A stretch of DNA of 49,363 nucleotides from contig JADGOO010000140.1 in NCBI GenBank assembly GCA_017882905.1, positions 1 to 49,363 of the forward strand, in the 5' to 3' direction. This document shows, one piece after another, positions 1 to 49,363 of this stretch. The stretch comes from Acidimicrobiia bacterium. GTDB taxonomy: Bacteria > Actinomycetota > Acidimicrobiia > IMCC26256 > PALSA-610. Under the pieces are notes generated by a model, which made no database searches, was not told the origin of the DNA, and saw only the letters and a program-made list of their open reading frames with translations. Each line of letters begins with the position of its first letter. Positions within the stretch are counted from its first letter, which is position 1. The position numbers and the translations under genes are program-made.

Positions 1-114
1 CGGAGCGGGCATCGACGGCAACGCGGCGATCAGCTCGAACGCCTGAGCGACGCTGCGCTCGGTGATCACGGGCGTGTGGGCGCCCGCGATGGTCGTGATC
101 GCAAGCGCCCGCAC
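1..114 (-). CDS. Hypothetical protein, N-terminal part, cut by window edge
   Basis: The minus frame is open to the window edge and has G or C at nearly every third codon position, as in real genes here. It reads VRALAITTIAGAHTPVITER and continues with a mixed helix-forming stretch. I chose the GTG at 114. A CTG at 147 in the same frame would overlap the stop of the upstream lipoprotein gene (CTGA), and the codons between 147 and 114 also look coding, so the true start may be there. It would be the third gene of the kinase/lipoprotein operon. Only 38 residues are visible and I do not recognise the family. Confidence 0.35.
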   Translation of the reverse strand, partial: MRALAITTIAGAHTPVITERSVAQAFELIAALPSMPAP

Positions 115-143
115 GCGTTCGCGTCGCGGCCCCGACCACTCGT

Positions 144-569
144 TCAGCCGGCGGCTTTGGGGTGCTTGCCGTGGCGGCGGCGATGTGCCGTCGTCACCGG
201 TGTTGGGATGGTCGTCGATGTGGTCGTGGTCGGGGCCATCGTCGGGGCGTTCGTCGCAGTGTTCGTCGCGGCGCTCGTCCCGGCCGCCAGGGGGAGGTCG
301 GCGTCGACCTGACTTGCCGCGTCGAGGATGCGAGTGGCGTCGCTCGAGCTGAGCCGCCTGTCGGCGCGCAGCTGCAGCACCTGGGCGCGAAGGTGCTGCA
401 GCTCCGACGTCGCCCCGCTGACGTCGCCGCGGCTCGCGTCGGCGCGAACGGTGGCGACGACGCTGGCAAGCTCTCGAGAGACGTCGGCGGCGGATGTCGT
501 TGCGGATCCGCCGCCGCATGCGGCCAGCAACGCGCCCACGAGCGCAATGGCTCCGAGTGTCTGTTTCAC
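144..569 (-). CDS. Small lipoprotein, Thr-rich C-terminus, partner of the kinase
   Basis: A 141-residue exported lipoprotein. The N-terminus reads KQTLGAIALVGALLAACGG: a short charged start, a hydrophobic segment, and a lipobox LLAAC with the predicted lipidated Cys near residue 18. Residues about 25-85 look helical and possibly coiled, with alternating Leu/Arg/Ala. A Thr/Pro-rich stretch follows, then a basic His/Arg/Lys tail. The start GTG overlaps the TGA of the kinase gene as GTGA, so the two genes are translationally coupled. I do not recognise a named domain. Coupling to a membrane Ser/Thr kinase suggests a role as an extracytoplasmic partner or sensor, which is inference. Confidence 0.7.
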   Translation of the reverse strand: MKQTLGAIALVGALLAACGGGSATTSAADVSRELASVVATVRADASRGDVSGATSELQHLRAQVLQLRADRRLSSSDATRILDAASQVDADLPLAAGTSAATNTATNAPTMAPTTTTSTTIPTPVTTAHRRRHGKHPKAAG

Positions 570-1831
570 GGCCGGACCGCCGACTCGAGCTGCTGCATGG
601 CGTGTTCGAGCGGGGCGGGCAGCGATTGCGTCGTCGATCCACCCGCGCCGGGTGTCACGGTCGTGGGCGTCGTGGAGACTGTGGGCGAGCCCGCCGAGTG
701 CGATCTCGTGACCGTGCCGATGACGACGGCGGCGACGACCGTGGCGACCGCGACCGCGATGGCGGCCCGCCGGCGCCGGTGGCGCGGCTGCGGGCGGGGC
801 GCGCCGCTCGGCACGACCACTCCCGGCGCACGTGCGGCCGGCGAGGCGGCCACGGCGAGGATCTCGGTCCGGTCGGCCCCAGGGGCCGGCTCGATGGGTG
901 TCGTGACATCGGCCAGCGCGAACGTCGATGCCGCCGTCGATGCCGTGGTCGGAGGCACGGCCCCGAGCAGGGCATCGCGCATGTTGGCCGCGGTCGCGAA
1001 TCGGTCGGATGGCGCAGCCGCCATCGCTCGCTCGATCGACTCCGTGAACGACCGGTCGAGATCGGGGCGCCGCCGCCACAGCGGTTCGTGGTCGCCCGCG
1101 ACGATCGCGTGCGAGACCGCGGCGGGCGTGTCGCCGCGAAACGGCTTGGTCCCGGCGAGCACCTCGTACAACACGACCCCGAGTGAGTACAGGTCGCTGT
1201 GGCTCGTCGCCGGTTGGCCGGTCAGCCGCTCCGGCGCCAGGTACGCCATGCTGCCCATGATCTCCGTGGAAGCCGTGACGTCGAGCGCGTCGACGCTCTT
1301 GGCGATCCCGAAGTCGGCGATCTTGATGCTGCCGTCGGCGGCAATGAGCAGGTTCGACGGCTTGATGTCGCGGTGCACGATGCCGAGGTCGTGGGCGGCC
1401 CGCAACCCGTTGAGGGCTTGACGCGCCCAGGTGCGGACGCGCTCGATGTCGGGACGGTTCGCCGACGTCACATCGGCGAGCGTCTCGCCGGAGAGGCACT
1501 CCATGACGATGTACGGCTCGCCGCCGTCTTCGTCGGCATCGAAGATCGTCACGACGTTGGGGTGCGTGATGCGCGCCGCGTCGCACGCCTCTTGGCGGAA
1601 CCGGCGGCGGATGCCGTCGTCCGAAGCGAGCGCGGGAGCGAGCAGCTTGACGGCAACTTCGCGGGCGAGCCGTCGGTCCCAGGCGCGGAACACCACGCCC
1701 ATGCCACCGCGGCCGAGCGTGCTCTGCAGGTCGTAGCGGTCGCCGAGGACAACTCGGGCCCAGTCCTCACGGTAGGAAGGCCCGTCGTACACAGGCGTAG
1801 GACCGGAAGACGCTCCGGTTGTGTCCGGCAC
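566..1831 (-). CDS. Membrane-anchored Ser/Thr protein kinase (Hanks type, PknB-like)
   Basis: A eukaryotic-type Ser/Thr kinase of about 421 residues. Visible motifs in order: glycine loop GRGGMGVV near residue 40, invariant Lys in VAVKLL near 62, catalytic loop HRDIKPSN, magnesium loop DFGIAK, and APERL. A juxtamembrane Pro/Arg linker, one transmembrane helix (AIAVAVATVVAAVVIGTV) and a short Ser/Thr-rich extracellular tail follow. There are no PASTA repeats, unlike PknB. The start is ambiguous: I chose GTG 1831 because TACCTG lies 6 bases upstream, fitting the leaderless pattern of this window; an in-frame GTG at 1858 is the alternative. The frame stays open far upstream, but that part is a shadow of the gene opposite. 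It is coupled to a downstream lipoprotein gene. Confidence 0.9.
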   Translation of the reverse strand: MPDTTGASSGPTPVYDGPSYREDWARVVLGDRYDLQSTLGRGGMGVVFRAWDRRLAREVAVKLLAPALASDDGIRRRFRQEACDAARITHPNVVTIFDADEDGGEPYIVMECLSGETLADVTSANRPDIERVRTWARQALNGLRAAHDLGIVHRDIKPSNLLIAADGSIKIADFGIAKSVDALDVTASTEIMGSMAYLAPERLTGQPATSHSDLYSLGVVLYEVLAGTKPFRGDTPAAVSHAIVAGDHEPLWRRRPDLDRSFTESIERAMAAAPSDRFATAANMRDALLGAVPPTTASTAASTFALADVTTPIEPAPGADRTEILAVAASPAARAPGVVVPSGAPRPQPRHRRRRAAIAVAVATVVAAVVIGTVTRSHSAGSPTVSTTPTTVTPGAGGSTTQSLPAPLEHAMQQLESAVRP

Positions 1832-1993
1832 GCGAGTCAGGTACCCACCGCCGGGCACGGCTAGCCATCGGTCCACGCACCGGTGCGCTCGCGCGGGGCG
1901 AGCGGGCGCATCGAGCGCGTTCACCAACCGGGTCGTTGGTCCCTTCTTGCCCCGCGCAGCCCCGCTCCTTACATGGCTCTCACCACCTCCGAG

Positions 1994-1999
1994 TACGGT
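1994..1999 (+). promoter_or_regulatory. Predicted -10 element (TACGGT) of a leaderless transcript
   Basis: TACGGT lies exactly 7 bases before an ATG at 2007, the spacing expected if transcription starts at the ATG itself. The -35 region is weak (TTACAT at 1969 with a 19-base spacer). It lies in the divergent region between the kinase and the propeller gene. Confidence 0.4.
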
Positions 2000-2006
2000 C
2001 GAGTCG

Positions 2007-2075
2007 ATGAGCATCGGTCTCGGTGCACCGCGTGGCGTCGATGCCGTGTCGAGCCCGGCGTCGCGGTCTCGCTGA
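2007..2075 (+). CDS. Leaderless leader mini-ORF, 22 residues
   Basis: The ORF starts at the ATG 7 bases after TACGGT and reads MSIGLGAPRGVDAVSSPASR plus two residues. Its TGA overlaps the ATG of the propeller gene by one base (TGATG). The downstream start has no Shine-Dalgarno sequence, so a ribosome finishing here could restart on the main gene. Two other genes in the window (27443 and 29273) show the same layout. The peptide has no recognisable domain and may serve only for coupling. Confidence 0.3.
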   Translation: MSIGLGAPRGVDAVSSPASRSR

Positions 2076-3340
2076 TGGCCCCGCGACCCACCCGGCGTCA
2101 GCTCCTCATCCGCCGCACCACCGTGTTGATCGCGGTCGTTGCGACCGTGTACGCGATCGCGGCGCATTTCTCGTCGTCGGGCCGCGCCGCACCATCCACA
2201 CTCTTGGGTGGCGCGGCGAGCGGGCGAGATGCGGCGACCAGCCGGCGATCGTCCGGCGCGCCGGTGAACGTCTATGCGCACACCTCCACGCTGCGTGCAG
2301 ATGTCGCGACCGACCTCCGGCGCGTCTACGTGCCGAGCGGCCGCGCCAACATGATCACCGAGATCGATCCGGCCACGATGAAAGTCGTCGCGCAGTTCTC
2401 GACCGGTCCGGGCACGCCCCCCCAGCACATCGTGCCGTCGTACGACCTCAAGACACTGTGGATCCTGAACAACAAGAGCGACTCGGTGGTGCCGATCAAC
2501 GCGCACACTGGCGCGATCGGTGCGCCGATCCCGGTGAACGACCCCTACAACCTCTACTTCACTCCCGGTGGCCGGTACGCGATCGTGGTTGCCGAGCTGC
2601 ATCAGCGACTCGACTTCCGCGACCCGCACACGATGGCGCTGCACAGCAGCCTCACCGTGTCGAAGTGCCGGGGGATCAACCATGCCGACTTCTCGAGTGA
2701 TGGCAGCTACATGCTCGTCACGTGCGAGTACTCGGGATCGATCGCCAAGATCGACGTCGCTCGGCGCAAGGTCGTGGGCTATCTCCAGCTTCCGACGCCG
2801 CCGGGCCGGCACGAGTTCATGGCCACGATGCCCGATCATTCGATGGCGACCTCGATGCCACAAGACGTGCGACTCAGCCCCGACGGCACGAAGTTCTACG
2901 TCGCCGACATGTTGCTGAGCGGCGTCCATGTGATCGACGGCGATCACCTGCGTGAGATCGCCTTCATCCCGACGGGCGTGGGTGCGCACAGGGTCACGCC
3001 GAGCCACGATGGTTCGGTGTTGTACGTCGCGAACCGCGGCTCGACGTTGACGTCCGCGCCACCGCACGGGCAGGGGAGCGTGAGCGTGCTCGACGCCGCT
3101 ACCGACCGCGTGATCGCCACGTGGCCGATCCCCGATGGCGGCAGCCCCGACATGGGGAACCTCACAGCCGACGGCCGTGAACTCTGGCTCTCGGGGCGCT
3201 TCGACCGCGAGGTCTACGTGTTCAACACGGCGACGGGTGCGCTGATCGCGCGCATTCCCGTTCCGAGCGGACCGCACGGTCTCACCGTCTGGCCGCAGCC
3301 GGGCCGCTTCTCGCTCGGCCACACCGGCAACATGCGGTAG
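2075..3340 (+). CDS. Secreted/membrane-anchored YVTN-type beta-propeller protein
   Basis: About 421 residues. The N-terminus is basic, with one hydrophobic segment (TVLIAVVATVYAIAA) that acts as a signal anchor. The rest is a series of blade-like repeats of about 45 residues with features such as RRVYVPSGRANMITEIDP, LSPDGTKFYVADMLLSGVHV and SHDGSVLYVANRGS. These are typical of the YVTN/40-residue lactonase-like propeller superfamily found in surface proteins. Such proteins usually bind ligands or other proteins outside the cell; I see no catalytic signature. The ATG has no Shine-Dalgarno sequence and overlaps the stop of a 22-residue ORF. An upstream extension of the frame to 1883 looks non-coding. 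Confidence 0.8.
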   Translation: MAPRPTRRQLLIRRTTVLIAVVATVYAIAAHFSSSGRAAPSTLLGGAASGRDAATSRRSSGAPVNVYAHTSTLRADVATDLRRVYVPSGRANMITEIDPATMKVVAQFSTGPGTPPQHIVPSYDLKTLWILNNKSDSVVPINAHTGAIGAPIPVNDPYNLYFTPGGRYAIVVAELHQRLDFRDPHTMALHSSLTVSKCRGINHADFSSDGSYMLVTCEYSGSIAKIDVARRKVVGYLQLPTPPGRHEFMATMPDHSMATSMPQDVRLSPDGTKFYVADMLLSGVHVIDGDHLREIAFIPTGVGAHRVTPSHDGSVLYVANRGSTLTSAPPHGQGSVSVLDAATDRVIATWPIPDGGSPDMGNLTADGRELWLSGRFDREVYVFNTATGALIARIPVPSGPHGLTVWPQPGRFSLGHTGNMR

Positions 3341-3369
3341 CGACGGCGCGGTCTCCGGCGCCCAGCCGG

Positions 3370-3398
3370 TTGCGGGGAACCGACGGCGGTCGTACCGT
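3370..3398 (+). promoter_or_regulatory. Promoter, TTGCGG-17-TACCGT, leaderless
   Basis: TTGCGG (3370-3375) and TACCGT (3393-3398) are separated by 17 bases. TACCGT ends 7 bases before the ATG at 3406, so the transcript is probably leaderless. The same TACCGT-N7-ATG occurs before the gene at 26706. Confidence 0.5.
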
Positions 3399-3405
3399 CT
3401 GGAAC

Positions 3406-3999
3406 ATGCGATTCCACGTCGGCGGCAAGCTCGCAGCGTCGATCGCGGTCGCGACCCTTGTGGCCGCGGCCACGGCAGGCGGCGCCCAGGCTTCGGGCCG
3501 CAACTTCGTCAGCGACGGAAGCTTCGAGTCCCCTGTGGTCTCGTCGCTCTACGACAACGTCCTTCCGGGCCAGTCGTTCGAGGGATGGACGGTGTCGCAG
3601 GCTGTCGTGAGCCTGGGGCGTGCGATTCCCGGTCTCGTGACGGCGTACACCGGCACGCAGTTCGTCTCACTCGTCGATGCCGGTGCGACGACCCCGCAGA
3701 CGCCCGGAACGCTCTGCAAAGTCGTCAAGGGTCTCGTGCCGGGGCACACCTATCGCGGCGAGGTGCATCTCGCGTCGATGTACCAACCCACCACGTACAA
3801 CCTGCAGTTCGGTGCCACCGGGGCAGCAGTTCCGATCGCAGCGTCACAACCCGGCCACATCAGCTGGACGACGATTGCGGCAAGTCAAGGCATTGCCACG
3901 ACGAGCGTACGTGTGTGTGTTGGTGCCGACATCTCCACCACGGGCGTCGCGTTCCCTCTGGTCGACGCGGTGAGCGTTCGCGACGTGACCGCGGGCTAG
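3406..3999 (+). CDS. Secreted DUF642 / choice-of-anchor-C-like beta-sandwich protein
   Basis: 197 residues with a Sec signal peptide ending around AATAGGAQASG. The mature part begins NFVSDGSFESPVV, continues with GQSFEGWTVSQAVVSLG and ends with a strand containing DAVSVRDV. This order (GSFE-P, GW-V, and a final V-DAVSV) is the hallmark of DUF642 and choice-of-anchor-C carbohydrate-binding-like folds. Two Cys (LCKVV and VCVGA) could form a disulphide. The role is probably binding of cell-surface or environmental polysaccharide; the substrate is unknown. The ATG is preceded by a near-consensus leaderless promoter. The ORF could extend to a TTG at 3370, but that TTG is the -35 element. Confidence 0.7.
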   Translation: MRFHVGGKLAASIAVATLVAAATAGGAQASGRNFVSDGSFESPVVSSLYDNVLPGQSFEGWTVSQAVVSLGRAIPGLVTAYTGTQFVSLVDAGATTPQTPGTLCKVVKGLVPGHTYRGEVHLASMYQPTTYNLQFGATGAAVPIAASQPGHISWTTIAASQGIATTSVRVCVGADISTTGVAFPLVDAVSVRDVTAG

Positions 4000-4112
4000 G
4001 CCGCACCGCTTGGTCGACGACGCGGCGAAGGTCTGCGGGCTCTGATCCACACCGTCAGCGCACCGCTCGACCACCCCGAGTAGGTTGACGGCGCTCAGAG
4101 GGGGCTCGTCGC

Positions 4113-4835
4113 GTGGTGCTGTTGTCGGTCGAGGATCTGCTCGTCACGTTCGGCGGCGTTGTCGCGATCGCCGACCTGTCGTTCACGCTCGACGAGGGTC
4201 AGATCTGCGCCCTCATTGGCCCCAATGGCGCCGGCAAGACCACGCTGTTCAACTGCGTCAGCCGCCTCTACGAGCCGAAGAGCGGCCGGATCACATTCGA
4301 CGGCCACGAGCTGTTGCGCATGCCGGCATATCGCATCGCGCGCCTTGGGATCGCGCGCACGTTCCAGAACCTTGCGCTGTTCCCGGCGCTCTCCGTGACG
4401 GACAACGTGCTCGTCGGTGGCTACGCGCAAGGCAAGGTCAACGCCAAGCGCCGTGCCGAGGCACGCGACATCCTCGAACGCCTGTCACTCGACCACCTGG
4501 CGGACCGCCCTGCGGTCGGATTGCCGTACGGCACGCTCAAGCGCATCGAGATCGCGCGTGCGCTCGCCGGCCGGCCTCGCCTGTTGATGCTCGACGAGCC
4601 TGCGGCCGGCCTCACCCACTCCGAGGTCGACGAGCTGAGCGAGCTCGTCCGAGCGCTTCGCGACGAGTTCCATCTCAGCGTGCTCCTCGTCGAGCACCAC
4701 ATGGCGATGGTGATGTCGATCTCCGACAAGGTCGTCGTGCTCGACTTCGGCGGCAAGATCGCCGAAGGCACGCCGGAGGAGACGCGCGCCAACCCCCGTG
4801 TGGTCGAGGCGTATCTCGGAGCTCCCGCGTCATGA
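4113..4835 (+). CDS. livG: Branched-chain amino acid-type ABC transporter ATPase LivG
   Basis: 240 residues, the usual LivG length. It has Walker A GPNGAGKTT near residue 38, the LivG-type R-G-ARTFQN motif after the Q-loop region, signature LPYGTLKRIEIARAL in place of LSGGQ, Walker B LLMLDEPAAGL, and the switch His in LLVEHHM. It hydrolyses ATP on the cytoplasmic side to drive uptake of amino acids or related carboxylates. It is the first gene of a five-gene operon, livG-livF-livH-livM-livK. The GTG start follows a purine-rich AGAGGGGG. Its TGA overlaps the ATG of livF. Confidence 0.93.
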   Translation: MVLLSVEDLLVTFGGVVAIADLSFTLDEGQICALIGPNGAGKTTLFNCVSRLYEPKSGRITFDGHELLRMPAYRIARLGIARTFQNLALFPALSVTDNVLVGGYAQGKVNAKRRAEARDILERLSLDHLADRPAVGLPYGTLKRIEIARALAGRPRLLMLDEPAAGLTHSEVDELSELVRALRDEFHLSVLLVEHHMAMVMSISDKVVVLDFGGKIAEGTPEETRANPRVVEAYLGAPAS

Positions 4836-5542
4836 GCGTGCTCTTGGAGGTGTCGGAGCTGCGAGCGTCGTACGGCGCGGTGCGCGTGCTGCACGGCCTC
4901 GACTTCGTCGTCAACGAAGGTGAAGCAGTCGTCATCCTCGGCGCGAACGGCGCGGGCAAGACCACCACGTTGCGGGCGCTCTCCGGCATGGTCGAGACGT
5001 CTGGTCACGTGCACTTCGACGGGCATTCGATCGTAGGGAGCCGCTCCGAGCAGATCTCGCGGATCGGCATCGCGCACGTGCCGCAAGGTCGCGGCACCAT
5101 CGTCGATCTCACCGTGGCCGAGAACTTGCGCATCGGCGCGTATCGCCGCCGCGACCGCGAAGTCGCCGCCGACATCGAGCGGTGGTACGACGTGTTCCCG
5201 AAGCTCGAGGCACGGGCCGATCAGCAGGCCGGCAACTTGAGCGGCGGTGAACAGCAGATGCTCGCCATCGCACGAGCCCTCATGTCGCGCCCGAAGCTCG
5301 TGCTCCTCGATGAGCCGTCGCTCGGACTGGCGCCGATCGTGACCCAAGAGCTGTTCCGCACGCTGGGTGAGCTGAACCACACAGAGGGGCTCTCGATGCT
5401 CATCGTCGAGCAGAACGCGAACCTGGCTCTTGGCATCGGATCGCGCGGCTACGTGCTCGAGACCGGGTCGATCGTCGTGTCGGGAACGACCGACGAGCTC
5501 GCGGGTGACGACGGCGTCCGCCGTGCGTATCTCGGGGTCTAG
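4832..5542 (+). CDS. livF: Branched-chain amino acid-type ABC transporter ATPase LivF
   Basis: 236 residues. It has Walker A GANGAGKTT, the LivF hallmark VPQGRGTIVDLTVAENL, signature LSGGEQQMLAIARAL, Walker B LVLLDEPSLGLAP and the switch region IVEQNA. It forms the ATPase pair with LivG. The ATG overlaps the livG stop (ATGA), so the two subunits are co-translated. The frame is open upstream as a shadow inside livG, so the start was set by the overlap and the conserved N-terminus LLEVSELRASYG. Confidence 0.93.
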   Translation: MSVLLEVSELRASYGAVRVLHGLDFVVNEGEAVVILGANGAGKTTTLRALSGMVETSGHVHFDGHSIVGSRSEQISRIGIAHVPQGRGTIVDLTVAENLRIGAYRRRDREVAADIERWYDVFPKLEARADQQAGNLSGGEQQMLAIARALMSRPKLVLLDEPSLGLAPIVTQELFRTLGELNHTEGLSMLIVEQNANLALGIGSRGYVLETGSIVVSGTTDELAGDDGVRRAYLGV

Positions 5543-5551
5543 GGGCAGCCG

Positions 5552-6433
5552 ATGTCGCTCTTCCTCACGCAGCTGATGAACGGGATCGGCAACGGTGCGG
5601 TGTACGCGTCGCTCGCCCTCGCCCTCGTGCTCATCTTCCGCACCACTGGGATCCTGAACTTCGCGCAGGGCGAGATGGCCCTCTACTCCACCTATCTCTT
5701 CTGGTACTTCACCGACCGCGGGCTTCCCGTGGTTGTGGCGATCCTCGCCGCGATGGCGCTGTCGTTCATCGGTGGCGCGCTCGTCGAGCGAGTCGTGATC
5801 CGGCCCGTCGAGCACTCGTCACCGCTCGTGCTCGTGATCGTGACGATCGGCTTGTTCCTCGCGCTCAACTCCATCGTGCAGGTGCAGTTCGGCTCCGACA
5901 TCAAGACGAACCTGCCCCGCGCGTACCCGAAGCACACGTGGCGTCCGGGCAACGTGCAGATCTCCGCCGACACGCTCGTTCTCGTGGGCATGCTCGCCGT
6001 CGTATGCGTGCTGCTCTACCTGCTCTTCCAGCGCACGAAGATCGGGCTCGCCATGCGCGCCGTCGCGTCGAGTTCGGAGTCGGCCCGGCTGTCGGGTGTG
6101 CCCGTGGGCCAGATGCTGATGTTCGGCTGGGGTCTGGCCGCCGCGCTCGGCGCGCTGGCCGGCGTGCTCGTGATCCCGCAGATCGGGCTGCAGGCATCGT
6201 CGATGCAATCGATCCTGGTGTTCTCGTTCGCCGCCGCGGCACTCGGCGGCTTCGACAGTCCAGTCGGCGCCGTGGTCGGTGGCCTCATCGTCGGTGTGGC
6301 CGAGGCGCTCACCACGCAGTATGTGCACGCGCTCAACGGCATCGTGCTCATCGTCCCGTTCGGGTTGATCCTCGGGGTGCTGATGGTGCGACCACAAGGA
6401 CTGTTCGGACGGCGAACCGTGGAGCGCGTGTGA
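5552..6433 (+). CDS. livH: Branched-chain amino acid-type ABC permease LivH
   Basis: 293 residues with about eight hydrophobic segments. The N-terminus has the LivH hallmark GIGNGAVYASLALALVLIF followed by GILNFAQGEMALYS. The cytoplasmic EAA-like loop contains KIGLAMRAVASSSESARLSGV, which docks onto LivG/F. It forms the transmembrane pore with LivM. It starts 9 bases after livF, and its TGA overlaps the livM ATG (TGATG). Confidence 0.93.
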   Translation: MSLFLTQLMNGIGNGAVYASLALALVLIFRTTGILNFAQGEMALYSTYLFWYFTDRGLPVVVAILAAMALSFIGGALVERVVIRPVEHSSPLVLVIVTIGLFLALNSIVQVQFGSDIKTNLPRAYPKHTWRPGNVQISADTLVLVGMLAVVCVLLYLLFQRTKIGLAMRAVASSSESARLSGVPVGQMLMFGWGLAAALGALAGVLVIPQIGLQASSMQSILVFSFAAAALGGFDSPVGAVVGGLIVGVAEALTTQYVHALNGIVLIVPFGLILGVLMVRPQGLFGRRTVERV

Positions 6434-7509
6434 TGGTCTCGAGGCGACAGACACAGGTGATCGGCTTGGTCATGTCGATCATCGTGCTGGTGCTGCTGAT
6501 CTGGCTGCCGCATCACAACGGGTCGACGAACACGCTTCGGTGGGCACAGGTGCTCTACATCGGCGTGGCCGCGATGGGCCTCAACCTGCTCACCGGGTAC
6601 AACGGGCAGGTGTCGATCGGCCACGGCGCGTTCTTCGGCGTCGGTGCGTACACGAGTGCGTTGCTCATGCACAACCACGGATGGTCGTTCCTGCCGACGT
6701 TGCTCGTCGCCGCGCCGTTGTGCTTCTTGGTCGGCGTGTTGGTGGGCTTCCCGGCGCTGCGCGTGAAGGGTCTCTACCTCGCGCTCGTCACGTTGGGCCT
6801 CGCCGTGCTCTTCCCCGATCTCACGAAGAAGTACGTGCACGCCACCGGCGGAACGAACCTCGTCTCCCTCAACCGGGGTGAGCTGTCGCCACCGGCGTGG
6901 GTGCCCACCTCGGTGTCGGCGATCGGCCGCGACGACCAGTGGGCGTACTACGTGTGCCTCGGCGCGGCCGTCGTGCTCGTGATCGCTGCGCTGCTGATCG
7001 TGCGCAGCCGCTTCGGGCGCGCGCTCATCGCTGTCCGCGACCACGAGTCGGCTGCTGCGAGTGTGGGGATCAACGCCGCCCGCGTGAAGGTGATGGCGTT
7101 TGCGCTCAGTGCGCTCTATGCCGGGATTGCCGGTTCGTGCTCCGTGCTCGTGACCCACCTGGCGAACGCCGAGAAGGTGCAGACGTTCCAGCTCTCGATC
7201 GAGTTCCTCGTCGCGCTCGTGATCGGTGGCACGGCCACCGTCGTCGGCCCGCTGCTCGGCGCATGGCTGGTCGTCACGCTGCAGCACTGGATCTCCGACA
7301 CGCTCCCGCAGCACGTCGGTTCGCTCGGACCGCTCAAGCGCGTGCTGGGCGACCCGGCGGCATCGCCTGCGCTCTTCGGGATCATGCTGATCTTGTTCGT
7401 CTTCGTGCTCCCCGACGGCGTTGTCGGTGGGTTCCGCCGCGCGTGGGCGCGATTTGTTCGCAATCGCAATCAGACGCCGCACCATGCGCCCGCACCCCTC
7501 GCGACATGA
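6433..7509 (+). CDS. livM: Branched-chain amino acid-type ABC permease LivM
   Basis: 358 residues, the usual LivM length. It has the conserved LLTGYNGQVSIGHGAFFGVGAYT-like block (GYNGQVSIGHGAF), then LRVKGLYLALVTLGLAV, and the docking loop RFGRALIAVRDHESAAASVG. It has eight to ten hydrophobic segments. The C-terminal tail after PDGVVGGFRRAWARF is polar and short. It is the partner of LivH. The frame is open far upstream but that is shadow; the start was chosen from the one-base overlap with livH and the hydrophobic N-terminus. Confidence 0.93.
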   Translation: MVSRRQTQVIGLVMSIIVLVLLIWLPHHNGSTNTLRWAQVLYIGVAAMGLNLLTGYNGQVSIGHGAFFGVGAYTSALLMHNHGWSFLPTLLVAAPLCFLVGVLVGFPALRVKGLYLALVTLGLAVLFPDLTKKYVHATGGTNLVSLNRGELSPPAWVPTSVSAIGRDDQWAYYVCLGAAVVLVIAALLIVRSRFGRALIAVRDHESAAASVGINAARVKVMAFALSALYAGIAGSCSVLVTHLANAEKVQTFQLSIEFLVALVIGGTATVVGPLLGAWLVVTLQHWISDTLPQHVGSLGPLKRVLGDPAASPALFGIMLILFVFVLPDGVVGGFRRAWARFVRNRNQTPHHAPAPLAT

Positions 7510-7521
7510 AAGGATCTGATC

Positions 7522-8910
7522 ATGATCGCTCACCGCACTGAGGGTTCCACCTCGTCTCGGAAGCTGCGCTTCGTCGCGCTCGGCACCGTGCTCGCGCTCG
7601 CGGCCGCCGCGTGCGGCAGCAACCGGGGGACCAGCTCCACCACGACCAGCAAGACGCCGTCGTCGGGTGGTGGAGCGACGGCGCCGGTCGTCGACACGTC
7701 GGGCTGCCCCACGGCGAACGACACCACGGGCGTCAGCGGCGACACGATCACGATCGGCACGAGCCTGCCCGAATCAGGCCTCTACGCGGCCTTCACCGCG
7801 ATCCTGAAGGGTGAGAAGTCGTACTTCTCGTACATGAATGCGCAGGGCGGGATCGAAGTGCCTGCGGGGAGCGGCAAGAAGTACAAGATCAACCTCATCG
7901 CCAAAGACGACGCCTACGACGCCGCCAAGACCGTCACGAACGTGAACTCGCTCATCAACGACTCGAAGGTCTTCGCGCTCTTCAACACGGTAGGCACGAA
8001 GAACAACCTGGCGATCCGCGACACGTCCGACACGCAGTGCGTCCCCGACCTGCTGATCGCATCGGGCGCAGTGCAATGGGGCAACCCGAAGTTCCCGTGG
8101 ATGCTGGGCTCCGAGCTGGTGCCGTATCCGCTCGAGATGCAGACGTTCGTCGACTACCTGCTGAAGAACAAGCCGAACGCCACGATCGCAGTGCTGAAGG
8201 CCAATGACGACTTCGGCCAGTCGTACGCCGACACGTTGCAGGCGCTCGTGAAGGGCACGAACCTGAAGATCGTGCAGACCCAGGGCTACGACCCCGAGGG
8301 CTCCGACGTGAAGGCTCAGGTCACGAGCCTTGCGGCCACGAAAGCCGACGCGTTCGTCATCGGGGGCACGCTGCTCGCCTGCCCGAACGCGCTCAACGCC
8401 ATGGGCGACGCCGGGTGGAAGCCCATCGTCTACATGTCGGGCACGTGTGTCTCGAAGGTGCTGCTCGGCATCGCGGGCAAGAACGCGCAGGGCGTGTTGA
8501 GCGTCACCTCGCTGCTGGACCCCGCCGACCCGGTGAACGCCTCGAACCCGGCGATGCAGCTCTACAAGGCGCAGGTGAAGAAGTACGCACCCGACGCCGA
8601 CACGAGCGACGGCATCGTGGCCTACGGCTGGACCACCGCAGCGCTGTTCGCCAAGATCCTGTCGCTGTCGCCGAAGCTCGACCGCGGCTCGGTGATGAAC
8701 ACGGCGCACACGGTGTCGGGCGTCACCGGCGTGGGCCTGCAGCTCGCGGGTTCCACGTGGTCCACGTCGGCCTCGGATCGCTTCATCGGCGAGACGTTCC
8801 AGCTGATCAACTACGACGCGACGGCAGGTCACTCGAACCCGGTCGGTCCGATCACCGACGACAACGGCAAGACCGCCAAGCTCTCGCCGGCGGTGTTGCT
8901 CAACTCGTAG
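7522..8910 (+). CDS. Periplasmic-binding-type lipoprotein, LivK family (Peripla_BP_6)
   Basis: 462 residues. A signal peptide ends in a lipobox (LAAAACGS), a Thr/Ser linker follows, and then a type I solute-binding fold: GDTITIGTSLPESGLYAAF, YMNAQGGIEV, LIAKDDAYDAAKTVTNV, and the second lobe with DDFGQSYADTLQALV. This is the receptor of the upstream LivGFHM transporter. The ligand could be a branched-chain amino acid, an amide, urea or another small carboxylate; sequence alone does not decide. A good ribosome site (AAAGGA) sits 8 bases before the ATG. It is the last gene of the operon, whereas livK often comes first. Confidence 0.9.
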   Translation: MIAHRTEGSTSSRKLRFVALGTVLALAAAACGSNRGTSSTTTSKTPSSGGGATAPVVDTSGCPTANDTTGVSGDTITIGTSLPESGLYAAFTAILKGEKSYFSYMNAQGGIEVPAGSGKKYKINLIAKDDAYDAAKTVTNVNSLINDSKVFALFNTVGTKNNLAIRDTSDTQCVPDLLIASGAVQWGNPKFPWMLGSELVPYPLEMQTFVDYLLKNKPNATIAVLKANDDFGQSYADTLQALVKGTNLKIVQTQGYDPEGSDVKAQVTSLAATKADAFVIGGTLLACPNALNAMGDAGWKPIVYMSGTCVSKVLLGIAGKNAQGVLSVTSLLDPADPVNASNPAMQLYKAQVKKYAPDADTSDGIVAYGWTTAALFAKILSLSPKLDRGSVMNTAHTVSGVTGVGLQLAGSTWSTSASDRFIGETFQLINYDATAGHSNPVGPITDDNGKTAKLSPAVLLNS

Positions 8911-9259
8911 CGTCCCGAGGCCGCAACCATCAACATGCCGTTGTAGCGACCGACGCACCGGCGGGCATGGGGATCGTTTCGATCAGTTGGTGAAGCTCAT
9001 CGCCGTCGAACGTGAGCTGCTCGACGCGATCATTGCGCAGGACGGCGTGTTCGCCGTGTTTGCGCCCGGGCGTCACAAGATTGACGGAGCGCCGTAACCG
9101 GTCAACGTCAATCTTCTGTCACCGTTGCTACGGCGGTGTGAGCGCATCGTTGCGCCCTTGACTGGGGCCGCTGCGCCACCGCAGCCATCGGCAAAGATTC
9201 GTCCTGGTCAGCGGGCCGAGGTCGACGGGCCCGATTCGCATCGCTACAGTTACCGCTCG
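8911..9259. other. Intergenic region with a short ORF and an inverted repeat
   Basis: 349 bases between livK and the NlpC/P60 gene. It holds a 35-codon GTG ORF at 8990-9097 (starts KLIAVERELLDAIIAQDGVF) with GC-rich third positions, which may be a gene remnant or a tiny peptide. A perfect 10-bp inverted repeat overlaps its end. A TACAGT at 9246-9251 upstream of the next gene may be its -10 element. Confidence 0.4.
9077..9115. repeat. Perfect 10-bp inverted repeat (AAGATTGACG ... CGTCAATCTT)
   Basis: The arms 9077-9086 and 9106-9115 are exact reverse complements separated by 19 bases. They are AT-richer than the surroundings and not followed by a T run. It could be an operator, or a weak terminator for the livGFHMK operon. 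Confidence 0.5.
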
Positions 9260-10426
9260 ATGAGGTTGTTGCCGGCTTCCGGCGCGCACACGCGTGCCGG
9301 ACTCGACCCAGCCCCGCGCCACGAATGGCATCGTCGTTCGGTCGTGCGCTGGTCCTTGTTCCTCGTGCTCACGCTCGTCGGCTCGGCCGTCGCGCCCACG
9401 ATCGCCTCCGCGTCGCGCATCGACGATCTGCGCGCCGAAGCGCGCCGGATCGCGGCGCAGATCGCATCGAATGGCGACCGCATCGCTGCTCTCGGCGAGC
9501 AGTACGACGGCGTCCTCTATCACCTCGATCAGCTGCACGCGCAACAACGCGACGCGGCCCGCCGCCTCGCGGCGTCGCAAGCACGCGCCGCGCAGCTGCA
9601 CGCGAGCGTGGTCGCTTTGGCGTCGGAGCTGTACATCACCGGCGGCACGCAGGGCGCTCAGGCCGACATGGGCGCGAACGCAATCGAGAGCGGCGCCCGC
9701 TCCGTGTACGCGCAAGCGAAGTCGTCGGAAGATCAAACCACCCTCGATGGCTACCGCGCCGCGCAGCAAGACCTGCAACGCCGACAGCGCACTCTCGACC
9801 GCGCCGAGAGCGCAGCGCGCGCCGAGCGCGACAAGCTCGAGGCGGCTCGGCGCCAGCTCGACAGCGCCAACGCGAGTGAGCGCCAGCTGTTGGCCAAGGT
9901 CAACGGGCAGCTGGGCACGTTGATCCACGAAGAGCAGGTTCGCCAACAGCGCGCGGCCGAAGCCGCGGCCCGTGCACGCGCCGCAGCCGACGCGGCTGCT
10001 GCTGCGGCGGCAGCACGCGCCTCGTCGGGGTCGTCGCAGAACTCACCGTCGGTGAACGTGCGACTGCCGCAGGTGTCCGGAAGCGTCGGAGCCGTGATCG
10101 CGTACGCGCAGGCCCAGATCGGCAAGCCGTACATCTACGACACCGCAGGCCCGAACACGTTCGACTGCTCGGGGCTCACGATGATGGCGTGGGCGCAGGC
10201 CGGTGTGTCGATGCCGCACTACTCGGGCGCGCAGTACGCGATGTTCCCGCATGTGCCGCTCAACCAGCTCCAACCGGGCGACCTCGTCTTCTGGGGTCCG
10301 GGTGGCAGCCAGCACGTCGCGCTGTACGTGGGCAGCGGCATGGTCATCGCCGCGACGCACACTGGCAGCTTCGTGCTCGAGCAGCCTTTCGACTACGCCA
10401 CGTCGATCGGCGCCTCGCGGCCCTAG
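9260..10426 (+). CDS. Secreted NlpC/P60 peptidoglycan endopeptidase with coiled-coil N-terminus (RipA-like)
   Basis: 388 residues. After a basic start comes a signal segment (LFLVLTLVGSAVAPTIASAS). A long coiled coil follows (about residues 55-270, many Ala/Arg/Gln heptads, including an Ala-rich AAADAAAAAAAARA stretch). The C-terminal NlpC/P60 domain carries the catalytic Cys in NTFDCSGLTMMAW, the His in GSQHVALYVG, and a third polar residue in IAATHTGS. It should cleave the D-gamma-Glu/meso-DAP bond of peptidoglycan stems during cell separation, with the coiled coil acting as regulator. It converges with an Amidase_3 gene only 3 bases away. The start is chosen at ATG 9260; the frame runs open to 9125. 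Confidence 0.88.
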   Translation: MRLLPASGAHTRAGLDPAPRHEWHRRSVVRWSLFLVLTLVGSAVAPTIASASRIDDLRAEARRIAAQIASNGDRIAALGEQYDGVLYHLDQLHAQQRDAARRLAASQARAAQLHASVVALASELYITGGTQGAQADMGANAIESGARSVYAQAKSSEDQTTLDGYRAAQQDLQRRQRTLDRAESAARAERDKLEAARRQLDSANASERQLLAKVNGQLGTLIHEEQVRQQRAAEAAARARAAADAAAAAAAARASSGSSQNSPSVNVRLPQVSGSVGAVIAYAQAQIGKPYIYDTAGPNTFDCSGLTMMAWAQAGVSMPHYSGAQYAMFPHVPLNQLQPGDLVFWGPGGSQHVALYVGSGMVIAATHTGSFVLEQPFDYATSIGASRP

Positions 10427-10429
10427 CAG

Positions 10430-11467
10430 TCAGTCGAGCGCCGGGTCGCGACACTTGTCGGTGCGGCCACCACCGTCGTCGCTGAAGCCGCGGGGCAGCG
10501 GGGTCCGGTAGCCAGTCCCGGTGTCGTGCGTGGTCAGGTAGCGCTGGATGCCCCGTGCGATCGCCTGTGCTTCGGCGCTGCGGAAGGCTGCGGTCCCGAG
10601 CAGCGACGCTTCCGGCGTGCTCGACATGTACGCCGGTTCAATCAACACGGCGGGCACGTGCGTCAGGCGCAACACGCCGTAGAAGTCGTTGCCCGTGCTC
10701 CCGAGCCGGTAGATGGCCCCTGCGTCGCTTGCGCCGACCCACGGCACGCCGAAGCTCTGAAGTGTGCTGAAGACGGACGCCCATACAAGGCCGGCCAGCC
10801 GCTTCGCGGCCGGTGACTGATGTTGGTAGTACACCTCGGTGCCGGGGCCTTGATGCGGCGCCGCAGCACCGGCGTTGTGGTGCACGCTCACGAACAGCGC
10901 CGGCGCGACCGCGTTGGCGATCGCGGCCCGCGTCGCGATCGGCAAGCGATAGTCGCCCGTGCGCGTGAGCGCAGCGGTGATACCGAGGGCCTGGAGCTGG
11001 TGTTGGAGCTCCACGGCGACCTGGAGGTTGAGGCGCGCTTCCTCCAAGCCGTGGGTGACCGCACCGACCTCGGCGCCGCCGTGTCCGGGATCGATGATGA
11101 CGCGTATGTCACGGATCGGCGTACCGGTCGCGATGGTCGCCGTGCGATCGCACGGCGTGATCACGCGCCATCGTCCCGGCGATCCGCCGAGGACGGCCAC
11201 ATTGATCCCCGAAGCCGTGCGCAACATCTGCACTCGCGCGGTTGCGAGCGTGCTGAGGCCGGCGCGCGGAGTGGCGCCGGTGGATGACGACTCGCCGCTC
11301 GGGGAGCGCAGCACGATCGCGGCGACTCCGCACAGCACGGCAAGCGCTGCTGCGGCGAGTACCGATCGTCGGCGGCGTACGCGCGCCGAGATCGGCTTGG
11401 CGGTGCGCGAGCTCACGCGCGCCGCCCGAGCAGCTCGCTCGGGCGGACGCTCGTGTGGATCGTGCAC
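10430..11467 (-). CDS. N-acetylmuramoyl-L-alanine amidase (Amidase_3)
   Basis: 345 residues. The basic N-terminus is followed by a transmembrane or signal segment (SVLAAAALAVLCGVAAIVL). The Amidase_3 domain has zinc ligands in VIIDPGHGGAEVG (His), the Glu in GLEEARLNLQVA, the second His in FVSVHHNAG, and the catalytic Glu in AVLIEPAYMSS. It cleaves the amide between MurNAc and L-Ala. The TEVYYQHQSPAAKRLA segment is typical of CwlM/Rv3717-type actinobacterial enzymes. The N-terminal hydrophobic helix makes it exported, unlike CwlM. Its tail-to-tail neighbour is a NlpC/P60 endopeptidase, so the pair covers two cell-wall cuts. Confidence 0.9.
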   Translation of the reverse strand: MHDPHERPPERAARAARVSSRTAKPISARVRRRRSVLAAAALAVLCGVAAIVLRSPSGESSSTGATPRAGLSTLATARVQMLRTASGINVAVLGGSPGRWRVITPCDRTATIATGTPIRDIRVIIDPGHGGAEVGAVTHGLEEARLNLQVAVELQHQLQALGITAALTRTGDYRLPIATRAAIANAVAPALFVSVHHNAGAAAPHQGPGTEVYYQHQSPAAKRLAGLVWASVFSTLQSFGVPWVGASDAGAIYRLGSTGNDFYGVLRLTHVPAVLIEPAYMSSTPEASLLGTAAFRSAEAQAIARGIQRYLTTHDTGTGYRTPLPRGFSDDGGGRTDKCRDPALD

Positions 11468-11493
11468 CTACATCGCGCTCGCAGGCGAGCTGC

Positions 11494-12039
11494 TCAGGCG
11501 CCCGGCATCCCGGGGCCGCCGGGGCCGCCGGGGCCGCCGTCACCGGGGCCGCGGTCACCGGGAGCGCCGTGATCGTGCGAGTGCGGCGACCGCGTCGAGG
11601 TCACGTGGAAGCTCTTGTCGAGCGAGACGTGCACCTCGGATCCGTCGGCCTTGGTGATCTCCGCCTCGTAGGTGCCGTCGGCGCGCTGCTCGGTCTTGAT
11701 CACTGTGCCCGGCACCGCGGCCAACGCCGCGGCCTTGATCTTGTCGGCAGTGGCACCGGTGACGGCCGTCTCCTGGCCACCACCCCAGCCGCCATGCCCA
11801 GCGTGACCGCCGAAGCCCACCCGGCCGGCGTTCTCGTCGGCCTCGCGCTGCGCCGACTCGGCCTTCTCGTGGGCCGGGTCTTCGTTGCTGTGGAAGGTGC
11901 CGGCCGCAGCAGTCGTGGGGCTCGAGCCCGTTGTCGTCGATGTCGCCGCCCCGGCGATCCCGAAGCCGCCTACTGCGGCTCCCGCGACGACGGCAGTCGT
12001 GATCAGCCACTTGCGGCGGTTCGTCTGCGGTGTGGTCAT
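11494..12039 (-). CDS. Secreted PepSY-domain protein with Gly/His-rich linkers
   Basis: 181 residues. The N-terminus MTTPQTNRRKWLITTAVVAG leads a signal peptide ending near GIAGAATS. A Thr-rich spacer and a Gly/His-rich stretch (GGHAGHGGWGGG) follow. A PepSY domain covers about residues 95-150 (TADKIKAAALAAVPGTVIKTE, then GTYEAEITKADGSEVHVSLD). The tail is His/Asp then Gly/Pro-rich. PepSY domains act as protease inhibitors or redox/metal-linked modules; the His-rich linkers hint at metal binding (inference). The ATG at 12039 was chosen for its signal peptide and a GGAG just upstream; upstream in-frame starts give a non-hydrophobic leader. Confidence 0.75.
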   Translation of the reverse strand: MTTPQTNRRKWLITTAVVAGAAVGGFGIAGAATSTTTGSSPTTAAAGTFHSNEDPAHEKAESAQREADENAGRVGFGGHAGHGGWGGGQETAVTGATADKIKAAALAAVPGTVIKTEQRADGTYEAEITKADGSEVHVSLDKSFHVTSTRSPHSHDHGAPGDRGPGDGGPGGPGGPGMPGA

Positions 12040-12293
12040 CCATGCTCCAATGCTTGTCTGCGTCTGACGCGCCGACTCGTTCGGCGGTGACTCGCTCGAT
12101 CTCAGCGCCCCAGGGTAAGCGGCGCGCGAGAGCCCACTTGGAAGGTGCTGAGAGCAGCGCGTGGTGCGCGGTGCGTCGGGTGGCACCAGGCCGAGCGAAT
12201 CCGGATGTTGTTCCGAGCGCGTCTCTCAGGACGGGACGAAATCCTCTCCCGTGCCAATGCCTGCGGCGCGACGCTCGGCAGAGGAGGTCGGTG

Positions 12294-13685
12294 ATGGAAC
12301 GCATGGGAAGCCTCGACGCCGTGTTCATCGCAGTCGAGGACTCGGTGAATCACATGCACATCGGCTCGGTCGGTGTCTTCGAAGGGCCGCCGCCTCCCTT
12401 TGGTGCGGTGCGCGACCTCGTCGAGAGCAAGCTGCAGCTCGTACCGAGGTATCGCCAGCGCGTTCGGGAAGCGCCGGCGAGCATCGGCCGGCCTCTGTGG
12501 ATCGATGATCAGCACTTCGATCTCGACTACCACCTGCGGCACACCGCCGTGCCCGACCACGACGAGCAGGCTCTCGACGAGCTCATCGGCCGCGTGATGT
12601 CGCAGCCGCTCGACCGCCGGCGCCCCCTGTGGGAGATGTGGGTCGTCGAAGGCCTCGCCGACGATCGTTGGGCGGTGGTGTCGAAGGTGCACCACTGCAT
12701 GGTCGACGGCATCGCGGGTAGCGATCTCCTCGGCGTGGTCATGGACGCTCGCGCTGACGCGCCGCGATCGGCCTGCGATCAGTGGTCGCCGGCACCGGAA
12801 CCGACGCGGCTCGAGCTGGCCCGGGACACCGTCGACATGGCCGCCTCGACCGCTTGGAAGCTCGCGCGCGACGGCGCCGGCGCGTGCGTGCATCCGTCAC
12901 GGACGTTCGAGCACGCGCGCGAGGTGGCGGTAGGTCTTGCCCGGCTCCTGGCACCCACTCGACGCGGTGGCTCATCGTTGAACGGACCGATCGGTCCGCA
13001 CCGCCGCTGGGCGCGCACGTTGGTGTCGCTCGACGACATCCGGACGATCCGCGCCGCGTTCGGAGGCACAGTGAACGACGTGGTGCTCGCCGCCGTGACC
13101 CGCGGCTTCCGCGAGCTCTTGTTGGCACGAGGCGAACCGGTTGACGGCCGACTGATCACGACCCTCATCCCCGTATCGATGCGAACACCCGACGCTCGCG
13201 GGGTCTTCGACAACCGAGTCTCGGCGGTGTACGCGCGACTCCCGATCGGATTGGATGATCCGGTCGAGGTCCTCGATGCGATCCGGGCGCACATGGACGA
13301 TCTGAAGTGCTCGCACGAGGTCGACGCATCGACCGCGATCCTCACCCTGGAGGATGTCGCGCCGCCCGTGGTGGCCGCGGCCGCTGCTCGCGCGATCGTG
13401 CACGCGCAGGAGATCGTGCAGACCGTGGCGACGAACGTGCCGGGTCCGCAGACGCCGTTGTACGTGTGCGGGCGCGCCATGCTGGCGACGTATCCCTACG
13501 TGCCGATTGCCGGCCACATCCGCATCGGTGTCGCGATCTGGTCGTACTGCGGCCATCTCTACTTCGGTGTGACGGGCGACCGCGACGGAGCGCCCGATCT
13601 CGGTCGAGTGCTGCGTGGCATCGATCTCGGCTTCGAAGATCTCCTGAAGGAAGCCGCGGCGACGTTCGGCGTCAGCGTCGTGTGA
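12294..13685 (+). CDS. WS/DGAT wax ester synthase / diacylglycerol acyltransferase
   Basis: 463 residues, the usual length. It has the acyltransferase motif HHCMVDG near residue 135 (HHxxxDG), the start block MERMGSLDAVFIAVED, the second conserved block RRWARTLVSLDDIRTI, TVNDVVLAAVTRGFRELL, and the C-terminal NVPGPQTPLYVCG. It esterifies acyl-CoA with fatty alcohols or diacylglycerol to make storage lipid at the membrane. A strong ribosome site (GAGGAGG) lies 10 bases before the ATG. It is one-base coupled (TGATG) to an alpha/beta hydrolase gene, possibly a lipid hydrolase. Confidence 0.93.
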   Translation: MERMGSLDAVFIAVEDSVNHMHIGSVGVFEGPPPPFGAVRDLVESKLQLVPRYRQRVREAPASIGRPLWIDDQHFDLDYHLRHTAVPDHDEQALDELIGRVMSQPLDRRRPLWEMWVVEGLADDRWAVVSKVHHCMVDGIAGSDLLGVVMDARADAPRSACDQWSPAPEPTRLELARDTVDMAASTAWKLARDGAGACVHPSRTFEHAREVAVGLARLLAPTRRGGSSLNGPIGPHRRWARTLVSLDDIRTIRAAFGGTVNDVVLAAVTRGFRELLLARGEPVDGRLITTLIPVSMRTPDARGVFDNRVSAVYARLPIGLDDPVEVLDAIRAHMDDLKCSHEVDASTAILTLEDVAPPVVAAAAARAIVHAQEIVQTVATNVPGPQTPLYVCGRAMLATYPYVPIAGHIRIGVAIWSYCGHLYFGVTGDRDGAPDLGRVLRGIDLGFEDLLKEAAATFGVSVV

Positions 13686-14656
13686 TGCGATGCCCCGACG
13701 TCTACGGTGACGTGGCGATGGAACGCTTCGATGTTCGCGAGATGTCGATCCACGGCCACACGATCGGGTACCGAATAGGTGGATCCGGGCCGGTGATCAT
13801 GCTGGTCCACGGCATGGCCGGCAGCTCGGCAACATGGCGCCATGTGCTCGGCCCACTCGCCGAGCACTCGACCGTGGTGGCCATCGACATGCCCGGCCAC
13901 GGGCGGTCCGACAAGCCGCGCGGCGACTACTCGCTCGGCGCGCTTGCCAGCAGTGTGCGTGATCTGCTCGTCGCGCTCGGCCACGAGCGCGCCACAGTGG
14001 TCGGCCAGTCGCTCGGCGGCGGCGTCGCGATGCAGTTCGCGTACCAGTTCCCGGAGCGATGCGAGCGCCTCGTGCTCGTGTCGAGCGGTGGGCTTGGCGC
14101 CGATGTGAGCGTCGTGCTGCGGTTGCTCACGTTGCCGGGCAGTGAGTACGTGCTCACCGCCGGGTGCCAACGGTCGGTGTACGACGCCGGTGCTCGCGTC
14201 GCGGGCTGGTTGCGCAAGGTCGGCGTACGGCCCGGTGCGCGCATCGAAGAGATGTGGGCCGCCTACGGCTCGCTGTCGGAAGGCGAGACGCGTGGTGCGT
14301 TCCTGCAGACCTTGCGCTCGGTCGTCGACTTCGGTGGCCAGCGCGTGAGCGCGCTCGACCGGCTGTATCTCGCGGCAGCCGTCCCCACGCTGATCGTGTG
14401 GGGCGACCGCGACGACATCATTCCCGTGCACCAGGCCTACGCCACGCACGAAGCGATCGCTGGAAGCCGCCTCGAAGTCTTCGAAGGCGCGGGCCACTTC
14501 CCGCACGCAGAGCGTCCGGAGCGCTTCGTCGAGGTGCTCACGGACTTTCTCGACACGACCCAGCCGGCCGCGCTCACGGCCGACGTCTGGCGCGAACGTG
14601 TGCAGTCGGGTGCCGCGCCCGTCAGTACGCCCCTGGCACGAACGTCTGGTCGTTGA
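13685..14656 (+). CDS. Alpha/beta-fold hydrolase
   Basis: About 323 residues. Oxyanion-loop HGMAGSSATW, nucleophile elbow GQSLGGG (Ser), acid WGDRDDIIP and catalytic His in GAGHFPHAERPERF make a complete Ser-Asp-His triad. It belongs to the large esterase/lipase/haloalkane-dehalogenase-like group; the substrate is unknown. The TGA of the WS/DGAT gene overlaps the ATG at 13685. An alternative start is ATG 13718, which has a TACGGT 9 bases upstream. The last 35 bases overlap the 3' end of the oppositely oriented ppk2, giving an unusually long overlapping C-terminus (RERVQSGAAPVSTPLARTSG). Confidence 0.88.
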   Translation: MRCPDVYGDVAMERFDVREMSIHGHTIGYRIGGSGPVIMLVHGMAGSSATWRHVLGPLAEHSTVVAIDMPGHGRSDKPRGDYSLGALASSVRDLLVALGHERATVVGQSLGGGVAMQFAYQFPERCERLVLVSSGGLGADVSVVLRLLTLPGSEYVLTAGCQRSVYDAGARVAGWLRKVGVRPGARIEEMWAAYGSLSEGETRGAFLQTLRSVVDFGGQRVSALDRLYLAAAVPTLIVWGDRDDIIPVHQAYATHEAIAGSRLEVFEGAGHFPHAERPERFVEVLTDFLDTTQPAALTADVWRERVQSGAAPVSTPLARTSGR

Positions 14657-15419
14657 GCGGCGGCCGCACGTAGTCGTCGGGCTGGCGCCGCGGGAGCTTC
14701 AACGGCTTCGACGTGACGTCCTGGTACGGCACGACGCTCAGCAGATGCGCGATGCAGTTCAGCCGTGCCCGTCGCTTGTCGTTCGCGTCGACCACCCACC
14801 ACGGCGACCACTTCGTGTCGGTGTACTGGAACATCACGTCTTTCGCTCGCGAGTAGTCGGCCCAGCGGGCACGAGACTCGAGATCCATCGTGCTCAGCTT
14901 CCATCGCTTCTCGGGGTCTCGGATGCGTGCTTGGAAGCGGCGTTCCTGCTCTGCGTCGCTCACCGAGAACCAGTACTTCACGAGCACGAGACCCGATCGG
15001 AGCAACATGCGCTCGTACTCGGGGCACGAGCGCAAGAACTCTTCGTGTTCCTCTTGGGTGCAGAACCCCATGACGAGCTCGACGCCGGCCCGGTTGTACC
15101 AGCTCCGATCGAACAGCACGATCTCCCCACCCGACGGCAGGTGCTGGGTGTACCGCTGGAAGTACCACTGCGAGCGCTCCCGTTCGGTGGGCTTGTCGAG
15201 CGCGACCACGCGCACGACGCGTGGGTTCGTGCGCTCGACGATGCGCTTGATGGTGCCTCCTTTGCCCGCGGCGTCGCGGCCTTCGAACAGCACGCACATC
15301 TTGAGGCCTTCCTGGCGTACCCACTCCTGGAGCTTCACGAGCTCGCGCTGGAGCTTCACGAGCTCGCGCCGGTACACCTCTTCCGAGAGCATCGACGGGT
15401 CGGGATCGAACTTCGCCAC
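14622..15419 (-). CDS. ppk2: Polyphosphate kinase 2 (PPK2)
   Basis: 265 residues. The Walker A-like motif is FEGRDAAGKGGTIKRI, the Walker B/lid region is LFDRSWYNRAGVE, and the KYWFSVSDAEQERRF and DTKWSPWWVVDANDKRRARLN blocks are characteristic. It transfers phosphate between polyphosphate and nucleotides in the cytoplasm (class I fold length; GDP/ADP preference not decided). The start is a GTG. Near the N-terminus the sequence repeats itself (RELVKLQ twice in a row), probably lengthening the first helix. It converges with and overlaps the alpha/beta hydrolase by 35 bases. A small ORF ends 18 bases upstream. Confidence 0.95.
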   Translation of the reverse strand: MAKFDPDPSMLSEEVYRRELVKLQRELVKLQEWVRQEGLKMCVLFEGRDAAGKGGTIKRIVERTNPRVVRVVALDKPTERERSQWYFQRYTQHLPSGGEIVLFDRSWYNRAGVELVMGFCTQEEHEEFLRSCPEYERMLLRSGLVLVKYWFSVSDAEQERRFQARIRDPEKRWKLSTMDLESRARWADYSRAKDVMFQYTDTKWSPWWVVDANDKRRARLNCIAHLLSVVPYQDVTSKPLKLPRRQPDDYVRPPLNDQTFVPGAY

Positions 15420-15437
15420 CTGACAATGCTGCCAGGC

Positions 15438-15611
15438 TCAGGGCGTGCGCAGCGTGACCGGGCCCACGATCACGCAGACGCCGCGCGAGGTGGTGCAGGC
15501 CAGATCCTCGGTGATGCGCGGGTGTGCGCAAGCAATTCGGCCTGGGTCCTTGGCCCACGACCATCCCACTCCGGTCCTGGTCACAGCAGTCCTTGGCGGA
15601 TTCTTGGCCAT
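15438..15611 (-). CDS. Possible small Cys-containing protein upstream of ppk2
   Basis: A 57-residue ORF starting MAKNPPRTAVTRTGVGWSWA and ending VCVIVGPVTLRTP. The second half has G or C at almost every third codon position, like true genes here. The first half does not, so the true start may be further in (for example at a GTG within the first third). Three Cys residues sit at ACAHP, LACTT and GVCVI. It ends 18 bases before the ppk2 GTG on the same strand, so it would be in one operon with it. I do not recognise it. Confidence 0.4.
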   Translation of the reverse strand: MAKNPPRTAVTRTGVGWSWAKDPGRIACAHPRITEDLACTTSRGVCVIVGPVTLRTP

Positions 15612-15728
15612 GTTGGCGCCGCGCCGATCTCACGCCGGGCGAGCGGCCGTCCGATACCTCCTGGAGAGGGATCGTCGGCGACCGCGGTGCGAACCGGCGG
15701 CGGCGGCGGAGGAGGCGAAGACATCGTG

Positions 15729-18350
15729 ATGCGCACGTGGCTCGGACGGGATCGGCTCGGAGGCGCGCGGCCCACGGCCGTGGCGATCGGCGCGGCCATC
15801 GTCACCGTCGCGTTCGCGACTGCCGGAGTGTTCGTGGCACCGACAACGCCGAGTGCGTCGGCGACCGTCGTCGGTGGCTACGAAGTGGCGACGATCGCCG
15901 ACACCGCGTATCCGATGCCGTCGGGCGCACTGTTCGTGGCCACGAACGGCTCGAACCACAATCCAGGAACGCTCGGGGCACCGTTCGCGACCATCGGGTG
16001 GGCGATCGCGGTCGCGAAGCAAGGCGCGACGATCGTCGTGCGCGGCGGTACCTACCGCGAGTCGCTCGGCGACATCGTCAAGCGGATCACGCTGCAGCCC
16101 TACCCGCACGAGCAGGTGTGGTTGAAGGGCAGCCTGGTCGTCACCGGCTTCGCGCCGGCCGCCAACGTGTGGGTGAAGTCGGGCTGGACCACATCGATCT
16201 GCCACAACTGCTATCCCGCCGGTGCCATCGACCCGCGTTACCCGGCGGCCGGGCTGCCCGACCAGGTGTTCTTCGACGGCGTCGCGCAGCGCCAGGTGCA
16301 GAGCGCGGGCGCAGTGGTGCCGGGCACGTTCTGGGTCGACACCATCGGCCATCGGCTGTTCGTGGGCAGCAACCCGGCGGGCCACGGTGTCGAGTCGACC
16401 TTCTACGACAAGGCCATGGAGTTCAGCACGGCCAACGCGACCGGTTCGGTGGTGCGCGGTATCGGCATCGCCGAGTATGCGGCGCACTACAACATGGACG
16501 TGCCTGCCGCCGTCATCGCCGGCACGAACAACCTCACCTTCGTCAAGGACACGTTCGCGTGGTCAGCGAGCCGTGGCTTGAGCGTGCTGCGACCGGGCGC
16601 GGTCGTGACCGACAACCTCTTCTTGTACAACGGCGCGAACGCGATCCACGGCAACCTCGCCGACGGCATCGTGGTAGAGCGCAACCGCGTCGCCTACTCG
16701 AACGAGGAGCACTTCTCGACGGCTGCCAACTCGCAGGCGTCGATCGGCGGCATCAAGCTCACGCCCACCCACAACGCGCTCGTGTGGGGCAATACCTTCG
16801 ACGACAACGACGCCACCGCGATCTGGTTCGACATCCTCTCCATGAACGTGGTCATCGCCGACAACACGATCGTGCGCAACAGCGGGCACGGTGTGGCGTT
16901 CGAGATCTCGACCTCGGCGATCATCGCCGGCAACGTGATCGCGACGAATGGTCGTGACGGCATCAAGATCAGTGGCTCGACGAACACCTCCGTGTGGAAC
17001 AACACGATCGTGGGCAACGCGACGGCGCAGCTCGGCGTGTACGACGACGCGCGCACCCAGTCGAACCCGCTGCTGCGGCTCGTGGGGCTCACGATGGACA
17101 CCGCCAACGTGAGCGTGTTCAACAACATCTTGGCCGGTGGCCCGAGCGCGAGTGGTCCGTTGTGGAACAGCTTCGATGCGTCGAGCCCGCGCCACCTCAC
17201 GTCGCTGCAGATGATCGCGGGTGACGGCAACAACCTCTGGTCGCGACCCACAATGCAGCAGCCGGCGATGGTCGCCGCGTGGCAGCCCACGCTCGGGAGG
17301 AGCGTGCCGTGGCAGACGTTGGCGTTGTTCCGCGGCGCGATCGCGCGCGAATCGGGGAGCGTCGCGGCCGACAACACGCCGCTCACGTCGCTGTTCACCA
17401 ATCCGGCCGCGAGCGACTACTCGTTGGCGCCGTCGAGCCCGGCGCGCGTCGCCGGCCATGCGCTGCCTGCGAACGTCGCTACTGCGATGGGCGTCCCGGC
17501 GGGCAACGTGCAACTCGGCGCGGTGACCGCCACCTTGGGCCCGCCTCCGCCCCCCGTGGCGACGCCGCCGGCACCGCCGACGCCGCGCGCACCCGGTGCG
17601 TCGGGCACACTCGGCTTCCGGCTCGCGGCGGGCGACGGCGGGATGTTCGACTTCGGCGCGGCGCGCTTTTACGGATCGACTGGTGCCATGCACCTCTGGC
17701 AGCCCATCGTCGGGATGGCGCCGACGGTCACCGGTCGGGGCTACTGGCTGGTGGCGCGCGATGGCGGCATCTTCAGCTTCGGCGACGCCGTGTTCTATGG
17801 GTCGATGGGTGGTCATCCGCTCAATCAACCGGTGGTCGCCATGGCGGCGACACCGACCGGTCGGGGCTACTGGCTGGTGGCGCGCGACGGCGGCATCTTC
17901 AGCTTCGGCGACGCACACTTCTACGGTTCGACGGGCGCGATCCGTCTGTGGCAGCCGATCGTGGGCATGGCGCCCGCTCGCACGGGGCAGGGCTACTGGC
18001 TCGTCGCCGCCGACGGCGGGACGTTCAGCTTCGGCACTGCGCCGTTCTACGGTTCGATGGGCGGCCACCCGCTCGGCGCGCCGATCACGGCCATGAGCAC
18101 GACGCGCACCGGCCACGGCTACTGGATGGTCGGTGCCGACGGTGCCGTGTTCGCCTTCGGTGACGCGTCGTTCCACGGCAGCGCCTACGGCGACCCGGTC
18201 CCCACCGTGGGGCTGGCGGCCACGGCGGCCGGCGATGGCTACTGGATCGCCGACGCGGCCGGCCATGTGCGCAACTACGGCGCGGCTCCGTACTTGGGCA
18301 CGATCAGCACACCGCTCAACCAGCCGGTCATCACGATGGCGTCGCTCTGA
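15729..18350 (+). CDS. Large secreted protein: right-handed beta-helix plus six-repeat C-terminal propeller-like module
   Basis: 873 residues. The signal segment (AVAIGAAIVTVAFATAGVFV) ends near SASATV. Residues about 60-560 hold a right-handed parallel beta-helix: ALFVATNGSNHNPGTLGAPF is the typical DUF1565-like entry, followed by many Asn-containing coils (ADNTIVRNSGHGVAFEIS, NNTIVGNA). A Pro-rich linker (PPPPPVATPPAPPTP) leads to six imperfect repeats of about 41 residues from residue 629 to the end. No polysaccharide lyase active site can be assigned with confidence. It is probably a surface or secreted glycan-interacting protein. The start is supported by GGAGGAGG 15 bases upstream. The upstream open frame is a shadow of ppk2. 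Confidence 0.85.
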   Translation: MRTWLGRDRLGGARPTAVAIGAAIVTVAFATAGVFVAPTTPSASATVVGGYEVATIADTAYPMPSGALFVATNGSNHNPGTLGAPFATIGWAIAVAKQGATIVVRGGTYRESLGDIVKRITLQPYPHEQVWLKGSLVVTGFAPAANVWVKSGWTTSICHNCYPAGAIDPRYPAAGLPDQVFFDGVAQRQVQSAGAVVPGTFWVDTIGHRLFVGSNPAGHGVESTFYDKAMEFSTANATGSVVRGIGIAEYAAHYNMDVPAAVIAGTNNLTFVKDTFAWSASRGLSVLRPGAVVTDNLFLYNGANAIHGNLADGIVVERNRVAYSNEEHFSTAANSQASIGGIKLTPTHNALVWGNTFDDNDATAIWFDILSMNVVIADNTIVRNSGHGVAFEISTSAIIAGNVIATNGRDGIKISGSTNTSVWNNTIVGNATAQLGVYDDARTQSNPLLRLVGLTMDTANVSVFNNILAGGPSASGPLWNSFDASSPRHLTSLQMIAGDGNNLWSRPTMQQPAMVAAWQPTLGRSVPWQTLALFRGAIARESGSVAADNTPLTSLFTNPAASDYSLAPSSPARVAGHALPANVATAMGVPAGNVQLGAVTATLGPPPPPVATPPAPPTPRAPGASGTLGFRLAAGDGGMFDFGAARFYGSTGAMHLWQPIVGMAPTVTGRGYWLVARDGGIFSFGDAVFYGSMGGHPLNQPVVAMAATPTGRGYWLVARDGGIFSFGDAHFYGSTGAIRLWQPIVGMAPARTGQGYWLVAADGGTFSFGTAPFYGSMGGHPLGAPITAMSTTRTGHGYWMVGADGAVFAFGDASFHGSAYGDPVPTVGLAATAAGDGYWIADAAGHVRNYGAAPYLGTISTPLNQPVITMASL
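17613..18347 (+). repeat. Six protein repeats of about 41 residues (GYWLVA-DGGIFSFGDA type)
   Basis: Each repeat follows the pattern GYWLVA.DGG.FSFG.A.FYGS.G...L.QPIV.M. Repeats 1 and 3 share STGA-LWQPIVGMAP, and repeats 2 and 4 share SMGGHPL, so a two-repeat unit was duplicated. Repeats 5 and 6 are diverged. The DNA at 17731 and 17857 (126 bases apart) is almost identical for about 55 bases. Confidence 0.85.
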
Positions 18351-18362
18351 CAGGTAGTTTAC

Positions 18363-18391
18363 TTGACAGTTAACTAACTGTCTGGTGAAAT
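18363..18391 (+). promoter_or_regulatory. ArsR-gene promoter with overlapping palindromic operator
   Basis: TTGACA (18363-18368) and TGAAAT (18386-18391) are separated by 17 bases. A perfect palindrome ACAGTT-AACT-AACTGT (18366-18381) overlaps the -35 element and fills most of the spacer, which is ideal for repression by the ArsR protein encoded just downstream. The -10 ends 6 bases before the ATG, so the mRNA is probably leaderless. Confidence 0.75.
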
Positions 18392-18397
18392 AAGGGC

Positions 18398-18799
18398 ATG
18401 GCGGCGACGGCCCAGCTGGATCCCGAGGTCGATTCCCGGCTGGATGCCGCCTTCACCGCCCTGGCCGACCCGACGCGGCGGGCGATCCTGGCGCGCCTGG
18501 CTCAAGGCGACGCCACCGTGAACGAGCTGGCCGCACCGTTCGCGATGAGCCTGCCCGCCGTCTCGAAGCACCTCAAGGTGCTGGAGCGCAGCGGTCTCAT
18601 CTCGCGCACCCGCCAGGCGCAGTTCCGTCCCTGCCACCTCGAGGGTGAGGTCCTCGACGCCGCCGTCGGTTGGATCGACGAACAGCGCCGGATCTGGACG
18701 GAGCGCTTCGACCAGCTCGACCGGCACCTTCGCGACGTGCAGCGCGCGCACATCCGCGCGGGGCATCCCGCCGACGAGGAGAACGCCCGCGATGACTGA
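18398..18799 (+). CDS. ArsR-family winged-helix repressor
   Basis: 133 residues. The winged helix-turn-helix covers about residues 15-95 (FTALADPTRRAILARLAQGD, VNELAAPFAMSLPAVSKHLKVLE, SGLISRTRQAQ). The C-terminal helix resembles ArsR regulators that pair with SRPBCC proteins and lack the metal-binding Cys box. A strong promoter with an overlapping palindrome lies immediately upstream, indicating autorepression. Its stop overlaps the start of the SRPBCC gene by 8 bases, a frequently seen ArsR/AHSA1 pairing. Confidence 0.92.
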   Translation: MAATAQLDPEVDSRLDAAFTALADPTRRAILARLAQGDATVNELAAPFAMSLPAVSKHLKVLERSGLISRTRQAQFRPCHLEGEVLDAAVGWIDEQRRIWTERFDQLDRHLRDVQRAHIRAGHPADEENARDD

Positions 18800-19253
18800 C
18801 GACATGCTCGAGACGGGCACGCTCACCTACACCCGCGTCTTCGATGCGCCGCGGACGCTCGTGTTCCGCTGCATGATCGCACCGGAGCACCTGACGCACT
18901 TCTGGGGGCCGGCGGGCACGAGCACGCCGATCGAGAGCATCACCGTCGACGCCCGCGTCGGAGGCAGCTTCGAGACCGTCATGGTGAACGACGCCGATGG
19001 CAGCAGCTATCGGATGCGCGCCGTCTACGTGGAGGTCAGTGAACCGGAACGATTGGCGTGGACGGAACCGGACACGGCCATGACCACCACCGCGACGTTC
19101 GTCGATCTCGGCGGCACACAGACCGAGGTGCGCATCCACCAGACGAATGTTCCCGAACCGTTCCGCAGCCCGGAGGCGCAAGCGGGCTTCTCCACCTCGC
19201 TGGATCGATTTGCCGCGTACCTCGCGCAACGCGCCGGCGAATCCACAGACTGA
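18792..19253 (+). CDS. SRPBCC / AHSA1-like domain protein
   Basis: 153 residues with the classic AHSA1/START-like layout: LTYTRVFDAPRTLVFRCMIAPEHLTHFWGP, then GGSFETVMVNDADG and a C-terminal helix FSTSLDRFAAYLAQ. These hydrophobic-pocket proteins bind small lipophilic ligands or act as chaperone-like factors; the ligand is unknown. It overlaps arsR by 8 bases and is co-regulated with it. In this common gene pair the SRPBCC protein is thought to act in the response sensed by the regulator (family knowledge). Confidence 0.9.
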   Translation: MTDDMLETGTLTYTRVFDAPRTLVFRCMIAPEHLTHFWGPAGTSTPIESITVDARVGGSFETVMVNDADGSSYRMRAVYVEVSEPERLAWTEPDTAMTTTATFVDLGGTQTEVRIHQTNVPEPFRSPEAQAGFSTSLDRFAAYLAQRAGESTD

Positions 19254-19255
19254 AC

Positions 19256-19909
19256 ATGACCGCACGCAATGCAGACCGGGGGAAGATCATGGAAGCGCTG
19301 AACGATGCCGACCTGCGAGCTGCGGTGGCAGCCGAATGCTGCGAGCTCGCCGATGTGCTCGACGGCTTGACGGATGCGGAGTGGGACACGCCGACTCTGT
19401 GTTCCGGTTGGCGCGTTCGCGAAGTTGCTGCGCACATGACGATGCCGGTGCGCTATTCGAGCGCGCGGTTCATCTTCGAGCTCGTCAAGGCGCGTGGGAA
19501 GTTCAACCGGATGGCTGATCGGTGCGCTCGCCACGACGCCTCGCTCCCCACGGCCGATCTCGTTTCGGCGCTGCGCTCCGAAGTGATGCACGCGTGGACG
19601 CCACCGGGCGGCGGCCACGAGGGCGCGTTGATCCACAGTGTCGTGCACGGCCTCGACATGACAGTGCCGCTCGGTGTTGAGCGCACGGTTCCCGAGACGC
19701 GCATCCGAGTCGTGTTGGAAGGGCTCGCGGCACCGAAGACCATGAAGTTCTTCGGGGCCGAGCTCGCGGGGAGCGAGCTGCGCGCCGACGACATCGACTG
19801 GCAGCTCGGAGCGGGTACTCCCGTCGCCGGCCGCGCCCAGGACCTCGCACTCTTCCTCGCCGGCCGCACGTTGCCCGCCGGCAGGCTCCGAGGCGGCCCG
19901 TTCGGCTAG
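19256..19909 (+). CDS. DinB-like TIGR03083 / maleylpyruvate isomerase N-terminal family protein
   Basis: 217 residues. The helical bundle has WDTPTLCSGWRVREVAAHMT, with the metal-ligand His in AAHM, and a distal HSVVHGLDMTVPLG with further His ligands. Family members are mycothiol-dependent, metal-containing enzymes or uncharacterised paralogues in actinobacteria. It starts 2 bases after the SRPBCC stop, making a three-gene unit under the ArsR promoter. An alternative start is the Met of MEALNDADLR. Its stop shares a CTAG tetramer with the convergent GGDEF gene. Confidence 0.8.
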   Translation: MTARNADRGKIMEALNDADLRAAVAAECCELADVLDGLTDAEWDTPTLCSGWRVREVAAHMTMPVRYSSARFIFELVKARGKFNRMADRCARHDASLPTADLVSALRSEVMHAWTPPGGGHEGALIHSVVHGLDMTVPLGVERTVPETRIRVVLEGLAAPKTMKFFGAELAGSELRADDIDWQLGAGTPVAGRAQDLALFLAGRTLPAGRLRGGPFG

Positions 19910-20904
19910 TCGCGCGGGTGGGGCTCGGCGCCACCCGCGGGCCGGCTGCTCTTGGCCTCGTACATGCGCCGGTCGGCGAGCGCGAGGAGGCTTTCGAGCG
20001 TGGTGTCGCTGCGCTCGGGGCTGGCGATCCCGACGCTGGCCGACACCGGAACGGAACCGGCGACGTTGCGCGCCGCGAGCAAAGCGCTGAAGCGTTCGGC
20101 CACGTAGTTGGCATCAGCCACCGTCGCGTTCGACAGCAACACGGCGAACTCGTCGCCGCCGATGCGGGCCGCCACATCCGACGACCGGAGGCTGTCGGTG
20201 ATCGCCGCGGCAACCTGCTGGAGCGCATGATCGCCGGCCTCGTGCCCGTGACGATCGTTGATCTGCTTCATGCCGTCGACATCGATGAAGAGCACCTGCA
20301 CCTGTGAACCGGAGCGGTCTCCCATCGCCAGAACCAGCTCGGCCACGACGCCCAGGCCGCGGCGGTTCCGAAGGCCCGTCAGCTCGTCGACCAACGCAAG
20401 CTGATGGAGCTCCGAGATCAAGCGCGATTGGCGCTGCGCGAGCTCGAGGCGGTCGGTGATGTCTCTCACGATCACGCAGGCTCGTTGCCCCTCCTCGGTC
20501 TCGAAGATCACCGAGCTGAGGTCGGCGACGAAGACCGAGCCATCAGCGCGCCGCATCCGGAGCTCTGCCCGAATGTGCCCGTCGCGTTGGCGCTGTTGCA
20601 CCGCGGGAGCCCATCCATCATCGGTGGCGTCGGTGAGACCGTGCCGGCCGCTGGCGATGATCTCGTCTTCGGTCATGCCAAACAGCGCGCAGGCAGCATT
20701 GTTCGCCGCGAGGATGCGGCCGTCGGGCACGGTGAACATCACCGCGTCGAGGCTGTGCTCGAAGATCGCCCAATACGCGTTGAGACCGAGCCGGCGAGGG
20801 TCGATCTGTGGGTCGAGCGGACGGAACATCGCGCACTGCGACGCCGACTCGCACACGGGGAGCTCGTTGGCTTCGCCGCTCAGCTGCAATTCAGCACACA
20901 GCAC
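19906..20904 (-). CDS. PAS-GGDEF diguanylate cyclase
   Basis: About 332 residues. A PAS domain at about 35-155 (YWAIFEHSLDAVMFTVPDGRI, ACALFGMTEDEI, ACVIVRDITDR) is followed by a GGDEF domain with VDELTGLRNRRGL, DVDGMKQINDRHGHEAGD, and an intact active site IGGDEFAVLL. An RxxD motif (RSSD) sits five residues before GGDEF, so product inhibition by c-di-GMP is expected. It is soluble, with no transmembrane segment. The N-terminal 25 residues carry three Cys. The GTG at 20904 follows AGGAG by 5 bases; the long upstream open frame is shadow. Confidence 0.9.
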   Translation of the reverse strand: MLCAELQLSGEANELPVCESASQCAMFRPLDPQIDPRRLGLNAYWAIFEHSLDAVMFTVPDGRILAANNAACALFGMTEDEIIASGRHGLTDATDDGWAPAVQQRQRDGHIRAELRMRRADGSVFVADLSSVIFETEEGQRACVIVRDITDRLELAQRQSRLISELHQLALVDELTGLRNRRGLGVVAELVLAMGDRSGSQVQVLFIDVDGMKQINDRHGHEAGDHALQQVAAAITDSLRSSDVAARIGGDEFAVLLSNATVADANYVAERFSALLAARNVAGSVPVSASVGIASPERSDTTLESLLALADRRMYEAKSSRPAGGAEPHPRD

Positions 20905-21087
20905 GTTCACTCCTACCCCCGCCAAGGCCCGCGAGAGGTTACCGAGGCGAGGCGGGCCCGCCGCGGCGGCTGTCTGGCATTGGCCTGAGAGATGCCGCCG
21001 CGGGCTGGCAGTTCCATGAGAGTGCGTGGCATCCCGTACGCCGGCGCCGATGGTCGCGGTCAACGAACGCGGAGGTGGACGACGGAC

Positions 21088-21762
21088 ATGGCGAGCGACC
21101 AACTTGCTTCGCCGGCAGGAGCGGGCGCGCGCGACGTGATGGCCGGTTTGCGCACGCCGATCCTGCGCGGTGCTCGGGTGCTGCTGCGTCCGCTCTCGAT
21201 CTCGGACTGGGACGCGTGGCGTGAGGTGCGCTTGCGGTGTGTCACATGGCTCGGCCGTTGGGAGCCCGTGCTCGAGCTCGGTGGCGTCGACCCGCTCTTC
21301 AGCCGTGCCGCGTTCGCGTCGTGGTGCGCGGCGTGGGAGCACGAACGGCGGCTCGACCTCTCCTACGCGTTCGGCATCTTCCTGCTCGACGGTCGCTTCG
21401 TCGGCGAGATCAGCGTGGGCGGCGTGTACCGCGGTTCGTTCCACACGGGCTACCTGGGCTACTGGATCGACGAAGCCGTCGCTGGCAGCGAGCTTGCGCC
21501 GGAAGGCATCGTGTTGCTGATGCAGTACGCGTTCGAATCGTTGCTCCTCCATCGTCTCGAAGCGGTGATCATGCCGGACAATCATCCGAGCACGCGGGTG
21601 GCGGAGAAGCTCACGTTGCGCAGCGAGGGGCTCGCGGTACGGTTCGCACAGGTTGCGGGCGAGTACGTCGACCATGTGCGCTACGCCATGACTGTCGAGG
21701 AATGGCGCGAGGGGCGCGATCGGCTGATCAGGCGCTTTCCGACCCGACCGGTGGCGAGGTGA
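21088..21762 (+). CDS. GNAT acetyltransferase (RimJ/RimL-like)
   Basis: About 224 residues. It begins LRGARVLLRPLSISDWDAW, typical of ribosomal-protein N-acetyltransferases, and continues with GYLGYWIDEAVAGSELAPEG and LHRLEAVIMPDNHPSTRVAEKL, the acetyl-CoA binding and C-terminal signature. It transfers acetyl from acetyl-CoA to an alpha-amino group, probably of a protein; the substrate is unknown. ATG 21088 has a GGAGGT 11 bases upstream. A shorter start at ATG 21139 (MAGLRTPILRG) would overlap the TGA of a 29-residue ORF and is also credible. Confidence 0.85.
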   Translation: MASDQLASPAGAGARDVMAGLRTPILRGARVLLRPLSISDWDAWREVRLRCVTWLGRWEPVLELGGVDPLFSRAAFASWCAAWEHERRLDLSYAFGIFLLDGRFVGEISVGGVYRGSFHTGYLGYWIDEAVAGSELAPEGIVLLMQYAFESLLLHRLEAVIMPDNHPSTRVAEKLTLRSEGLAVRFAQVAGEYVDHVRYAMTVEEWREGRDRLIRRFPTRPVAR

Positions 21763-21836
21763 GCGGTCCCCACTCCTGGGGCGCCCCGTCATCGCCCGCG
21801 CTGACGGTTCAGACCGGCGCCTGTACTGCCGATCGA

Positions 21837-24002
21837 ATGATTGTGATCGACCCGTCGACGTCCGTCGGCGCCGGCGTGCCTCGCGTCGAAGACCTCGAGG
21901 CGCTGCTGAGCGCGCTCGAACAGGGTGCCGCGCGCTCCGGGGCGGCCGCCCAGGCCGGCCTCGATGTAGACGCGCGCGCCCGCATCGAAGCGCTGCACGA
22001 AGCCGTGAGTGCTGCTTCGGCGCGGTGCGAGAAGCTGATCGTGAGCAGCGCCAACCGTCGTGCTCTGCGCGAGGCCCTCGAAGAGGAGCGGGTTGCGCTC
22101 GATGAGATGGGCTACGACTCGTACGCCGCGTTCGCAGTCGCTGTCGGCATCGACGCGGCGCTGCCCGCCGCGCCCGGTGCGAGCGAGTCCGTGGTGCCCC
22201 GATCCGGCGACCCGATCGATGCATCGCTGCAGGACCGTCTGACCGAGGTGCTCGCGCACCGGTTCGACAACAAGACGGAGGCGATCGATGCCATCCGCGC
22301 CGCGCTCGCCACGGCGCGCGCCGCCAGCGGTACGAGCGCCGCCAGTGGTATGAGCGCCGACCGGGAGCTCGAGTTCTGGACCCCCGACCTTCCGCCGGCC
22401 CCGATCGCCGAACCCGACTCGCAGCTGGCGAGGGCGCAACACGAACAGCTCGTCTTCGCCCGCGACGCGGCGCGCGAAGAGCTCAATGCGTTGAGCTCCA
22501 CGCTGGACCGCGTCCGGACCGAGATCACGTCGCTCAGCGCCGAGCGCGATTCGCTGGCCGCGGTGCTCGACCCGTTGCGCAGTGATCTCGCTCGCGTGCA
22601 GGGCGAGCACGACGTCGTCTCCCACGATCTCGAGCAGCTCCGCGTGGCGCTCGGCCGCACGCAGGTCAACCTCGTGGGCCAGACCGACGAGCTCGCCCGA
22701 CTCGAAGCAGCCCGCTTCGCCGCACAACAGCAGCTGAACGCCCTCGAGCAGACCGTGGCCGAACGGCGCATCGCGCCGGCCACGGCCCAGGTCGACTCGG
22801 CCGCGCTCGAACAGGCGCTGGCGAGCGAACGGGCCGCGTTGGCAACTGCCGCGGCGCAGCTCGAAAGCGTGCGGGCCGAGCTCGCCGAAGCGCGCGTCGA
22901 GGTGACCGCGTTGCAAGCAGAGCTGGCCACGGCCAAGGCCGGCATGGCCGAGCTGACGGATGCACTGGTTTCGGCCCAGGCCGAAGTGGCCGCGCTGCAA
23001 GCCGATCTGGCTGCCGCGCAGACCGAGGCGGCCGAAGCGAAGGACGAACGGGCCGCCGCGCAGGCCGCGATGGCCCAGGCACAAGACGGTCTCGCGGCAG
23101 TGCGCGCCGAGCGCGACGCCGCACGTGAGGAGCGCGACGCCGCGCTCGCCACCACGACGACGGTGCAGGCCGATCTCACCGCCGCGCAGGCTGACCTGAC
23201 GGCGACGCGCAGCAGCGCGACCGACGTGGCCTCCGTGCAGGCCGAGCTCGCCGCGGCTCGTCGTGAGCTCGTGCAGCTCGGCGAGCTGCGCATCGAGCTG
23301 GCCTCGGCGCGCGCCGGTCTGGCCGAGCTCGCTGAGGTACGCGGCGACCTGACGACCGCCGAGGGAGAGCTCGTCGCAGCACGGGCCGGTCTGGTCGAGC
23401 TGGGCGACACGCGCACCGAGCTCGCCGCGGCGCAGGACGAGCTGGCCGAGACCCACGCCGCGCTCGCCGATGCGCAAGCGGCGCTGGCCGAGACTCGGGC
23501 TTCCCTCGTCGAGGCGCAACAACGCGCGGCTGCGGCCGAGGATCTCGCGGCCGCGGCGGCGGCCGCGATGCCGGTGGAGGCGCCGGCGCCCGCACCGAGC
23601 AAGCATCGCTGGGTGGCAGCCATCGGAGCCGGCATCGACGAACCGGCGCCGCACGATCTCGGTGCGATGTTCGGTCCGCTCGAGCACGCCGCTCACAGCC
23701 TCATCGACGGGATCGCCGCCGCCCGAGACGACGCCGAAGCGACCATCGGCGCCCTGGCCGAGGAGCGCCGCCGCGCCGCGATCGAGCTCGAGACGGCGAT
23801 CGCCGACGCAGTGTCGGTACGCGCCGACGCGGAGGCGCTGCGGGAGCGCACCGAGCGAGAGGCCGCCGAGGTGCTCGCCGCCGCCCGCAACGAAGCCGCG
23901 GCCGTGCGCGAGACGATGGTCAGCCGGGCCCGCACGGTCGAGGACCGCCTCGCCGCCCTCGGCGCCGAGGCTGCGCAGCTCGCCGCCGAGCTGGCGAGCT
24001 GA
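21837..24002 (+). CDS. Long coiled-coil protein, Ala/Glu-rich
   Basis: 721 residues. The first 190 or so are mixed helical (VEDLEALLSALEQGAARSG, EERVALDEMGYDSYAAFAVA). Residues about 200-600 form one very long coiled coil of Leu/Ala heptads (AELAAARRELVQLGELRIEL and many variants). A Pro/Ala hinge (PVEAPAPAPSKHRWV) and a second shorter coil from about 615 to the end follow. There is no signal peptide and no transmembrane segment, so it is cytoplasmic, with the look of a scaffold, SMC-like or polar organiser. An ATG preceded by TACTGC-N7 fixes the start. The gene is followed at 67 bases by a GspE ATPase on the same strand, and a shared role is plausible. Confidence 0.8.
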   Translation: MIVIDPSTSVGAGVPRVEDLEALLSALEQGAARSGAAAQAGLDVDARARIEALHEAVSAASARCEKLIVSSANRRALREALEEERVALDEMGYDSYAAFAVAVGIDAALPAAPGASESVVPRSGDPIDASLQDRLTEVLAHRFDNKTEAIDAIRAALATARAASGTSAASGMSADRELEFWTPDLPPAPIAEPDSQLARAQHEQLVFARDAAREELNALSSTLDRVRTEITSLSAERDSLAAVLDPLRSDLARVQGEHDVVSHDLEQLRVALGRTQVNLVGQTDELARLEAARFAAQQQLNALEQTVAERRIAPATAQVDSAALEQALASERAALATAAAQLESVRAELAEARVEVTALQAELATAKAGMAELTDALVSAQAEVAALQADLAAAQTEAAEAKDERAAAQAAMAQAQDGLAAVRAERDAAREERDAALATTTTVQADLTAAQADLTATRSSATDVASVQAELAAARRELVQLGELRIELASARAGLAELAEVRGDLTTAEGELVAARAGLVELGDTRTELAAAQDELAETHAALADAQAALAETRASLVEAQQRAAAAEDLAAAAAAAMPVEAPAPAPSKHRWVAAIGAGIDEPAPHDLGAMFGPLEHAAHSLIDGIAAARDDAEATIGALAEERRRAAIELETAIADAVSVRADAEALRERTEREAAEVLAAARNEAAAVRETMVSRARTVEDRLAALGAEAAQLAAELAS

Positions 24003-24069
24003 TGGCGGCGCCGGCCGCGGCGGCAGATCGAAGGTTCAGTTCCGGCCTCGACCGGCCGACACGTTGAAC

Positions 24070-25785
24070 ATGTCGGCGGATGTGGAGGTCGCAGCCGGCG
24101 AGCCGGGCGCGTCCGGCACACCGGCGCCGCGCATCGGTGAGCTGCTGCTCGAGCGCGGTCTGATCCAGTCCGATCAGCTCGAGTTCGCGCTCGACCTCCA
24201 GCGCACGAGCTCCCGGCGCATGGGCGAGACGCTCGTGGCCATGGGCGCCGTGAGCTCGTCCGACCTCGCCCGCGTGCTCGCGGAGCGCCTCGGCCGCCCG
24301 TTCGTCGATCTCAGTGAGGAATCGATCGACTTCCTGCTCGCGAATCGCATCCCCGAAGAGACTGCTCGCCGGTACTCGGCGGTGCCGGTGCGGCTCAGCG
24401 ACGGCCAGCTCCTGGTGGCGATGGCCGATCCCACCGACGTCTTCGCGCTTGACGACCTTCGGTTCCTCACCGGCTTGACGATCGTCGCCGCGTTCGCCGA
24501 CCCCGTGCAGCTACAGACCACGATCAGCAGGATCTGGGCGCGCGCGAACGTCGACATCGAGCTGGGTTCTGCGGCTGAAGCCGCCGACGAAGACGTCGCC
24601 GACTTCTCGGCTGCTGTCGGCGACGACGAAGCCCCGATCATCCGGCTCGTCAACGCGCTGATCGATCAGGCGATCGACGAGCGTGCGTCCGACGTCCACC
24701 TCGAACCGAGCTCCCGCGCGATGCAGATCCGGTTCCGGATCGACGGGATCCTCCACGACGTCTCCGAAGCGCCGCTGTCGGTCGCACGCGCTCTGGTCTC
24801 GCGCGTCAAGGTGCTCGCGAACATCGACATCGCCAACGCGCGCGTCCCCCACGACGGCCGGTTCACCGTGACGCCACGCGGTCGCTCGGTCGACATCCGA
24901 GTGGTGACGCTCCCGACCGCGAGCGGCGAGGCGGTCGTCATGCGTCTGCTCGATCGTTCGCAGTCGGTCATGACCTTCGATCGCCTCGGCCTCGGTGAAG
25001 GTGAGCTCGACAGCTACATCGCCGAGGCACAGCGGCCCCAGGGCGCGATCCTGATGACCGGCCCGACCGGATCGGGCAAGACGTCGACGCTCTACGCCAC
25101 CGCCGCGATGCTCAACTCGCGCGAACGCGCCATCGTCACGGTCGAAGATCCGGTCGAGTACCGACTCGACGGCATCAAGCAGATCCAGATCCACGCAAAG
25201 GCGGGACGAACGTTTCCGGGCGTGTTGCGCGCCGTGCTGCGCGCCGACCCCGACGTGATCCTCGTGGGCGAGATCCGCGACCACGAGACGGCGCGCATCG
25301 CCGCCGAAGCCGCGATCACGGGCCACCTCGTGCTCAGCACGCTGCACACGACGAGCGCCGCCGCCACGCCCCTTCGCCTTGCCGACATGGGCGTAGAGCC
25401 TTACCTCGTGGCGTCGGCTGTCACCTGCGTCGCCGGGCAACGCCTGATACGGCGCCTGTGCGCGGAATGCGCCGAACCCGACCCGCGCGCGACCACCTGG
25501 CTGCGCAGTCTCGACGCGCCCGACGCGGTCGACACGGCCAAGCTGGTGCGTCGCGCGGTGGGCTGCTCGGCCTGCCAGAGCACGGGTTACATGGGTCGTG
25601 TCGCGATCGTCGAGGTGCTGGTCGTGAGCGACGATGTGAAGCGATTGATCGTTGCCCGCGCGCCGAGCCACGACATCGAGCGCTGGGCGGTCGCCGAAGG
25701 CATGAACCCGCTGCGAACGATCGCGACCCGCCGAGTGCTCGAAGGGATCACGAGCATCGACGAGATGATGCGAGTGGCGCGATGA
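24070..25785 (+). CDS. GspE/PilB-type secretion ATPase
   Basis: 571 residues. An N-terminal MshEN/GspE_N domain (IGELLLERGLIQSDQLEFAL, MGETLVAMGAVSSSDLARVL, YSAVPVRLSDGQLLVAMADP) precedes the ATPase core: DVHLEPSSRAMQIRFRIDG, Walker A GPTGSGKTSTLY near residue 331, Asp box VTVEDPVEYRL, Walker B DVILVGEIRDHETA, and His box GHLVLSTLHTTSA. The C-terminal zinc site has CAEC and CSAC pairs. It powers assembly of a type IV pilus/type II secretion pseudopilus or a related machine. No pilin, GspF or prepilin peptidase gene is visible nearby. Its stop overlaps the next gene (ATGA). MshEN domains can bind c-di-GMP, and a GGDEF gene lies about 4 kb away. Confidence 0.93.
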   Translation: MSADVEVAAGEPGASGTPAPRIGELLLERGLIQSDQLEFALDLQRTSSRRMGETLVAMGAVSSSDLARVLAERLGRPFVDLSEESIDFLLANRIPEETARRYSAVPVRLSDGQLLVAMADPTDVFALDDLRFLTGLTIVAAFADPVQLQTTISRIWARANVDIELGSAAEAADEDVADFSAAVGDDEAPIIRLVNALIDQAIDERASDVHLEPSSRAMQIRFRIDGILHDVSEAPLSVARALVSRVKVLANIDIANARVPHDGRFTVTPRGRSVDIRVVTLPTASGEAVVMRLLDRSQSVMTFDRLGLGEGELDSYIAEAQRPQGAILMTGPTGSGKTSTLYATAAMLNSRERAIVTVEDPVEYRLDGIKQIQIHAKAGRTFPGVLRAVLRADPDVILVGEIRDHETARIAAEAAITGHLVLSTLHTTSAAATPLRLADMGVEPYLVASAVTCVAGQRLIRRLCAECAEPDPRATTWLRSLDAPDAVDTAKLVRRAVGCSACQSTGYMGRVAIVEVLVVSDDVKRLIVARAPSHDIERWAVAEGMNPLRTIATRRVLEGITSIDEMMRVAR

Positions 25786-26642
25786 CCTTCACTGACGCCC
25801 GGCCGGTGATGGACCAGCGCGCGCACGTGTCGCTCGATGAGCTGTCGGTGTGGATGAGGGTGTTCGATTCGAGCGCGCCGCAGCTCTTGCTCAGCGGGCC
25901 GTCGGCCGTGGGCAAGACCCTGCTGGCGCGCGCACTGGCCGACGCCGTGGCGACCCCGAACGTGCCTGACCGCGTGCGAGTCGTGCAGATGCACCCCGGT
26001 GTCGGCTACGAGCACCTCGTGTGCGGCATCTTCGAGCGCGCCGTGAACGGCCGTCGCGTCTCGGAGCACGTCGATGGCGCACTCGTGTCGATGGCGCGTG
26101 CCGTGCAACGCGATGGCGCGCGGCGCGTGCTGGTGCTCGACGACTTGCATCACGTCGACGTTCCGACGGTTCTCGGCGAGATGATCCCACTGCTCGACGA
26201 CCGCGATCGCGGCGATGGCGAGCCGAACATCGACCTGCTGCACGAACGAGGCTTCTCGTTGCCGGCCGGCCTGGCGATCATCGCGACGTCGCTCACCCAG
26301 CCGAGCGCGGCGCTGCGCAGCGAGATGTCGTGGCGGCGCCGCTTCAGCTGCGTCGAGCTCGCGCCGAGCGCCGACGTGCTCGCCCGTCACTACGTCGACG
26401 CACCCAACGAGGTACCCGACCTCGTCGACGGCTTCCTCTGGCTGAACACGATCGTCGAGGTCGCCTTCGGGCCCGCGCACATGATCGGGCATGGGGTGTT
26501 CATGGTCCCGCACATGACGCACGAGCGGCTGCGCGCCGTCTGGGATCATCAGGTGATGCCCTCGCTAGCGACTGTCTCCCGTGGGCATCCGGCGGCCGAC
26601 CGCCTCGACGCGATGCGCTTCTGGCCCAGCCTCGCCGCCTGA
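25782..26642 (+). CDS. McrB-like AAA+ ATPase coupled to the GspE gene
   Basis: 286 residues. Walker A is LLLSGPSAVGKTLLARALAD near residue 37; Walker B is VLVLDDLHHVDVPTVLGEMI. An insertion NIDLLHERGFSLPAGLAIIATS follows, with Arg fingers in SEMSWRRRFSCVEL. The order GE-LL, F-lP-nl-iIaT, then AlRrRF-f-eL is that of McrB-type AAA+ GTPases/ATPases and related MoxR-like proteins. It lacks an N-terminal DNA-binding domain and no McrC nuclease is adjacent, so a restriction role is unlikely here. The ATG overlaps the gspE TGA, which ensures joint translation. Its function with the secretion ATPase is unknown. Confidence 0.75.
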   Translation: MTFTDARPVMDQRAHVSLDELSVWMRVFDSSAPQLLLSGPSAVGKTLLARALADAVATPNVPDRVRVVQMHPGVGYEHLVCGIFERAVNGRRVSEHVDGALVSMARAVQRDGARRVLVLDDLHHVDVPTVLGEMIPLLDDRDRGDGEPNIDLLHERGFSLPAGLAIIATSLTQPSAALRSEMSWRRRFSCVELAPSADVLARHYVDAPNEVPDLVDGFLWLNTIVEVAFGPAHMIGHGVFMVPHMTHERLRAVWDHQVMPSLATVSRGHPAADRLDAMRFWPSLAA

Positions 26643-26692
26643 TCCGCAGCGCGCGCCACGGGCCCGCACTGCATGGAGGGCGCTGCACCGAA

Positions 26693-26698
26693 TACCGT
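26693..26698 (+). promoter_or_regulatory. -10 element TACCGT of a leaderless transcript
   Basis: TACCGT lies exactly 7 bases before the ATG at 26706, as at 3393-3398. There is no Shine-Dalgarno sequence. No clear -35 is visible at 17 or 18 bases. Confidence 0.45.
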
Positions 26699-26705
26699 TC
26701 GCCTT

Positions 26706-27272
26706 ATGCGGCGGTTTCGGGTAATTCTGACGGTTGTTGCTGCGCTCGCGGCCGGGTGCTCCTCGGCGGCGGTGATCCACCGGGCGTCGTTCGAGTCGAC
26801 GACGACGGTGGCCTCGACCAGCACCACCACCACGATCCCGCCGACCACCACGACCGTGGCGGTTCCGACCTGCACCGCTCGTGGCGCATTGCCCGACCCG
26901 CACTGCACGCCGGGGGCGCTCAACCCGGCCGTGACTCAGGCGAACATCGCGTCGACGATCTGCGCCAAGGGCTTTGCGCCGGCCGGCCGGCCCACGGCCG
27001 CGGTGCTCGCGGCCATCAAGGCCGAACAGATCCGGGCCTATCGCCGCGCCGGTGCGTTCGCCCTCTTCGACCTCGATCACCTCGTGCCGCTGTCACTTGG
27101 TGGCGCCCCGAGCGCGGTCGCGAACCTCTGGCCGGAGCCGTGGGCCGGTCTGGGCGGCGCCCACGCCAAGGATGCGGTCGAGGACCGCCTGCACGCGCTC
27201 GTATGTGCCCGAAAGCTCGATCTGGCCGTCGCCCAGCACGAGATTGCCAGCGATTGGGTCACGGCGCACTAG
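26706..27272 (+). CDS. Exported lipoprotein with HNH-like nuclease motif
   Basis: 188 residues. The signal peptide ends in a lipobox (AALAAGCSS), followed by a Thr-rich linker (STTTTIPPTTTTVAVP). The C-terminal domain has FDLDHLVPLSLGGAPSAVANLWPEP followed by AKDAVEDRLHALVCARKLDL and AQHEIASDW. The DH-PLsLGG-N-wpE pattern is that of an HNH/beta-beta-alpha-metal nuclease, and the whole block matches what I recall of small secreted HNH-like proteins. It may degrade extracellular nucleic acid or be a weapon-type effector; I see no immunity gene. The start is chosen at the leaderless ATG; an upstream in-frame start at 26673 is unlikely. Confidence 0.7.
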   Translation: MRRFRVILTVVAALAAGCSSAAVIHRASFESTTTVASTSTTTTIPPTTTTVAVPTCTARGALPDPHCTPGALNPAVTQANIASTICAKGFAPAGRPTAAVLAAIKAEQIRAYRRAGAFALFDLDHLVPLSLGGAPSAVANLWPEPWAGLGGAHAKDAVEDRLHALVCARKLDLAVAQHEIASDWVTAH

Positions 27273-27314
27273 ACAGCGAGCGTGCGCTGACTCAGGCGCG
27301 GGTATCTTCAGCGC

Positions 27315-27446
27315 GTGTCGATCGCGGCACGCGGGACGAGGGATTGCATGACCGTGCGCAGAACAGCGACAACCGAGCCTGGGCGTGGGAACCGGCCCAC
27401 GCCAACCGGCGGCCGGTGCCTCTCCCACCGAATCGCCACGGCGTGA
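27315..27446 (+). CDS. Leaderless leader mini-ORF, 43 residues
   Basis: TATCTT (27303-27308) is followed by exactly 6 bases and a GTG. The ORF begins MSIAARGTRDCMTVRRTATT and its TGA overlaps the GTG start of the next gene as GTGA. That downstream gene has no ribosome site. Third-position GC is mixed, so the peptide itself may be unimportant. See the similar cases at 2007 and 29196. Confidence 0.3.
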   Translation: MSIAARGTRDCMTVRRTATTEPGRGNRPTPTGGRCLSHRIATA

Positions 27447-28030
27447 GTCCCGCGGAGGCCGTCTCCACCCGCGGTGCGTGGCGCGTGTCCGACGGTTCGC
27501 AGGTCGACGGCGCGCAGGCCCGGGCCGCATGGGTGGAAGCCGCGCGCCCGGTGCTGCTGGCCGCCGCTCGCCGTTACGGCGACCTGATCAGCACGAAGAA
27601 CCTCGCCGAGGCGGTGCAGTCCGAGACCGGGATCCGCACCAAGCAGAGGGTCGACTCCTGGATCGGCGACGTGCTCGGGACGGTCGCGGCCGAGTGCGCC
27701 GCCAAGGGAGAGCCACTGCTCTGCGCCTTTTGCGTACGGGCCGACGAGACCGTCGGCTCGGCCTACGTGGAGGCGGCGCGCGCCGCGTATGGCGAGGCCC
27801 CCGAGGATCCCGAGGTGCACGCGGCCGAGGAGCGGCTGAAGGCCCATCGGTTCTTCGAAGCCGAAGGCATCCCGGCCGACGGCGGGCGCGCCAAGCTGCC
27901 GCCCAAGATCGCGAACAAGCGTGTGCGCGACGCCAAGAACGCGCCCCGGATCAAGGGGCCGATCTGTCCGATCCACTTCCTCGAGTACCCCGCCAACGGC
28001 AAGTGTGGCTTCTGCGGCGACGAGCTCTGA
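27443..28030 (+). CDS. Uncharacterised protein with C-terminal CxxH...CxxC zinc-ribbon-like motif
   Basis: About 195 residues, cytoplasmic. The first domain (about 15-110) reads AARRYGDLISTKNLAEAVQSET and RVDSWIGDVLGTVAAECAAKG, with two Cys in LLCAFCVRADE. This Y-G-LI...L---VQ...T-I---..WIG-VL block recurs in actinobacterial proteins of unknown role and, I think, near HNH/restriction proteins, though I am not sure. The C-terminus has CPIHFLEYPANGKCGFCGDE, probably a zinc site. The GTG start at 27443 overlaps the stop of a leader ORF (GTGA); the alternative is GTG 27485. A hairpin terminator follows. Confidence 0.7.
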   Translation: MSPAEAVSTRGAWRVSDGSQVDGAQARAAWVEAARPVLLAAARRYGDLISTKNLAEAVQSETGIRTKQRVDSWIGDVLGTVAAECAAKGEPLLCAFCVRADETVGSAYVEAARAAYGEAPEDPEVHAAEERLKAHRFFEAEGIPADGGRAKLPPKIANKRVRDAKNAPRIKGPICPIHFLEYPANGKCGFCGDEL

Positions 28031-28040
28031 CGAGCTGACC

Positions 28041-28074
28041 GCGCCGCGCCGGACCGAGCTCCGCGCGGCGCTTT
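28041..28074 (+). terminator. Hairpin terminator with short T run
   Basis: GCGCCGCGC (28041-28049) pairs with GCGCGGCGC (28063-28071) across a 13-base loop, followed directly by TTT. It lies 10 bases after the stop of the Cys-rich protein gene. Confidence 0.6.
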
Positions 28075-28076
28075 CG

Positions 28077-28120
28077 AGGGGTTTCCCCGATTCCTTCGGC
28101 GGTCTCGATCTCTAGGTTTC
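28077..28120 (+). promoter_or_regulatory. GGGGTTTCCCC box with -10-like CTAGGTT, copy 1
   Basis: The 18-mer AGGGGTTTCCCCGATTCC (28077-28094) is followed by exactly 17 bases and CTAGGTTTC (28112-28120). The same 18-mer with the same 17-base spacing to CTACGTTC occurs at 32086. The GGGG-TTT-CCCC core is a palindrome. It drives the secreted propeller-like gene at 28194 and is likely the site of a shared activator or a special sigma factor. Confidence 0.65.
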
Positions 28121-28193
28121 GTGGTGCGCCGGCGGACACCGATTCCCGATGGCCGAGGCGCCGTGAGTCGTCACCACGACGAGGGAGTCCGAG

Positions 28194-29066
28194 ATGAACC
28201 GCACGCAACGCCTGCTCCGCGCGGCGGCCGCCGCGATCCTGGTGGCCGCAATGACACTGGTCGCCGGCACGCCCTACGCCGGCGCGGTCACGCCGAAGAA
28301 CAACTCGATGCTGTTCTACCGGAACATCGGAACCCCGACCGGGTACCGGGCGACGCTCGCCAACGGCACCTACCTGTCGAAGGGCCCGTCGAGCTTCTCG
28401 AGCGGCTGGTCGCAGGTCGCCATCGACCGCGACAGCGTCATCTTCTACAACACCACGACGGGGCTGGGCGTGACCGGCACGTACATCAACGGCGTGTTCA
28501 CGCAGATGCACACCTACCACTTCTCCACCGGCTGGACGTACGTGGTCGCCGGCTGCAACACCATCTTCTTCTTCAACGTGAGGACACAGACGGCCGCGAT
28601 CGGAACGCTCGTCGGCGGGACGTTCAGTCAGACGGGTTCCTCGTCGGGATGGACGAACGTGCAGATGGTCGCGGCATCGTGCGATTCGCTGCTCGTCTAC
28701 AACTACACGGGCGGTGGGACGCTCACCATGCCGATGAACGACGGTGTGCTGGGCAGCGGAACGCTGTACCACCTCAGCGCGAAGTGGACCTCCATCGTGG
28801 CCACCGACGACAGCGTGATCTTCTACAACACCGGCACGGGAGTCGGCGCGTGGGGCCGTCTGATCGCCGGCCAGTTCACACAGACCGGTTCGAGCACGGG
28901 CTTCTCGAAAGGGCTCGGCGTGAGCGCCACGGCGACCAGCTTGTTCTTCTACACCGGTCCGGCGGGCACCGCCGGCATCGCCACGCTCAAGAGCGGCGTC
29001 TATCAGTACGTGCGATCGCTGAGTGGCTTCGCCACCAACTGGGCGATCATTGTCGGCGGTAAGTAA
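28194..29066 (+). CDS. Secreted six-repeat beta-propeller-like protein
   Basis: 290 residues with a Sec signal peptide ending near AGTPYAGAV. The mature part holds six imperfect repeats of about 42 residues, each with a D-SVIFYN-like strand: NNSMLFYRN, DSVIFYNTTTG, NTIFFFNVRT, DSLLVYNYTG, DSVIFYNTGTG and TSLFFYTGPAG. Each is followed by a G-L-G-F-QTGSS-GW segment. The last segment, TNWAIIVGGK, could close the ring with the first repeat. It resembles tachylectin-like or other carbohydrate-binding propellers; the function is unknown. It has a ribosome site GAGGGAG and lies 74 bases after the GGGGTTTCCCC promoter. Confidence 0.8.
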   Translation: MNRTQRLLRAAAAAILVAAMTLVAGTPYAGAVTPKNNSMLFYRNIGTPTGYRATLANGTYLSKGPSSFSSGWSQVAIDRDSVIFYNTTTGLGVTGTYINGVFTQMHTYHFSTGWTYVVAGCNTIFFFNVRTQTAAIGTLVGGTFSQTGSSSGWTNVQMVAASCDSLLVYNYTGGGTLTMPMNDGVLGSGTLYHLSAKWTSIVATDDSVIFYNTGTGVGAWGRLIAGQFTQTGSSTGFSKGLGVSATATSLFFYTGPAGTAGIATLKSGVYQYVRSLSGFATNWAIIVGGK

Positions 29067-29120
29067 CGGCGGCGATCCGTCTTCCTGTCGAACGACGCCG
29101 CCGCGCAACGCGGTCGACTG

Positions 29121-29151
29121 TGAGGGGCCGATCCAACGGATCGGCCCCTCA
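29121..29151 (+). terminator. Perfect 14-bp hairpin with 3-base loop
   Basis: TGAGGGGCCGATCC (29121-29134) and GGATCGGCCCCTCA (29138-29151) are exact reverse complements around the loop AAC. It stands between the secreted repeat protein and the LuxR gene, so it is a strong terminator candidate, although no T run follows. Confidence 0.7.
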
Positions 29152-29183
29152 CCGCGCGTCGGGACACGCAGCGGGCCGCGCGC

Positions 29184-29189
29184 TACGTT
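29184..29189 (+). promoter_or_regulatory. -10 element TACGTT of leaderless LuxR leader
   Basis: GCTACGTTC followed by GTG at N6 is shared with the DUF4242-like gene promoter (TACGTT 32122-32127, GTG 32134). No GGGGTTTCCCC box is present upstream of this copy. Confidence 0.45.
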
Positions 29190-29195
29190 CGCCGT

Positions 29196-29276
29196 GTGGG
29201 CTGGGCGCGACCGCACGGCGTTTCGCCGGAGGGCCGGCACCCGTCGCGTGGCGGAACGTTCCCGACGCGACGATGA
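29196..29276 (+). CDS. Leaderless leader mini-ORF, 26 residues, before the LuxR gene
   Basis: The GTG lies exactly 6 bases after TACGTT. The peptide reads MGWARPHGVSPEGRHPSRGG plus six residues. Its TGA overlaps the LuxR ATG (ATGA at 29273-29276). The LuxR start has no ribosome site, so translation of the regulator could depend on this ORF. It is small, basic and has no known domain. Confidence 0.35.
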   Translation: MGWARPHGVSPEGRHPSRGGTFPTRR

Positions 29277-32047
29277 ACATCTCGACGATGGTGGGCCGCG
29301 TCGACGAGAGACGCCGGATCGCGCATGCACTCGCGCGCGCGTCGGAGCTGTCGTCCCTGGTGATCGTGAGCGGCGAGGCCGGCATCGGCAAGAGCGCACT
29401 CTTCGGCTCGTCCGTTGAGGAGGCCCGAGCGTCGGCTGCCACGGTGCTCGTGAGCCGACCAGCGCGGGCCGAGGAGTCGTTCGCCTACTCCGCGCTCGCC
29501 GATCTGCTCGACGGCGTCTCCGGTGCGGCCCTCGATGCGCTCAGCGCTCCGGCGCGGCGGGCGCTCGACTTCGCGCTGCGGCGCGCCGATGATCCACCGC
29601 CCGATTTCGATGCGGGTGCGGTCGCGTTCGCGGCCGCGCAGCTGCTCGCCACACTCGCCGCGCCCGTGGTCTTGGCAATCGACGATGTGCAGTGGGTCGA
29701 CGCCTCGAGCGCCGCAGTCGTTGACTTCGTGCTCCGCCGCGTGCCCGCGGCCGGCATGTTCGTGCTGGCCGCGTGGCGAAGTGGAACGTCGTCGCGCTGC
29801 ACGTTCGTGAGCCGGCCACCCGATGCGCTCGCGTGCGAGACGATCGCGCTCGGCCCGGTTGGTGTGGCCGAGCTGCACCACATCATTCGTGAACGGGCCG
29901 GCATCGTCCCCACCCGGCCCGCGCTCGTCGGCATCGCCGAGATGTCAGGTGGCAACCCGCTCTTCGCGATCGAGCTTGCTCGCCATACCGCGGGCAGCCG
30001 TGTCGGCCAGCCGGTCGGTCAGGCGACCGGGGCGGCGCCGATGCCGCCGACGTTGCGCGATTCGCTCCGCCGGCGCCTGTCGTCGCTGAGCGACGACGCG
30101 CGAGCGACCCTGCTCGTCGTTGCCGCGCTCGGCCGCCCCTCGCTCGCGCAGGTGAGCGAGCTCGTGGCCGCAGAGGATCTCGAACGCGTGGAAGCCGACG
30201 GTGCGATCGTGATCCGCGACGGTCGAGTCGAGTTCTCGCATCCGCTCCTTGCCGCCGAGATCTACGCCTCGACGCCGACGATGACGCGGATCGCGATGCA
30301 CGCGCGGCTCGCCGCGAGCATGGGCAGCCTCGAGGAACGCGCCCACCACCTGGCGCTCGCGACCTCGAAGCCTGATGCGGCCGTCGCAAGTGAGATCGAC
30401 GCGGCCGCAGTGGCCGCGGCGAACCGCGGTGCGCCGCACGCCGCGGCCGATCTGGGCGAAGCGGCGGTGCGCCTCACGCCTGCGGCCGACCCCAACCTGT
30501 GGCGCCGTCAGGTCGCGCTGGCGGAGCACCGCTTCCGGGCCGGCGATGCGGCACTTGCCCGCCGTGGCCTCGAGGAGGCGCTGGATTCCATCGACGACAC
30601 AGCGCTGCGAGCCCGCTCGATGTTGCTGCTCGCCGAGATCGCCTTCGAGTCAGACACGCCGTCGGTCGCGATCGGGTACGCCACCCGCGCGGTGCGCGAC
30701 GCCCCCACGCCCGCACTCGAGGCCGAAGCGCGCGTGACGTTGGCCCGCGTGTACTACGACGACTTCAGCCAAGCCTGTGAGCACGCCCGCGAGGCCCGCG
30801 CGATCGTCGAACGCGAACCCTCCTTACCGGCCGACATCGTCGCGGCCGCGGAGCTGACCGCGGCGACGACGGCGTTCCTCGCCGGTGCGGGTCTCGACCG
30901 TGCGGCCTACGAGCGAGCGGCCGACATCGAAGCGACGAGCGCGCGTCGACCTCGACTCGCAGACTCGGCTCGCGCCGCGCTCGCCGCCGACCTGAAGTAC
31001 GCCGACCAGCTCGATGACGCTCGCATCGCCTTGCTCGCGCTGCACGAGGAATCGTTGGGCAGCGGCGACGAGAGCTCTCGGCCCTTCGCGCTGAGCCACC
31101 TACCCCAGCTCGAATTGTTCACGGGGAGCTGGGATGTGGCGGAGGCATGGGCGAACGAGCACCTGATGCTGGCCGAGGCGACGCGTCAACACGGGCAGAT
31201 CGTGCAGGCACGCTTCAACCTCGCGATGATCGCCGCCCACCGCGGCGACCTCGAACCCGCGCGCGCCCACGCGCTCCACGACCTCGAGGTCGCGATCGCG
31301 GCGAACGATCGGTGGACGATCGCGGCCCTGACTGCATTGCTTGGCTTCGTGGAGTGGAGCGACGGCGACGCGGTTGGCGCGTTGGCACACTTGCGGCGCT
31401 CGTTCGTCGAGCGCGAGGCCATGGGCCTGCGCGAGCCGGGCCGTTCGCGGTTCCTCGGCGACCACATCGAGACGTTGATCGCATGCGACGAGATCGACGA
31501 AGCGCGCGACCTCATTGCGCTCGTGTACGACCGATCGGTCGCGGTGGGGCGGCCGTCGGGGATCAGCGCCGCGCAACGGGGGAGCGGGCTGCTCCTCGCG
31601 CGCGACGGCGACCAGAGTGGCGCGCAGGATGCGTTCGCCGCTGCGCTCGCCGCGCTCGACGGTGTGCCGCTGCCGTTCGAGCGGGCGCGCACGTTGCTGG
31701 CGCAGGGCCAGGCGCTGCGGCGCGGGAAGGCCCGCCGCGCCGCCCGCGAGGTGCTGGCGGCGGCCCATGACGAGTTCACGCGACTCGGAGCGCAGCTGTG
31801 GGCCGCCCGCGCCTCGAACGAGATCGACCGGGTCGGCGGGCGAGTCTCGACGTCGTTGGAGCTCACGGATACCGAGCGACGTGTGGCCGAGCTCGCCGCG
31901 ACCGGGGCGTCGACCCGCGCCATCGCGGCGGCGGCGTACATCAGCGTGAAGACCGTCGAGGCGAACCTGACGCGCATCTACCGCAAGCTCGGCGTGACCT
32001 CACGTGCCGAGCTGGCCGCGCTGATGGCTGATGGCCGTCGGGGGTAG
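29273..32047 (+). CDS. Large AAA-LuxR transcriptional regulator (LAL/MalT-type)
   Basis: 924 residues. An N-terminal AAA/NACHT-like ATPase has Walker A VSGEAGIGKSALF near residue 36 and Walker B VVLAIDDVQWVDAS. A long helical TPR-like middle (about 380-850) follows. The C-terminal LuxR helix-turn-helix (about 862-920) has LTDTERRVAELAATGASTRA and ISVKTVEANLTRIYRKLGVTSRAEL. This LAL type senses a ligand and activates transcription on ATP binding. The gene lies between two GGGGTTTCCCC promoters, so it may control the neighbouring secreted protein and DUF4242 gene (inference). ATG 29273 was chosen because the preceding frame is not coding-like and the leader ORF ends there. Confidence 0.9.
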   Translation: MNISTMVGRVDERRRIAHALARASELSSLVIVSGEAGIGKSALFGSSVEEARASAATVLVSRPARAEESFAYSALADLLDGVSGAALDALSAPARRALDFALRRADDPPPDFDAGAVAFAAAQLLATLAAPVVLAIDDVQWVDASSAAVVDFVLRRVPAAGMFVLAAWRSGTSSRCTFVSRPPDALACETIALGPVGVAELHHIIRERAGIVPTRPALVGIAEMSGGNPLFAIELARHTAGSRVGQPVGQATGAAPMPPTLRDSLRRRLSSLSDDARATLLVVAALGRPSLAQVSELVAAEDLERVEADGAIVIRDGRVEFSHPLLAAEIYASTPTMTRIAMHARLAASMGSLEERAHHLALATSKPDAAVASEIDAAAVAAANRGAPHAAADLGEAAVRLTPAADPNLWRRQVALAEHRFRAGDAALARRGLEEALDSIDDTALRARSMLLLAEIAFESDTPSVAIGYATRAVRDAPTPALEAEARVTLARVYYDDFSQACEHAREARAIVEREPSLPADIVAAAELTAATTAFLAGAGLDRAAYERAADIEATSARRPRLADSARAALAADLKYADQLDDARIALLALHEESLGSGDESSRPFALSHLPQLELFTGSWDVAEAWANEHLMLAEATRQHGQIVQARFNLAMIAAHRGDLEPARAHALHDLEVAIAANDRWTIAALTALLGFVEWSDGDAVGALAHLRRSFVEREAMGLREPGRSRFLGDHIETLIACDEIDEARDLIALVYDRSVAVGRPSGISAAQRGSGLLLARDGDQSGAQDAFAAALAALDGVPLPFERARTLLAQGQALRRGKARRAAREVLAAAHDEFTRLGAQLWAARASNEIDRVGGRVSTSLELTDTERRVAELAATGASTRAIAAAAYISVKTVEANLTRIYRKLGVTSRAELAALMADGRRG

Positions 32048-32085
32048 CGGCGCGGGAGCGGGCTGCGAGACAGGGACGTGGGGAT

Positions 32086-32127
32086 AGGGGTTTCCCCGAT
32101 TCCGCCGACTGTCCCGCTCGCTACGTT
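32086..32127 (+). promoter_or_regulatory. GGGGTTTCCCC box with -10-like CTACGTT, copy 2
   Basis: AGGGGTTTCCCCGATTCC (32086-32103) is identical to the copy at 28077. CTACGTTC begins 17 bases later at 32121, as in copy 1. The GTG of the next gene starts 6 bases after TACGTT, giving a leaderless mRNA. Confidence 0.65.
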
Positions 32128-32133
32128 CTGAGT

Positions 32134-32400
32134 GTGACCGTCCGTTCGCTGTTCCTCGCCGAGCTCTACGCGCCTGATGCCACCACCGACTTCGCCGAGC
32201 AGGCCGTGGCGCGCCTGCGGCGCAGCCTCGGCCCCGTGAGCGTGACGGATCTCGTCACGGCGACGTTCGTGCCCGGCGACGGCATGCTGCTGTGCTCGAT
32301 CGTCGCGCCGTCCGCCGATCATGTCGTGGCCGGAGCCGTGGCGGCGGGGATCCACTTCGACCGCGTGAGCGCGGCGCTGCCGATCGGCGAGCAGAGGTGA
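32134..32400 (+). CDS. Small DUF4242-like ferredoxin-fold protein
   Basis: 88 residues. The N-terminal strand SLFLAELYAPDATTDF, the helix EQAVARLRRSL, and CSIVAPSADHVVAGAVAAGI followed by HFDRVSAALPI resemble the DUF4242 (nickel-binding-like) alpha/beta dimer fold, especially the C-x-x-x-AP-A---A--AG-p-drv ending. The biochemical role is unknown. The GTG start is leaderless under the GGGGTTTCCCC promoter. It lies 86 bases after the LuxR gene. The assignment rests on pattern memory only. Confidence 0.55.
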   Translation: MTVRSLFLAELYAPDATTDFAEQAVARLRRSLGPVSVTDLVTATFVPGDGMLLCSIVAPSADHVVAGAVAAGIHFDRVSAALPIGEQR

Positions 32401-32477
32401 CGACCGGCATGAGACCTGAACGGCATCCCAGGCCCTGATGCGGGGCGCCCCGGCCGGCGACGCATACTGGCAGGCTC

Positions 32478-33443
32478 ATGCGGCTTGTCCCTACGGCTCG
32501 ACGCGGCCGCGCCCGATTCGCGATTGCGCTCGCGGCCGTTCTGGCCAGTGCGCTCGTGGTGGGCTGCTCGAGCAGCAGCCCGAACCGAGATCCCGTGGCG
32601 GTCGTGAACCGCTCGGGGCACATCGTGGTCGTCGTCGAGGAGAACCACTCGGCCGAGACGATCCTCGGCGCCGCCGACCTTGCGCACTTCAACCAGCTCG
32701 AGCGCAGCGGCACGGTGCTCCAGCGCTACTTCGCCGTATCGCACCCGTCGTTGCCGAACTACCTCGCGCTGGTGAGCGGCTCGACACACGGCTTCCACGA
32801 CGACTGCGGTACGTGCTCGATCACGGGCCCGAACCTCGGTGAACAGCTCCAACAGGCCGGCATCAGCTGGAAGGTGTACGCCCAAGGCCTCCCCAAGCAG
32901 TGCGCGCACGCCGCGGTGCGCGGTGCGTACACCCGACGCCACGTGGCCCTGCTGTACTTCGCGTCGATCCGCAGCTCACAGGCGCTGTGCAGCCACATCG
33001 TGTCGTACGACCAGTTCAGCATCGACGTGAAGTCGGGCCAGCTGCCCACCTTCGCCATGGTCATCCCCGACGTCGATCACGACATGCATGGTCGGACCGA
33101 GCAACAGGACGACCCGCAGGCGCGTGTGCGCGCCGACGCGTTTATCGGCTCGCTCTACGACCTGCTCTCGTCGTCGTCCGCGTGGCAGGCCGACACCAGG
33201 CTCGTGATCACCTGGGACGAGGGCGGTGGAGTGAGCCCGCCACCCCACGGGTGCTGTGGCGGTGATGCGAATGGCGGCCACGTGGCAACGATCGTCGTCG
33301 GGCCGCAGGTGCCGGTCGGTTCCGACCGCACCGCGTATGACCACTACTCACTGCTCCGGTCGATCGAGTCGCGCTACGGGCTCGCGCATCTCGGCGCGGC
33401 CGCGCATGCCGCGAGTCACGACATCCCGTCGATCGTGGGTTGA
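32478..33443 (+). CDS. Secreted phosphoesterase (acid phosphatase / phospholipase C-like, PF04185)
   Basis: 321 residues. A lipobox-like signal (ALVVGCSSSS) is followed by the phosphoesterase fold: HIVVVVEENHSAETIL with the ENHS nucleophile motif, SHPSLPNYLALVSGSTHGF, and the metal-site residues in MVIPDVDHDMHG and LVITWDEGGG. The distal part (GGHVATIVVGPQVP, YDHYSLLRSIESRYGL) is typical of this family. It should hydrolyse phosphomonoesters or phospholipid heads outside the cell to gain phosphate. Cys-rich segments DDCGTCS and HGCCGGD may form disulphides. Confidence 0.88.
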   Translation: MRLVPTARRGRARFAIALAAVLASALVVGCSSSSPNRDPVAVVNRSGHIVVVVEENHSAETILGAADLAHFNQLERSGTVLQRYFAVSHPSLPNYLALVSGSTHGFHDDCGTCSITGPNLGEQLQQAGISWKVYAQGLPKQCAHAAVRGAYTRRHVALLYFASIRSSQALCSHIVSYDQFSIDVKSGQLPTFAMVIPDVDHDMHGRTEQQDDPQARVRADAFIGSLYDLLSSSSAWQADTRLVITWDEGGGVSPPPHGCCGGDANGGHVATIVVGPQVPVGSDRTAYDHYSLLRSIESRYGLAHLGAAAHAASHDIPSIVG

Positions 33444-33449
33444 GCCCGA

Positions 33450-33479
33450 CTGCGACGCGCGCCATCGCACGCGTCGCAG
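33450..33479. terminator. 10-bp perfect hairpin between convergent genes
   Basis: CTGCGACGCG (33450-33459) and CGCGTCGCAG (33470-33479) are exact reverse complements with a 10-base loop. It starts 6 bases after the phosphoesterase stop and lies before the stop of the minus-strand small gene, so it may serve both. Confidence 0.6.
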
Positions 33480-33489
33480 CCGTGCGCTA

Positions 33490-33657
33490 TCAGGCGCGGA
33501 CGTCGACGGTGCCGCCCAAGCTGCCGTCGTTGTCGCCGTCGGCGTCGCGGGCGGCGCTCGCCGCCGGCGCCGAGGCCTTCGCCTGTGGCGCGGCGTGCTG
33601 CTGCTGGCGGACCTGCGTGGCGTAGCTCGCCGCGATGCCAACCCCTGAGATGCCCAT
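33490..33657 (-). CDS. Small peptide with Asp-rich DADGDNDGS motif
   Basis: 55 residues: MGISGVGIAASYATQVRQQQ, an Ala/Pro linker, then RDADGDNDGSLGG and a beta-like tail. The DxDGDxDG motif resembles a calcium-binding loop. I recall similar short proteins with N-terminal SISG and C-terminal DGDND motifs scattered in many bacteria with no assigned function. The ribosome site GAAGGGA precedes the ATG by 8 bases. Upstream in-frame starts are ignored because they precede the ribosome site. Confidence 0.7.
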   Translation of the reverse strand: MGISGVGIAASYATQVRQQQHAAPQAKASAPAASAARDADGDNDGSLGGTVDVRA

Positions 33658-33806
33658 GACGACGTTCCCTTCGTAGAGACCGGCAGCCTGCCGGCGAAGA
33701 GTCATCGACCCGACGCGGCGACCCCGTGAGCGGCATGTGCGAGCTCGGGCTGTGAATTTGCCGGGCGCAGACCTCCGCGCCCGCGCCCGGATGTCGGCTC
33801 GTGGCC

Positions 33807-33838
33807 TTGACCTTGCACCAGAGTGCAAGGCTTACGGT
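33807..33838 (+). promoter_or_regulatory. MerR-type promoter/operator with 20-bp spacer
   Basis: TTGACC (33807-33812) and TACGGT (33833-33838) are 20 bases apart, the long spacer typical of MerR-family-controlled promoters. Between and over them is a perfect dyad CCTTGCAC-CAGA-GTGCAAGG (33811-33830). TACGGT ends 6 bases before the merR ATG, so the transcript is leaderless and autoregulated. Confidence 0.75.
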
Positions 33839-33844
33839 GGATGC

Positions 33845-34441
33845 ATGAACGGGTTGCTCATCTCCGAGCTGGCCGCGCAGGCCGGTGTTGCCCCGTCGAC
33901 GGTCCGCTACTACGAGCGCATCGGCTTGATCCCGGCGCCCGCGCGATCGGCCGCCGGGTACCGCTCGTACACGCCTGAGGCGGCGCGGCGCCTGACGTTC
34001 ATCGCCCGGAGCAAGCGCCTGGGCCTCTCGCTCGACGAGGTGGCCGATCGTGTCGCTGTGTAGGACGGCACGACGTGTGCGGCCACGCAGGCGCACCTGC
34101 GTGCGCTGCTCGACGGCAAGCGGGCGGGGATCGCGTGCACGCTGGCGCCCGGTGACCGCCCTGCTCGCGCCGGTGAGCTCACGGCGCTGTTCGCCCGTGT
34201 CGTTGCGTGGTGGCGAGCCGATCGATCGCTGACGCTGCGCTTTGCCATGTCGAGCGAGATCCAGCGCCGCGTGTACGACCTCGCCTACCGCGAGTCGCAG
34301 TGCTGTGCGTTCTTCGCCTTCACGGTCTCGACGGCCCACGACGCGCTGACGTGGCGGATCGAGACCCCCGACGTGGACAGCAGCGGCGTGCTCGACGAGA
34401 TGACGGCCGCGCTTGCACCCGAGCGCGAAGTCTCGACCTAG
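33845..34441 (+). pseudogene. MerR-family heavy-metal-type regulator interrupted by an in-frame TAG
   Basis: Frame 33845 reads MNGLLISELAAQAGVAPSTV, then RYYERIGLIPAPARSAAGYRSY, SKRLGLSLDEVADRVAV, then TAG (34061-34063). The same frame continues without a gap: DGTTCAATQAHLRALLDGKR, then ACTLAPGDRPARAGELTALF, and ESQCCAFFAFTVSTAHDALTW to a stop at 34439-34441. Relatives have VWDGTTC at this point, so the stop probably replaces a Trp codon (TGG to TAG). The DNA-binding half is intact; the dimer helix, the metal Cys (TTCA) and the C-terminal Cys-rich domain are cut off. The operator is intact. A second short protein restarting at ATG 34247 is possible but speculative. Confidence 0.8.
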
Positions 34442-35520
34442 GCCGACGCGGCGCGGCCGGCGTCAGTGAGGATGATGATGCGACCGACCGTCTCGCGGGC
34501 CGCCATGGCGGCCATTGCCGCCGGCGTCCCGTCGAAGTCGACGACCTGACCGATCACCGGCTTCACGTGGCCGGCGAGCACGAGATCGACGATCTCGCGC
34601 ATGATGCGCTCACCCAACGCCGCCGGCGCGAAGTTCCAGCCCATCGCGGTCTTGAGGAACTCCGATGCGTCGGGCTGCGCGTATGACAGCAGTACACCGC
34701 AGAGCTTGAGGTTCCCGAGCGCGATCCGACGCGGCACGATGAACGGTTCATCGGCGACGAGCTTGTTCGATGCGAAGCCCATCATCAGGTACCGGCCGTT
34801 GTACTTCGTGGACTTCAGCGAGGCTTCCATCACCGCTTCGCCCACGTTGTCGAACACCACGTCGACGCCCTGGTTCGCGGTCTCGGCCAGCACCACCTCG
34901 GCGAAGTCGGTGGTCGTGTAGTTGACGGCCACCTGCGCACCGAGATCGCGACACAGCTGCACCTTGGCGTCGCTACCTGCTGTTGCGATCACCCGCGCGC
35001 CGGCGTGCACGGCGAGCTGGATCGCTGCCGAACCCGAGCCACCTGCGGCGGCATGGATCAGCACGGTCTCGCCGGCCTTGAGGTCCGCGCGGTCGAACAA
35101 GCCGAGCCAGGCGAGGTGGAACGGGAAGAACAAAGCCGCGGCATCGGGCAGCGGGATCGCTTCGGGCATGTCGAACATCGATGCCGCGGGGCACGTTGAG
35201 TACTCGGCGAAGCCGCCGTACGCGGCCTTCGTGGTGGCGACCACCCTGCGGCCCATCCACGCCTCCGTGCCGGCACCACACTTGACCACGACGCCCATGA
35301 CCTCCATACCTGGGCTGTACGGCAGCTCCGGGCGCACCATCATGTTGCCGCCGGTGATGCGCTCGAGGTCGTTGAGGTTCAGCGGGATGCCGTGCACCTG
35401 CACCACCACTTCGCCGGCGTCGGGCTCCGGGATCGGCACGGTGTCGAGCTGGAGCACGTCGGTGGGCTCGCCGTACTCGTGCAACCGCCACGCGCGCATC
35501 GAACCGTCGTCGCTTGCCAT
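34438..35520 (-). CDS. Zinc-type (MDR) NADPH:quinone oxidoreductase-like protein
   Basis: 360 residues. The N-terminal GroES-like domain has WRLHEYGEPTDVLQLDTVPI and VHGIPLNLNDLERITGG. The Rossmann domain has ETVLIHAAAGGSGSAAIQLA, HAGARVIATAGSD and VDVVFDNVGEAVMEASL. The catalytic and structural zinc Cys residues of alcohol dehydrogenases are absent, as in quinone oxidoreductases. It probably uses NADPH to reduce enones or quinones; the substrate is unknown. It has an AGGTGAG ribosome site and an ATG at 35520. It is divergent from the second liv operon, and its stop shares CTAG with the merR frame. Confidence 0.88.
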   Translation of the reverse strand: MASDDGSMRAWRLHEYGEPTDVLQLDTVPIPEPDAGEVVVQVHGIPLNLNDLERITGGNMMVRPELPYSPGMEVMGVVVKCGAGTEAWMGRRVVATTKAAYGGFAEYSTCPAASMFDMPEAIPLPDAAALFFPFHLAWLGLFDRADLKAGETVLIHAAAGGSGSAAIQLAVHAGARVIATAGSDAKVQLCRDLGAQVAVNYTTTDFAEVVLAETANQGVDVVFDNVGEAVMEASLKSTKYNGRYLMMGFASNKLVADEPFIVPRRIALGNLKLCGVLLSYAQPDASEFLKTAMGWNFAPAALGERIMREIVDLVLAGHVKPVIGQVVDFDGTPAAMAAMAARETVGRIIILTDAGRAASA

Positions 35521-35618
35521 GAGCTCACCTGTCTCGTGTCGGATGCCCTCGCCGCACATGATGGGGCGCACCATGATGGCGCGTGGCCAGTCGCGTGTGC
35601 TCGTGCTGCGAACGAACC

Positions 35619-35647
35619 TTGCAAATATAGAGAGAGGTGCTTAGACT
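35619..35647 (+). promoter_or_regulatory. Promoter of second liv operon with AGGTGCTTAG element
   Basis: TTGCAA (35619-35624) and TAGACT (35642-35647) are 17 bases apart. AGAGAGGTGCTTAG (35631-35644) overlaps the spacer and the -10. A 13/14 match, AGAAAGGTGCTTAG, lies in the sulfotransferase promoter on the minus strand at 42743-42756. Confidence 0.65.
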
Positions 35648-35675
35648 CGCAACGGTCGCGACCGGGGGGTTGTAC

Positions 35676-37112
35676 GTGCCAGAAAAGCTCTCGATGCGCG
35701 CGCGCGGCATGGCCGCCGTCGCGGTGATCGCCGTGCTCGTTGCGGCATGCAGCTCCAACCACGGTTCCAGCACTCCGTCGAGCGCGCCAGGTGGCGCCAC
35801 GACGGCGCCCGGTGCCACGACCACCGCGCCGGGCGTGACGAAGTTCGGCACGCTCGACTCGCCGTGCGGCCCGGGCACCGCCAAGGGCGCCACCGCGCCG
35901 GGCGTGACCGACACGTCGATCAAGATCGGCTACGGCGACGACGCCGGCTATGCCGCCGCGCCCGGACTCGACAAGGAGATGTCCGACGCGATGCGACCGA
36001 TGATCGCCTGGTGCAACGCCCAGGGCGGCATCAACGGTCGCAAGATCGTCGGCAACTACTACGACGCCAAGGTCTTGGCGGTCACGCCGGCCATCACGCA
36101 AGCCTGCACCGACAAGGTGTTCATGCTCGTCGGCCAAGGCTGGGTGCTCGACTCGGGTCAGGAGCAGGAGCGCATCGCCTGCAAGATCTCCACGATCCCC
36201 GGCTTCGCGGTGGCCACCGCGTTCGCGCACGGTTCGGGCATGCAGCAGCCGATCCCCGGCCCCGGTGACCAGGTCGCCGACTCCGCCGCGTTCGAAGTGG
36301 CGAAGATGTTCCCCGACGCCGTCAAGAAGGCCGCGTTCGTGTTCGCCGAGTTCCCCGCCACGCGCGAGACACGCGATCGCGAAGCCGCCGGGTACCCGGC
36401 GGCCGGGTTCACCTTCCTCAAGGGTTGCGATCAGATCTACGGCGTGGGCGGCGAGTCCGACTGGAAGCCCTTCGCCAGCAACCTGAAGTCGTGTGGCGTA
36501 CAGGCTGTGGTGTGGGTCGGGTCACCGAACCCCAACATGGAGAACCTCCTCAACGCCTCCCGGCAGGTCGGCTTCGCGCCGAAGGTGTGGCTCACCGACC
36601 CGAACCAGTACACGGCCGAGTTCGCGAAGTGGAACGGACAGAACGGTGGTGCCGCGGACAACGTCTACGTGCGGATGACCGCAGTGCCGTTCGAGCTTGC
36701 GTCGCAGTCTCCCGCGGTGCAGCAGTACATGAAGATCGTGCAGGATTCGCACGGCACGATCGGCCTGCTCGGTGAGCAGTCGACATCGTCGTTCCTGTTG
36801 TGGGCGACGGCCGTGAAGTCGTGCGGCTCCGGCGTGACCGCGAAGTGCGTGCTCGACGCCGCCGCCAAGCAGACGAACTGGACCGGCGGTGGGCTGCACA
36901 TCCCCACGAACCCGGGCGACAACGAAGGGCCGACCTGCGGCATGCTCTTGAAGCTCACCGGGCCGAACTGGGTGAAGGTGACGCCCACCGACACGATGTT
37001 CGACTGCAACCCCAAGTACCTGATCAAGGGCATCACCACCACCGCCCTCACCGCCGCGAAGCTCAACGCGCAGCGCATCGCCACCGAGTACGGCACCTTC
37101 ACCCCGAACTGA
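35676..37112 (+). CDS. Periplasmic-binding lipoprotein of second Liv-type transporter (Peripla_BP_6)
   Basis: About 478 residues. A signal peptide ends in a lipobox (AVLVAACSS), followed by an Ala/Pro/Thr-rich linker. The binding fold begins VTDTSIKIGYGDDAGYAAAP and continues with IAWCNAQGGINGRKIVGNYY, VADSAAFEVAKMFPDAVKKA and SCGVQAVVWVGSPNPNMENL. About ten Cys residues in the mature part may form disulphides, more than in the first LivK-like protein. The ligand is unknown; neighbours hint at a lipid-like or carboxylic compound. The GTG at 35676 follows a GGGGGG; ATG 35694 (MRARGMAAV) is an alternative. Confidence 0.88.
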   Translation: MPEKLSMRARGMAAVAVIAVLVAACSSNHGSSTPSSAPGGATTAPGATTTAPGVTKFGTLDSPCGPGTAKGATAPGVTDTSIKIGYGDDAGYAAAPGLDKEMSDAMRPMIAWCNAQGGINGRKIVGNYYDAKVLAVTPAITQACTDKVFMLVGQGWVLDSGQEQERIACKISTIPGFAVATAFAHGSGMQQPIPGPGDQVADSAAFEVAKMFPDAVKKAAFVFAEFPATRETRDREAAGYPAAGFTFLKGCDQIYGVGGESDWKPFASNLKSCGVQAVVWVGSPNPNMENLLNASRQVGFAPKVWLTDPNQYTAEFAKWNGQNGGAADNVYVRMTAVPFELASQSPAVQQYMKIVQDSHGTIGLLGEQSTSSFLLWATAVKSCGSGVTAKCVLDAAAKQTNWTGGGLHIPTNPGDNEGPTCGMLLKLTGPNWVKVTPTDTMFDCNPKYLIKGITTTALTAAKLNAQRIATEYGTFTPN

Positions 37113-37148
37113 GGCAGCCGCCGTGCGGCGACGCGCTCGAGGTCGAAC

Positions 37149-39587
37149 ATGAACCTGCTGATCAATGGACTGATCACGGGTGCAGTGTTCGCCATAGCAG
37201 CCAGCGGGCTCGTCGTCACCTACTCGACGTCGGGCGTGTTCAACTTCGCGCACGGCGCGCTCGGCATGTTGTGCTCGTACATCTACTGGGACCTGCGCGT
37301 CAACGATGCGCACCAGTGGCCGCTGCTCCCGCACGGCGCGTGGCCGGCCCCGCTCGCGTTGTTCACCGTGCTCTTCGTGATCGCTCCGCTGATCGGCGCG
37401 GTCCTGTATCGCGTGGTCATCCGGGGCCTGCAGGACACGTCGGAGATCGTCAAGCTGGTCGTGCCGATCTCGGTGCTCCTGGCCCTGATCGGCTTGGCCA
37501 ACTGGGTGTGGAAGACCGACAACCCGCACTCGTTGCAACCCTTCTTCGGCGCCGACCACAAGGTCACCATCTTCGGTGTCGTGCTGCTGTGGCACGACCT
37601 CACCATCCTCTTCGTGGCGATCGCGCTTGCGATCGCCCTGCGGGTGCTGCTCTACCGCACGCGTGTGGGTGTTTCGATGCGTGCCGTGGTCGACGACCGC
37701 TCACTGCTCGAGCTGAACGGCGCGCGTCCCGATCGCGTGTCGCTCGTGAGCTGGATGATCGGCGTGTCGCTCTCGGCGCTCGCCGGCATCCTCATCACGC
37801 CGTTCCAAGGTGGCTCACTCAGCTCGACCCTGCTCACATTGCTGGTGATCAACGCGTTTGCGGCGGCGATGTTCGGCCGGTTGCGCAACCTGCCCCTCAC
37901 CTTCGTGGGCGCGGTCGTGCTCGGATTCGCGACCCGGATGGCGTTCAACAAGCCGACCGGTCTCATGCCCCAGAGCTTCGACTGGGGCGGCAACTTCCGT
38001 CTAGCCGTTCCGATGATCCTGTTGTTCATCGTGCTGCTCGTGCTGCCCCAGGACCGGCTGCGCGGCACCGTGATCCGCCGGACGCGCGAACGGTTCCGTG
38101 TGCCCAGCGCTCGTGACGCAGTGATCGGCGCAGGCGGGTTCGTGGTCGCGATCATCTTGCTCTCTCGGATCATGGCCGACTCGGCGCTGATCAGCTTCAG
38201 TGATGCGATCGCGGCTGGGATCATCATCTTGTCGCTCGTGCTCCTCGTCGGATACGCAGGCGAAGTGAGCTTGGCCACGATGGCGCTGGCCGGGATCGGC
38301 GGCACCGTGCTGTACCACCACGTCGGCCACGACGCGTCGAGTCGGGCCGGCTTCAGTGCGTACATCATCGCGATCGCGGTGACGGCCCTCATCGGTGCGC
38401 TGATGGCGATGCCCGCGTTGCGACTGCGCGGGCTGTACCTCGCACTGGCGACGGCCGCGTTCTCGCTCGCGGTGGAGCAGATGCTGTTCAAGGAGTACGC
38501 GGCGAGCCGGCGCATCTATCCGGCGACGCTCATCGTGTTGATCGCGTTCGGCATCGCCCTCGTGTACCAGGCGTTTCGCCGTCGTGGCGCGCGCCGCGCG
38601 GCCATCGCGGCGGCCCTTTCCGCGGTGGTCGTCGTGATCGCGGCGACGAACCATTGGCTGCAGCACGAGCAGTGGAGCGCGATCTTCCCCAACGGCAACC
38701 TGCAGGTGCCGCGGCCGCGGCTGCTCGGTATCGATCTGGCGTCACAGAGCAGCTTCGTGATCCTCTTGGCGGTCGTGTTCGCCGCGCTCGGGCTCGGTCT
38801 GGTGGCGCTGCGCCGCGGCGCGTACGGCCGGCGCCTCACGGCCATGAAGAACAGCCCAGCCGCCTGCGCAACGCTCGGCATGAGCGTGGTGCGCCTCAAG
38901 CTGTCGGTGTTCATGCTCTCGGCCGCGCTGGCGGGTCTCGGCGGTTGCCTCTTCGCGCAGGAGATCGGTGCGGTGACCGCGGAACGGTTCAGCGTGTTCG
39001 AGTCGATGACCATGCTCATGCTGCTCGTCGTGGCCGGCGCCGGATACGTGTCGGGCGGTTTCACTGCCGGCCTGCTCTACGGCGCCGTCTTCGTGGCCAT
39101 CTCGAACTTGCTGACGGCCCTTGGCGCACACGTCTCGGCGTTGCAGGGACCGACAGCCTGGCTCGTGCAGCTCACGGTGTTGCTCCCGGCGCTCATCGGT
39201 ATCTCGCTGGGTCGAGATCCGAGCGGGTTCATCGGCGACGCGTTCGCCCAGTTCGCCGTGCTGGTTCGCCACGCGCGCGCACTGTTCGCCGTCGGCGTGA
39301 CGATCGAGCTCGTTGCCTGGTTCCTCGCGTGGCGTGGCGTGGTCGACAACTGGGCGTTCGCGATCGTGACCATCGTCTTGGTGACGGTGCTCCCACGCGT
39401 GGCTGCACTGCTCCATCCCGATGCCGTCACGCGCCCGGGGCGCGCCGCGAGTCGCGAGCCGCGCCGTCAACTGATCGGTGAGGACCAGGCAACACCGCTC
39501 GAGCTGATCGGTGTGGATCGGGCGTTCACTCCCGGCGACCGGGAACGGCTCGACCAGGCGATCGGGATCGGCGCGGTCCGGCCATGA
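37149..39587 (+). CDS. Fused LivH-LivM ABC permease
   Basis: 812 residues combining both permeases. The first half has LINGLITGAVFAIAASGLVV, SGVFNFAHGALGM and the docking loop RVGVSMRAVVDDRSLLELNG. The second half begins near residue 320 and has LLVGYAGEVSLATMALAGIG, LRLRGLYLALATAAFSLA and the loop GAYGRRLTAMKNSPAACATLG. Both ATPase-docking loops are present in one chain. The C-terminal part carries extra hydrophobic segments (ARALFAVGVTIELVAWFLAW) and a charged tail. In the first operon the same subunits are separate. The stop overlaps the start of livG by 4 bases. Confidence 0.92.
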   Translation: MNLLINGLITGAVFAIAASGLVVTYSTSGVFNFAHGALGMLCSYIYWDLRVNDAHQWPLLPHGAWPAPLALFTVLFVIAPLIGAVLYRVVIRGLQDTSEIVKLVVPISVLLALIGLANWVWKTDNPHSLQPFFGADHKVTIFGVVLLWHDLTILFVAIALAIALRVLLYRTRVGVSMRAVVDDRSLLELNGARPDRVSLVSWMIGVSLSALAGILITPFQGGSLSSTLLTLLVINAFAAAMFGRLRNLPLTFVGAVVLGFATRMAFNKPTGLMPQSFDWGGNFRLAVPMILLFIVLLVLPQDRLRGTVIRRTRERFRVPSARDAVIGAGGFVVAIILLSRIMADSALISFSDAIAAGIIILSLVLLVGYAGEVSLATMALAGIGGTVLYHHVGHDASSRAGFSAYIIAIAVTALIGALMAMPALRLRGLYLALATAAFSLAVEQMLFKEYAASRRIYPATLIVLIAFGIALVYQAFRRRGARRAAIAAALSAVVVVIAATNHWLQHEQWSAIFPNGNLQVPRPRLLGIDLASQSSFVILLAVVFAALGLGLVALRRGAYGRRLTAMKNSPAACATLGMSVVRLKLSVFMLSAALAGLGGCLFAQEIGAVTAERFSVFESMTMLMLLVVAGAGYVSGGFTAGLLYGAVFVAISNLLTALGAHVSALQGPTAWLVQLTVLLPALIGISLGRDPSGFIGDAFAQFAVLVRHARALFAVGVTIELVAWFLAWRGVVDNWAFAIVTIVLVTVLPRVAALLHPDAVTRPGRAASREPRRQLIGEDQATPLELIGVDRAFTPGDRERLDQAIGIGAVRP

Positions 39588-40366
39588 CCGCCGATGCGCT
39601 CTTGAGCGTGGATGGTGTGACGGTCAGCTTCGGTGGCAAGCGAGCGCTGTCCGACGTGGATCTGCAGGTGCGCGCGGGTGAGGTGACCGGGCTCATCGGG
39701 CCGAACGGCGCCGGCAAGACGACCTTGTTCAACGTGATCACTGGCCTGCTCGCGCCCACTCGCGGTCGGGTGCTACTCGACGGCCGGGACGTCAGCCGCC
39801 TGGAGACGCACCGTCGCGCCCGCCTCGGGATCGCTCGCACCTTCCAACGGCTGGAGCTGTTCACCGATCTGACCGTGCGCGACAACCTGCGTGTCGCCGC
39901 CGAGATCCGCAACACGTGGCGCGGCTTCCCGCGTCTCGGCCTGCGGGGCCGGAGCGGCTTCGAGCGCCATGCGCGCATCGACGCCGCCGACGAGGCCGAC
40001 CGCGTGCTCGATCTCGTGGGTCTCACCGACCTCGCCGACGTCCCGGTATCGGAGCTCCCGACGGGCACGGCACGGGTGGTCGAGCTCGGTCGCGCCCTGA
40101 TGATCCGGCCTCGCGTGCTACTCCTCGACGAGCCGGCGTCCGGCCAGACCGACGAGGAGACGCGCGCGTTCGAAGCGTTGGTCCGCCGCCTCGTGCACGA
40201 CGACGGTTTGACGGTGCTGCTGATCGAACACGACATGGATCTCGTGATGGATGTGTGCGACCGCATCTACGTCCTCGACTTCGGCGAAGTGATCGCCGTC
40301 GGTTCCCCCGAAGCGGTGCGCGCCGACGGCCGTGTGCGCGATGCCTACCTCGGCAGCTCGTCGTGA
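39584..40366 (+). CDS. livG: LivG-type ABC ATPase of second transporter
   Basis: 260 residues. Walker A GPNGAGKTTLFNV, ARLGIARTFQRLELF, signature ELPTGTARVVELGRAL (diverged from LSGGQ, as is usual for LivG), Walker B VLLLDEPASGQTDEE and switch LLIEHDMD. It begins ATG, overlapping the livHM stop (ATGA), and its TGA overlaps the GTG of livF. An insertion around RNTWRGFPRLGLRGRSGF lengthens the helical domain compared with the first LivG. Confidence 0.92.
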   Translation: MTADALLSVDGVTVSFGGKRALSDVDLQVRAGEVTGLIGPNGAGKTTLFNVITGLLAPTRGRVLLDGRDVSRLETHRRARLGIARTFQRLELFTDLTVRDNLRVAAEIRNTWRGFPRLGLRGRSGFERHARIDAADEADRVLDLVGLTDLADVPVSELPTGTARVVELGRALMIRPRVLLLDEPASGQTDEETRAFEALVRRLVHDDGLTVLLIEHDMDLVMDVCDRIYVLDFGEVIAVGSPEAVRADGRVRDAYLGSSS

Positions 40367-41121
40367 ACGCGACGCGGCACGACGCACTGAGCGGCGAAGA
40401 CCGAACGCCGATGGTCGGCGATCCCGAGCTCGCGCTCGAGCTGCGCGACGTGCACGCGGCGTACGGCTCGATCGAAGTGCTCCGCGGTGTGGACCTGGCG
40501 GTGCCATACGGCAAGGTGGTTGCGCTCCTTGGGCCGAACGGCGCCGGCAAGTCGACCACCTTGCGAGTGATCGCGGGTCAGCTTGCGGTCTCTCGGGGCG
40601 ATGTAGGCGTCGCCGGGCGCCGGGTGAACGGCGCGTCACCCGACGAGCTGGCGCGCCGCGGTGTATGCCTCGTGCCCGAGGGAAAGGGCATCTTCCCCAA
40701 CCTCTCGGTGCGCGAGAACCTCTGGATGGCAACCCACGTGGGTGGTTCGCTCGCCTCGATCGAAGCCGTCGCGTACGAGCGCTTCCCGCGCCTCGGCGAG
40801 CGCCGGCGCCAGCTGGCCGGCACGCTGTCGGGTGGCGAGCAACAGATGCTCGCGATGGCGCGCGCGCTGTCGACGAATCCCGCGCTCGTGCTGCTCGACG
40901 AGCTCTCGATGGGGCTGGCACCCCTCGTGGTGGAAGAGCTGTACGAGATCGTGGCGAACATCGCCGAGACGGGTGTCTCGCTGCTCGTGGTGGAGCAGTT
41001 CGCTCGCGCTGTGCTTGGCATCGCCGACTGGGTCGGCATCATGATCCGGGGCCGCATCCAGGAGTTCGCGTCGCCGAGCGCCGTGGAAGCCGACCTTTCG
41101 ACTGCCTATCTGGGTGAATGA
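40363..41121 (+). CDS. livF: LivF-type ABC ATPase of second transporter
   Basis: 252 residues. Walker A GPNGAGKSTTLRV, VCLVPEGKGIFPNLSVRENL, signature LSGGEQQMLAMARAL, Walker B LVLLDELSMGLAP and switch VVEQFA. In Walker B the usual LLDEPS reads LLDELS, a Pro to Leu change next to the catalytic Glu; the Glu itself is kept. It has an extra 20-residue N-terminal extension (NATRHDALSGEDRTPMVGD) compared with the first LivF. GTGA overlap with livG. Confidence 0.92.
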   Translation: MNATRHDALSGEDRTPMVGDPELALELRDVHAAYGSIEVLRGVDLAVPYGKVVALLGPNGAGKSTTLRVIAGQLAVSRGDVGVAGRRVNGASPDELARRGVCLVPEGKGIFPNLSVRENLWMATHVGGSLASIEAVAYERFPRLGERRRQLAGTLSGGEQQMLAMARALSTNPALVLLDELSMGLAPLVVEELYEIVANIAETGVSLLVVEQFARAVLGIADWVGIMIRGRIQEFASPSAVEADLSTAYLGE

Positions 41122-41519
41122 GGGATGAGTCAGCGATGAGCGAGACCACCGACCGTGCCGCGCAGTTCAAGTCCGAGATCGCGGAGATGAAGCTGCGGAC
41201 CGGGCGCGCCAACATCGAGACCCTGCTCCAGTCTCTCGGCGCGGTGCTGATGGTGGTGGGGATCGTGATCGCGTTGCTTGCCTATCGGGCGTCGCTCGAC
41301 GTCACGGCGACGCTCGGCTCCAACGTCGACGTGCTCGATTCGAACTCCTACACGCCACTCGCGATCGCGGGGCTCGCCATCAGCGTCAGCGGCGGCTTCT
41401 TGTTCCTGCGCTACTCGCTCGCGAAGTTCCTGCGCTTCTGGCTGCTGCGCCAGATCTATGAGCAGCGTGTGGCGCTCGACGCGTCGCGGGCAGAGGCGGG
41501 TGAGCCGGGTCCGGCCTGA
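41118..41519 (+). CDS. Small two-helix membrane protein at the end of the second liv operon
   Basis: 133 residues. An amphipathic N-terminal helix (AAQFKSEIAEMKLRTGRANI) is followed by two transmembrane helices: SLGAVLMVVGIVIALLAY and YTPLAIAGLAISVSGGFLFL. A basic cytoplasmic C-terminal helix follows (KFLRFWLLRQIYEQRVALDA). The ATG overlaps the livF stop, so it is co-expressed with the transporter; an ATG at 41136 (MSETTD) is an alternative. I do not recognise a family. It may be an accessory subunit of the ABC transporter, which is inference from context. Confidence 0.65.
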   Translation: MRDESAMSETTDRAAQFKSEIAEMKLRTGRANIETLLQSLGAVLMVVGIVIALLAYRASLDVTATLGSNVDVLDSNSYTPLAIAGLAISVSGGFLFLRYSLAKFLRFWLLRQIYEQRVALDASRAEAGEPGPA

Positions 41520-41523
41520 AGGC

Positions 41524-42687
41524 TCAGTGCGTGGGTACGCCGTAGCGCTCGACGTAGCCGGCGAAGCGGGCGGCGATCTCTCGGCGGTCGAGACCGAAAT
41601 CGGCGAGCGAGTAGCCGTGCACGCCGAGCGCTCCCTTCGGATGTTCGGCGATGTACGCCGACATCGCCGCACGGGCGGTCGGGTCGACGCTCCGCACGTC
41701 GTCACCGCCGCATCCGGCGTAGATGGTCTCGACCGTCGTCAGCGGATCGCGAACGAAGTCGTCGTACTGCACGTCGAGGATCGGGAACGAGGGTTTGCGG
41801 GCCCGGAAGTCGTCGATGCGAGCGATCGACTCTTCGAGCATCGCCGTCCAGTGCTCGGCGATGTAGGCGTGGTGATCAGCGTCACTGAAGGTGGCCGACA
41901 GCGCACTGATGAGACTGCAGACCGAGCCGCACAGCTCGACGGGGTCGCGGTGCAACAGCACGAGGCGGGCATCGGGGTACACGTTGGTGAGCGCGTCGAG
42001 GGCGATCGCATGGTGTGGGCTCTTGAGCGTCCAGCGGCCACGCGCGCCGCCGTGTTGGAGTATCTGGAGTACGAGGCGGTGGTACTCGTAGGCCGAGGTC
42101 TGGTCGGTGCCGAGCAACCACCGCCCGTAGCTCGGCACGTTCGTGATCGCTTCCCACGACAGGCTCTTGAAGTCCTGGCTCATCACCGCGATGCACTCGG
42201 TGGGCCCATCTGGCTCTTCGTGATGGATCGCGCGCACTCGCGGGTTGAGCTGTTCGAGCATGTCGCCGCCGATGCGCGCGATGTCGATGCGCGAGTCGGT
42301 GTGCAGCGTGTCGGGTGTGGGCGGCGGAACGCTGTCGCCCGCTTCCCAGCGCAGCAGCGCCCGGTTGCGGTGATCCTGTTCGAGCAGCGCGCTCAGGAAC
42401 GTGGTTCCGGCTCGAAACATGCCGATCACGACGAGCGGCGCGTCGATGCGCTCGTGCGCCACCTCCGGGTGCCGGCGCGCCCAGTCGACGACCTTCAGCC
42501 GGTTCACCAGGCTGGCGACGACAGTGCCTGGGATGGCTGCCACGCCGATGTCGTTGAGCTGCGCTTCGGCGTTGACCGACTCGCAGTAGTGCGCAAGGCC
42601 CTCGCGGAAGCTGTCGCTGCCGAAGTCGTCGAGCTGCGCGGTGGCGCACGCCTGGGCGCACAGGTCGTCGACCGCCAGTGCCTGCAT
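41524..42687 (-). CDS. Sulfotransferase family protein (Sulfotransfer_3-like)
   Basis: 387 residues. The PAPS-binding 5' loop is VVIGMFRAGTTFLSALLEQD and the 3'-phosphate-binding region is LVLLHRDPVELCGSVCSLIS. RWTLKSPHHAIALDAL (the LKSP-H core) fits the Stf0/LPS-type bacterial sulfotransferase group. The 5' loop has Arg where many members have Lys or Arg-Ser-G. It transfers sulfate from PAPS to an unknown acceptor, perhaps a lipid or steroid-like molecule. The ATG at 42687 was chosen; upstream frame residues look non-coding. It is convergent with the liv operon 4 bases away and downstream of a TetR gene. Confidence 0.82.
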   Translation of the reverse strand: MQALAVDDLCAQACATAQLDDFGSDSFREGLAHYCESVNAEAQLNDIGVAAIPGTVVASLVNRLKVVDWARRHPEVAHERIDAPLVVIGMFRAGTTFLSALLEQDHRNRALLRWEAGDSVPPPTPDTLHTDSRIDIARIGGDMLEQLNPRVRAIHHEEPDGPTECIAVMSQDFKSLSWEAITNVPSYGRWLLGTDQTSAYEYHRLVLQILQHGGARGRWTLKSPHHAIALDALTNVYPDARLVLLHRDPVELCGSVCSLISALSATFSDADHHAYIAEHWTAMLEESIARIDDFRARKPSFPILDVQYDDFVRDPLTTVETIYAGCGGDDVRSVDPTARAAMSAYIAEHPKGALGVHGYSLADFGLDRREIAARFAGYVERYGVPTH

Positions 42688-42736
42688 CGTTCGCCGTCCG
42701 CAGCTCGCGCCCGAGGTCGGCCCCCGGGTCGCAGGC

Positions 42737-42765
42737 AACGTACTAAGCACCTTTCTTTATGTCAA
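42737..42765 (-). promoter_or_regulatory. Sulfotransferase promoter, TTGACA-17-TACGTT
   Basis: Read on the minus strand, TTGACA (42765-42760) and TACGTT (42742-42737) have a 17-base spacer. The spacer contains AGAAAGGTGCTTAG, matching 13 of 14 bases in the livK2 promoter. The -35 lies in the first of three ATGTC-ACG repeats. Confidence 0.65.
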
Positions 42766-42799
42766 CGCCTCTTCATGTCGACGTCGGTCCATGTCAACG
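42759..42799 (-). repeat. Three 9-bp direct repeats at 16-bp spacing
   Basis: ATGTCAACG (42759), ATGTCGACG (42775) and ATGTCAACG (42791) recur at exactly 16 bases. They span the -35 of the sulfotransferase promoter and the stop codon of the TetR gene, and look like regulator-binding iterons. Confidence 0.6.
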
Positions 42800-43450
42800 T
42801 CGCTTGCCGGCGCGACCGAGCGGCGCCGACATCGCCGCCGCGATCATCGCCACGAGGTTGGCCACGAACAGGTCCTGATCGAGCTGAGGGCGGCTGCGAT
42901 GGCCGCGGCGGCCGAGCACCCGTGCGCGGTCGGCCACGGCGCGCAGGATGAACCCGGTGGCGAGTGCGAAGCGCTCGAGCGCGATGTCGGGGGCGACCGC
43001 AGCCATGCGCTCACCGAGCAGGTCGTACACGGGGTAGCCGCCCGTGCGGGCGAGGAGCGCGCTCACGTCGGCATCGAGCGTCGTCGGATCTTCCTGCACG
43101 AGCTCGGCGAGGATCTGGAGGAAGCAGCGGCCCCGCCAGCCGCTCTCGGCCAGCTCGGTGGCGGGTCGAACGATGGCTTCGACCACCGACTGCACATCGT
43201 GCTCGGGTCGCAGCCGCGCGATCTCGAGCAGCTCGCCTTCGCGCCGGGCGAGGAAGTCGACGTGTTGTTCGAGCACCGCGCAGAGCACGCCCGCCCGGGA
43301 GCCGAAGTGGTAGTAGAGGGCGCCCCGATTGCGCTGCCCCGCCCGCCTCGTGATGTCGATCAGTGACGCGGTGTACACGCCGTCGGCCGCGAAGGCTCGT
43401 GTGGCCTCGTCGACGAGCCGCCGGCGCGTGACCGAGGCATCCGAGGGCAT
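42794..43450 (-). CDS. TetR/AcrR-family regulator
   Basis: 218 residues. The N-terminal helix-turn-helix reads VTRRRLVDEATRAFAADGVY, IDITRRAGQRNRGALYYHFG and VLCAVLEQHV; the ligand domain is all-helical with WRGRCFLQILAELVQEDP. It is a typical one-component TetR repressor. ATG 43450 starts MPSDASVTRR, 8 bases after TAGGGT. The gene sits immediately upstream of the sulfotransferase and shares its strand, so it may control the sulfotransferase and perhaps the second liv operon through the repeated motifs (inference). Confidence 0.88.
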   Translation of the reverse strand: MPSDASVTRRRLVDEATRAFAADGVYTASLIDITRRAGQRNRGALYYHFGSRAGVLCAVLEQHVDFLARREGELLEIARLRPEHDVQSVVEAIVRPATELAESGWRGRCFLQILAELVQEDPTTLDADVSALLARTGGYPVYDLLGERMAAVAPDIALERFALATGFILRAVADRARVLGRRGHRSRPQLDQDLFVANLVAMIAAAMSAPLGRAGKRR

Positions 43451-43590
43451 CGCCCACGACCCTACTGGCCGTGCGCGAGCCACCGACGCTCCGGAACGGC
43501 CGTGCCGTTGATCTCGGGTGAGAGCACGCAAACTGGGGTAAGCCCGGCTGAGAGAGATGTCACGTCGTGTACGGGCAGTGCAGGGGGTCC

Positions 43591-43621
43591 TTGACCTCGC
43601 GCGCGGAGTGCGGCCTAATGC
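43591..43621 (+). promoter_or_regulatory. Possible promoter TTGACC...TAATGC
   Basis: TTGACC (43591-43596) and TAATGC (43616-43621) with a 19-base spacer lie upstream of the small zinc-ribbon gene, giving a 5' leader of about 20 bases that contains the GGAGGGG ribosome site. Confidence 0.35.
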
Positions 43622-43647
43622 GAGACGCAGAGTCGGAGGGGATATCG

Positions 43648-43857
43648 ATGGGTGCCGTGTTCTACTTCTGCGCCGGGTGCGGACAGCGCTTCGACGTGAA
43701 TCTGGATCGTCCGACCGCGCCGAGCACGGTGCGCACGCAAGACGGTCGCGATCTATGGGTGTTGCAGGTCGAAGGCGTGGAAGTGCACCGCTGCGACATG
43801 ACCGACTCGAGCGCCATCGGCGGCCAGCTGATCGCGGCCGCGCCCGCCGGCCGCTGA
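43648..43857 (+). CDS. Small zinc-ribbon-like protein
   Basis: 69 residues starting MGAVFYFCAGCGQRFDVNLD and ending with VEGVEVHRCDMTDSSAIGGQ. CAGC near the N-terminus and an HRC later are candidate zinc ligands. A strong Shine-Dalgarno (GGAGGGG) lies 6 bases before the ATG. Not a family I recognise; it is probably a small cytoplasmic metal-binding or protein-binding module. Confidence 0.6.
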   Translation: MGAVFYFCAGCGQRFDVNLDRPTAPSTVRTQDGRDLWVLQVEGVEVHRCDMTDSSAIGGQLIAAAPAGR

Positions 43858-43911
43858 CGCGAACCCTCGCCGCACGACGCCGGCTCGGGCGGTCTCACGC
43901 GCCCATCGTGG

Positions 43912-44862
43912 TCACGACCCGCTGGTGCGGTCGCGCTGCGCTTCAGTCGGTTCGTTGCCGCCGGCCGCCTGCGCGCGTTGCGCGACCGACAGCACATTCG
44001 TCATCACTTCGCCGAAGGCCTCGGGATCCGAGAGCAGCCACCCATGACTTCCCGATACCGTGTGCACGTCGGTGGCACCGACTGCGGCGACGAGCGAGTC
44101 GATCGACAGGCGGCCGATGATCTGATCGCTCGCCCCCCACACGACCACGACCGGAACGCCTCGGCGCTTCAGCACCTCGAGCTCGTCGGTGAGGTCGGCG
44201 AACCGCGCGAGGTTCGCCGTGTGCCAGACCGCGCGCGGGTTCGCGAGAGCGTTCGCGATCGCGTCGCGCATGATCACGGGGAGCACGCGCCGAACCTGGC
44301 GCAGGGGTAACACGTCGCGCGGGAAGTGCAGACCCCAATCCCACAGCGGGCGAGATCGCATCGTCTCCACGATCGAGCCGTTCTCGCGCCACGCCGATCC
44401 GCCGATGGAGTCGATCAGCACGAGGGCGCGCACCAGATCGGGTCGGTCGTAGGTCAGGCGGATCGCCACGCCGCCACCGAACGAGTGACCGATCAACACC
44501 ACCGGACCGTGTTCGCCCAGGGCGTCGAGGAGCTGAGTGACCCATGTGGCGAAGTCGCCCAGCGTGGCGGCTTCGGTGTCGGGAAGCGCCGCGGTGCCGC
44601 CGTGACCCGGCAACGCAGGCGCGAGCACGCGAAAGCCGCGCTGCACGAGTCGCTTGAGGGCCGCTTTGTAGGTGCGATGCGACAGCGCCCAGCCGTGCAG
44701 GAACACGACGGCCGGATCCTGGTCGTGGCCCGCAACCCCATAGTGCGCGGCCCGGCCGTCAACCAGCGTCGTGCGCCACTCGAGGAAGGCGGATCCCTGG
44801 TCGGTCGGCTCGGCGCCCAACGAGCGCGTGGCCACGCTGGCCATCGGCGATGCGTCCACCAC
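43912..44862 (-). CDS. Alpha/beta-fold hydrolase
   Basis: 316 residues. Oxyanion-loop FLHGWALSHRTY, nucleophile elbow GHSFGGG, acid WGASDQII and His in VSGSHGWLLSDPEAFGEV. It looks like a full Ser-Asp-His enzyme of the esterase/epoxide-hydrolase group; the substrate is unknown. GTG 44862 gives MVDASPMASV; ATG 44844 (MASVATR) is also possible. It is followed on the same strand by no close partner; the upstream same-strand gene is a Tyr phosphatase 60 bases away. Confidence 0.85.
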   Translation of the reverse strand: MVDASPMASVATRSLGAEPTDQGSAFLEWRTTLVDGRAAHYGVAGHDQDPAVVFLHGWALSHRTYKAALKRLVQRGFRVLAPALPGHGGTAALPDTEAATLGDFATWVTQLLDALGEHGPVVLIGHSFGGGVAIRLTYDRPDLVRALVLIDSIGGSAWRENGSIVETMRSRPLWDWGLHFPRDVLPLRQVRRVLPVIMRDAIANALANPRAVWHTANLARFADLTDELEVLKRRGVPVVVVWGASDQIIGRLSIDSLVAAVGATDVHTVSGSHGWLLSDPEAFGEVMTNVLSVAQRAQAAGGNEPTEAQRDRTSGS

Positions 44863-44922
44863 GCCATCGTGGCCTGCGACCGTTGCGCCCGGTAGGGCCC
44901 AACGTCCCGGCGGTGACCGATG

Positions 44923-45678
44923 TCAGGAACGTTCGAGGAACGACGCGCGCAGGAACGGGATCGCGGAGTCGACGTCGTTGGCGGCCGCCCAACCCGACAG
45001 CGACCCGTAGTCGGATCGGAGCCCGTCGAGGAAGCGGCGCATCGCTACGGGCTCGGCCGCGACGAGCGCCGGAACGGCTCGGCGCAGTCGTTCCCGGTCG
45101 TCGGGGTACTGCGCGAGGAGCCACGCGCTGAAGCGTCGCATCGGTCGGGCGCTCAGCGCGTAGTCGGCCACGATCGTGTCGTCTTCGACTCCGAGGAGGC
45201 CGAGCAGCAGGGCGCTCACGATGCCCGTGCGGTCCTTGCCGGCGCTGCAGTGCACGACGGCGGGCGCGGCGTTCGGATCGGTGAGGATCGCCACGACCTC
45301 GATGATGGCCTCGGTGCCCGATTCGAACATGTCGCGGTACCGCGTGGCGACGAAGGCCGGGTTCGACCACTCCGCGAGCTCGTCGAGCCCCGGGACGAGA
45401 TCCACCATCGGCAACGCATGGCACCGCGCACCCGTGATGCTGTCGACGTAGCTCGCGTGGCGCTCGCTCGGCGCCCGAAGATCGATCACGCTGCGCAGAC
45501 CGAGCTCGTTGAGCGCATCGCCGTCCTGAGGGGTGAGGTCGTGCGGACCGTCGGCGCGAAACAGGCGTCGCCACCGGACAGTGCGTCCCCACTCGCCGGC
45601 GTAGCCACCGAGGTCGCGGAAGTTGAAGCAGCCGTCGAGGTGGAGATGGCGGCGCGGGTTGGCGATCGCGACGGTCAC
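44923..45678 (-). CDS. Tyrosine-protein phosphatase (Y_phosphatase3 / MptpB-like)
   Basis: 251 residues. The N-terminus has LDGCFNFRDLGGYAGEWGRT and LFRADGPHDLTPQDGDALNE. The catalytic P-loop is VVHCSAGKDRTGIVSALLLG, the CX5R signature HCSAGKDRT of the PF13350 family. Members act on phosphotyrosine, phosphoserine or phosphoinositides. A Ser/Thr kinase gene is in the same window but 43 kb away. The GTG at 45678 was chosen; the frame is open upstream as shadow. A 41-residue membrane ORF ends 4 bases upstream. Confidence 0.92.
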   Translation of the reverse strand: MTVAIANPRRHLHLDGCFNFRDLGGYAGEWGRTVRWRRLFRADGPHDLTPQDGDALNELGLRSVIDLRAPSERHASYVDSITGARCHALPMVDLVPGLDELAEWSNPAFVATRYRDMFESGTEAIIEVVAILTDPNAAPAVVHCSAGKDRTGIVSALLLGLLGVEDDTIVADYALSARPMRRFSAWLLAQYPDDRERLRRAVPALVAAEPVAMRRFLDGLRSDYGSLSGWAAANDVDSAIPFLRASFLERS

Positions 45679-45682
45679 AGCA

Positions 45683-45808
45683 TCACCGGGTGGCTGCCTC
45701 GAGCTTCGCGGCCACCCTGAAGCTCGCCGCGGCGACGCACGCGGCCGCGGTGACCAGCAACGCGACCTGTATGGACTGTCGAGGTGTTCGCGTTCGCACG
45801 ATGCGCAT
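45683..45808 (-). CDS. Small membrane peptide upstream of the Tyr phosphatase
   Basis: 41 residues: a basic N-terminus (MRIVRTRTPRQS) followed by a hydrophobic segment IQVALLVTAAACVAAASFRV. It ends in a basic helix. Third positions are mostly G/C from the hydrophobic part on. It stops 4 bases before the GTG of the phosphatase gene, so the two are probably co-translated. CACGGT lies 6 bases before its ATG, close to the local leaderless -10 pattern. Its function is unknown; it may anchor or regulate the phosphatase. Confidence 0.45.
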   Translation of the reverse strand: MRIVRTRTPRQSIQVALLVTAAACVAAASFRVAAKLEAATR

Positions 45809-45914
45809 GCGTCGACCGTGACAGAGTGAGGCGACTTGCCGCGTACATCGCGGTGGCGCGCCCGTGAACTGGGAGTGGCGACGCGGGTGGATCGCCCCGC
45901 ACGACCCGGGCGCC

Positions 45915-45920
45915 TATGAT
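45915..45920 (+). promoter_or_regulatory. -10 element TATGAT of leaderless helicase transcript
   Basis: TATGAT ends 7 bases before the GTG at 45928. The ATG inside it (45916) is in frame, but a transcript starting at the GTG would not contain it, so GTG 45928 is the preferred start. Confidence 0.45.
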
Positions 45921-45927
45921 CGAACGC

Positions 45928-47967
45928 GTGTTCCCAGCTCTGGCGCGACTCAACGAGGAGCAGCACGCGGCGGCCACCTTCGAGGGCGACCAGCTGCGGA
46001 TCCTGGCCGGCGCGGGCACCGGCAAGACCACCGCGCTGACCGCACGGGTGGCGTGGCTCGTCGACAGCGGCATCCAGCCCGAGCGGATCATGGCGCTCAC
46101 ATTCACGCGCCGCGCCGCGCGCGAGATGGTGCACCGCACCGCCACGCTCTTGGCCGAGTCGTCGGCATCCACCCGGTCGCGCCGGCGCAGTCGGGTGTTG
46201 GGCGGCACATTTCACTCGGTCGCGCACCGCGCACTGCGGCGGCATGCCGCCGCAGTCGGGCTGCCCGAAGGGTTCTCGATGCTCGACTCCGGCGACGCCG
46301 CCGACGTGGTCGACATGGTGCGCGACGAGCACGGCGTGGCCAAGGCCGGTCGCCGGTTCCCGCGCAAGGCCACGTTGCTCGACGTGTACTCGCGGGCGGT
46401 CAACACGCAACGACCGCTGTCGGTCGTGATCGACGAAGTGGCGCCGTGGTGCGTGGAGCACCTCGAGGCGATCGCCGACATCTGTCGCGGCTACGTGGCG
46501 CGCAAGCGCCTCCTCGGCCTCGTCGACTTCGACGATCTCTTGCTCTACTGGCGAGCCGCCGCGGCCGATGATCGCCTGGGGCCCCGTCTCGCCTCCGAGA
46601 TCGATCACATCTGTGTCGACGAGTACCAAGACGTCAATGCGCTCCAGGTGGATGTGCTGCGCGCGTTGCGGCGCACCGATCCGCGTCTCACCGTGGTGGG
46701 CGACGACTCGCAGGCCGTCTATGGCTTTCGCGGCGCGAGCCCGCGTCACCTCCTCGACATCGCGACGGTGTTCCCGTCGATCGCCACGATCCTGCTCGAG
46801 CGCAACTACCGGTCGGTGCAGCCGATCCTCGATGTTGCCAACGCGATCAGTGATGGTGCCCCCGAGGGCTTCATGACCCGGCTGCACACGACGGCCGTCG
46901 ACGGTGCGCGGCCGCAGCTCGTGCGCTGCGGCGACGAAGACGCGCAGGTCGACGCGGTCTGCGATCGGATCCTGGCTCATCGTGAAGAGGGGATCGCGCT
47001 GCGCGAGCAAGCCGTGCTCGTGCGCGCCGCGCATCACAGCGACCTGCTCGAGCTCGAGTTGTCACGCCGGCGCATCCCTTACGTGAAGTACGGCGGCCTG
47101 CGCTTCCTCGAAGCCGCCCACGTCAAAGATCTCATCTGCCTGTTCCGTCTCGCCGACAACCCCCGCGACGAGCTCGCCTGGTTCCGGCTGCTCCAGCTCG
47201 TCGAAGGCGTCGGCCCGGTGCGGGCCCGGCGGGCGATCGAAGCGCTCGGTGTCGACCAGCCCGGAACCGATGCCGAGATCCTCATGCGTTGGCCACTCGC
47301 CGCGGAACAGCTCCCGGCTCCGTCGCGCCGCACGGCCGACGCCTTCATCGTGGCGCTGCGGCGCGCCGACGGCGAGTCGATCGGCGCGCACGGCGAGCGG
47401 CTCCGCGATGCGCTGTCCCCGTTGATCGCCGCCGCGTACACCGACGCGAGCGCGCGGCTCGCCGACCTCGATGCGCTCACGACCGCGGCGCACAGTGCCA
47501 TACGTCTGTCCGACGTGGCCGCCGACCTCACGCTCGAGCCACCGAGCTCCACGGGCGACCTCGCCGGTGAACCGGCGATCGATGAGGATTGGCTCGTGAT
47601 CTCGACCGTGCACTCCGCCAAGGGTCTCGAGTGGGACGTGGTGCACGTGCTCAACGCCGCCGACGGCAACTTCCCGTCGGACATGGCGCTCACATCGAAG
47701 GAAGGGCTCGAAGAGGAGCGCCGACTCTTCTATGTGGCCATGACCCGCCCTCGCCGACATCTGCACGTGTACGTGCCGCTGCGGTTCCACTACCGGCCGC
47801 GCGGGCGCGACGATGACCACACGTTCGGTCAGCCGAGCCGGTTCCTCTCCGAGCACGTGACCCAGTGCTTCGACACCAGCACCGCCACGTGCGCCGAGAG
47901 TCCGCCGGTCGTCTCGATCGACGCCGGGATCCGTGTGGGTGTCGAGCTCGAAGCGCTCTGGAGCTGA
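45928..47967 (+). CDS. UvrD/PcrA-like superfamily 1 helicase
   Basis: About 679 residues. Motifs in order: Q-motif LNEEQHAAA, Walker A AGAGTGKTTALTARV, Ia LTFTRRAAREM, II CVDEYQDVNALQ, III LTVVGDDSQAVYGFRGA, IV LERNYRSVQPIL, V STVHSAKGLEWDVVHV and VI EEERRLFYVAMTRPR. It is a 3'-5' DNA helicase of the UvrD/PcrA/Rep group; at about 680 residues it is shorter than actinobacterial UvrD1 and may be UvrD2-like without its HRDC domain. The C-terminal tail after motif VI is short. The in-frame ATG at 45916 lies inside the -10 and is not preferred. Confidence 0.9.
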   Translation: MFPALARLNEEQHAAATFEGDQLRILAGAGTGKTTALTARVAWLVDSGIQPERIMALTFTRRAAREMVHRTATLLAESSASTRSRRRSRVLGGTFHSVAHRALRRHAAAVGLPEGFSMLDSGDAADVVDMVRDEHGVAKAGRRFPRKATLLDVYSRAVNTQRPLSVVIDEVAPWCVEHLEAIADICRGYVARKRLLGLVDFDDLLLYWRAAAADDRLGPRLASEIDHICVDEYQDVNALQVDVLRALRRTDPRLTVVGDDSQAVYGFRGASPRHLLDIATVFPSIATILLERNYRSVQPILDVANAISDGAPEGFMTRLHTTAVDGARPQLVRCGDEDAQVDAVCDRILAHREEGIALREQAVLVRAAHHSDLLELELSRRRIPYVKYGGLRFLEAAHVKDLICLFRLADNPRDELAWFRLLQLVEGVGPVRARRAIEALGVDQPGTDAEILMRWPLAAEQLPAPSRRTADAFIVALRRADGESIGAHGERLRDALSPLIAAAYTDASARLADLDALTTAAHSAIRLSDVAADLTLEPPSSTGDLAGEPAIDEDWLVISTVHSAKGLEWDVVHVLNAADGNFPSDMALTSKEGLEEERRLFYVAMTRPRRHLHVYVPLRFHYRPRGRDDDHTFGQPSRFLSEHVTQCFDTSTATCAESPPVVSIDAGIRVGVELEALWS

Positions 47968-47977
47968 GCGCGCCGCC

Positions 47978-48517
47978 TCAATGCTTCGCGGCGGCGGTGC
48001 TCTTCGTGGCGGCCTTGTGGGCGCGCGCCTTGTGGAACAGCGCACCGCGATGGCCGTTCACGAGGTTCGTGACCAGCGCCGAGAGATGGCCGTTCACTCG
48101 TGCCGTTGCCGGCGCGCCGAGCATCGTGGCCGAATGGCTGAGCGCGCCGAAGCCAGCTCGTTCGAGCACGGCGATCACGGTGGCGGGATTGACGCCGTGC
48201 GCCTGCGCGACGGCCGCGATCGACATGCCGTCGTGCATCACGGCTTGATAGAGGTCGCGCGTGCTCATGCCGATCACCTTGGCGGCAACGCGGAACGGGT
48301 GCATCGAATCGATGAGCGCGGCGTGCCGTTGGCTCCCGGGCACATGAGCGTGCTTGGCGTGCGCGGCCTTCTTCACGTGCGCGGCGTGGGTCTTGTGGGC
48401 CCCGGCGCGGGGCCCGTGATCGGCCGCGCCCGCCGCGGCCAAGCCGCCTGCGCCCATCACCGCCGCGGTCACCACGCCGGCCACCAACCGCCTCGCGAGC
48501 AATGCCCTGAAGACCAT
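47978..48517 (-). CDS. Exported basic His/Ala-rich protein with helix-turn-helix-like core
   Basis: 179 residues. A signal peptide (VVTAAVMGAGGLAAAGAA) is followed by a His/Lys-rich stretch (HKTHAAHVKKAAHAKHAHVP). A helical core at about 65-125 reads RVAAKVIGMSTRDLYQAVMH then SIAAVAQAHGVNPATVIAVL, resembling a repeated helix-turn-helix-like or peptidoglycan-associated fold. The tail is again His/Lys/Ala-rich. Probably envelope-located; the function is unknown. It converges with the helicase gene, 10 bases away. A TACCGT about 37 bases upstream may be its -10. Confidence 0.6.
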   Translation of the reverse strand: MVFRALLARRLVAGVVTAAVMGAGGLAAAGAADHGPRAGAHKTHAAHVKKAAHAKHAHVPGSQRHAALIDSMHPFRVAAKVIGMSTRDLYQAVMHDGMSIAAVAQAHGVNPATVIAVLERAGFGALSHSATMLGAPATARVNGHLSALVTNLVNGHRGALFHKARAHKAATKSTAAAKH

Positions 48518-48678
48518 CGCCTTCGCCTTCCGCCCAGAGTTGGCGCAACGGTAGCGACTTCCACGCTTCGGCGCCCTTCACGCGAGGTAAAAACCCGGCG
48601 TCGTCGCAGCGTTCACGCTCGGGCACGAGGCTGAGAGCCCGCCTCGTCGCGACTGGCGCGAACTGCCATCATGGGGTC

Positions 48679-49362
48679 ATGCGGGCGGGTGAGGCGAGGG
48701 CGGGACTGGCGCGGCGCGGCGTGGGGCGGTGCGCGGTAGCGATCCTCGGCGCGGCGCTGACGGTGGCGGCGTGTGGCTCGAGTGCCAGCAGCCAGTCGGA
48801 TCCGACGACCGCCGCCCTGGCATCGTTGGCGACGGCGCCCGGGGGACTGCGGGTGCCGACCACCAAGGCGGTGCGTCGGGATGCATCGGGCAAGCTGATG
48901 CCTGCGTCCGTTGTGTCGTCGCCCGCCACGACGGCCGCCAAGTCGGGATCGCGATCCGGTTCGGGTGCTTCCGACGGTCACGGCTCGCCCGGAACCACGG
49001 CCGCGCCCGGCGTGGCGCTGCACGCGGCCAACGTGACCTGGACGGCGAGCCCGGCGACGGTGACGGTTGCGGCCGGCGGGCACGCTGCGGGCTTCGTCTT
49101 CGCCAAGAACCTCGATCCCATAGCGGGAACCGTGGTCTCGCCCGGCTGCCCGGTGCTGTCGACCACGGGCGTCGTGCACCTGCCGCCCAAGGCGTGTCCG
49201 CCCGCGGGCCGGGTCGTGGTGCTGTCCGCGTTCCGCAAGCGGAAGTGGGAGTGGGTCTGGAACGCGACGACCGACGGAGTGAGCACGAGTCCGCCGATCG
49301 CGCCCGGCACGTACACGTTGTCGATCGGCGGTGCGACGGTCGCGGTGACAGTCACGCCCTAG
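48679..49362 (+). CDS. Exported lipoprotein, Ser/Thr/Gly-rich linker and C-terminal beta domain
   Basis: 227 residues. A signal peptide with lipobox (LTVAACGSS) is followed by a Ser/Thr/Gly-rich disordered linker (about 30-110), then a beta-sandwich-like domain (VTWTASPATVTVAAGGHAAG, FRKRKWEWVWNATTDGVSTS, and a final strand ATVAVTVTP). Two Cys (PGCPV and KACPP) may form a disulphide. There is no catalytic motif; it is likely a surface binding protein. It ends at the window edge but is complete (stop at 49360). Confidence 0.7.
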   Translation: MRAGEARAGLARRGVGRCAVAILGAALTVAACGSSASSQSDPTTAALASLATAPGGLRVPTTKAVRRDASGKLMPASVVSSPATTAAKSGSRSGSGASDGHGSPGTTAAPGVALHAANVTWTASPATVTVAAGGHAAGFVFAKNLDPIAGTVVSPGCPVLSTTGVVHLPPKACPPAGRVVVLSAFRKRKWEWVWNATTDGVSTSPPIAPGTYTLSIGGATVAVTVTP

Positions 49363-49363
49363 C

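Follow-up and report, generated by a model that had tools for sequence, protein, structure and literature searches.

An 18-bp box flanking a LAL regulator gene in an Acidimicrobiia bacterium is a candidate class II operator that recurs beside LAL genes of other genomes

Here, we analyze an 18-bp box, AGGGGTTTCCCCGATTCC, that occurs twice in a 49,363-nucleotide contig of an Acidimicrobiia bacterium (JADGOO010000140.1; the whole stretch is referred to as the window), once on each side of a gene for a LAL (large ATP-binding LuxR) regulator. Based on the sequence, geometry and distribution of the box, we consider it probable that it is the operator of the LAL encoded between the two copies and works as a local class II activator site.

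Results

The two copies of the box (Table 1) are identical, with 0 mismatches, and each is followed after exactly 17 bases by CTAGGTT (copy 1) or CTACGTT (copy 2), with the hexamer starting 18 bases past the end of the box; on all of these points, the preliminary description was accurate. We write the general form of the box as AGGGNTTTCCCNGATTC. Each copy lies just upstream of a gene. No further site with ≤3 mismatches was found in the window, and 100 dinucleotide shuffles likewise yielded 0 such sites. With tandem and coding repeats set aside, few 18-mers of the window are repeated at long range, AGGGGTTTCCCCGATTCC among them. Separately, direct repeats with a 126-bp spacing at 17730-17908 (ACCGGTCGGGGCTACTGG... 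and GGCGGCATCTTCAGCTTC...) are apparently a coding repeat. The two copies of the box are merely 4 kb apart, as might be expected after a recent duplication of an intergenic segment; however, only the 18-mer and the −10 are shared, the spacers between them differ, and a Chloroflexota genome has this 18-mer at an unchanged distance from its −10. Together with a control pattern that gave 0 matches vs 28 (see below), these observations make duplication or chance an extremely improbable origin of the pair.

Table 1. Coordinates of predicted and proposed features in the window
Feature	Position	Strand	Basis or context
Operator copy 1 (predicted), AGGGGTTTCCCCGATTCC	28077..28094	+	Dyad GGG-N4-CCC, center 28082.5; cross-phylum matches
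−10 TAGGTT (predicted), secreted-protein promoter	28113..28118	+	Position after box; spacing statistics
Target gene 1 (proposed), 290-aa protein	28194..29066	+	N-terminal signal-like sequence, repeats
Hairpin, 15-bp perfect stem, GTGAGGGGCCGATCC-AAC-GGATCGGCCCCTCAC	about 29120..29152	+	Between target gene 1 and LAL gene
LAL regulator gene (AAA_16 + C-terminal GerE HTH)	29273..32047	+	Domain matches
Operator copy 2 (predicted), identical 18-mer	32086..32103	+	Dyad center 32091.5
−10 TACGTT (predicted), small-protein promoter	32122..32127	+	Position after box
Target gene 2 (proposed), 88-aa SCO4226-like protein	32134..32400	+	Sub-threshold PF14026 match

The gene between the copies encodes an N-terminal AAA ATPase (PF13191, AAA_16; E=8.1e-17) and a C-terminal GerE/LuxR HTH (PF00196; E=2.2e-12) in a protein of 924-975 aa. 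The longest ORF begins at 29120, and the ATG at 29273, giving 924 aa, is most likely the start. With an AAA domain, a C-terminal HTH and a length of about 900 aa or more, the protein is a LAL, in agreement with its earlier designation as a large AAA-LuxR regulator. The promoter of the LAL gene itself has no recognizable box. The hairpin upstream of the gene (z-score −4.4) has no T-run and likely represents a transcription boundary.

The gene behind copy 1 had been described as encoding a secreted repeat protein, which its signal-like N terminus supports. The protein matches no Pfam family, and no relatives were found in the 118 other genomes of the class that were sampled. A single paralogue, 63% identical, is encoded in the genome (contig C81, 2571-3416, minus strand; L025/L039), with a GTACGTT element upstream and no box. 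Structure prediction from the single sequence had low confidence (mean pLDDT 41) and gave mostly strands, and a PDB sequence search gave insignificant matches only. The gene behind copy 2 had been called DUF4242-like; here, the match to PF14026 (SCO4226-like), the family once called DUF4242, is weak and below the cut-off (E=0.015). Because the GTG of this ORF stands only 7 nt past the −10, its mRNA is probably leaderless. Directly downstream is a phosphoesterase-family gene (32478-33443; PF04185, acid phosphatase/phospholipase C-like) with a lipoprotein-like N terminus, which is possibly apart from the switch.

Assuming that transcription starts about 7 nt after the −10 hexamer, the GGG-N4-CCC dyad is centered at −42.5 relative to the inferred start in both promoters and spans about −47 to −38, upstream of the −35 slot, which is filled by GATTCC. 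A dyad centered near −42 occupies the class II position for activators of the LuxR family. CTASGTT appears to be an ordinary −10 of the TANNNT type because TACGTT is also present upstream of the box-less paralogue of the secreted-protein gene and upstream of the LAL gene.

Across the draft genome as a whole, which comprises 4.36 Mb in 259 contigs, exact AGGGGTTTCCCCGATTCC has 2 copies, both in the window and flanking the LAL gene. There are two more sites at 3 mismatches, and the one that was read in sequence (L003) has no evident promoter context. Strict forms of the box are absent from the other 57 genomes of the order and from the other 394 genomes of the class that were searched.

These data bear directly on the earlier proposal that the box is either a LuxR activator site or part of an alternative sigma factor promoter with GGGG...CCCC as its −35. 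An identical sequence at a fixed spacing to a conserved −10-like element would suit a promoter read by an alternative or ECF sigma factor. However, the box is a dyad that lies upstream of the −35 slot rather than in it, the −10 is of a generic type that also precedes a gene without a box, and 2 copies in the genome with 0 in 394 class relatives contrast with the many shared promoters expected of a sigma factor. We therefore regard a sigma factor promoter as very improbable. The LuxR half of the proposal is favored by where the dyad lies, by the LuxR/LAL genes to which boxes are linked in unrelated genomes, and by a likeness to PimM sites.

An exact scan across about 85,000 species genomes, for GGGGTTTCCCCGAT with TASGTT 18-22 bases on, returned two loci beyond this genome, one in a Chloroflexota genome (G395; L010/L029) and one in a planctomycete (L009). 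G395 contains the identical 18-mer, with the same spacing to the −10, and the variants AGGGTTTTCCCTGATTCC and AGGGTTTTCCCGGATTCC, each preceding a gene; the genes behind the three boxes encode a short lipoprotein-like ORF, a 345-aa ORF and an NmrA-like protein. The boxes of L029 adjoin the gene for a 926-aa LAL that is 32% identical to the LAL of the window. The three boxes are the sole matches to AGGGNTTTCCCNGATN{19,21}TA in that genome and its order (42 genomes). In the planctomycete, the box is located ahead of a gene for a PAS-HisKA_3 kinase, which is followed by that for a NarL-type response regulator. A literature search for GGGGTTTCCCC gave nothing relevant.

The relaxed pattern AGGGNWTTCCCNGATN{18,22}TANNNT was searched in 796 genomes, with the reversed pattern as control. 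Chloroflexota contributed 15 matches (11 of 400 genomes) and Actinomycetota, with this genome counted, 13 (10 of 396 genomes), i.e., a total of 28 vs 0 for the control across both phyla. The −10 was offset by 18 or 19 bases in 25 of the 28 matches (15-19 allowed; binomial p about 1e-7) and in 23 of 26 after removal of the window pair (p about 4e-7). Left-flank positions that are free in the pattern lean weakly to A, T and C, the dyad partners of the right-hand GAT. Five loci (L057, L082, L084, L085 and L086) have palindromes that are perfect or nearly so (e.g., TATCAGGGAATTCCCTGATA), with TANNNT at 19 bases; no GerE gene was found near them, and these palindromes may be the operator of a different regulator.

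GerE ORFs were present at 9 of 26 box loci (379 kb; window counted) and in 1 of 20 control stretches (360 kb; Fisher p=0.017); this control is small and was drawn from some of the genomes that carry the boxes. Among the boxes ending in GATTC[C/G], a subset defined after looking at the data, a LAL-type regulator gene adjoins in 5 of 7 loci from two phyla. The LAL is adjacent in the window, in L029, in L059, where it has two boxes, and in the actinomycetotal L087, where the LAL gene is followed ~29 bp on by AGGGTTTTCCCTGATTCC-N17-CTACATT and then by the gene for a predicted secreted Vgb/RTX protein. At L058, a 3-kb contig carries one box and, at its edge, a LuxR/GerE fragment. No LuxR gene was found in the fetched flanks of L078 and L079, of which the contig of L079 is short. 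The GATTC-tailed boxes precede genes for predicted secreted or repeat proteins at copy 1 of the window, L087 (Vgb lyase and RTX), L078 (cadherin/Ig) and L079 (RTX); in L029, L058 and L059, the gene products are predicted to be enzymes or to resemble them (NmrA, flavin oxidoreductases and SnoaL). The L078 protein (1919-8728, minus strand) is a predicted secreted protein of 2270 aa with cadherin/Ig and beta-propeller repeats; its gene lies behind a AGGGATTTCCCCGATTCC box, and the start codon follows the −10 at a distance of 232 bases.

No box was found near three LAL genes of similar divergence (L035, L036 and L037). Loci scanned with this outcome include those of LAL relatives in two genomes (G007 and G065) and of the genome's own paralogue on contig C162. 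The full-length box-linked LALs that were compared are 30-36% identical, a divergence matching that of box-less LALs, and a small LAL tree did not group them together. Accordingly, the operator has either persisted in LALs that diverged from each other or evolved more than once.

Discussion

We infer that the LAL, once activated by a signal, binds the box and stimulates transcription from both promoters. When active, a state in which it probably carries ATP and a ligand, the regulator would dock as a dimer on GGG-N4-CCC, centered at about −42.5 and next to the degenerate −35 (GATTCC) and the ordinary TANNNT −10. Acting in class II fashion, it would bring in the housekeeping RNA polymerase and thereby turn on two flanking genes, that for the secreted protein and the SCO4226-like one, making the locus a local switch with two targets.

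The box could instead be a GerE-type (LuxR/NarL) operator that is used mainly by another regulator of the LuxR family encoded at some other place in the genome, e.g., a NarL-type response regulator, with the neighboring LAL being incidental. The genome contains about a dozen further matches to the LAL, mostly in the GerE part, several relaxed boxes have no LAL nearby, and the planctomycete box precedes a PAS-kinase and NarL-type pair, suggesting that the site may not be LAL-specific. However, a distant regulator would be expected to have sites elsewhere, whereas the only two copies in 4.36 Mb flank the LAL gene, and the association of GATTC-tailed boxes with adjoining LAL-type genes in two phyla also argues against another main user. 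We consider this explanation unlikely.

The PimM-type PAS-LuxR regulators of Streptomyces use the operator CTVGGGAWWTCCCBAG at the −35 hexamer (PMC9774167, PMC4700089). The window core V-GGG-N-WWT-CCC-B fits the PimM core GGG-N-W-W-T-CCC; however, PimM sites have A where the window has G at position 5 and AG where it has GATTCC in the outer right arm, the CT/AG arms are not matched, and the box departs from the full 16-bp consensus. Moreover, PimM combines PAS and LuxR domains, while the neighbor in the window combines AAA_16 and GerE. The MalT-type regulator of Actinoplanes is an activator of the AAA-LuxR type that acts via palindromes overlapping the −35 in its local gene region (PMC7567727). 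MalT sites (GGGGA(T/G)GAGG; TCATCC-N5-GGATGA in Actinoplanes) differ in core sequence from the box, and MalT has many targets, with 17 start sites in Actinoplanes vs the two targets in the window.

The LAL-type regulator SCO6993 of Streptomyces coelicolor also binds short palindromic sites, for which a consensus could not be predicted; unlike the mechanism that we favor here, it represses, and its quoted protected sequences are unlike the window box (PMC9628970). By analogy to SCO6993, the LAL might use the box for repression or for dual regulation instead of class II activation, and from −42 a bound protein could also obstruct RNA polymerase. However, the −35 that the box abuts from upstream is a poor one, as in activator-dependent promoters, and PimM and Actinoplanes MalT activate from sites at or overlapping the −35. 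Hence, we view repression as quite improbable.

With activation by the LAL as the preferred explanation, the mechanism is one that is already known; what is new here is the sequence of the operator and the finding that it recurs next to LALs of two phyla. We tentatively suggest, with slightly more doubt than belief, that divergent LALs (30-36% identical) of Actinomycetota and Chloroflexota read AGGG-N-TTT-CCC-N-GATTC[C/G], with little variation, as an operator code common to both phyla, and that these LALs are portable switches with two or three targets, often for secreted repeat proteins. LAL regulators are widespread, and few of their binding sites have been defined. A fixed-geometry operator that recurs beside LALs of unrelated genomes provides a testable rule for target assignment and, if true, the operator code would let the targets of LALs be predicted from sequence.
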